30,662 bases of DNA from a virus, in IMG/VR virus record IMGVR_UViG_3300017755_000051, positions 1 through 30,662 of that record; one strand, 5' to 3'. Position numbers and translations under genes: made by a program. Positions 1 to 30,662 of this stretch are shown one piece after another. The notes under the pieces are model-generated. The model saw nothing but the letters and a program-made list of their open reading frames with translations, was not told the origin of the DNA and searched no databases. The first letter of the stretch is position 1, and every line of letters begins with the position of its first letter.

Positions 1-26
1 ATTAACAAACAACAGGGGATTATTTG

Positions 27-248
27 ATGAGCTTTAATCAACACACTTTATTTGACATGACGCCAGATGAGAAAACAGGCGAAATTGATAAAACAAAAAT
101 TGAGTATGTACAATTAGCTTTTGAACTTGGAAATAAAAAAAAGTTTTATGTGATGTGCGAAAAATTATTAAAAATTTACAATTTAGATAACTACACTGAT
201 TTAGTTCATGAGGTAATCAAGGAAACATATGAAAAAAATTTCACTTAA
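27..248 (+). CDS. Small phage protein of unknown function
   Basis: A 73-residue acidic-to-neutral protein I do not recognise with certainty. The ATG at 27 is preferred over the TTG immediately before it because an AGGGG ribosome binding site lies about 8 bases upstream. The C-terminal half (ELGNKKKFYVMCEKLLKIY, then a DNYTDLVHEVI segment) looks like a compact alpha-helical domain. Its end overlaps the start of the dioxygenase gene by 20 bases in another frame, so it is probably translated together with the modification operon. Whether it works with those enzymes is only inferred from position. The operon may continue to the left of the window. Confidence 0.75.
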   Translation: MSFNQHTLFDMTPDEKTGEIDKTKIEYVQLAFELGNKKKFYVMCEKLLKIYNLDNYTDLVHEVIKETYEKNFT

Positions 249-1137
249 AACTAAGGTAAACGGAAATGAATTAAACAAACTTTTATATGAGTTTGCAGGA
301 GAAAATCATTATGATGAAATTATTAATGAGGATTGCGATTGTTACGATAGTCAAGGTAAGCCAATTTTGTTTTTAAGAAAAAACCACATTGATAAAAACA
401 TTTTATACAACGCTTATAAGAACTTAGAAAAAGCGGCTACCCCGACGAGCAATAGGGGTGCTTCAAGTGGAGGCGATAGGAAATTCACAATAACCAAAAC
501 AGGCGAAAAAACAAAAACGCTTCAAGTATATGATAAAAAAACAGGCGAAGTCGTTAAAGATAAAAGCGGAATAATTGGTTACTTTGACAGGTCTGGGCAT
601 TATGATTTTTGCAGAACGACATCTTTTAATATATATCATAAAGAAAAGTTTGAAGAGTCCATGCCCCTAATAAACACTGTTGATAAAGGCTTTAAGGAGA
701 TTGTTCCCGAAAGGTATAAAAAACAAAAATCGATGGTCATGGCTACCGATCCAAACTACAGAATTGGAGAAACTGCTTTTTCTACGATTACCGTAAACAA
801 AGATTACAGAACAGCGTTTCATACCGATCAAGGCGATTACCCTGAAGGGTTCGGCAATTTAGTTGCGTATTGTAAAGACGTAGAGCCTGTTTATTTAGTT
901 TTACCAAAATTCAAAGTAGCTGTAAACCTAGAAACAAACGACCTTTTATTGGTGGACGTTCATCAAATACATGGGAACACAGAGATAATAAAAAAATCAA
1001 GCTCAGGGGTAAGGCTTAGTTTTGTTATGTACTACAGGAACAATATGTATAAGTGCCTCAGCCCAAAAAAAGAGTTGAAAAGAATACAAATGAGGCAAAG
1101 GTATGTAGGCCAAAGGTTTATAGCGGGTGAAATGTAA
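229..1137 (+). CDS. TET/JBP-family 2-oxoglutarate/Fe(II) DNA dioxygenase
   Basis: Predicted to hydroxylate the 5-methyl group of thymine or 5-methylcytosine in DNA using Fe(II), O2 and 2-oxoglutarate. The 302-residue protein has an N-terminal segment with TSNRGASSGG (residues 73-82), a glycine-rich stretch I associate with phage TET/JBP proteins, and a C-terminal double-stranded beta-helix. Visible metal ligands are H198 and D200 in FHTDQGDYPEGFG and H248 in VHQIHGN; R262 in GVRLSFVMYYR is the likely 2-oxoglutarate-binding arginine. The HxDxGD...HxN...R order and spacing fit JBP/TET better than AlkB or prolyl hydroxylases. It is followed by the amidotransferase with a TAATG stop-start overlap, and a DNA-hydroxymethyl kinase lies two genes further on. 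The substrate (T or 5mC) cannot be decided from sequence alone. Confidence 0.85.
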   Translation: MKKISLKTKVNGNELNKLLYEFAGENHYDEIINEDCDCYDSQGKPILFLRKNHIDKNILYNAYKNLEKAATPTSNRGASSGGDRKFTITKTGEKTKTLQVYDKKTGEVVKDKSGIIGYFDRSGHYDFCRTTSFNIYHKEKFEESMPLINTVDKGFKEIVPERYKKQKSMVMATDPNYRIGETAFSTITVNKDYRTAFHTDQGDYPEGFGNLVAYCKDVEPVYLVLPKFKVAVNLETNDLLLVDVHQIHGNTEIIKKSSSGVRLSFVMYYRNNMYKCLSPKKELKRIQMRQRYVGQRFIAGEM

Positions 1138-1853
1138 TGTGCGGCATAGCAACTGTATTAAAAAAAAATAAAATTAATAAAAAAGAAAAAAATATTTTTA
1201 TTAAAATAATGAAAGAGTCGTCTGTTAGGGGATTACACAGTTTTGGATTTGCTTACAAAAAAAGTTTAAAAATAAAAACCAGCAAACATCACAAATTAAA
1301 AAACGCAATAAAATATTTTATAGAAAACATAAACAAAGATTTTATATATCACAACAGATATTCAACTAGTGGAGACTGGAAAACTCACCACAACAACCAG
1401 CCAATTAAATTTAAAAATGACGCTTTGGTGTTTAATGGTGTTATAAGCATGAAAGAAAAAACAGAAATGGAAAAACAATTTAAAATAAATATGGCTCAAG
1501 ACAATGATGGCGAAATTTTCCTTCAAAACATTAAAAAGCCTTTGAATTTTGTCACTGAAAACAAAATTTCTTTTGCTGGTTTGTTTTTTAAAAACAATAA
1601 AATTTACGCACTAAGGAATTATTTACGCCCTACCTGGTATTCGATAAAGGGTGAAGCTGTTTTTATTGCTTCAACTAAAGACATTTTAAAAAGATCAGGG
1701 CTTAAAGATATTTTCAGTACAGAACCTAACGTAATATACAAAATAGAGGATTTTTTTGAACAGAGAAAAAGACTACATAAACTATCATATCAAAATGATG
1801 AGCAATGGGGATACAGACCCAGCAAACAGTTGCCTGCTCTACATTGCGAATAG
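1137..1853 (+). CDS. Stand-alone class II glutamine amidotransferase (Ntn hydrolase) domain
   Basis: The protein begins MCGIA, the signature of class II amidotransferases in which Cys2 becomes the catalytic N-terminal nucleophile after Met removal; this fixes the start at 1137. Further family-like motifs in order are RGLHSFG (31-37), HNRYSTSGDW (72-81; compare HTRWATHG of GlmS), NNQP (86-89; compare NAHP), FNG (99-101; compare HNG) and DNDGEIF (122-128; compare the TDTE region). At 238 residues it contains only the glutaminase half, with no isomerase, PRTase or synthetase domain, so any acceptor enzyme must be a partner. It sits between the dioxygenase and the kinase genes, suggesting a nitrogen-transfer or amide-hydrolysis step in DNA modification; that role is inference. 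Its last 98 bases overlap the next gene in another frame. Very A-rich with many lysines. Confidence 0.82.
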   Translation: MCGIATVLKKNKINKKEKNIFIKIMKESSVRGLHSFGFAYKKSLKIKTSKHHKLKNAIKYFIENINKDFIYHNRYSTSGDWKTHHNNQPIKFKNDALVFNGVISMKEKTEMEKQFKINMAQDNDGEIFLQNIKKPLNFVTENKISFAGLFFKNNKIYALRNYLRPTWYSIKGEAVFIASTKDILKRSGLKDIFSTEPNVIYKIEDFFEQRKRLHKLSYQNDEQWGYRPSKQLPALHCE

Positions 1854-2655
1854 ATTTGACATAACGCTAGAACAAAGATACTGGCTTTGCTTTTTATATT
1901 CTACGTGTTATTGTGCACCCACAGCTTATTATATTTTTAATGAATTTCCAGATTATGAGCTTGTTGACTTTAACAGGCTTGAAAATTGGTGGTATCAAAA
2001 CAAAAAAAATTTAATTTTTACCACAGATAAAGCGTGGGTTAGAAGCAGGGATCAGTTTGTAGACGTAATAAAAAGTTATAAAGAAATAATTGGAGAAAGT
2101 CAGGTTAAAACCTACGACAAATTAAAAACCAGTTGTAAAAAGAAAACTTATCAAAATTGCTTCAATAACTTTAAAAAAGTTTATCAAATGGGAAGGTTTA
2201 GTTTATTTATCTATTTGGATGTCATTCATCACGTGACAGGCTTTTTAATGGAACCAAATGGATTAGATTTGCCAAACGCTAAATCCTCCAGAAATGGTTT
2301 GTGTTATGCTCTTGGTTTAGATCACTACATAAGTTACAATAGAGAAGCAAAACTAAATCAAAAACAGTATGAAGAATTAAATGAAGGGTTTTGGTCCATA
2401 TATGATAAAATATATAAAATAAGACCTCACGACACAAACGTTTGGGGCATTGAGACAACTTTATGTGCTTATAAAAAATATAAAAAAAATAAAAAAAGAT
2501 GGGTTGGCTATTATATAGAAAGGCAGCGAAAAGAAATAGAAAAAATGCAAAATTGGGTAAAAGAAGGCGTAAATTGGAAGCCGCTTTGGGATTATCGTCA
2601 AGAATATTTTCCAATTAAAATGCTTAAGGAGAAAACAAATTATGAACTTTTCTAA
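1756..2655 (+). CDS. Helical DNA-hypermodification protein (5-hmdU kinase-associated / amino acid:DNA transferase type)
   Basis: A mostly helical 299-residue protein. Two blocks match my memory of the helical domain found with phage 5-hmdU DNA kinases (HMUDK_hel) and the alpha-glutamyl/putrescinyl thymine pyrophosphorylase (amino acid:DNA transferase) group: RYWLCFLYSTCYCAPTAYYI with NEFPDYELVD (residues 41-71), and GRFSLF...LDLPNAKSSRNGLCYALGLD (146-189). In that group the protein acts on the activated hydroxymethyl base in DNA. The chosen start is TTG at 1756, with AGAGGA at 1745-1750 and a 5-base spacer; ATG codons at 1795 and 1798 are alternatives without a clear ribosome site, and all conserved residues lie after them. 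It overlaps the kinase gene by 14 bases. Separate kinase and helical genes are notable because the two are often fused. Assignment is from motifs only. Confidence 0.7.
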   Translation: MNREKDYINYHIKMMSNGDTDPANSCLLYIANRFDITLEQRYWLCFLYSTCYCAPTAYYIFNEFPDYELVDFNRLENWWYQNKKNLIFTTDKAWVRSRDQFVDVIKSYKEIIGESQVKTYDKLKTSCKKKTYQNCFNNFKKVYQMGRFSLFIYLDVIHHVTGFLMEPNGLDLPNAKSSRNGLCYALGLDHYISYNREAKLNQKQYEELNEGFWSIYDKIYKIRPHDTNVWGIETTLCAYKKYKKNKKRWVGYYIERQRKEIEKMQNWVKEGVNWKPLWDYRQEYFPIKMLKEKTNYELF

Positions 2656-3208
2656 AATAACGTTAATCGGAGGAGAGCCTTGCACTGGAAAGTCTACTTT
2701 AGTGAGGTCAATTATAAAAAGAAAGAACATTAATCAAAAGTTTGAATATGAAAAACTACTTAAAGGCCACACTAACGATGAATACATTGTCATAGGTGTT
2801 TACAATAACGGATTATTTGATGGAACAGATAAATTAAGCATGGCAGTTCAACCAGCGTTTGAAAGGTTTGTGAATAAAGAAAAAACAAAAAAACATATAA
2901 TATTAGAAGGCGACAGGCTTTTTAAGAAAACCCTAATTAGGTGGTTGCAATCTTCAAAACATTTTTTTAGATTAATTATTTTAACTACAGAAGAAAAAAC
3001 AAAAGAATTCAGACACAAATCAAGAAACGACAACCAAACTGAAAAATGGCTAAATTCTAAAAAAACAACAATAAAAAACGTAACAAACGAATTCAATCAT
3101 ACAACATTCCAAAACGAAAACACTTTACAAATGGAAAAGATTATAAAATACATACTAGAAGAAAAGAACGATATAATAAACAGACCGAATCAATACAAGC
3201 TATTCTAA
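2642..3208 (+). CDS. P-loop 5-hydroxymethyl-pyrimidine DNA kinase
   Basis: A 188-residue P-loop kinase predicted to phosphorylate the hydroxymethyl group of 5-hmdU (or a related base) in DNA, activating it for replacement. It has a Walker A motif GGEPCTGKST (residues 10-19), a distinctive LFDGTDKLSMAVQP block (58-71) that I associate with phage 5-hmdU DNA kinases, and a hydrophobic strand ending in EGDRLF (89-94), probably the Walker B region. Basic residues near R124, R128 and K135 could form the lid. A ribosome site GGAGA lies 9 bases before the ATG. The stop codon is part of the stem of the terminator at 3207, so this is the last gene of the operon. Ordinary nucleotide kinases have different substrate motifs, which makes them a less likely identity. 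Confidence 0.78.
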   Translation: MNFSKITLIGGEPCTGKSTLVRSIIKRKNINQKFEYEKLLKGHTNDEYIVIGVYNNGLFDGTDKLSMAVQPAFERFVNKEKTKKHIILEGDRLFKKTLIRWLQSSKHFFRLIILTTEEKTKEFRHKSRNDNQTEKWLNSKKTTIKNVTNEFNHTTFQNENTLQMEKIIKYILEEKNDIINRPNQYKLF

Positions 3209-3235
3209 AGGGTATAGTTACCCTTTCTTTTTGTT
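3207..3235 (+). terminator. Intrinsic terminator closing the modification operon
   Basis: AAAGGGTA (3207-3214) pairs perfectly with TACCCTTT (3219-3226) around the 4-base loop TAGT, followed by a T-rich run (CTTTTTGTTTG). The first stem arm overlaps the stop codon of the kinase gene. Strong match to a Rho-independent terminator. Confidence 0.85.
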
Positions 3236-3245
3236 TGCTCTAATT

Positions 3246-3277
3246 TATAAAAGTTGTAACATTGGGTATGAATAAAA
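3246..3277 (+). promoter_or_regulatory. Candidate promoter/leader before the DUF2786 gene
   Basis: The short gap between the terminator at 3207-3235 and the gene at 3295 must start a new transcript if the terminator works. It holds an AT-rich TATAAAAG box (3246-3253) and the sequence TATGAATAAAA (3267-3277), which occurs again exactly at 27944-27954 in the leader of the early-type operon. No convincing -35 box was seen. Low-confidence call from context and repetition. Confidence 0.3.
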
Positions 3278-3294
3278 CAACAAAGGAGTTAAAC

Positions 3295-4065
3295 ATGGGA
3301 ACTGTAGAAATACAAAAACTAAAAGATAAAATGCAAAAGTTGTTAAATCACGCAACTTCTGCTGAAACAATAGGCAATCAAGCTGAAGCTGAAGCCTTTA
3401 TGAAAAAGCTCAACAAACTTTGCATGCAGCACAAAATAGCCATGGCTGAAGTGCAAGCCTTTGACCCCCAAAACAGTGATGAAAGTATAAAAGATGAAAT
3501 GGTTGACCTTTATGAAGAGGGTTTACCAATAACAAACAGAAGGCAACACATTGTTGAGCAATTAGCGAGAACTGTAGCAAAAGCAAACAATTGCACTTTT
3601 CTTGTCCAAAGAGGCTCTAATAACATTTATTTTGTTGGAAGAGATCAGGACAGGAGATTTGCGATTCAAATGTTTAGTTACGCCTGGAAAACAATGTTAG
3701 CCGATTGCCACAAAGAGCAAACTAAAACATATCATCATTTTAAAAAGCTAGGGATGTTAGATCAGGCAAAGGGGTTTAGGGCTTCATTTAAAAAGGGTTT
3801 TGTTTTTGCGATAGAAGATAGGCTTGAAGAGGCAAAAGAAGAGGTCAGGCAAACAACAGATGAAGAAACGTTTGCATTGATAACTGTCGCCAGCATGGTT
3901 GCGGTTACAGAATACGTAAACAACAAATACTCTAGTAAAGCCTCAAGAGTGAGAGGCCAAAGGGGTCACAATGAGCATGGGTATTCTGCTGGTCAAAAAT
4001 CAGGAAGCAGGGTTGGGTTACATGTAGGGAACGTTGGTGGCGGTAGCAACAAGCTGCTTAACTAA
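3295..4065 (+). CDS. DUF2786-domain protein
   Basis: The N-terminal ~50 residues (LKDKMQKLLNHATSAETIGN, then EAEAFMKKLNKLCMQHKI) match the DUF2786 pattern: two helices in which a cluster of small resources-type residues precedes EAxxAxxKxxxLxxxH. The middle (VGRDQDRRFAIQMFSYAW, then HKEQTKTYHH) resembles the region that follows DUF2786 in many phage and bacterial proteins, and the C-terminal tail is rich in glycine, serine and basic residues. Function is unknown; such proteins are common near phage DNA-metabolism genes. The ATG at 3295 is chosen because AAAGGAG lies 6 bases upstream; ATG at 3268 and TTG at 3262 are in frame but have no such site. From 3295 the protein has 256 residues. It is a single-gene unit between two terminators. 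Confidence 0.8.
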   Translation: MGTVEIQKLKDKMQKLLNHATSAETIGNQAEAEAFMKKLNKLCMQHKIAMAEVQAFDPQNSDESIKDEMVDLYEEGLPITNRRQHIVEQLARTVAKANNCTFLVQRGSNNIYFVGRDQDRRFAIQMFSYAWKTMLADCHKEQTKTYHHFKKLGMLDQAKGFRASFKKGFVFAIEDRLEEAKEEVRQTTDEETFALITVASMVAVTEYVNNKYSSKASRVRGQRGHNEHGYSAGQKSGSRVGLHVGNVGGGSNKLLN

Positions 4066-4086
4066 CAAATAATCAAGAAACCAATC

Positions 4087-4108
4087 AGCCCCTTAAATGG
4101 GGCTTTTT
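4087..4108 (+). terminator. Intrinsic terminator after the DUF2786 gene
   Basis: AGCCCC (4087-4092) pairs with GGGGCT (4099-4104) around the loop TTAAAT, followed by TTTT. GC-rich stem plus T run, 22 bases after the stop codon. Confidence 0.85.
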
Positions 4109-4144
4109 GGGTATAAAGAATAAAAACCAAATAAGGAGTTAAAA

Positions 4145-4399
4145 ATGAATGATACAATAATAAAGTTAGCAAGGGAAATAATTAATAAAGGATATACTGA
4201 GGTTTTAACACACCCAGAATCTAGTAAGGCAATATCCCTATTAGAAAAAGCAATTAGAAAAGAAAATGAAAAATTGAATGGTAAAAATATTTATTGTATG
4301 CATAGCGTTACTGCATGTAATTCGTGTAAAGATAATTATATGCGAGTAGATTATGATTATGAAACAGCACAAAAAATGATAGATGAATATTGTTATTAA
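4145..4399 (+). CDS. Small phage protein of unknown function
   Basis: An 84-residue protein with a good ribosome binding site (AAGGAG, 8 bases before ATG). It begins with an amphipathic helical segment (IIKLAREIINKGYTEVLTH) and later has four cysteines in IYCMHSVTACNSCKDNYM and the C-terminal CY, three of them close together, so a small metal site is possible. I do not recognise the family. It is flanked by terminators at 4087 and 4427 and so is probably transcribed alone or by read-through. A GGGTATAAAGAATAAAA sequence at 4109-4125 in its leader resembles the leader motif before the DUF2786 gene. Confidence 0.7.
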   Translation: MNDTIIKLAREIINKGYTEVLTHPESSKAISLLEKAIRKENEKLNGKNIYCMHSVTACNSCKDNYMRVDYDYETAQKMIDEYCY

Positions 4400-4426
4400 A
4401 TAATTAAATAACCATTAAACCACTAA

Positions 4427-4458
4427 AAAAGCCTCTATTGATTTAGGGGCTTTTGTGT
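4427..4458 (+). terminator. Intrinsic terminator before the packaging genes
   Basis: AAAAGCCTCT (4427-4436) pairs with AGGGGCTTTT (4445-4454), with one T-G wobble, around an 8-base AT loop; the distal stem arm ends in TTTT. The A-rich left arm would also let it act partly in the other direction. Confidence 0.75.
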
Positions 4459-4516
4459 ATTTTATATATTCACGTTTTAGTTTTAAATTACAGCAACTAA
4501 TTTATAGGAGTTTATT

Positions 4517-4609
4517 ATGCCAATGGGCAAAGGAACCTATGGTTCTAAAAAAGGGCGACCAAAGAAAAAGAAAAAAATGAGTAAAAAGAAAATTGTCAAA
4601 AGAAAATAG
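4517..4609 (+). CDS. Very small basic protein (30 aa)
   Basis: ATG at 4517 follows TAGGAG with a 6-base spacer and opens a 30-residue frame starting MPMGKGTYGSKKGRP and ending in a lysine-rich tail; more than half the residues are K or R. Very similar tiny proteins beginning MPMGKGTYG lie upstream of terminase genes in many marine phages as I recall, which supports it being real despite its size. Function unknown; the charge suggests nucleic acid binding or packaging into the head, but this is a guess. Confidence 0.65.
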   Translation: MPMGKGTYGSKKGRPKKKKKMSKKKIVKRK

Positions 4610-4772
4610 AGGAGTTACACTTACTACTGAGTTAGTAGGAATAAAAAACCTCAAGACCACTGGCAATTACAGACTTGAATTTGATGTATATGAAATTGAC
4701 ACCGCAAAGGTAAAAGACTTGATAGACAAGTTGAATAAAGCCTTTGTAATGGCATTGGTAGAATATGACTGA
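4593..4772 (+). CDS. Small protein with uncertain start (about 50-59 aa)
   Basis: An open frame ending at 4772 encodes VGIKNLKTTGNYRLEF followed by a segment ending in KAFVMALVEYD, with protein-like composition: a beta-strand region then a helix (DTAKVKDLIDKLNKAFVMAL). It overlaps the next gene by 8 bases, the usual spacing here. The start is unclear. TTG at 4593 is the only standard start, giving 59 residues, but lacks a ribosome site. A strong AGAGGAG at 4608-4614 lies inside the frame, and at the right distance from it there are only CTT, ACT and ACT codons. Either the TTG is used, or the start was mutated, or it is joined to the preceding gene by frameshift. Function unknown. Confidence 0.5.
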   Translation: MSKENRGVTLTTELVGIKNLKTTGNYRLEFDVYEIDTAKVKDLIDKLNKAFVMALVEYD

Positions 4773-5091
4773 CAAACAAACAGAGAACAAACAGAGCAAT
4801 GGGCAGTTTGCTAAGGGTAACAAGTTAGGCAACAGATGGAAGAAAGGCGAGTCTGGTAACCCCAAAGGAAGAAGAAACGCTTACACAGACCTAATAAAAG
4901 ATTTTAGTTTCACCAAGGTCAATGAGAAAGAAAGAAGGGAAGTCGTTGTGTCTAAATTGTTTCAGTTAGCAGAAAGGGGCGACCTGAGAGCTATACAGTT
5001 TATTGTAGAAAGATTGGAAGGTAAAGCGTTAGAAAGGCAAGAAAGAACAACAAAGTCAGAACCAATACAAGTAATGGTCATAGATGATTAG
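4765..5091 (+). CDS. DUF5681-type protein, probable terminase small subunit
   Basis: A 108-residue protein whose N-terminus GQFAKGNKLGNRWKKGESGN followed by PKGR (residues 13-36) is the DUF5681 signature (FxxGxSGNPxGR). The C-terminal half is helical (ERREVVVSKLFQLAERGDLR, then AIQFIVERLEGK). DUF5681 proteins often stand directly before large terminase genes, and here the two genes overlap by 8 bases, so a role as the DNA-recognition (small) terminase subunit is likely though not proved. No classical HTH was recognised by eye. Confidence 0.75.
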   Translation: MTDKQTENKQSNGQFAKGNKLGNRWKKGESGNPKGRRNAYTDLIKDFSFTKVNEKERREVVVSKLFQLAERGDLRAIQFIVERLEGKALERQERTTKSEPIQVMVIDD

Positions 5092-6286
5092 GTGGACAGT
5101 AAACAAAACCAGGAGGAGCATTTTAAATGACCCATCTAGGTTCAAGGTTATTGTTGCTGGTCGCAGATGGGGGAAAACTGTTCTAAGCCTTATGTATTTA
5201 TTGAAAGATGAATTCAAACCTGGAGAAAGAAGATGGTTCATAACGCCTACCTACAGACAAGGCAAGATGATAGTATTTCCAGTTTTAAGGCAAATGTTCA
5301 ATGGGTTTTCTGGGGCGAAATTAAACGAATCTGAAATGAGCGTGGTGTTTGAAAATGGAGCAGAGCTAGCTGTAAAGGGTGCCGACAACGAGCATAACTT
5401 GAGAGGTGTAGAACTTACTAAAGCGGTCATGGATGAAATGGCATATATAAAACCTCACGTATGGGAAGAAATCATCATGCCTATGTTAGCGACAACACAA
5501 GGAGAAGTTTTATTCATAGGGACTCCTAGCGGTTACGATATGATGTATGAGCTATACATAAAAGGGCAAGCAGAACCAGACTGGAGGTCTTGGCGGTTTA
5601 AAACTATTGAAGGTGGCTTTGTGCCTAAAGAAGAAATAGAAAGAGCCAAGCGGACAATGGATGAAGTAGTGTTTAGGCAAGAATTTGAAGGCTCTTTTGA
5701 AACTACTGGCAATAGAGCGGCTTACAATTTTACCAGAGAAACTCACTGCATTAGAACAAAAGAACTTTCTAATGAGTTATGGTGGGGCGTTGATTTTAAT
5801 GTGGACTATATGACTGCAACCCTTGCTTGCCAGTACACTGATGGGACAATTCACTTTTTTGATGAAATCAGATTAAAGAACAGCAACACAGAAGAATTAT
5901 CTTTAGCTATGAAAAAAATTGCACCTGATATTAAAGTGTATCCTGACCCTGCAGGAAAAGCAAGAAGCACAACCAGTAGGAGGAGTGATCACCAGATATT
6001 AAGAGACCATGGATTTATGATCAGAGCAAAGAAGTCTCACCCCTCGCATGTAGACAGGTTGAATGCATTAAATAGAAAGTTAAAGGACGCAGAAGGGAAC
6101 GTGGGAATGACTGTTGATCCTTCTTGTGTTTACCTTGTAAAAGATTTAGAACAATGCCAAAGAGATAAGCGTGGCGGCTTAGACAAAAGCCAAATAGAAC
6201 TTACGCATGCATTGGATGCCTGTTCTTACGCTATTGCACATAAGTTTCCAATACGAAGAATGATTGGCAAAAGCGTGAATTGGTAA
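5084..6286 (+). CDS. terL: Terminase large subunit (ATPase and nuclease)
   Basis: The DNA-packaging motor: an ATPase that pumps DNA into the prohead and a nuclease that cuts concatemers. The 400-residue protein has Walker A AGRRWGKT (25-32), Walker B with catalytic acid KAVMDEMA (D117, E118) and the coupling motif FIGTPSG (144-150). The C-terminal RNase H-like nuclease has candidate metal ligands D237 in GVDFN, D288 in YPDPAG and D378 in THALDA. Length and motif order are typical of a complete TerL. It overlaps the small-subunit gene by 8 bases and the following small gene by one (TAATG). Confidence 0.96.
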   Translation: MIRWTVNKTRRSILNDPSRFKVIVAGRRWGKTVLSLMYLLKDEFKPGERRWFITPTYRQGKMIVFPVLRQMFNGFSGAKLNESEMSVVFENGAELAVKGADNEHNLRGVELTKAVMDEMAYIKPHVWEEIIMPMLATTQGEVLFIGTPSGYDMMYELYIKGQAEPDWRSWRFKTIEGGFVPKEEIERAKRTMDEVVFRQEFEGSFETTGNRAAYNFTRETHCIRTKELSNELWWGVDFNVDYMTATLACQYTDGTIHFFDEIRLKNSNTEELSLAMKKIAPDIKVYPDPAGKARSTTSRRSDHQILRDHGFMIRAKKSHPSHVDRLNALNRKLKDAEGNVGMTVDPSCVYLVKDLEQCQRDKRGGLDKSQIELTHALDACSYAIAHKFPIRRMIGKSVNW

Positions 6287-6399
6287 TGCCTAATAAATCA
6301 GCAAAAGATAAAAAAAGAAAACGATTGAAATTAAATAAAGAACTAAAGCGGAAAGGGAGAACTGCAAAACAGTACAAGAGGAATAAACAAAATGTATAA
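6286..6399 (+). CDS. Very small basic protein (37 aa)
   Basis: A TAATG overlap joins it to the terminase gene and an 8-base overlap joins it to the portal gene, so it fills the gap exactly. It encodes 37 residues, MPNKSAKDKKRKRLKLN continuing with KELKRKGRTAKQYKRN, of which nearly half are K or R. The precise fit between two conserved genes and the protein-like sequence support it. Function unknown; the charge suggests contact with DNA during packaging. Confidence 0.7.
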   Translation: MPNKSAKDKKRKRLKLNKELKRKGRTAKQYKRNKQNV

Positions 6400-7759
6400 T
6401 TTTGGAAAGTCAGTCAATAGAGTAGTAATCCCCGAAATGTCTGAAAATGTAATTTTAGATAGCGTTAAGGATGCTTATAAAAGTTACCTTGAAGAACAGG
6501 ACAATCAAGTAATGGAATCCCTGGACTTTTATTACAATCAAAACTTAGACACTCATTTAGAACAGTGGTTTGCTAGTGACAGTTTACAGCAGGTGCCTCC
6601 TTTTGTTCAGTCTTGCGTTCCTAGGTTTGCTAAAGCCAGAATGATGCTGTACAAAGAAAACCCAACGAGGTTGATAGGCGGAGAAATCAATGAAGGTTAC
6701 AACGATGCGGTTTACAAGCTAAACTCCATGACCAAAGAATTTGCTGAACTGTCGTGGTTGCTTGGTTGTTGTTGGTTTAAATCTCGCTTTAATGAGCGTA
6801 AAAATAGATTAGAGTACGAAGTGTTGCCTAGCGTAAAAGAATATTATTTTTATGGCGAATCAGAGCCATATGGGTACAGCTATGAAATAGAAGGCGGTGC
6901 CACCGATAAGCGATATGTTTTTTGGTCTGAAGATAGAGATGGCATACAAGGTATGCATTTTGAATTTGATCAAAAAGGCAAAAGGTATGCCATGCAAGGA
7001 AACGAAGAAATGGTGAACCCCTATGGCATAAATCCAATATCAAGGGTAATGTTTAGCAAGAACTCTTATGACGTTACGAGGTCTGCTTTACATATTGGAA
7101 TAGCAATGACTGAAATAGCCCTGAGTACAAGATTCAGATTAGGACAACCAGTATTTACAGGAATAGAAGAAGGGCAAGCACAGTTAAAGTCAGGTGTAGA
7201 CAAAGCCCTCATACTTCCAGAGGGCGCATCATTCTCCTACGCTTCTCCTGGAGGCAGTCTTACTGAAATGATTGAAGCTGTTAAAGCAATGGCTAATCAA
7301 ACAGCAGAGAATAACCAGCTAAGAATTAGATGGGGTGAGTCAGGTGGGAATGCACCGTCTGGCGAAGCTCTTAGAATAATGGAAATAGAAAACCTTGAAT
7401 CGAGAAAAAGCGACGAATCTATATTCCGAGAGTGGGAACATAGTAGATATGAAATAGACAGAACCATATTAGAAGTGCATAATGCTTTAAACCTATCAGA
7501 AGATTACGCAGTAGACTTTGGTGAGGTTAGTTACCCAATGTCGCCTAAAGAAGAACGTGCTTGGCTTGATTGGAAAATGGATAATGGCATAATGAGTAAA
7601 AAAGATTTACTATTATATTTCAATCCAGATATGAGCGATGAAGAACTGCAAAACAAACTTTCAGAAGTCAGGGAAGAAGTAAGAACCGAAGCAGAAGAAA
7701 CCAAACCAACATCAGCATTTCAGAAAATAATAAATGGCTCAAGTCCAACCAGCAGTTAA
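6392..7759 (+). CDS. Portal protein
   Basis: A 455-residue protein located between the large terminase and a MuF-type head protein, the standard portal position, and of usual portal size. It forms the dodecameric ring at one capsid vertex through which DNA passes. By eye it has portal-like features: an alpha-rich N-terminus, VPPFVQSCVPRFAKARMMLY (residues 68-87), strand-rich wing segments (YEVLPSVKEYYFYGE), a long helical C-terminal part (EALRIMEIENLESRKSDESI) and a variable acidic tail. No catalytic motif is expected. The start follows a GAGG site and overlaps the upstream gene by 8 bases. Confidence 0.88.
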   Translation: MYNFGKSVNRVVIPEMSENVILDSVKDAYKSYLEEQDNQVMESLDFYYNQNLDTHLEQWFASDSLQQVPPFVQSCVPRFAKARMMLYKENPTRLIGGEINEGYNDAVYKLNSMTKEFAELSWLLGCCWFKSRFNERKNRLEYEVLPSVKEYYFYGESEPYGYSYEIEGGATDKRYVFWSEDRDGIQGMHFEFDQKGKRYAMQGNEEMVNPYGINPISRVMFSKNSYDVTRSALHIGIAMTEIALSTRFRLGQPVFTGIEEGQAQLKSGVDKALILPEGASFSYASPGGSLTEMIEAVKAMANQTAENNQLRIRWGESGGNAPSGEALRIMEIENLESRKSDESIFREWEHSRYEIDRTILEVHNALNLSEDYAVDFGEVSYPMSPKEERAWLDWKMDNGIMSKKDLLLYFNPDMSDEELQNKLSEVREEVRTEAEETKPTSAFQKIINGSSPTSS

Positions 7760-8426
7760 TTCATTTTTATCAGATATAAAAAGACTAGAGGGCGGCTTCA
7801 ATAAAAGCCTTGAGGTCTTAGTCGGCAATTTAAGCAAGGTAAGTGATACAGAATTAATCAATACAATGAGCCAGTTAAATTTGTTTAATGAGTTAATTGA
7901 ACAGGGTTATGGTGAAGCGTTAAATAAGCTAGATGGAGAGTATGGTAAGTTACTTGAAGGTGCTTTAAAAGAAGCAGAAAAGAGGGGAGTAACAGGGCTT
8001 AGCGGTCCAGGATTACAAGGGTTGGAAGTGCTAAAAGATTTAAACACAGAAAAATTAATTAATCAAGCTGGTACTTATGCTAACACAATGAAGTCTCAAT
8101 TATTTCAAAACCTTTATGCTGGATTGCCACCTAATGAAATCATTGCAAACCTAGCTGGAACAGATTTATTAACCCACCAGTTAGCGGTCTCAGTATACAC
8201 AGGCATAAAATCATTTGACGATATGGCAAGATATAAAGTATTTGAGGGGTTAAATGTTAAGTGGACATACTTTGGGCCATTGGACGATAGGACTAGAGAC
8301 ACTTGTAGGGCAACAAAAAGAAAAGAACCTCAAGGCGGTTATACAGAAAAACAAGTGTTGTCAAGTGGTACGCCTTTCGGTGGAAGGGGCGGATTTAATT
8401 GTAGACATTCCTGGGAGGTAAGATGA
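7734..8426 (+). CDS. MuF/SPP1 gp7-type minor head protein
   Basis: A 230-residue head morphogenesis protein carried into the virion with the portal. The C-terminal MuF motif is clear: W177-Y-F-G-P-L then DDRTRDTC (184-191), a variable loop, and FNCRHSWEVR at the end, where the cysteines and histidine are the usual conserved set (C191, C223, H225). The N-terminal two thirds is helical, as in the family. It overlaps the portal gene by 26 bases and the next gene by 4, with the usual order portal, MuF, scaffold, capsid. Confidence 0.9.
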   Translation: MAQVQPAVNSFLSDIKRLEGGFNKSLEVLVGNLSKVSDTELINTMSQLNLFNELIEQGYGEALNKLDGEYGKLLEGALKEAEKRGVTGLSGPGLQGLEVLKDLNTEKLINQAGTYANTMKSQLFQNLYAGLPPNEIIANLAGTDLLTHQLAVSVYTGIKSFDDMARYKVFEGLNVKWTYFGPLDDRTRDTCRATKRKEPQGGYTEKQVLSSGTPFGGRGGFNCRHSWEVR

Positions 8427-8884
8427 AGCCCAAAGATGTGATGCCTTTCAATAAAAGAAAATGGTTAGAATTAGGTGGTAAGTTAGTTACTAGAATATTA
8501 GAAGATACCGAAAAGGGAATAAGCCAAGATGGTGCTGGTACTAAATTTCCTAATTATAGTAAAAGCTATGCAGACAAAAAGAAAATAGGGAAGGCTGGGC
8601 CAAAAGGCGTTTCTAATAATAAACAAGTATCACCTCCAAATTTAAGATTAACAGGAACCATGATGAATTCGTTAAAGGCTCAAAAACCTACGAACTCAAG
8701 CGTTGAATTGAATTACAGAGATGGTTTGAAGTTTGAGGGAAATGCTAAAGGCAAAAAAAGAAGAAATGTTTACGGTCTCAACAATAAAAATGAAGACTTT
8801 GTACAGGAGTTTTTTCGGGATGAGATAGATGATAGAATATTTAGATTTAATAAAAAAGATATTGTGATTGATTTAAAGGTATAA
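8423..8884 (+). CDS. Putative phage virion morphogenesis protein
   Basis: A basic 153-residue protein with GGGAGGT as ribosome site. The middle reads FPNYSKSYADKKK, then SPPNLRLTGTMMNSLKA, a pattern (conserved Y...K, then LRLTGxMxxS) found in Mu gpG / HK97 gp10-like tail completion and virion morphogenesis proteins. Its place between the minor head protein and scaffold genes fits Mu gpG, which follows gpF. Family membership is inferred from this short motif and context. Confidence 0.6.
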   Translation: MKPKDVMPFNKRKWLELGGKLVTRILEDTEKGISQDGAGTKFPNYSKSYADKKKIGKAGPKGVSNNKQVSPPNLRLTGTMMNSLKAQKPTNSSVELNYRDGLKFEGNAKGKKRRNVYGLNNKNEDFVQEFFRDEIDDRIFRFNKKDIVIDLKV

Positions 8885-8943
8885 TGGTTATTTTAAAAAA
8901 GATTAATACCGAAGTAAATTCAACCAACTAAAACGAGGACAGA

Positions 8944-9531
8944 ATGTCTGAAGATACAAATACACAGAGCGTGGAAACCCAACCAAAGGCTTATGTCGAG
9001 CAGCCTTTAGTGGAAAAATCAACATCGACAGAGGTGGCCACTCAAAGCCAAGAAACTGATATAGAACAGCCTGACTATGGTCAGTTAGTACAGGAAAGTA
9101 AAAAGTACAGAAAAAGGGCACAAGAATCAGAAGCTAAATTAGCGAAGATGGAAAAGCAACGAGAGACAGATAGACAGAAGCAAATGGAAGAGCAAAACCA
9201 ATGGCAACAGTTAGCCGAGGAAAGAGCAATGAAACTTGCAGAAATGGAACCAATAGTTGATGCTTTTAAAGAAGATGAAGCTAACCAGCGTGACAAGATT
9301 CTTGCTGATTTTGAAGAGAGTGACAGAGAGCAATTTGGTGGGTTATCCCTGCCTCAATTAAGGGCTGTGCACTCTAAATTAATTACAACTAATAATGCAA
9401 GCGTACCCGCTACAAGTGGAACTCCTGCGAGAGCTGTAAATCCTAATAACAAAGATTGGACAAGAATGGATAAAACGGAAAGACAGCAGAATTGGGGCGA
9501 CATTGTTAAGAGTTATGCTATGCGTAAATAA
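8944..9531 (+). CDS. Capsid scaffolding protein
   Basis: A 195-residue, highly charged protein immediately before the major capsid gene. It has a disordered, acidic, Q/T/E-rich N-terminus, a predicted coiled coil at about residues 48-112 (QLVQESKKYRKRAQESEAKL onwards, rich in E, K, Q) and a basic C-terminus (MDKTERQQNWGDIVKSYAMR). This build and place are typical of scaffolds of HK97-fold phages, which shape the prohead and leave before maturation. No protease motif was seen. An ACGAGGA ribosome site precedes the ATG. Confidence 0.85.
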   Translation: MSEDTNTQSVETQPKAYVEQPLVEKSTSTEVATQSQETDIEQPDYGQLVQESKKYRKRAQESEAKLAKMEKQRETDRQKQMEEQNQWQQLAEERAMKLAEMEPIVDAFKEDEANQRDKILADFEESDREQFGGLSLPQLRAVHSKLITTNNASVPATSGTPARAVNPNNKDWTRMDKTERQQNWGDIVKSYAMRK

Positions 9532-9541
9532 GGAGTCTTAA

Positions 9542-10426
9542 ATGGCTGACTATTATGGATTTTCGGGTGATGTAACTCAAAAATCTGACGTAGATGTGTT
9601 CGTACCAGAGCTTTGGGCGGACGGAGTGTACCGTTATTTTGAAAAACAATTAGTACTGAAACCTTTCTTTGACGATTACTCAAGTTTGGTTCAAGGTCGT
9701 GGCGATACTCTACACATCCCAACAGTTCAAGAGGTTGCAAGTGCAAGTAAAGGTGCGAATGATTCAGTAGATTACACAGCAAACGTTGAAACAAGCATTG
9801 ATTTATCAATTGACCAGCATAAATATGCCGCAAAATTATTTGAGGATATTGCTATGGTGCAGGCAAATGAGCAATTATTTGACAAGTATGCTCAATCGAT
9901 GGCGTATGCTCTTGCTAAAGCTGTTGACACTAAAATTGAAGCGTTGCTTCAGACTTTAGGAACAACTCAGACATTAGCAGCTGATAATTCTATGAGCAAT
10001 GCTGATGTTGAAACTGCATTAGGAACCTTAATGGCAAACGACATCCCAGCAGATGAATGTGCTTTCTTCGTGAATCCACTTATCTATGCTGACCTAATGA
10101 ACTCTAAGGCATTTGTAACTAATAACTCAGGTGCTGGAGTTGGTTTTGGTAATGACAATGCCGTAATGCAAACTGGGCAAGTTGGAAACCTTTTCGGCAT
10201 ACCAGTTATGACAAGTTCTTTAATCCCTACTACTACAAGTACAGGCATTGAAGCGGCTTACCTAGTGCATAAATCTGCTATTGCAGTAGCGGTGCAGCAA
10301 GACATTAGAGTCCAGTCAGATTATGACGTATCTTATCTTGGCACTAAAGTGGTGGCTGACATTATTTATGGTGCAGTTATCACTACTTCAAATCACGTTA
10401 AAGGAATTGAATTTCTTAATCCTTAA
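9542..10426 (+). CDS. Major capsid protein
   Basis: A 294-residue protein that forms the icosahedral shell, probably with the HK97 fold. It follows the scaffold gene with a strong AAGGAG site, and has FVPELWADGVYRYFEKQLVL near the start, GDTLHIPTVQEV (53-64), a long helix (NEQLFDKYAQSMAYALAKAV, about 108-127) and the P-domain-like segment FFVNPLIYADLMNSKAF. The ending with VVADIIYGAVIT (278-289) is typical. There is no extended N-terminal delta domain, consistent with the separate scaffold. A strong hairpin follows the stop codon. Confidence 0.9.
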   Translation: MADYYGFSGDVTQKSDVDVFVPELWADGVYRYFEKQLVLKPFFDDYSSLVQGRGDTLHIPTVQEVASASKGANDSVDYTANVETSIDLSIDQHKYAAKLFEDIAMVQANEQLFDKYAQSMAYALAKAVDTKIEALLQTLGTTQTLAADNSMSNADVETALGTLMANDIPADECAFFVNPLIYADLMNSKAFVTNNSGAGVGFGNDNAVMQTGQVGNLFGIPVMTSSLIPTTTSTGIEAAYLVHKSAIAVAVQQDIRVQSDYDVSYLGTKVVADIIYGAVITTSNHVKGIEFLNP

Positions 10427-10445
10427 ACCTTGAAGAGAATAATTT

Positions 10446-10469
10446 TGGGGGTGGTTAATTCTGCCCCCA
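10446..10469 (+). terminator. Strong hairpin after the capsid gene, possible attenuator or partial terminator
   Basis: TGGGGG (10446-10451) pairs with CCCCCA (10464-10469) with a 12-base loop; flanking AATAAT/ATTATT can extend it across a bulge. It lacks a proper T run, so it may be a weak terminator or an RNA-stabilising hairpin that raises capsid mRNA relative to downstream genes. Confidence 0.5.
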
Positions 10470-10487
10470 TTATTAAAAAGGACAATT

Positions 10488-10655
10488 ATGATAGTATTAA
10501 AAAAAGGTAATCACTACGAACACACTATGGATGGCTCTAAAGCCTCTAAAATGATAGCAGATGGTTACGAACTAGTAAAAGGCAAGGGTTTACTAAGCCC
10601 AGCAAAAAAAGAGTTAAAAACAAAGAAAGAGCCGAAATCGAAATCTAAGAAATAA
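10488..10655 (+). CDS. Small lysine-rich protein (55 aa)
   Basis: ATG at 10488 follows AAGGAC with a 6-base spacer. The frame encodes 55 residues: MIVLKKGNHYEHTMDGSKAS, then KMIADGYELVKG and a lysine-rich tail (KKELKTKKEPKSKSKK). The N-terminal part looks like a small folded domain and the tail is disordered. Small proteins of this kind (a short folded part plus a K-rich tail) often sit between capsid and connector genes of phages. Function unknown. Confidence 0.7.
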   Translation: MIVLKKGNHYEHTMDGSKASKMIADGYELVKGKGLLSPAKKELKTKKEPKSKSKK

Positions 10656-10677
10656 AATTTCAATAAAGGACTCATTC

Positions 10678-10689
10678 ATGGTTAACCAT
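10678..10689. repeat. Perfect 12-bp palindrome
   Basis: ATGGTTAACCAT reads the same on both strands and lies in the 59-base gap before the gene at 10715. It also forms a four-codon frame (ATG GTT AAC CAT TAA) preceded by AAAGGA. It could be a protein-binding site or chance. Confidence 0.4.
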
Positions 10690-10714
10690 TAACCTTAGAG
10701 AGATAGGAGAATAA

Positions 10715-11002
10715 ATGGCAACATCAAACTTACATTACTATACTACCCAAGAAGCCCAGAACCGACTAGGTGGAGGTGGTTATGATTATGTCACAAACGC
10801 AACAGTAAATTCCCATACCTATGTAGCAATCCAAGCCTTATCTGTTGATTGTGTGATCACAGCAGCGACTTCAGTAGACACAGATATTTGGGATACACTT
10901 TCATCAGTTACACTATTAGCAGGGCAAACTATTTATGGTGAATGGTCATCCGTACAGATAGCTAGTGGTGACTTTGCAATCGTATACAGGAAATCGAGTT
11001 AA
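10715..11002 (+). CDS. Small beta-rich virion protein (putative)
   Basis: A 95-residue protein with GAGATAGGAG upstream. Composition is rich in T, S, V, A and aromatic residues with few charges (TNATVNSHTYVAIQALSVDC, then VTLLAGQTIYGEW), typical of beta-sandwich or beta-prism virion proteins. It is close to the capsid gene and two bases before another T/S-rich protein, suggesting a capsid decoration or fibre base role. No known family recognised. Confidence 0.65.
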   Translation: MATSNLHYYTTQEAQNRLGGGGYDYVTNATVNSHTYVAIQALSVDCVITAATSVDTDIWDTLSSVTLLAGQTIYGEWSSVQIASGDFAIVYRKSS

Positions 11003-11004
11003 GC

Positions 11005-11349
11005 ATGGCAAAACTACATAAAAGGTCAGTGCAAGAATCATTAAATGCAACAGTCGGTGGTGAATGGTCGGTTAATTCAGCAGGAACCGCAGGCTCAAGT
11101 GCCGATGTTGCAAATACAACTCACTTGGCTTTAGCAACTATGACTTCAACGCTAGGAGTCTACTCAGCAGTGGAGATTTATTTTAATTTTTCTACCACTA
11201 CTACAGATGTCACAGCAGCAAATGATCTAGTTATTCCTAAGAACACATTAACATTCTTAACTGTCCCTAGAGGCTTAGGTAATACAGTCTATTTCAATTA
11301 CAATTCTACCAGTACAACAACTGGTGCAGTAAAAACAGTAGAGGTTTAA
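11005..11349 (+). CDS. Small Thr/Ser-rich beta protein, putative virion component
   Basis: A 114-residue protein, short basic N-terminus (MAKLHKRSVQESLNATVGGEW) followed by a T/S/A/N-rich beta-type sequence (YFNFSTTTTDVTAAN, then LTFLTVPRGLGNTVYFNYN). It starts two bases after the previous gene and its stop codon directly precedes the ATG of the 1009-residue fibre gene, so the three are probably made together and may be parts of one structure. No enzymatic motif seen. Confidence 0.65.
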   Translation: MAKLHKRSVQESLNATVGGEWSVNSAGTAGSSADVANTTHLALATMTSTLGVYSAVEIYFNFSTTTTDVTAANDLVIPKNTLTFLTVPRGLGNTVYFNYNSTSTTTGAVKTVEV

Positions 11350-14300
11350 ATGCAAAGTTCAATGTTAAAGCATATTACTGAGGACTTCGGTAATGGGGGC
11401 ACCATAGATGGCGATTTAACTATATCGGGAGATTTAACTGTTTCAGGTGGTGGCTCATTATCATTCGATGAAATCATAGAAGGTACACAAGTAATAGATG
11501 TAACCTCTACAGAAGCCTTGCTAGTTAGAAAAAATGGTGATGGTGGTGACATATTTACAGTAGACACTACTAATTCAGCAGTTGAAGTTGGTGGTCATTT
11601 AACTTTACCAGATGCAAGTGGCTCTGGTGGGGTTTTAAAACTTGGTGCAAGTGAAGATATTCAAATATATCACGATGGTAGTAATTCATATCTCGACCAT
11701 TTAAACACTGGTGACTTAAAGATTAGAAGTTTAAAGCACGGAGGTGACATTGTTTTCCATACTGAAGCAAGTGATGGTACTCAATCTGCAAGTGCTTTAG
11801 TTGTTTCATCTACAGGCAGTGTAGGTATAGGAGCATCTACTAGTCCTTTATCAAAACTTCATATTAAAGGTAGTTCTACTGGTGCAGTTCAAGCATTTAT
11901 ACATAATAGTAATGGTGCAACCAATTCATCCACAGAATTAGTTTTTGGTAATTGGAGTGGTGCAATTCCTACAGGTACAGGAAATCCTGGCCCTCAAGCA
12001 AAGATTTCGGCTATAAATATAAATGCTAGCTCAGCAAACTCAGTTCTTGCATTCTCAACTTACAATAGTAGTGGTGCACTGAATGAAGTGATGAGAATTA
12101 CAGACACACAAAAGGTTGGGATTGGAACTTCTTCTACATCAGGTAAGCTAACTATAGCAAATGGTGTAGCATCCGCACCTTTAACTATTACAGCAAGTAA
12201 CTCATACATACAGCTAGGTAGTGGAGATTATGGCTCTGGTGGGTTAGGTAAGTTTATGATTGGCTTTGGTTATACTGACACATTAACCAATACACATTCT
12301 CCTGCGTATATAGGCTTTGAAGAAACATCTACTGCTGGAGACACAAAAGGTGATTTAACATTTTATACAAGAAATGTAGTTACAGATACTGCACCTACAG
12401 AACGTCTGCGTATTGATGAGATAGGAAATATGGGACTTGGAATGACACCATCTTCAAGGCTATCAATAAAAGCCAATGGTGATACTTCTACTGTCTTGGA
12501 CATACACGGAAGAAGTTCTGATGACTATGCAATTATTTCATTTAAGGAGAATGCCAGTCAAACTGTAAAAGGTCAAATCAAGGTTGACGGCTCTGATAGT
12601 ATGATATTTAGAACTGGGCCATCAACTGATGCACTCACAATAACCTCTGGCAACACGGCTACTTTTGCTGGGGCAATTATTTCTGGTGGAGTTATACATG
12701 TTCCCACTGGTCATCCTATATACTTGGATGGCGGTAGTAACACATATATCTATGAATCAACAGCGGACACAATGTCTTTTGTTACTAATTCTGGTATCAG
12801 ATTTGCACTCGACAACAACTCCCGAATCTCACTATCTAATAATAGCGGTAGCGGTACAAACAATACGCTTTTTGGATACCTGTCTGGTAATGATATAGCG
12901 TCTGGTGGAAATTACAACTCATTTTATGGACACCTTTCTGGGACTGAAATAACCACAGGTGAAAAAAATACAATGCTTGGGGCTTTTGCTGGTTATACAT
13001 CTTTATTGCCTGACAAGTGTGTTTTAGTTGGATACAATGCTGGTGGTAGTGGTGTAATGACTGCTGCTGCTGATGGCACTGTTGCAGTAGGAATGAACGC
13101 TTTAAGCAATTTGACCTCTGGAGCAAATAATTTAGCAATAGGATTTGAAGCTCTTGATGCTTGCAATACTGGAGCTTCAAACATTGCTGTTGGTTCTGGT
13201 GCTTTAGGAGCATTGACTGATGCAGTGGCTAATGTTGCAATGGGATTAGGAGCATTAGGAACAAATGTTTCAGGTAATTACAATACAGCTTTTGGACATC
13301 AAGCATTACAAACTTTTAATGCTGATGTAGATGCAAATAATGTAGCAGTAGGAATAAACGCTCTTCAAGCATCAAATACAGGAACAAACAATACAGTTGT
13401 AGGTGCTTTTTCTGGAGATGCAGTGACTTCTCAAAGTAACTTAGTTTTAATTGGTTCAGATGCTGGTGGGGCAATTAATAATAATGCCGCTGATGGTACA
13501 GTAGCTATTGGTAGGTCTGCACTTGCATCATTGACATCTGGGACTAAAAGCACGGCAGTCGGATTTGAGGCGTTAAAGGCTAATACAATTGGTCACGAAA
13601 ATACAGCATTTGGGTACAATGCCTTAATGACAAATGTAGATGGAGATAGTAATACTGCAATCGGTGGTGACTCATTAAAAATTTATGAACCTGCTGATGG
13701 AGTTGGTCAGAATACTGCTTTAGGTTTTCAATCTGGCGATGCTCTTGTAACAGGAAGTGCAAACACTTTAATTGGTTTTCGAGCTGACACAGATGATAAT
13801 GCTGGAGTAAATCAAACAGTAATTGGTTCTACTGCACAAGGACAAGCAGACAACTCAGTAACACTTGGTAATGCAGATGTAACTGCTGTTTATATGGCAC
13901 AAGATAGTGGTGCTACAGTTCATTGTGCTGGTATAAAATTTGATGCAAGTGGTGAAGTGCTTGGAGATTATGAGGAAGGCGAACACACTACCGCTATAAC
14001 TGGTGCAACAAGTGGAAGCTGGGTATTGGATTCGGCTCAAAATAAACTTTCATACACAAAAATTGGAAGAATGGTTACTGTAGTAGGTAAATTTGAAACA
14101 GATAGTGGTTCTGGCGCTGGTTCTTTACGAATTAGTTTACCATTTACATCGGCAAATTTAACTTCTGGAGCTGGTATTGCGATAGGTTCAATTACGATTA
14201 ATAGATATGGTTCTACCTCAATAGCAACACAAATAACACCTATAATTTTTGAAGGTACTAATTATATAAATGTACAATATCACAATACAGACGGAACCTC

Positions 14301-14379
14301 CAATGAAGGTTATGTACAAGCAAATGACATAGATGCTATTTTTGAAGGACAATTAAGCATTACATATTTTACAGATTAA
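11350..14379 (+). CDS. Large repetitive fibre protein with YadA-head-like repeats
   Basis: A 1009-residue, glycine/serine/threonine/asparagine-rich fibre. The first 60 residues (DGDLTISGDLTVSGGGSLSF) form a beta-helical start. Residues about 60-480 contain units such as LKLGASEDIQIYHDGSNSYL and SSTGSVGIG typical of phage fibres. Residues about 497-815 contain many degenerate copies of an N(T/L)A(I/V)G...AL...(T)SG repeat (NNLAIGFEAL, SNIAVGSGAL, NTAFGHQAL, STAVGFEALK), the left-handed beta-roll pattern of YadA-type adhesin heads, implying a trimer. The C-terminal ~130 residues (SGSWVLDSAQNKLSYTKIGR onwards) form a separate tip domain that could bind receptor or glycan. No intramolecular chaperone or peptidase motif was seen. 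It lies beside capsid genes rather than after the tail genes, so it may be a capsid fibre instead of a tail fibre. Confidence 0.85.
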   Translation: MQSSMLKHITEDFGNGGTIDGDLTISGDLTVSGGGSLSFDEIIEGTQVIDVTSTEALLVRKNGDGGDIFTVDTTNSAVEVGGHLTLPDASGSGGVLKLGASEDIQIYHDGSNSYLDHLNTGDLKIRSLKHGGDIVFHTEASDGTQSASALVVSSTGSVGIGASTSPLSKLHIKGSSTGAVQAFIHNSNGATNSSTELVFGNWSGAIPTGTGNPGPQAKISAININASSANSVLAFSTYNSSGALNEVMRITDTQKVGIGTSSTSGKLTIANGVASAPLTITASNSYIQLGSGDYGSGGLGKFMIGFGYTDTLTNTHSPAYIGFEETSTAGDTKGDLTFYTRNVVTDTAPTERLRIDEIGNMGLGMTPSSRLSIKANGDTSTVLDIHGRSSDDYAIISFKENASQTVKGQIKVDGSDSMIFRTGPSTDALTITSGNTATFAGAIISGGVIHVPTGHPIYLDGGSNTYIYESTADTMSFVTNSGIRFALDNNSRISLSNNSGSGTNNTLFGYLSGNDIASGGNYNSFYGHLSGTEITTGEKNTMLGAFAGYTSLLPDKCVLVGYNAGGSGVMTAAADGTVAVGMNALSNLTSGANNLAIGFEALDACNTGASNIAVGSGALGALTDAVANVAMGLGALGTNVSGNYNTAFGHQALQTFNADVDANNVAVGINALQASNTGTNNTVVGAFSGDAVTSQSNLVLIGSDAGGAINNNAADGTVAIGRSALASLTSGTKSTAVGFEALKANTIGHENTAFGYNALMTNVDGDSNTAIGGDSLKIYEPADGVGQNTALGFQSGDALVTGSANTLIGFRADTDDNAGVNQTVIGSTAQGQADNSVTLGNADVTAVYMAQDSGATVHCAGIKFDASGEVLGDYEEGEHTTAITGATSGSWVLDSAQNKLSYTKIGRMVTVVGKFETDSGSGAGSLRISLPFTSANLTSGAGIAIGSITINRYGSTSIATQITPIIFEGTNYINVQYHNTDGTSNEGYVQANDIDAIFEGQLSITYFTD

Positions 14380-14396
14380 TTGGATAATTAATTGGA
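14375..14396 (+). repeat. Short direct repeat ATTAATTGGA
   Basis: ATTAATTGGA occurs at 14375-14384 and again at 14387-14396, spanning the stop codon of the fibre gene. It may be a trace of local duplication. Confidence 0.4.
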
Positions 14397-14414
14397 ACTA
14401 ACAAGGAGTAAATA

Positions 14415-14657
14415 ATGGCTTTACAAAAAAAGAAAACATACGATTATGAAGTGCGTGGAGAATACAAATGTATTCAAGAACGCTGTAAAACATCTATTGA
14501 GGAAGATGGTGTAGAAATATCATTTTCATACAGTAGAAAGGCATTTATGCCAGATGCTGATGTGAGTGCTGAATCTGATGAATTAAAGGCAATGGCAAAT
14601 GCACTGTGGACAGATGATATTAAGAAAGCGTATGAAGATAGTAAAAAAGAAGATTAA
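14415..14657 (+). CDS. Small phage protein of unknown function
   Basis: An 80-residue protein with AAGGAG upstream. Sequence begins MALQKKKTYDYEVRGEYKCI, has a strand-like region with two cysteines (C19, C24) and ends in an acidic helix (DELKAMANALWTDDIKKAYE). It follows the fibre gene and starts a run of small genes. The NH2-terminal half resembles a short beta sheet describing small virion-associated or chaperone proteins, but I do not recognise a family. Confidence 0.7.
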   Translation: MALQKKKTYDYEVRGEYKCIQERCKTSIEEDGVEISFSYSRKAFMPDADVSAESDELKAMANALWTDDIKKAYEDSKKED

Positions 14658-14676
14658 CTAACACAAGGAGTCAATA

Positions 14677-14931
14677 ATGGCTAAAACACAAAAACAACCG
14701 CCAGTTATTCTAACTCTTAATGATGTCGAATATGACGTTAATAAGGACTTTAATGACGAGCAAAAAAGACTGTACTTACATTTGAAAAATATTGATGACA
14801 AAATCAATAGTAATAACTTTATTCAAGAACAGCTTGGAGTGAGTAGAGATGGATTTGTAAGAATACTAGAAGAGTCATTGGCAAAGTCAAAAGACCACTC
14901 ACCACATGACCCAGGTGACGAGAACGATTAA
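14677..14931 (+). CDS. DUF6447-like small protein
   Basis: An 84-residue protein with CAAGGAG upstream. It begins with a TLNDVEYDVNKDFNDEQKRL pattern (beta hairpin then helix: target name, xYDxxxxxDEQK) and a helix LHLKNIDDKINSNNFIQEQL, reminiscent of DUF6447, whose members are small helical phage proteins often placed near fibres. The C-terminus is acidic (HDPGDEND). Assignment is tentative; function unknown. Confidence 0.65.
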   Translation: MAKTQKQPPVILTLNDVEYDVNKDFNDEQKRLYLHLKNIDDKINSNNFIQEQLGVSRDGFVRILEESLAKSKDHSPHDPGDEND

Positions 14932-15222
14932 ATGATAGTTAGATGTGCCCATGATAATGATGTGGTCATTCACCTTAATAATAAACAAGGGATGACTAAA
15001 AAAGTGAAGTTGGCTAATGGAACTTTGATCACATTAACATATCCAGGAAGCAAAAAATACTTCCTAAGAAATGGCAAGAGCATTATTAAAAAAAGTGACT
15101 CATTTAAAACCATTGAAGAGGCGTATGTGAAAGAGTGTAATAATTTAAAAGACTCTGACAATCATGGGCGTATCGACATTGTAAAACATAAACTTGTAAA
15201 CAGTAAAGTGGAGGAGAGATGA
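14932..15222 (+). CDS. Small phage protein of unknown function
   Basis: A 96-residue basic protein starting directly after the previous stop codon (TAAATG). The first half looks strand-rich (KKVKLANGTLITLTYPGSKK) and the second half helical and charged (SFKTIEEAYVKECNNLKDSD). The last four bases overlap the next gene (GAGATGA, with GGAGGAGAG used as its ribosome site). I do not recognise the family. Confidence 0.65.
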   Translation: MIVRCAHDNDVVIHLNNKQGMTKKVKLANGTLITLTYPGSKKYFLRNGKSIIKKSDSFKTIEEAYVKECNNLKDSDNHGRIDIVKHKLVNSKVEER

Positions 15223-15509
15223 AGAACCCTTTAGCAACTGTAGTCAGTTGGCAAATAGAGACAGGGCAACTTGATGGTTGGACTGCATATCATCTTGCAG
15301 CAGGTGCTTTTTTATGCAAGATATTTCAATGGCTTAATTTTAGTGATTTATGGTGTGTTTTAGGTGTACTTGTAGTTGGTATAGCCTGGGAAGTTTTTGA
15401 GTGGTATATAGAGAACTATGAGCCATATAGGACTAAAATTAGATGGGCATACAATACAATGGCTGATATAGTAGTTGAAACTGCAATAGCTTGGTGGATG
15501 GTGCTATGA
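15219..15509 (+). CDS. Small multi-span membrane protein, candidate holin
   Basis: A 96-residue protein with about three hydrophobic segments: TAYHLAAGAFLCKIFQWL (22-39), LWCVLGVLVVGIAWEVF (44-60) and MADIVVETAIAWWMVL (81-96). The WEVFEW plus DIVVETAIAWW arrangement recalls VanZ/DUF2238-type small membrane proteins. It begins a block of membrane proteins that lies upstream of a lysozyme-like gene, so a holin role is a reasonable guess. A strong GGAGGAGAG ribosome site is present. Topology and function are not proved. Confidence 0.65.
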   Translation: MKNPLATVVSWQIETGQLDGWTAYHLAAGAFLCKIFQWLNFSDLWCVLGVLVVGIAWEVFEWYIENYEPYRTKIRWAYNTMADIVVETAIAWWMVL

Positions 15510-15688
15510 ATCATGTAATTAAAAAAATAAAAAATGGAGACTTTAAAGTTGTTAATACGAGTTATGATATCCCTGTTAAGCATGTTAATGATAAGCAGTT
15601 GCAGTCAGGGTTGGAGCGTAGGGGGTTACCAAATCACACCGCAGGATACAGTTACAAATACAGTTTTTATAGAGATAATGGGTGCTGA
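15506..15688 (+). CDS. Possible short frame overlapping the lipoprotein gene (60 aa)
   Basis: ATG at 15506 overlaps the stop codon of the previous gene (ATGA), a junction typical of this genome, and opens a 60-residue basic frame (MNHVIKKIKNGDFKVVNTSY onwards, ending RDNGC). It has no recognised motif and no membrane segment. The lipoprotein frame at 15534 covers most of it in the +1 frame and looks more protein-like. It may be a real small protein, or mainly a way for ribosomes to reach the lipoprotein start, which lacks its own binding site. Confidence 0.3.
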   Translation: MNHVIKKIKNGDFKVVNTSYDIPVKHVNDKQLQSGLERRGLPNHTAGYSYKYSFYRDNGC

Positions 15689-15779
15689 TTCTGCTATGCA
15701 TTATTATCATGGAAAAGTTTATACGCAATCCAATTGGTGCTGGTTGCATCATCAGTTTGAAGATATAGAGCATGAGTGA
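15534..15779 (+). CDS. Small lipoprotein, candidate outer-membrane spanin
   Basis: An 81-residue protein with a bacterial lipoprotein signal: basic N-terminus (K5, R9), hydrophobic core VMISLLSMLM and lipobox MISSC with Cys23 as the lipid-modified residue. The mature part (SQGWSVGGYQITPQDTVTNT onwards) is about 59 residues. A small phage lipoprotein next to membrane genes upstream of a lysozyme-like gene suggests an outer-membrane spanin acting in the last step of Gram-negative lysis; the next gene, a membrane-anchored coiled coil, would be the partner. The start lacks a ribosome site, so translation is probably coupled to upstream frames; ATG at 15564 is an alternative that retains the lipobox. 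Overlaps the next gene by 8 bases. Confidence 0.6.
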   Translation: METLKLLIRVMISLLSMLMISSCSQGWSVGGYQITPQDTVTNTVFIEIMGADSAMHYYHGKVYTQSNWCWLHHQFEDIEHE

Positions 15780-16089
15780 TGTTAAAACAGCAAGAAGTTA
15801 TCGTGGTACTGTGGTTAGCGATAATATGGTGGTTAGCCTTAACATCCGTTGGATGGTACAGCTATGTGTTCTTGTGGGCGGTCTTGTGTATGGGTACTAT
15901 AATATTATGTCTCGACTTACAACCCTTGAAACAGAACTGGTGGAAACAGATAGCCAAATTAGGAGTTTATTTGATAAGCACAGCTTGGAAGAAGAGCGGA
16001 AAAGGGCAGAATTGGAAAGTAGAGTTTCATTCTATGAAAAAGAGTTAAACCTAAACCCATTTAGTTGGGGTAAGAAAAAGCGGAAGTAG
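15772..16089 (+). CDS. Single-span membrane protein with coiled coil, candidate inner-membrane spanin
   Basis: A 105-residue protein with one membrane segment (WMVQLCVLVGGLVYGYYNI, about 27-45) followed by a charged coiled coil (SRLTTLETELVETDSQIRSL, then HSLEEERKRAELESRVSFY) and a basic end (GKKKRK). One N-terminal span plus a coiled coil matches the general plan of inner-membrane spanins, and the upstream neighbour is a lipoprotein. The basic C-terminus and 26-residue cytoplasmic N-terminus are atypical, so a structural or holin-regulator role remains possible. Stop codon is two bases from the next start. Confidence 0.6.
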   Translation: MSDVKTARSYRGTVVSDNMVVSLNIRWMVQLCVLVGGLVYGYYNIMSRLTTLETELVETDSQIRSLFDKHSLEEERKRAELESRVSFYEKELNLNPFSWGKKKRK

Positions 16090-16091
16090 TT

Positions 16092-16409
16092 ATGGATTTT
16101 ATAGCAGTATACGGTGAAGCAGGAATGATAGGAGTAGTTGGTGTAATGTTCGTGTATTTAGTGATGAGCTTATCTAAAAAAAGCGAAGCTCAACAAGAAG
16201 CATTAGAAAGGTTAAAAGTCGAAAACAGAGGACAATCCGAGACCTTAGAGAATATGGAAGGCATGGTGATCAAACTTATTGGAAGATGGAATCAGTCTGA
16301 CGATAAACTAGACCGAAAATTTGACGCCTTAACCAAAGAAATAAATGACCTTGATAACCAAGTTTCTAGAATAGAAGGTTCTGTTTCAAGGATAAACGGA
16401 AGGCATTAA
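16092..16409 (+). CDS. Single-span membrane protein with coiled coil
   Basis: A 105-residue protein with an N-terminal membrane segment (GMIGVVGVMFVYLVMSL, about 11-27) and a long charged coiled coil (KKSEAQQEALERLKVENRGQ, then later FDALTKEINDLDNQVSRIEG). This form recurs in phage holin-associated proteins and in small membrane proteins near lysis genes. It follows another protein of the same architecture, so the two may form a pair. The last base is shared with the next gene (TAATGG). Confidence 0.65.
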   Translation: MDFIAVYGEAGMIGVVGVMFVYLVMSLSKKSEAQQEALERLKVENRGQSETLENMEGMVIKLIGRWNQSDDKLDRKFDALTKEINDLDNQVSRIEGSVSRINGRH

Positions 16410-16687
16410 TGGCAAAAGACCCAAGGCTTAAAAGGTTTGGTTTGAGCGGTTATAATAAACCGAAAAGAACTCCAAGTCACCCAAGCAAAAGCCATGTTGT
16501 TTTGGCTAAGTCTGGAAATAAGGTTCGCTTAATAAGATTTGGACAACAAGGAGTTCGAGGTGCTGGAAAAAACCCAAGAACTAAAGTACAAAAAGCAAGA
16601 AGAAGGTCTTTCAAGGCAAGGCACGCAAAGAACATTGCCAAAGGTCGTATGAGTGCAGCTTATTGGTCTAACAAGGTAAAATGGTAG
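16409..16687 (+). CDS. DUF6321-like basic phage protein
   Basis: A 92-residue very basic protein with MAKDPRLKRFGLSGYNKPKR at the start, SHVVLAKSGNKVRLIRFGQQ in the middle and KARHAKNIAKGRMSAAYWSN near the end. I recognise this as the DUF6321 type, common in marine phages. Function is unknown; the high Arg/Lys content suggests nucleic acid binding. It is unusual within a block of membrane proteins, but it is flanked by another small basic gene. Confidence 0.75.
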   Translation: MAKDPRLKRFGLSGYNKPKRTPSHPSKSHVVLAKSGNKVRLIRFGQQGVRGAGKNPRTKVQKARRRSFKARHAKNIAKGRMSAAYWSNKVKW

Positions 16688-16696
16688 GAGATAAAA

Positions 16697-16828
16697 ATGC
16701 CAAAAAAAGTTAGCTGGATGTATGGCGGTAAAAGGTATTACGGAACTCTAATTAGAGAAACTAAAAAATATAGATATGCTAGAACTTCAAGCGGTAAAAT
16801 AAAAAAGATTATTAAGAAAAAAAGATAA
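16697..16828 (+). CDS. Small basic protein (43 aa)
   Basis: ATG at 16697 follows TAGGAGAT with a short spacer and opens a 43-residue frame: MPKKVSWMYGGKRYYGTLIR followed by ETKKYRYART and a lysine-rich tail. The stop codon shares a base with the next ATG (TAATGG). Pattern of aromatic and basic residues on likely beta strands could suit nucleic acid contact. Function unknown. Confidence 0.65.
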   Translation: MPKKVSWMYGGKRYYGTLIRETKKYRYARTSSGKIKKIIKKKR

Positions 16829-17031
16829 TGGATTACGAACCTATAGATGATTATAGAAATCATATAAAAGAAAGACTTGCAAGGATTGAAACCATTTTAG
16901 AGCGTGAGTTGCCAGACATTAAAGAACAATTAAAACTTGCTAATGGCAGAACTAGGTCACTTGAGAACTGGAGAAACTACATTCTAGGTGGCATGGCAAT
17001 TATAACTTTACTTTTCACAACCTTAAAATAG
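16828..17031 (+). CDS. XhlA-like small membrane protein
   Basis: A 67-residue protein with an N-terminal amphipathic/coiled-coil part (NHIKERLARIETILERELPD, then IKEQLKLANGR) and a C-terminal membrane span (WRNYILGGMAIITLLFTTL, 48-66). This matches the hemolysin XhlA type, a holin-associated membrane protein of phages. It precedes the lysozyme-like gene by one gene, supporting a lysis role. The match is by architecture and spacing. Confidence 0.7.
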   Translation: MDYEPIDDYRNHIKERLARIETILERELPDIKEQLKLANGRTRSLENWRNYILGGMAIITLLFTTLK

Positions 17032-17039
17032 GAGAAATA

Positions 17040-17315
17040 ATGGATATTAAATCGATTATAAAAGATACTTTTGATGAAAAAGTTGAAGAAACACTACCAG
17101 TCGTTATTGAGGGCATGGAATCATTCTTGGTGCAAAGAATACAATCAGATGAAATCAAAAAAGAATGGGCAACATGGATAAATAACAAAATTAATTTGCC
17201 TTTTATGAATGAAAAACAAGAACAAGAGTTCTTTGAAAGAATGATTGATATTGGAACAGACTTTTTTGCATCATTGGTTCCTAAGTTATTAAAAGGTATT
17301 CCATCAGGTAAATAA
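17040..17315 (+). CDS. Small helical protein in the lysis region
   Basis: A 91-residue protein with AGGAGAAAT upstream, mostly helical and amphipathic (DIKSIIKDTFDEKVEETLPV, then DIGTDFFASLVPKLLKGI). No full membrane span is convincing, but the C-terminal helix is hydrophobic. Shares one base with the lysozyme-like gene, suggesting joint translation. Not recognised; could be a lysis accessory or regulator. Confidence 0.6.
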   Translation: MDIKSIIKDTFDEKVEETLPVVIEGMESFLVQRIQSDEIKKEWATWINNKINLPFMNEKQEQEFFERMIDIGTDFFASLVPKLLKGIPSGK

Positions 17316-17803
17316 TGATTAACTCAATGCAAATGCTGACAGTTATCAAAGACACTCTTATAAAGATGGGACCAAATTACGCAAGCCATGATGCACAAAT
17401 GCTAGTATACAGAACTGGATTAGTGGAATCTAGGTACGAGTACATCATGCAAAAAGGTGGTGACAATATAGCCAGAGGTCATTGGCAATGTGAACCTTGG
17501 GTAGCTGTTAGCCTATGTAAAGACTACCTACAATACAGAAAAGAACTGCTAAAAAAAGTTGCTGAAATTTGTCATCTTGATTGGAGTTACTTTACTAACC
17601 CAGAAGAAAGTAAGTGGAGGGAAGTCTTGACTACTAATTTAATTGCTGGGATTGTTTGTTGTCGCTTACATTACTGGAGGGTGCCAAAGCCAATGCCTAA
17701 AACATTAGACGAGCAAGCAGCCTACTGGAAACAATGGTACAACACATCTAAAGGAGCTGGAACTATCGATCATTTTAAAGAATTGGTTATGAAATATGGA
17801 TAA
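17315..17803 (+). CDS. Lysozyme-like / lytic transglycosylase-like endolysin candidate
   Basis: A 162-residue protein. The segment RTGLVESRYEYIMQKGGDNI then ARGHWQCEP (residues 33-61) looks like the catalytic region of lysozyme-fold enzymes, with E38 in LVESR as candidate acid and a GxxQ/E motif (GHWQCEP) as in transglycosylases that act where SxxGxxQ motifs occur. Length fits a single-domain endolysin. It follows several small membrane proteins, so it probably degrades peptidoglycan for release. No export signal is visible. It could instead be a virion-associated hydrolase, since a connector gene follows soon. Confidence 0.6.
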   Translation: MINSMQMLTVIKDTLIKMGPNYASHDAQMLVYRTGLVESRYEYIMQKGGDNIARGHWQCEPWVAVSLCKDYLQYRKELLKKVAEICHLDWSYFTNPEESKWREVLTTNLIAGIVCCRLHYWRVPKPMPKTLDEQAAYWKQWYNTSKGAGTIDHFKELVMKYG

Positions 17804-18842
17804 CCCTATTGTTCAAGACGTAGACGGTAATGTAATTGGGTGTAAATATTGCGGCAGCAGGTCTATTAGAAAACATGGCTATCTGTACAGAGCTAAATCT
17901 AAAAGACAACAATGGATGTGCAACTCTTGCGGAAAAAGAACTGTAAACCCTAGCATACTAGAAAAGTCAGAATTTGTAAAAGAAATATCCGACCCAGACT
18001 ACATACCTATTGGAGAACTAATTGAACATAGGAAAAGAAAATACTCTGTAAAAGTAAAAGGTAGGGAGTCTAAACGTTTAATTAACATTGACATAAAGAC
18101 AAAGGGAGTGATAGGGATATGTCATTTTGGAGACCCTCATATAGATGATGACGGAACAAACATTGCTGATATATATGCTCTATGCGATTTAATTAATAAA
18201 ACAGATGGTATGTTTGCAGGAAATTTAGGCGATGTTCAAAATAATTGGATAGGCAGACTTGCCTTTTTACATGGCCAGCAATCTGTAACAGCCAAGGAAT
18301 CCTGGAGGCTCACAGAACACTTTGTCAATAGCGTTAATTGGCTGTATTTAATAGCAGGAAACCACGATGTCTGGTCAGGCGACGGAGACCCTCTTGATTT
18401 TATAATGAGGGACCACAAAGGTGTATATGAAAAGTGGGGGGCTAGGCTAAACCTAAGATTCCCAAATGGTAAAGAAATTAGAGCAAACTGCAGACACACC
18501 TTTAAAGGGAACAGTATGTGGAACTCGGCACATGGCGTTGCAAAAGCGGCTCAGATGGGGTGGAAAGACCATATATTAACTTGTGGGCACACCCATGTTA
18601 GTGGGTATCAAGTTTTAAAAGACCCAGCATCAGGGTTAATTTCACATGCGTTACAAGTTGCAAGTTTTAAGATTATAGACAATTACGCAGAAAAGTTAGG
18701 ATTGGATGATAAAAACATATTTAATGCACCAGTTACAATTATTGACCCTCGATATGAGGATGATGATAACAGGCTCATTACCACTATTTTTAATCCTTAT
18801 GAGGCAGCTGAGTATTTAACATGGAAAAGGTCAACGAAATAA
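17796..18842 (+). CDS. Zinc-ribbon–metallophosphoesterase fusion
   Basis: A 348-residue protein with an N-terminal zinc ribbon (C16, C19, C42, C45 in CKYCGSRSIRKHG...MCNSCGKRT, the type found in transposases and phage DNA-binding proteins) and a calcineurin-like metallophosphoesterase domain. The MPE motifs are in order: GDPH (112-115), NLGDVQNN (143-150), GNHD (188-191), H234 in RHTFKG and GHTH (264-267). A set of this kind suggests DNA nuclease or phosphatase activity targeted by the ribbon. It lies between the endolysin-like gene and the connector gene, which is unusual for a DNA-processing enzyme. Overlaps the preceding gene by 8 bases and the next by 22. Confidence 0.85.
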   Translation: MDNPIVQDVDGNVIGCKYCGSRSIRKHGYLYRAKSKRQQWMCNSCGKRTVNPSILEKSEFVKEISDPDYIPIGELIEHRKRKYSVKVKGRESKRLINIDIKTKGVIGICHFGDPHIDDDGTNIADIYALCDLINKTDGMFAGNLGDVQNNWIGRLAFLHGQQSVTAKESWRLTEHFVNSVNWLYLIAGNHDVWSGDGDPLDFIMRDHKGVYEKWGARLNLRFPNGKEIRANCRHTFKGNSMWNSAHGVAKAAQMGWKDHILTCGHTHVSGYQVLKDPASGLISHALQVASFKIIDNYAEKLGLDDKNIFNAPVTIIDPRYEDDDNRLITTIFNPYEAAEYLTWKRSTK

Positions 18843-19045
18843 ACACAACAAATGCAGATATAAACGCCTTTGAATTGATAATGAAATGCAAGGAGTTAGC
18901 AGTACAGATAGATTTAACAAATATTATTTTGGATAATACAAGCATTGATGAAAAAGAAATGTTGATTAATATAATTGAAGGGATAAGAAGCCTTGAGCTT
19001 AATGTGATTGGCTTTGACTCTTATATACCAGAGGCAAAAGCATGA
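18821..19045 (+). CDS. Small phage protein of unknown function
   Basis: A 74-residue acidic helical protein (ADINAFELIMKCKELAVQID, then SIDEKEMLINIIEGIRSLEL). It overlaps the metallophosphoesterase gene by 22 bases and the next gene by 4 (ATGA), so it is probably translated by coupling. The ATG lies inside the upstream gene and no strong ribosome site is present. Not recognised; could be a small adaptor before the connector gene. Confidence 0.6.
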   Translation: MEKVNEINTTNADINAFELIMKCKELAVQIDLTNIILDNTSIDEKEMLINIIEGIRSLELNVIGFDSYIPEAKA

Positions 19046-20031
19046 GTACATATCACGAGTCGTATTGCGACACAACAACAGACTTATTATTTATAGAACC
19101 ATATTTAGGCGAATATGACCACAAAAAAGTTTTGCCTAGTAATTGGATTGCTTCAGGCACTACTCATTTGTTTTACCTATATAATACTGGAGACTGTAGT
19201 GGGCAAGTTTACAAGGATGGTAAAGAATTAACCGCTGTTGCTGACGAGCCAAACGCCAATGATGAATATAGATACACTGCAAGTACCGACCTGCTTGAAC
19301 ATTATAGCAGCACAGGCAGTGCCACCACTTTAAATAGCTCAGTATTTGAATCATCAAGAGACTGGTCAGATCTAAAAACAGAAGCGGTTAAAAGAGCTAG
19401 TGATTTTATTAGAAATTATTTACCATTTCCAATATACCCAAACAAAGGTGTTGGTACAGCAGATGCAGTAGGTAATGACTACCCTGAGATAATAGTAAGA
19501 AGCACAGCAGTTATGGCTGTTGAGTCTCTAGTAAGACCTTATGACCAAGAAAAAGCAGATGTGATAAAGTCTCAAGCAATTAATGAAGAAGGCACTGGCT
19601 GGTTGGATATGCTGAGAACTGGTCAAATTTCATTATACAGTAGCGAATCAGAACAAAAATATAAAGGCATCTTATCTCCTGTTACTGTTAATTCTAATAC
19701 AACAGGAAGCGTAGTGGATGTAAAAGGAAGAGCAAGTACACAATGGGATGTTATTAAAATTGTAATTGCTAATGGTGGAACAATAACAGCAGGTAGTGAA
19801 AATACTTCAGTCACTTATTCTACATTCACTAAAAATGAAAAAGGTTTAAAATTAAATCAAGATACAAATGCAGAAATAATTGACTGTGGTTGGCAATCAG
19901 TAGGGCATAATATGTGGATAAGGTTTGCTCCTGGGCTTTATACAACAAACGACGAGTGGCAATTAGAGGTTAGTGGAGTTTTAGATCAGTCGTTCACTCC
20001 AATAAAAACTATTTCTACAAGCAGATATTAA
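19042..20031 (+). CDS. Putative head-tail connector protein
   Basis: A 329-residue protein at the border between lysis and tail genes. Residues about 106-200 (SSRDWSDLKTEAVKRASDFI, then RNYLPFPIYP... and EIIVRSTAVMAVESLVRP) look like the helical core of head-tail adaptor proteins (HK97 gp6 type). The first 90 and last 120 residues are strand-rich (GSVVDVKGRASTQWDVIKIV), an addition not usual for small adaptors. Its order before a tail-terminator-like gene and the tail tube supports the role. The start overlaps the previous stop (ATGA). Confidence 0.6.
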   Translation: MSTYHESYCDTTTDLLFIEPYLGEYDHKKVLPSNWIASGTTHLFYLYNTGDCSGQVYKDGKELTAVADEPNANDEYRYTASTDLLEHYSSTGSATTLNSSVFESSRDWSDLKTEAVKRASDFIRNYLPFPIYPNKGVGTADAVGNDYPEIIVRSTAVMAVESLVRPYDQEKADVIKSQAINEEGTGWLDMLRTGQISLYSSESEQKYKGILSPVTVNSNTTGSVVDVKGRASTQWDVIKIVIANGGTITAGSENTSVTYSTFTKNEKGLKLNQDTNAEIIDCGWQSVGHNMWIRFAPGLYTTNDEWQLEVSGVLDQSFTPIKTISTSRY

Positions 20032-20453
20032 TGGCTATTACTTATTCAAATACAATTTTTGATGATATTATGGAAACAGTAGCAGTTTTAATTAATAACG
20101 AGTTTGGCGTTGCTGTTTATTATGATGAACACAAGCCACCTCAGTCTTTTTTACTGATCCCCTCATCGGATGAATTGGTAACTAATTTATCATCTGGAAC
20201 TCAAAGAGAATACAATATTGAAATTAATTACCAGTTAAAATCTGGAGGGCAGTATACTAAAAATAACATTAAGCAAGTTAGCAACGTAATGGAAAGACTT
20301 AAAAGATTGATTCACAATAATTCATCTTATTCAAATGGGGCAATTTGGTTTGATGCAAATTTAGCTAGCATAGAATACGAAAGAGATGAGGACGACCAAA
20401 CCCTCTTGAGAGGAATTGGAACATTTAATTGCAATAACATAGAGGTTATATAA
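20031..20453 (+). CDS. Putative tail terminator / tail completion protein
   Basis: A 140-residue alpha/beta protein located between the connector and the tail tube genes, where siphophages have the tail terminator (lambda gpU type). Sequence alternates helix (FDDIMETVAVLINNEFGVAV) and strands (SFLLIPSSDELVTN, YNIEINYQL), then a helix (NVMERLKRLIHNN) and a last strand segment (RGIGTFNCNNIEV), consistent with the family fold. One-base overlap with neighbours on both sides. Assignment from size, position and predicted secondary structure. Confidence 0.65.
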   Translation: MAITYSNTIFDDIMETVAVLINNEFGVAVYYDEHKPPQSFLLIPSSDELVTNLSSGTQREYNIEINYQLKSGGQYTKNNIKQVSNVMERLKRLIHNNSSYSNGAIWFDANLASIEYERDEDDQTLLRGIGTFNCNNIEVI

Positions 20454-20644
20454 TGAAAATAAAAGCAAGATTAGACAAAATTCATAGAGCAAATTCAAAT
20501 GGATTGCTTTGCGATAAGGCTTCGCTAAATAAACTCAGGGATGGCGAAGTTGTTGAAATACCTGAAGATGCTGGTAACGAATTACTACAAATGAGATTCG
20601 TGGAAAAAGCAAAAACGAAAAAACAAACAAAGGAGGCTAAATAA
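20453..20644 (+). CDS. Small protein upstream of the tail tube gene
   Basis: A 63-residue protein, MKIKARLDKIHRANSNGLLC at the start, SLNKLRDGEVVEIPEDAGNE in the middle and a lysine-rich tail. One-base overlaps with both neighbours. The short beta-type segment with DGEVVEIP looks like a small structural or adaptor domain. Not recognised. Confidence 0.65.
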   Translation: MKIKARLDKIHRANSNGLLCDKASLNKLRDGEVVEIPEDAGNELLQMRFVEKAKTKKQTKEAK

Positions 20645-21720
20645 TGGCTGACACAAGAGTACTCCCTGTAAGTAGTATTAAATATGGCTTAAAGGCTGAA
20701 ACATCTTTCGGGGTAGGATTAGATTCAAGCGGGGCAGATGGAACCGCATATTTAACACAACCAGTTGTACAAGCACAAAAACCTATATTCAATATACTGA
20801 GAGAGTCGAGACTGTTGAGTGGTAGGGGAAGTGTAAAAAATGCCGCTGACACAATTACTAATTTAAGAGGCGGAACAGTTACAATGCCTTTTGATATGGT
20901 AGCAACTCCTAGAACTTTAGCTCAACACGCTTTATTAGTAGGTCAAGAAAATGCAACCTCTGGAAGCACGTTACACGAAATGGAAATTGATGGAGCAAGC
21001 AATGCTAATTCTATTGGTGGTACTATTTCAAGTGGAATACCTCATAGTTGCAACCTAGCTTATTACCCAGCCGCTGGTGAAGGTATTAAAGTTTCAGGAA
21101 TAGTGTGTTCAGACTTGACAATTACTGGTGATGTAGGGGCCAATAATGGGCTTGTAAGTATGTCTGGTAATTACTTTAGTGGTTTCAGCAACCCTGTTGC
21201 TGCTGGAAGTGCATTAGAACAGACATTTGACGGAACTTGGGTTGATGCTCAAACTACATATTTTAATGTAATGGATTTTGATACAAGGACTTTAGACGTT
21301 GAAGGAAACGCTACTCAAACCTTTATAATGAAATCATTTACATTCAATATTTCTAATGGTGTAAACAGAGTCGGTTTTAATACAAATGGCGATGCTGAGG
21401 TCTATGTTTTCCCTGAGTATGTTGTTACTGGTAGCCTAGTAATTAAATACGATGATGAATTTGATTATGGTGCAGCTAATAACGTCATTCAGGATTTTCT
21501 TGATGGCAACACTATGACCTTAAATTTAATTTGCGGTGATGGTAACGACGCAGCAGGAGAAATGGAAATAACAGCAGAAATACAATACACTGGAGATCCA
21601 GGACAAGACCTAAGTGAGACTGGAGTTTTTCATACTCTTGAATTTGAGTGCGTACAAAACGGTTCAAACGAAGCATTTAAGTTAGAGACATTTGAGAATA
21701 GTGCTGTAACAAGTTGGTAA
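20644..21720 (+). CDS. Major tail tube protein
   Basis: A 358-residue beta-rich protein placed immediately before the tail chaperone pair and tape measure gene, the standard tail tube location. AAAGGAG lies before the ATG. Alternating segments such as TITNLRGGTVTMPFDMVATP, GIVCSDLTITGDVGANNGLV and FIMKSFTFNISNGVNRV match the tube pattern seen in large siphophage tube proteins (RGxxxxxxFxMxxxP). It is longer than lambda gpV and may have an extra surface domain. No other good tube candidate exists in the window. Confidence 0.82.
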   Translation: MADTRVLPVSSIKYGLKAETSFGVGLDSSGADGTAYLTQPVVQAQKPIFNILRESRLLSGRGSVKNAADTITNLRGGTVTMPFDMVATPRTLAQHALLVGQENATSGSTLHEMEIDGASNANSIGGTISSGIPHSCNLAYYPAAGEGIKVSGIVCSDLTITGDVGANNGLVSMSGNYFSGFSNPVAAGSALEQTFDGTWVDAQTTYFNVMDFDTRTLDVEGNATQTFIMKSFTFNISNGVNRVGFNTNGDAEVYVFPEYVVTGSLVIKYDDEFDYGAANNVIQDFLDGNTMTLNLICGDGNDAAGEMEITAEIQYTGDPGQDLSETGVFHTLEFECVQNGSNEAFKLETFENSAVTSW

Positions 21721-21738
21721 TAAAAAAAGGGAGAAATA

Positions 21739-22014
21739 ATGATAGTTGAAACGCCTCATGGCGAATTTGAATGTCAGGACATAACAAGAAGGCAAAGAAG
21801 GGATTACTATAAGAAAGTGAAAAAGGTTTTTGCTAGTCAAGATACCTCTGAGTTGCATGAATTAGCAGACGAATTTGCTTTACTTGCTTTCGGGGATGAA
21901 GAAAAAGCCGACAAGGAACTGGAAGGATTAACAGCCTTACAGGAGGATGAAGTCTTAACTGCAATTATAGTTACCTATATGGGTATGCAGGAGGGAAACG
22001 ATACTGGCGATTGA
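21739..22014 (+). CDS. Tail assembly chaperone, short form (lambda G-like)
   Basis: A 91-residue acidic helical protein with AGGGAG upstream: beta start (VETPHGEFECQDITRRQRRD) then a helix (SELHELADEFALLAFGDEEK) and ending GMQEGNDTGD. It lies between the tail tube and tape measure genes, where tail chaperones coat the tape measure before tube assembly. The final codons contain a GGGAAAC slippery heptamer in the correct register; a -1 slip there would join it to the next frame. Confidence 0.8.
   Translation: MIVETPHGEFECQDITRRQRRDYYKKVKKVFASQDTSELHELADEFALLAFGDEEKADKELEGLTALQEDEVLTAIIVTYMGMQEGNDTGD
21993..21999 (+). promoter_or_regulatory. Probable -1 ribosomal frameshift site GGGAAAC
   Basis: In the register of the short chaperone, the codons GAG GGA AAC give the heptamer G GGA AAC, a canonical X XXY YYZ slippery sequence close to lambda's GGGAAAG. 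Four in-frame codons later is the TGA stop (22012-22014). After slipping, translation continues CGA TAC TGG CGA into the next frame, giving a fusion of about 221 residues. A stem-loop at 22033-22058 (10 bp with a 2-base bulge and TTTT loop) lies downstream, farther than usual. Confidence 0.8.
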
Positions 22015-22403
22015 GATGTGCAGTTTGGTTTACTCAACTGGGTTTTCCCGGTAGTGAGTTTGCTTTTCCTTATACTGCTCAGTCGCCTGTTACTGGTAAG
22101 AAAATTTCGTTTAATAATTTAAGGGAAGTTGAAAGCGAAATAGAAAAAGTATTGGAGCAGGATAGTGTTAAAAAATTTGGTATTGGACAAACATTGTATT
22201 ATGAAATGCCTTTTTTTACCAATCCAATACATCACATTAAACAATGGTGCTGGGATATGTTAGAAGATTATAAAATAGCAACTACGTTTAATGTCCCTAT
22301 TGGCTCAGACCTTGACTCTATTTCTGCTTTTAAGATTGATTGCTTAACAGTTATAGATGAAGAGATTAATAAAATAAATAACCACAGGACTCAAGATGGC
22401 TAA
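21999..22403 (+). CDS. Tail assembly chaperone extension, lambda T-like (made by -1 frameshift)
   Basis: This frame encodes about 134 residues after the slip (RYWRLRCAVWFTQLGFPGSE onwards), ending in a helical segment (LDSISAFKIDCLTVIDEEIN). It has no ATG at its start; TTG at 22011 overlaps the upstream stop, but its spacing to GGAGGG is about 16 bases, too far for efficient initiation. Frameshifting from the previous gene is therefore the better explanation and gives a G-GT type fusion. It overlaps the tape measure gene by 8 bases. The segment MPFFTNPIHHIKQWCWDML may contact the tape measure. Confidence 0.75.
   Translation, partial: RYWRLRCAVWFTQLGFPGSEFAFPYTAQSPVTGKKISFNNLREVESEIEKVLEQDSVKKFGIGQTLYYEMPFFTNPIHHIKQWCWDMLEDYKIATTFNVPIGSDLDSISAFKIDCLTVIDEEINKINNHRTQDG
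22033..22058 (+). other. Stem-loop downstream of the frameshift site
   Basis: CTCA plus ACTGGG pairs with CCCGGT plus TGAG around TTTT, with an AG bulge and one wobble pair. It lies 33 bases after the slippery heptamer; it may assist frameshifting or be incidental. Confidence 0.35.
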
Positions 22404-24501
22404 AAATTTAATATTAAAAGTCGGTCAAAAAGGGGCAAAGAAAACTGCAGGTGCCTTAAAATCTGTTGGTGGTGCTATTGGAAGTATTGGAACAAAAGCG
22501 GCAATAGCAACTGCTGGGATAGGAGTCTTGTCTACAAAGTTAGCAGGAGATTTTCAAAAAAGTTTATTTGAAGTAAGTACATTAACCAATGATTTTAGCG
22601 ATGTTGCTTTAAAGAAAATGAGCCGAGAACTAATGAGCGTTGCTAGTAGTTCAGGGCTAGCTTTAAGTTCTATAAGTAAAGCAAAATATGATATTGTTTC
22701 TGCTGGGTTTTCTGGAGCTGCAGACTCAGCAGCAGTCTTAGGTGCCTCGGCAAAATTAGCTGTTGGTGGCGTAACAAGTGCTGCAGAAGCCGCAGATTTA
22801 TTGACCACTTCTTTAAATGCTCTAGGGTTAGATGCTAACGAAGTAAACAATGTATCTGATGATTTATTTACCACAGTAAGGTTGGGTAAAACAACAATGT
22901 CAGAACTTTCTGCAAGTTTTGGTCAAGTGTTACCTTTTGCTAAAGCAATGGGGATGGATTTAAAAGGTGTTGGTGCATCAATGGCAACGCTTACCGCCTC
23001 AGGTATCTCAACTGCTCAAGCTACTACAAGTTTGAGGGCTGCAATGCAAGCATTACAAAGCCCTACTTCTGCTTCGAAAGCCCTTATGAATGATCTGGGA
23101 ATAGAGGTTAAAAGATTCGATGATGGCACAGTTAATTTGGTTGGTACGATGGGGCAATTTAAAGGCTTAGACCCAGCATTAATGAGAAGATTGATTCCTA
23201 GCGTTGAAGGTGTTTTAGCGATACAAACAATGGCTCAAAACTTTACTACTTTAAAAAGTAATGTTGATGAGTTTTCTAATACCAGTGATGCCGCTAATAC
23301 TGCATTTGAAAGAATGTCGGGTGCGTTTAATACGCAAATGTCAAAGCTAAAAAACAATATGCAAAATGTAATGATAACGATTGGCGATGTTATTATTGAC
23401 CAGATTAGTCCTGCTGTTGAAAATGCTAACAAGATATTATCAGAGCTTGGAGATATTGGTTTTGAACATATTGCAAAAGTAATAAATGAAAACTTTAATG
23501 TCGTTTTAGAGTCTTTAAATATGACTATCTCGCTGTTTTTAGATACTGTGAATAATCATGTTGGCTTATCTATGTTAAAAATTAAAAGAGAATTAACAGA
23601 TTTATTACCGTTTACAAAGGGCAAAGTAGAAGATTTAGATAAGCAAATAAACGAAATGTCAGAAAATATTACAAAAAGAAATTCTGACAATTTTCAATTA
23701 GTTGCAAATCAGTTAGCATTTACTTTTGATTTTATAAAAGAAAAGGCAAAAGAATCTGCTGATGCAGAAATAAATGAGATGGCTAGAGTAAACGAAGCAA
23801 GAATAGAATCAAGGGAAGCCGATTCAGATAATCTCGCAGAAGATAAGGAGAAAATTGCGGAAATAGAAGCCGCAGACCTAGAAAGAAAAGTTGAGCTATT
23901 AACTGTTCAAGATTTAATACAACAACAAGCGTTTAACAAAATAAAAGAAAGAGAACTTGAATTAATTGCATTAGGGGTTTCTAAAACTGAAGCTGAAAAA
24001 CAAGGGACTAAATTAAGGATGCAATTTATGTCTCAAGAAGTAGGTGCTAAATTGAGCCAAGCATCTTCTTTTCTAAGTTTAGCAAAACAAGCATCATCTC
24101 AAAATAAATCTATGGCTAGAACAACTAAATCTCTTGCCAAAGCGGAAGCATACGTGAAGGCGTTTGAAGCTGCTAATAAGACATTTGCTACATTTGGTGG
24201 TTGGCCTACTGGTGTTGTTCCTGCGGCTTTAGCTTTATCGATTGGTCTGGGTAATGTAAAGTCGATAGACTCTCAATCTTTTGCTTATGGAGGAATAGTA
24301 CAGGGAAATGATACAGGGGCTGGTGACACAGTTCCTGCAATGCTTACTCCTGGGGAATTAATATTAAATCAAGCTCAGCAAGAAAACCTAGTAAGTGGAA
24401 TGGGAATTACAGTTAATATACAGGGCAATGTTTTTGGTACAACAGAGTTTGTAAGAGACACTTTAATACCTGAAATACAAAAAGCCGCAAGATACTCTTG
24501 A
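22396..24501 (+). CDS. Tail tape measure protein
   Basis: A 701-residue protein that sets tail length. The N-terminal domain resembles the TP901 type: FQKSLFEVSTLTNDFSDVAL, SKAKYDIVSAGFSGAADSAA, LTTSLNALGLDANEVNNVSD and STAQATTSLRAAMQALQSP (about residues 50-220), the pattern of phage minor tail proteins with repeated helical segments. The middle has long charged helices (AEINEMARVNEARIESREAD). The C-terminus FAYGGIVQGNDTGAGDTVPA then MLTPGELILNQAQQ is a common tape-measure ending. By the rule of about 1.5 angstroms per residue the tail would be about 100 nm long. No peptidase or lysozyme domain was recognised. Confidence 0.92.
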   Translation: MAKNLILKVGQKGAKKTAGALKSVGGAIGSIGTKAAIATAGIGVLSTKLAGDFQKSLFEVSTLTNDFSDVALKKMSRELMSVASSSGLALSSISKAKYDIVSAGFSGAADSAAVLGASAKLAVGGVTSAAEAADLLTTSLNALGLDANEVNNVSDDLFTTVRLGKTTMSELSASFGQVLPFAKAMGMDLKGVGASMATLTASGISTAQATTSLRAAMQALQSPTSASKALMNDLGIEVKRFDDGTVNLVGTMGQFKGLDPALMRRLIPSVEGVLAIQTMAQNFTTLKSNVDEFSNTSDAANTAFERMSGAFNTQMSKLKNNMQNVMITIGDVIIDQISPAVENANKILSELGDIGFEHIAKVINENFNVVLESLNMTISLFLDTVNNHVGLSMLKIKRELTDLLPFTKGKVEDLDKQINEMSENITKRNSDNFQLVANQLAFTFDFIKEKAKESADAEINEMARVNEARIESREADSDNLAEDKEKIAEIEAADLERKVELLTVQDLIQQQAFNKIKERELELIALGVSKTEAEKQGTKLRMQFMSQEVGAKLSQASSFLSLAKQASSQNKSMARTTKSLAKAEAYVKAFEAANKTFATFGGWPTGVVPAALALSIGLGNVKSIDSQSFAYGGIVQGNDTGAGDTVPAMLTPGELILNQAQQENLVSGMGITVNIQGNVFGTTEFVRDTLIPEIQKAARYS

Positions 24502-26999
24502 GCTTAACATTACCAGATGGATTTCAAAGGTCAACAACTAATGAAAATTGGATATTTTGTTTAGGCTATGATGATTCATTTGATATGGTTGGAACAGAAA
24601 GCCAACTTGATGAGGATGTAGGCACAACAGAAACAGGTATTGATGTAAAAGATGGTTCTTTATTTACTGCTGGTAATTATTATCGTATGAACCAAATCGG
24701 TAACCGAATACTTACCACGGGCGAATTAATAAAGGTGACAAGTATATCATCTGATACATTGACAGTTCAAAGGTCATTAGACGGACTTGAAACATCACCG
24801 GCAGCCCTATATGAACCAGAAAGATTTTTTAATAATAGCTTTACCCCTATATCATTTTCAGATACTACCATTGATGATAGAGTGAGTTATGGTGCAATAT
24901 TATCTAATCCTAGTATAAGAGAGTCAATAAGCCTTAAAAACTCAACTAGTAAAATAGGCAATATATCTATTAAGGTCTCTAACTTTCTTTTTAATGGTAA
25001 TCCTTTTAGTGAAGAAATATTTGGAGGCTCCAGGAAGTATATTAATAGAATATGCAAAGTCTTTATCCAGCTCAATAACAATCCATATCTCCATAATGCT
25101 TTGCAAATATATTCTGGTAGATTGATAAATTTTAGTCATAATCAAGATAGTGTAACTCTAGAGATAGTTTCACATAATCCTTTTAAAGGTATTGAAGTAC
25201 CACAAATAAAAACAGATAAAAACAACTATTTTCCAATAGCTTATGGTGATTATACAGCTAACGCTAGTCAAGGAAATTCTCAAAGTGTATCCTTGTCGTT
25301 TGGTAGTTCTGCTGGGATTGATGAGTTTAGAAAGAGAAAAACATTGTACCCAATACCAGTAGAGCAAAGAAGAGGCGATACTATCTTTTCACTTACTGGC
25401 TTAAGGTCTATAAATCAAAATGCTTATCCTCATTTTTATGAAAAATCAGTTGATTCATTCATACCTATCGCAAATCACGCTAGTACAATGACTTCAGTAG
25501 ATGCAGGAAATGAAGTTTTTGGAAATGGGCATGCAGTTAGACATCATCAATCATTGTTAAAAGGTCAATTTGTAAAGCCATTAGAAAGAACAGATTCGGA
25601 AACATCAACGAATTTTGATTGGGCAGAAAATGATAATGCTTTTAATGGTGACTTTATAGATACCTCATCCTATACTCAATGCTTAATTCAAGGTAACTTT
25701 ACAGCAAATGACAATGCTACTATAAAATTTAAAATGCCTCAATTAACAGGAACTGCTGATACAATTAGTATTCATTTAGTTTTTTCTGGGAGTGTTCAAT
25801 TGTTATCAACATCTGGTAGTGGTGAAATCAGAATACAATTAATAGATGAATCTTTTGGTGCATCTGATATACTTGGGTACTATTCTTTGACAGGAGCATC
25901 CACAACAACCACTTTTAATCAAACATTGGCTGGAGGGTTAAATACATCATCATTTGCTTATTTTTCCAATGGATACAATAGCAATAGTGAATTTAATTCT
26001 AGCAGTAATGGTTGGGGTGAAGAAATAAAGTTAAAAATGAAAGCAGTTCAGCAATCTGGAGACCTTGATGGTACACTTGGTGGATATTTAAGATTGGCCG
26101 ATGTAGTGATTGAAGTAAGGTCTAAACTAGATTATTCTGACCAAGACAAAAAATCAAACTCATATAAAGTGTTGGATGATATAAATGAATTGTACTGTGG
26201 TGCTAATGGCTTGAAAGATGTTAGTTCTTGGGGAGGCGATGCATTAATTACAAAAATTGTATTTGCTCATAGAGACTTGATGCAAAGATTTGGAAATTTT
26301 AAAGATGGAAACGATATACCATATGGCTCTGCTTATAATCCTGTAAATTGGGATAGCGGTACAAATATATCTGTTGTTAAAGATTGGGCATTAAGATACT
26401 GGATAACTGAACCGAAGCAGTTAAATAGTTGCTTAACTGAATTACAACAGAATGGTGGATTCATTGGAAGGTACAATTCTCAAGGCGATTACACATATGT
26501 ATATATACCAGATTCAATCACAACAGATCATACACTCACAAAGAATGATATTATTGATTTTAATATACAACTAACATCATTTGATGGTGTGGTTACATCA
26601 ATGGATATTGAATATGAAAAGCATCCTGTAAGCAACAAAGGATATGTAAGTAAAGTAGAGGCAACAAACTCATCTAATGTTACAGCTTATAATATAGGAA
26701 GTAACGAAAATAAAAGAACTGTAAGGCTTAATGCACTGATATCTACTCCAGCTGCTACGCCATCAAGTAATGTAAATGATGATTACTACACATATTTTGA
26801 CAATATATTTTCTCAAAAATTAGTGATTACTTTTAATGTAGTAAATCAAGCCCATTACAAGATTGATATTGGAGATTTTATTGCTTTTGGCGATGTTAGC
26901 ACTAACGCTTTTGGCAGTTCTTTTAGTGGCAAAGATTTTATAGTAACAAGTATTAATAGAAAACTAGGCTCCCTTGGAGTCACAGTATGCGAGGTTTAA
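24498..26999 (+). CDS. Large tail tip / distal tail protein
   Basis: An 833-residue protein following the tape measure gene. The start is TTG at 24498 overlapping the previous stop (TTGA); the first ATG in frame is about 30 residues later and would remove a well-conserved-looking beginning (SLTLPDGFQRSTTNENWIF). N-terminal segments (GYDDSFDMVGTESQLDEDVG, later VKVTSISSDTLTVQRSLDG) look strand-rich; the middle has YPIPVEQRRGDTIFSLTGLR and a lectin-like region (DTISIHLVFSGSVQLLSTSG), and the end (TSINRKLGSLGVTVCEV) resembles hub proteins. It is probably the tail hub or baseplate protein carrying several domains. Confidence 0.7.
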   Translation: MSLTLPDGFQRSTTNENWIFCLGYDDSFDMVGTESQLDEDVGTTETGIDVKDGSLFTAGNYYRMNQIGNRILTTGELIKVTSISSDTLTVQRSLDGLETSPAALYEPERFFNNSFTPISFSDTTIDDRVSYGAILSNPSIRESISLKNSTSKIGNISIKVSNFLFNGNPFSEEIFGGSRKYINRICKVFIQLNNNPYLHNALQIYSGRLINFSHNQDSVTLEIVSHNPFKGIEVPQIKTDKNNYFPIAYGDYTANASQGNSQSVSLSFGSSAGIDEFRKRKTLYPIPVEQRRGDTIFSLTGLRSINQNAYPHFYEKSVDSFIPIANHASTMTSVDAGNEVFGNGHAVRHHQSLLKGQFVKPLERTDSETSTNFDWAENDNAFNGDFIDTSSYTQCLIQGNFTANDNATIKFKMPQLTGTADTISIHLVFSGSVQLLSTSGSGEIRIQLIDESFGASDILGYYSLTGASTTTTFNQTLAGGLNTSSFAYFSNGYNSNSEFNSSSNGWGEEIKLKMKAVQQSGDLDGTLGGYLRLADVVIEVRSKLDYSDQDKKSNSYKVLDDINELYCGANGLKDVSSWGGDALITKIVFAHRDLMQRFGNFKDGNDIPYGSAYNPVNWDSGTNISVVKDWALRYWITEPKQLNSCLTELQQNGGFIGRYNSQGDYTYVYIPDSITTDHTLTKNDIIDFNIQLTSFDGVVTSMDIEYEKHPVSNKGYVSKVEATNSSNVTAYNIGSNENKRTVRLNALISTPAATPSSNVNDDYYTYFDNIFSQKLVITFNVVNQAHYKIDIGDFIAFGDVSTNAFGSSFSGKDFIVTSINRKLGSLGVTVCEV

Positions 27000-27752
27000 A
27001 TGGCAAAAACATTTTATTATGATTCAGGTGGATTGTTAGAAGCAACCATTAACGATGGTACATATTCTGGTACTAGTTGGAGTGATTCTGCAAGCATGAC
27101 CAACGAATCTCGGCTAGTTGACCAATCTCTATCATCAGCAGTTACAGATTTTAATAATGCCGATGCTTTAAAAATTACATTTCCAATATCTACTGCCCTT
27201 GATTTTGTTGCCCTGTATTTTAGTGCATCAGAAACAGATAATATCTCATTATATAAATTGGTAGCAACAAACACATTTAATTCTGCGATAGATATTACAT
27301 CAGAATTTTCTGCTGGTTGGACAGTTGGGGAGTTTAATTCCGTATCTACGACTGATTGGCATTTAGCATCTACAAGTGGAGACATTGAAAACCTTACTGA
27401 ATTTATTGTAGGTAGCAAATTACAGTTTGAGGTAAATCCAGAAATAGGCATATCCGAAGTTGAAACATTTGGGACTATACTAAACACTAGCATGGGCGGA
27501 ATTGAGTATGCAGTAAAAAAGCACGAACCAAAAACAAATATATCTTTTAGTTTTTCAAGCGTATCAGAAACATTTAAAAATAGTTTGCAATCTATGGAGT
27601 CTGCTGTTCAAAATCATAAAAAATTCATTTACTCAGAAGACGGGGTTACTGGGCCATTCCATTATGTTCGATTAGATAGCCCTATAAGTTTTAAAGAAGT
27701 ATCTTATCAAAGGCATTCTGTTTCTATATCTTTAACAGAACAACTTTCTTAG
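27000..27752 (+). CDS. Tail tip-associated protein, last gene of the structural operon
   Basis: A 250-residue strand-rich protein starting one base after the previous stop codon. Low charge, many S/T/D residues: TINDGTYSGTSWSDSASMTN at the start, then YFSASETDNISLYKLVATNT, and a C-terminal segment (PKTNISFSFSSVSETFKNSL, then SYQRHSVSISLTEQ) like the ends of distal tail and fibre-adapter proteins. It follows directly on the tail tip gene and precedes the operon terminator, so it is likely a tail-tip component, possibly for receptor contact. Confidence 0.65.
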   Translation: MAKTFYYDSGGLLEATINDGTYSGTSWSDSASMTNESRLVDQSLSSAVTDFNNADALKITFPISTALDFVALYFSASETDNISLYKLVATNTFNSAIDITSEFSAGWTVGEFNSVSTTDWHLASTSGDIENLTEFIVGSKLQFEVNPEIGISEVETFGTILNTSMGGIEYAVKKHEPKTNISFSFSSVSETFKNSLQSMESAVQNHKKFIYSEDGVTGPFHYVRLDSPISFKEVSYQRHSVSISLTEQLS

Positions 27753-27787
27753 TTTTTATCAGTTAATAGTTTTGTAAGTTTCTCCCA

Positions 27788-27856
27788 AGAAGGCAGGGGT
27801 GAACAGGGCGATAACTCCATTTTGTCCTTATTCATACTATAAGCACCTCTGCCTCT
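27788..27856 (+). other. Long stem-loop after the structural operon
   Basis: GGCAGGGGTG (27792-27801) pairs with CACCTCTGCC (27844-27853), 10 pairs including one G-U wobble; A27791-T27854 extends it, then a bulge and two more pairs. The 42-base loop holds weak inner pairing. TCTCCCC and TTTTAATTTTT follow. It could be part of a terminator, an mRNA 3' stabiliser or a small RNA. Confidence 0.45.
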
Positions 27857-27883
27857 CCCCTTTTAATTTTTACTACCCTTTTT

Positions 27884-27920
27884 AAACCCTTAAAATAAAT
27901 TTATAAAGGGTTTGGTTTTT
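27884..27920 (+). terminator. Intrinsic terminator before the early-type operon
   Basis: AAACCCTT (27884-27891) pairs with AAGGGTTT (27906-27913) around a 14-base AT-rich loop, followed by GGTTTTTG. The GC content of the stem is modest, so efficiency is uncertain. Confidence 0.6.
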
Positions 27921-27928
27921 GTTATATC

Positions 27929-27937
27929 TGTTATAAA
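27929..27937 (+). promoter_or_regulatory. Candidate extended -10 promoter for the early-type operon
   Basis: TGTTATAAA matches the extended -10 form TGnTATAAT-like and lies 37 bases before the first gene, just after a terminator. A possible but poorly spaced TTGGTT lies 14 bases upstream. The leader contains TATGAATAAAA (27944-27954), also present at 3267-3277. Confidence 0.45.
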
Positions 27938-27974
27938 TTAAGTTATGAATAAAATAAACAATATGGAGTTTTCA

Positions 27975-28226
27975 ATGAATAAATCTTTTAAGGTTGACCA
28001 AGATGTAAGGGTAAGCGGAACTGGTTTTATGAATGGAGTTACTGTACAGTCTAAAGTTGCTACAGTTGTTGATTTTAATGAGGATGCTGTTCAAGTAGCT
28101 TTTTTAAATGGTGATGAAGATTGGTTTACGACAAAACAAGTTGATGGAGAAGAATTTAAAAATTCTAACGTAGGTTGCAAAAGCAAACCTTTCTTTAATG
28201 GTTTTACGGTTACAGGGGGTAAGTAA
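27975..28226 (+). CDS. Small early-type phage protein of unknown function
   Basis: An 83-residue protein; the ATG at 27975 is preferred to the one at 27945 because ATGGAG lies 6-7 bases upstream. Strand-rich sequence (KVDQDVRVSGTGFMNGVTVQ, then VATVVDFNEDAVQVAFLN) suggests a small beta barrel. It is the first gene after the boundary at 27753-27974, so it is likely expressed early and strongly. Not recognised. Confidence 0.7.
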   Translation: MNKSFKVDQDVRVSGTGFMNGVTVQSKVATVVDFNEDAVQVAFLNGDEDWFTTKQVDGEEFKNSNVGCKSKPFFNGFTVTGGK

Positions 28227-28227
28227 G

Positions 28228-28464
28228 ATGCAAAACACTCAAAAATCAAAAAGATACGAAAACAATAAATGCTATTATAAAATCCCCAATGCTAAAAACA
28301 TTGGAAAAGAGATTGCATATTTCGATAACAAGCCAATGCTTTTAGTTGGTTTGTATAATGATATAACTGATAAAGGGTACGGTAACACCACTCCAGCAAA
28401 AGCTAGGTGGGTTTGTAACGCTTATGGTTGGTATTTCTATTATGAAGCAAAAGGGGTTAAGTAA
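28228..28464 (+). CDS. Small early-type phage protein of unknown function
   Basis: A 78-residue protein. ATG at 28228 is chosen rather than 28198: it is just after the previous stop codon and preceded by GGGGGTAAG. Sequence MQNTQKSKRYENNKCYYKIP, then FDNKPMLLVGLYNDITDKGY and a C-terminal aromatic stretch (RWVCNAYGWYFYYE). Many Tyr/Trp residues suggest binding to nucleic acid or protein surfaces. Not recognised. One-base overlap with the next gene (TAATGA). Confidence 0.65.
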   Translation: MQNTQKSKRYENNKCYYKIPNAKNIGKEIAYFDNKPMLLVGLYNDITDKGYGNTTPAKARWVCNAYGWYFYYEAKGVK

Positions 28465-28646
28465 TGATAACATTTAACGAACTATATGATAATTTAATTG
28501 AGTGCGGCATAGCTAAAGAAAGTGAAATTAATTTAGTTTGCAGTATAAATGGCTCTTCAGTTGATACACTTAATCAAATATTGTACTCAAGGGAAGGATA
28601 TAGAACTTGGGAACAGTATATTGATATATGCAGCACAAGGGGGTAA
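28464..28646 (+). CDS. Small early-type phage protein (60 aa)
   Basis: A 60-residue acidic helical protein (FNELYDNLIECGIAKESEIN, later DTLNQILYSREGYRTWEQYI). Starts in the repeated junction GGGGTTAAGTAATG and ends in the next copy of it. The pattern of a short helical domain beginning TFNELYDxL is seen in various small phage proteins. No function assigned. Confidence 0.6.
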   Translation: MITFNELYDNLIECGIAKESEINLVCSINGSSVDTLNQILYSREGYRTWEQYIDICSTRG

Positions 28647-28649
28647 GTA

Positions 28650-28904
28650 ATGAATCCAAAATCAGAATTTTATGCAACTATATCGTGGAACGAGTACATT
28701 GTAAATGGTAGAGTTGAAGCACCTGCAGGTGAATTTACAATTTACAGAAATAGGATTGATTGGCTAGTTGAAGGCACTATAGAATACTTAGCAAAATGGA
28801 AAGGTAGAGGTGCGTATTTAGAAACAGCATCAGAGGAATATGAATTTGGTTCGATTATAGACCGAACTGAATATGTTAAATCACAATTAAAGGGGAGTAA
28901 ATAA
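28650..28904 (+). CDS. Small early-type phage protein of unknown function
   Basis: An 84-residue protein with a mixed strand/helix sequence (YATISWNEYIVNGRVEAPAG, then IYRNRIDWLVEGTIEYLAKW). Ribosome site AGGGGGT precedes the ATG by 6-7 bases. Shares one base with the next gene. Not recognised; composition and place suggest a small host-takeover or DNA-metabolism accessory protein. Confidence 0.65.
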   Translation: MNPKSEFYATISWNEYIVNGRVEAPAGEFTIYRNRIDWLVEGTIEYLAKWKGRGAYLETASEEYEFGSIIDRTEYVKSQLKGSK

Positions 28905-29332
28905 TGCCAGTACCATTTTTAAATAAACACAGTGAAAAGCAATATTTAGAGGTTGAGACAATAGCACTTAATCAACATATTGCATTGCAATCCTTGCTTA
29001 CAATCACTGAAGGCGAGGATCTAAATTCAGATTCAAAAAAAATAATTCATTTCGGGGCGTTGTGCATAAGAATTAATCAAATCGTGGAAGAGTACGCACC
29101 GAAAATCCAGAAGGTTCGGGAAGTCATGTTCAAAGGAGACTCCGCAACTACACCTCCTCAAGTACCTGAGCCTTCTGGAAACATTCAAATAAAAGTAAAC
29201 AAAAAAGAATATGCTCATATAATAGAGGCTTTGGAGCATTATTCAAACATGTACCCAGACAGTAAAGTTGCTGATGAATTCCAGCATCTTGCTGAAGAAA
29301 TTAAGAACTTAAAAAAGGAGTCAAAACAATGA
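28904..29332 (+). CDS. Helical phage protein of unknown function
   Basis: A 142-residue mainly helical protein in two parts: residues 1-75 (EVETIALNQHIALQSLLTIT, then IIHFGALCIRINQIVEEYAP) and a C-terminal helix pair (KKEYAHIIEALEHYSNMYPD, then EFQHLAEEIKNLKKE), separated by a proline-rich linker (TPPQVPEPSG). It overlaps the HTH gene by four bases (ATGA). AGGGGAG is its ribosome site. Not recognised. Confidence 0.65.
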   Translation: MPVPFLNKHSEKQYLEVETIALNQHIALQSLLTITEGEDLNSDSKKIIHFGALCIRINQIVEEYAPKIQKVREVMFKGDSATTPPQVPEPSGNIQIKVNKKEYAHIIEALEHYSNMYPDSKVADEFQHLAEEIKNLKKESKQ

Positions 29333-29568
29333 GTCAAGAAAAACAAATAAAACACTACTTGGAATCAGGCGGTAAAATATCGGGGATATCCGCACTTGAC
29401 AGGTTTGGGTGCTACAGGTTATCGTCAGTTATTTTTAATTTAAGGGAGAAAGGTTTAAACATAAAAACCAAAATGGTAAAGAATAATAACGGACAGAAAA
29501 AATACGCTGAATATTATATAGAAAACCCGCAGGGAAATAAAGACCAATACAAATTGGAGCTTGCATGA
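29329..29568 (+). CDS. Small helix-turn-helix protein (HTH_39-like)
   Basis: A 79-residue protein with the pattern of a phage-type winged helix: YLESGGKISGISALDRFGCY, then RLSSVIFNLREKGLNIKTKM (a helix, the turn A-L-x-x-F-G-x-x-R-L, then I-x-x-L-R-x-x-G-x-x-I), followed by a strand wing (NGQKKYAEYYIE). I recognise this as HTH_39-like, found in many phage genomes and likely DNA binding. A regulator of phage or host promoters is a fair inference. Good AAAGGAG ribosome site; overlaps its neighbours by four bases each side. Confidence 0.75.
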   Translation: MSQEKQIKHYLESGGKISGISALDRFGCYRLSSVIFNLREKGLNIKTKMVKNNNGQKKYAEYYIENPQGNKDQYKLELA

Positions 29569-29747
29569 GGTATTATTGGGAGGTCTTATTTAGCGTAGAG
29601 TATTTTCCTTATTGGGAGTTTACAATGCTTATGATGCTTGCATTAAATATAAGCGTTTTGTGGCGGCTAAACAGAACAGAAAAAAGCCTCAACTGTTTAA
29701 TCGATGACATGTGGGCTGTTATTAAAGAAATAGCGGAGGAGGAATAA
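29565..29747 (+). CDS. Small membrane protein (60 aa)
   Basis: A 60-residue protein with one hydrophobic segment (FTMLMMLALNISVLWRL, about 19-35) and an acidic helix at the end (SLNCLIDDMWAVIKEIAEEE). The ATG overlaps the HTH stop codon (ATGA). Likely a single-span membrane protein with the acidic tail outside the membrane; function unknown. Confidence 0.6.
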   Translation: MRYYWEVLFSVEYFPYWEFTMLMMLALNISVLWRLNRTEKSLNCLIDDMWAVIKEIAEEE

Positions 29748-29890
29748 TGTTGATAATGGACATAGCAGAATGGATTGCAAATATCTTTATTCTGGGCATT
29801 GCCGCTTTATTGTGGGTGTTGGTAGTGTTTGGTGCGATGATGGCGGTTTCAATTATAAACAAAGCAATAAAGGAGACAATAAATGGTTAA
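29747..29890 (+). CDS. Small membrane protein (47 aa)
   Basis: ATG at 29747 overlaps the preceding stop codon (TAATG) and follows GGAGGAGG. The 47 residues have one or two hydrophobic helices (IANIFILGIAALLWVLVVFG then AMMAVSII) and a short basic end. Typical of tiny phage membrane proteins. The next gene overlaps it by 8 bases. Function unknown. Confidence 0.6.
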   Translation: MLIMDIAEWIANIFILGIAALLWVLVVFGAMMAVSIINKAIKETING

Positions 29891-30008
29891 TATAATGGAA
29901 AAGTTTGTAGAGTTTTTAGATAAAACCTTACCGATTATAATAGCACCTTTTTTAATCGTTCTTTTGATTAGGGTAATATTTCAAATAATAACACACCAGG
30001 AGGTATAA
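29883..30008 (+). CDS. Small membrane protein (41 aa)
   Basis: ATG at 29883 follows AAAGGAG and opens a 41-residue frame: an amphipathic start (VNIMEKFVEFLDKTL) then a hydrophobic span (PIIIAPFLIVLLIRVIFQII) with the sequence ending HQEV. Its last codons contain the GGAGG ribosome site of the next gene. Probably a membrane protein; function unknown. Confidence 0.6.
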   Translation: MVNIMEKFVEFLDKTLPIIIAPFLIVLLIRVIFQIITHQEV

Positions 30009-30638
30009 ATGGGTTTTTTAACGTTGAGGCAAAAGCACAACACAACCACAGAACAAACAGACAGAAGCATTGATGTTCAATTACAAATCAATCCAGTCGA
30101 TGTAGATGCGAAAGAAAACAAGTATAATAAACTAGAATTTGTCATGCCTTGTAAGAACATAGGTTCTGACTATGTTACAGCTGAAGCTGGTTCTTATACC
30201 ATATACAATGACAAAACCTTTGACCTGACTTGCAGTCAATATTTGATGAAAAAGATTATGCCTTTTTCTAAGGGTGATTGTTTGAACATAGCAATGGTGA
30301 ACGATGGAGAGAGGACTGATTATACCGTAAAAGCTAGCGGCATTAATTACGATAAACCGCCTGAAGAGATAAGTAAAGTTAAAGATGCAAAGTATGGCTA
30401 TGGCTCAGTTAAAGAAAGGGACACTGATAGGCGTTTAGATATTTTATGGGGTATGGCTTTTAATAATGCTACAAGATTGGTTGCAAATACAAGCTATGGA
30501 AACGCTATATCTGATAAAGTTTCATTAATAAAAGACATTATGCCTGAAATGTTTGAAATAGCTAAAGGGCTTACTGCGGTACTAGAACAAGAACAAAAAG
30601 AACAGCAGGAAAAAGATGAAAATGACTTACCATTCTAA
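30009..30638 (+). CDS. SSB-like protein with acidic C-terminal tip
   Basis: A 209-residue protein with a strand-rich N-terminal half (SIDVQLQINPVDVDAKENKY, then KLEFVMPCKNIGSDYVTAEA), a middle helical part and a highly acidic/Gln-rich tail ending DENDLPF. The last residues match the acidic tip of single-stranded DNA-binding proteins (DDDIPF type), which binds other replication proteins. No OB-fold motif could be confirmed by eye, so it may be an SSB or another DNA-replication protein using the same tip. CAGGAGG lies 7-8 bases before the ATG. It ends 24 bases before the window end, so its partner genes are likely outside. Confidence 0.6.
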   Translation: MGFLTLRQKHNTTTEQTDRSIDVQLQINPVDVDAKENKYNKLEFVMPCKNIGSDYVTAEAGSYTIYNDKTFDLTCSQYLMKKIMPFSKGDCLNIAMVNDGERTDYTVKASGINYDKPPEEISKVKDAKYGYGSVKERDTDRRLDILWGMAFNNATRLVANTSYGNAISDKVSLIKDIMPEMFEIAKGLTAVLEQEQKEQQEKDENDLPF

Positions 30639-30662
30639 AAAAGAGCATAAAGGCAGTGTCCG

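Follow-up and report, generated by a model that had tools for sequence, protein, structure and literature searches.

The window, the whole 30,662-nt stretch of viral DNA analysed here, includes close to its first nucleotide a group of overlapping genes followed by a hairpin. The features of this locus are as follows:

24..248, + strand: small conserved ORF of 74 amino acids, directly upstream of the TET gene and overlapping its start
229..1137, + strand: gene 1, TET/JBP-type 2-oxoglutarate/Fe(II) dioxygenase (match to PF12851, invariant catalytic residues)
1137..1853, + strand: gene 2, glutaminase domain of a stand-alone class II glutamine amidotransferase, GAT (invariant residues, GATase_6, profile match to PurF/GlmS structures)
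1756..2655, + strand: gene 3, predicted amino acid:DNA transferase, ADDT, of the aGPT-PPlase clade 2 type (PF18724, hhalign, predicted fold)
2642..3208, + strand: gene 4, P-loop kinase (invariant residues, PF18751 in relatives, AF2 fold)
3207..3226, + strand: intrinsic terminator (8-pair stem, T-rich tail)

The first-pass annotation of this DNA had described a four-gene operon closed by an intrinsic terminator, and the present analysis upholds that description. Each of the four ORFs overlaps the next, by 1, 98 and 14 bp respectively, and the terminator-like hairpin has a predicted energy of -14 kcal/mol (z = -3.7; none of 200 shuffled sequences was equally good). The order TET, GAT, (GNAT), ADDT, kinase recurs in 42 viral contigs and is therefore not a chance arrangement; judged from these sequence features, the operon is real. 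The cassette has a G+C content of 31%, the rest of the window 36%. No phage matched the window in a megablast search, and the virus itself is uncultured. The base composition and the lack of a cultured phage would suit an alternative in which the genes are decayed or unrelated cargo and the phage DNA is unmodified, but we consider this very improbable, as the ORFs are intact and overlapping, their order is fixed, the catalytic residues described below are invariant across divergent relatives, and whole modules have been repeatedly exchanged. The ORF upstream of the TET gene is conserved, its matches in close relatives having E values of 1e-48 to 6e-10. ParB-type proteins whose genes precede TET in other contigs resemble it weakly (E 6e-7 to 2.5e-5), and ParB_N was identified in one of these proteins. 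The ORF appears to be homologous to the C-terminal tail of the ParB_N proteins that occupy the same place in other TET loci.

A profile search with the product of gene 1 gave 77.4 bits against Tet_JBP PF12851 (cut-off 34.9, E 9e-22). The HxD residues H198 and D200, the histidines H245/H248 and the 2OG-binding arginine R262 are invariant in all 44 TET relatives, so that the iron ligands and the arginine expected of the TET/JBP-type dioxygenase proposed earlier are intact. We rejected D203, three residues past the HxD aspartate, as a discriminator between thymine and 5mC, since every one of the 44 proteins has it, including TETs from methyltransferase-bearing records.

The product of gene 2 begins with MCGI and is similar to the PHROG glutamine:fructose-6-P aminotransferase (E 1e-12). 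Residues C2, R74, N100 and G101 (the NG oxyanion hole) and D124 are invariant in 26 of 26 GAT relatives, all of which match GATase_6 (E <= 0.01, best 1e-14). The window protein alone scores 19.5 bits against the family profile (cut-off 27), and the GAT profile matches PurF/GlmS structures (E 3e-9). These data point to an intact class II glutamine amidotransferase, in agreement with the domain assigned in the first pass. The larger GATase of the Pseudomonas tf/LUZ24 phages was rejected as a member of the same system, since it adjoins amidoligase and ATP-grasp genes and therefore belongs to a different one.

The identity of gene 3 had to be revised. It had been read as a helical 5-hmdU-kinase-associated protein, but the profile search found no HMUDK_hel match and instead returned ADDT PF18724 (51.3 bits, cut-off 26.2, E 1.7e-13), and hhalign aligned the protein with the Kuttervirus aGPT-PPlase2 at 99.9%. 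The AF2 model (pLDDT 93) had its best Foldseek matches with 8z2n/8z2m (TM 0.60-0.65) and matched only the 5-phosphomethyl-dU glycinyltransferase gp46/PUGT of phage PaMx11. By sequence and model, gene 3 is thus predicted to encode the amino acid:DNA transferase itself. It starts with TTG, a start supported by relatives that begin with ATG at the equivalent place; an internal ATG at 1795 was rejected as the start because the relatives' ATG sits just ahead of the same conserved DYIxYH segment.

The P-loop kinase assignment of gene 4 stands. The Walker A GK and residues E89, R92, R124, R128 and Q132 are invariant in the 38 kinase relatives, 23 of which match Ploopntkinase3 PF18751 (best 1e-12), and the AF2 model (pLDDT 89) shows a nucleoside/nucleotide-kinase fold. 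The window kinase itself has only a weak AAA_18 match, and comparison with the ViI-type 5-hmdU DNA kinase (P-loop nucleotide kinase 2) gave no convincing match beyond the Walker A region (hhalign probability 19%). The enzyme is predicted to phosphorylate a base-linked hydroxymethyl group.

The source of this hydroxymethyl group was sought in the complete genome. The contig L004 bridges the ends of the window (100% identity over 1561 bp and 99.97% over 7537 bp) and closes a genome of about 32.9 kb; a GNAT acyltransferase gene lies immediately beyond the window, in a segment of 2.25 kb. The first-pass annotation had proposed TET-type oxidation as the source and had suggested looking beyond the window for dUMP hydroxymethylase or C5 methyltransferase genes. 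Neither PF00303 (thymidylate synthase/dUMP hydroxymethylase) nor PF00145 (C5-cytosine methyltransferase, to which the methyltransferase search was directed) was found in the window plus the closing contig, consistent with that proposal. PF00303 was also absent from all 50 TET-plus-kinase records of the cassette type. As positive controls, Kuttervirus gave PF00303 and Melnitz gave PF00145, and the absence of PF00303 is informative because the same search finds the gene in a ViI-type phage. With both families lacking from the closed genome, the TET enzyme most likely acts on thymine in finished DNA. No family-A DNA polymerase was found in 16 long records, which fits modification after replication by the host.

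If cytosine were the substrate, TET would oxidize 5mC and the kinase and transferase would then act on 5hmC; the 5mC could come from a host C5 methyltransferase, or from an enzyme outside the known families. We regard this as unlikely. Against it, 47 of the 50 records lack a C5 methyltransferase match, as does the closed genome, sparse host methylation would offer few sites, and the named solved relatives of the transferase and of the lyase described below belong to dU hypermodification. In its favor, three of the 50 records do have a PF00145 match, and the enzyme of known structure nearest in sequence to gene 1, TET2, which gave the only PDB alignments and these sub-threshold, is a methylcytosine dioxygenase. 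In addition, the cultured Methylophilales phage Melnitz carries, in this order, a C5 methyltransferase, a TET, an unknown gene and a Ploopntkinase3-family kinase, so that these families also occur in an apparent cytosine setting. The Melnitz locus, which is probably cytosine-based, resembles the window in that its TET clusters with a PF18751-like kinase, and differs from it by the methyltransferase and by the absence of a recognizable ADDT or GAT; its gene 7 was rejected as an ADDT by profile comparison (hhalign 0.2%). The DNA methyltransferase adjoining TET in P12024L was rejected as a C5 enzyme, being of the N6/N4 type (PF01555).

Comparison of TET loci shows this set of genes, some of its parts being interchangeable, in dozens of phages from the environment. 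A kinase is present in 38 of 38 GAT loci that have enough downstream sequence. Close relatives of the same TET are followed either by a glycinyltransferase, a flavin lyase and a kinase, or by a TET-associated glycosyltransferase. Contig L006 has the nearest TET, 87% identical, upstream of a transferase that matches the solved glycinyltransferase 8z2m (E 5e-14); the flavoprotein in this cassette belongs to a family whose L050 member matches flavin-dependent lyases of solved structure (8z2o, E 9e-8). These solved proteins are the enzymes of known thymidine hypermodification. Among 74 loci, the kinase (49 loci) and TAGT-cluster genes (18 loci) never occur together. Cr30, in which kinase and TET are about 7 kb apart, and DLP6 have a TET outside any recognized full cassette.

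Taken together, these results probably reflect a phage DNA hypermodification operon acting on polymerized DNA by means of TET, kinase, ADDT, GAT-derived ammonia and possibly GNAT acylation. In the pathway that we infer, with respect to both its substrate and the order of its reactions, the TET/JBP enzyme would convert thymine in DNA to 5-hydroxymethyluracil, the kinase would convert this to 5-phosphomethyl-U, and ADDT would replace the phosphate by a nitrogen nucleophile. The earlier idea of kinase activation followed by replacement by an amino group is supported by the predicted fold of gene 3, which matches that of a 5-phosphomethyl-dU glycinyltransferase. The GAT, translationally coupled to ADDT, would most likely free ammonia from glutamine, giving 5-aminomethyl-U, which GNAT may acylate; protection from restriction would be the likely purpose. 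The more specific proposal, in which a lone GAT passes ammonia to an ADDT-fold transferase and this enzyme converts the 5-phosphomethyl-dU derived from TET activity in finished DNA to 5-aminomethyl-dU in one step before acylation by GNAT, is tentative, its probability being clearly below even, and the nearest solved relative of ADDT uses glycine.

Not far short of an even chance, in our estimate, is a thymine pathway in which ADDT attaches an amino acid (e.g. glutamine, glutamate or glycine) and GAT amidates its side chain or tunes the local glutamine/glutamate pool. The relatives of ADDT transfer amino acids (the 8z2m glycinyltransferase; the alpha-glutamyl/putrescinyl annotation in Kuttervirus), and four loci (L013, L020, L021 and L029) have ADDTa and kinase in the absence of any GAT, so that this type of transferase can work GAT-free. 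On the other hand, a GAT glutaminase requires an acceptor domain, and its sole synthase-like partner in the cassette is the overlapping ADDT directly downstream; the cassette also lacks an ATP-dependent amide ligase. GAT is missing wherever a flavin lyase, an enzyme that would free the amine of a glycyl adduct, is present, an exclusion that is statistically weak because only 3 lyase loci have enough sequence, compared to 38 GAT loci.

If oxidation on DNA is correct, a phage of about 33 kb would decorate thymine with no need of a modified nucleotide, expulsion of dTTP from the pool or a family-A polymerase of its own, and the modification may therefore be site-selective. Should ammonia be transferred in one step by GAT and ADDT, the amine otherwise made via glycine transfer and flavin lyase would have a second route of synthesis, and very small phages would hypermodify their DNA while controlling neither nucleotide pools nor a polymerase of their own. 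The modular set, in which the same TET is combined with a second stage of glycosyltransferase, glycinyltransferase/flavin lyase or GAT/GNAT type, could readily supply enzymes that attach reactive amines to thymine in DNA.

The proposed TET step can be likened, by description, to that of kinetoplastid JBP1/2, which hydroxylate thymine in DNA to 5hmU (PMC6449724); there glucosylation follows rather than a kinase and a transferase. Phages with TET followed by a TAGT glycosyltransferase (PF20691) share the TET lineage and have TET as the first enzyme, but their second step is glycosylation, while in the window GAT follows TET and the locus has no TAGT-cluster gene. In the thymidine hypermodification of ViI, M6 and PaMx11 (Lee et al. 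2018, 2022; Wen et al. 2024; cited via PMC11946847 and PMC6449724), a kinase and an ADDT-family transferase act too, post-replicatively on hydroxymethyl-dU DNA, and the flavin lyase is a feature shared with the sister cassette. In those phages a thymidylate-synthase-like enzyme, which Kuttervirus has, supplies 5hmdU at the nucleotide level; the window lacks this enzyme and TET stands first.

Also among the closest systems is that of Rhodococcus phage Tonitrus, for which ParB, TET, aGPT-Pplase2 and kinase have been published together (PMC11955845; PP978825). The combination described in the first pass as new is therefore already known in its TET, transferase and kinase components, and what stands of that claim is the amidotransferase branch. 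In our partial search of the literature we found no record of a GAT used for this chemistry or of the modular exchange, which we provisionally regard as the new elements. The Tonitrus THM system, like that of the window, has a TET-like protein, an aGPT-Pplase2/ADDT and a PF18751 kinase (4e-50) in one operon after a ParB-like gene, and its complete genome, like the closed genome described here, has no PF00303 or PF00145 gene; unlike the window, it lacks a GAT (no match to GAT profile A7). Tonitrus gene 8, 3' of the kinase, has an apparent FAD-binding motif at its start, seen by eye with no Pfam match, and may be a flavin lyase. Since Tonitrus has neither synthase nor methyltransferase, Kuttervirus has the synthase and Melnitz the methyltransferase, the origin of the hydroxymethyl group is testable in cultured phages.

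The cassette lies at the start of the window, a 30,662-base virus record from IMG/VR, and has the following features:

24-248, ORF of 74 amino acids running into the start of gene 1, kept in relatives
229-3208, + strand, operon of four overlapping genes
3207-3226, terminator-like hairpin closing the operon (-14 kcal/mol, z -3.7)

Profile searches identified gene 1 as a Tet_JBP dioxygenase (TET; PF12851, E 9e-22) and gene 3 as an amino acid:DNA transferase (ADDT; PF18724, E 1.7e-13), and profile comparisons showed gene 2 to be a stand-alone class II glutamine amidotransferase (GAT); gene 4 encodes a P-loop kinase. The first-pass annotation took gene 3 for a helical kinase-associated protein, but the PF18724 match and a 99.9% profile match to a Kuttervirus aGPT-PPlase clade 2 protein identify it as the transferase itself. 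The GAT of the window's lineage (1137-1853) is extended at its C-terminus, and the extended part shares 98 bp, read in a different frame, with the ADDT gene (1756-2655); GATs that are more distant stop about 30 residues sooner. The 24-248 ORF is similar to the C-terminal end of ParB_N proteins (e.g. L056:2350-3009 and L060:832-1461, on two compared contigs). ParB_N proteins adjoin TET in 64 loci, and such a neighbor is possibly a DNA-targeting partner of TET.

Family alignments showed that the catalytic or conserved residues of all four enzymes are intact in divergent relatives. TET H198, D200, H245/H248 and R262 are present in 44 of 44 relatives, the GAT residues C2, R74, N100, G101 and D124, which form the class II glutaminase set, in 26 of 26, and kinase Walker A G16-K17 with E89, R92, R124, R128 and Q132 in 38 of 38. 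Transferase residues T90-D91, G146-R147, S177, R179-N180-G181, E233, C237 and R248, listed for their conservation, are found in 20 of 20. The predicted kinase structure (pLDDT 89) folds like a nucleoside/nucleotide kinase. The only credible type of structural neighbor of the transferase model (pLDDT 93) was the 5-phosphomethyl-dU glycinyltransferase gp46/PUGT of Pseudomonas phage PaMx11 (structure search against 8z2n and 8z2m, probability 1.00, TM 0.60-0.65).

Contig L004 is identical to the window end over 1561 bp and 99.97% identical to its start over 7537 bp, and joining the two gives a closed genome of about 32.9 kb. The 2252-base segment that L004 supplies has a GNAT acetyltransferase gene directly upstream of the cassette, besides an HNH gene and small unknown genes. 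The first-pass annotation had left room for a dUMP hydroxymethylase or C5 methyltransferase gene beyond the window; profile searches of the window and L004 detected neither thymidylate synthase/dUMP hydroxymethylase (PF00303) nor the C5-cytosine methyltransferase family PF00145. These tests were sensitive enough, since a Kuttervirus of the ViI type gave a PF00303 match and phage Melnitz a PF00145 match. Among 50 TET plus kinase records (window and L004 counted as two), none matched PF00303 and three matched PF00145, an absence that is only suggestive because many records are fragments. No family-A DNA polymerase was found in 16 long records. Taken together, these results make thymine in finished DNA the simplest candidate substrate of TET, as judged from gene content, although 5-methylcytosine made by the host could be the substrate instead.

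IMG/VR was scanned with the TET and kinase families, yielding more than 100 loci and at least 562 TET relatives. The order TET, GAT, (GNAT), ADDT, kinase occurred in 42 contigs (and three others that were truncated or incomplete), TET followed by a glycinyltransferase-type ADDT, flavoprotein and kinase in 7, TET and kinase with or without ADDT in 12, and TET followed by a TET-associated glycosyltransferase (PF20691) in 27; these counts are patterns and not rates, because the loci were partly selected via the kinase and the contigs are non-independent lineages. Among loci with 2.8 kb or more of downstream sequence, the kinase was present in 38 of 38 GAT loci, and none of the 49 with a kinase also had the glycosyltransferase, which was present in 18. 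GNAT lies inside the operon in 25 of the 38 GAT loci and upstream in the window's own lineage. At least 19 second-stage switches were counted on the TET tree among 50 rows. Contig L006 has the TET closest to that of the window (87% identity), yet carries the glycinyltransferase-type ADDT and flavoprotein module. The transferase of this sister module matches glycinyltransferase 8z2m (E 5e-14) and the ADDT-domain protein 25qc (E 4e-19), and a member of its flavoprotein family, from L050, matches the flavin-dependent lyase 8z2o (E 9e-8). In Pelagibacter phage HTVC112P (L003:8497-9195) the gene that comes after TET carries an FkbM-family methyltransferase annotation, and its product possibly O-methylates hydroxymethyl bases. 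Related TETs are also encoded on ten bacterial MAG contigs (L128-L137) of diverse phyla.

By analogy with families of known function, TET most likely would hydroxylate T in DNA, the kinase would phosphorylate the hydroxymethyl group, and the transferase would let a nitrogen displace the phosphate. In the sister cassette, glycine and the flavin lyase would yield 5-aminomethyl-dU. Since a transferase-coupled glutaminase stands in the place of the lyase, we infer that GAT may deliver ammonia directly, giving the same amine, which GNAT would then acylate. About as likely, at somewhat below even chances, the nucleophile is an amino acid and GAT has another role.

TET-derived hypermodified pyrimidines were reportedly predicted by Iyer et al. 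in 2013, and the Pfam models ADDT, Ploopntkinase3 and TAGT presumably stem from that line of work. In phages M6, ViI and phiW-14 the established route runs through dUMP hydroxymethylase, 5hmdU kinase and transferase, and the established role of such modifications in general is to shield DNA from restriction (PMC6449724). Melnitz, a cultured Methylophilales phage, has its own methyltransferase beside TET and kinase (L141:1451-5531; C5-methyltransferase, TET, unknown 427-amino-acid protein, Ploopntkinase3-like kinase), where the existing annotation names just a type II methylase and hypothetical proteins; this locus is probably a cytosine variant of hypermodification. In the cultured Rhodococcus phage Tonitrus, a TET-like protein, aGPT-Pplase2 and 5-hmU kinase are annotated together, in a cassette that begins with a ParB-like gene (PMC11955845). 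Profile searches of its complete genome detected neither PF00303 nor PF00145; its ADDT (E 9e-23) and PF18751 kinase (E 4e-50) are clear members of their families, and the TET matches less well, scoring 32.2 bits where the cut-off is 34.9. Tonitrus gene 8 (L142:3761-4642), a hypothetical protein after the kinase, has an FAD-binding-like motif at its start and no Pfam match, and could be this cassette's flavin lyase. Tonitrus resembles the window in its TET-like protein, ADDT and kinase but differs in having no GAT detectable by profile search. The combination of post-replicative oxidation with kinase, transferase and amidotransferase had appeared new in the first-pass annotation; its TET, transferase and kinase core is known from Tonitrus (PMC11955845), whereas the GAT branch with its exchangeable neighbors is, as far as we have checked the open papers, previously undescribed.
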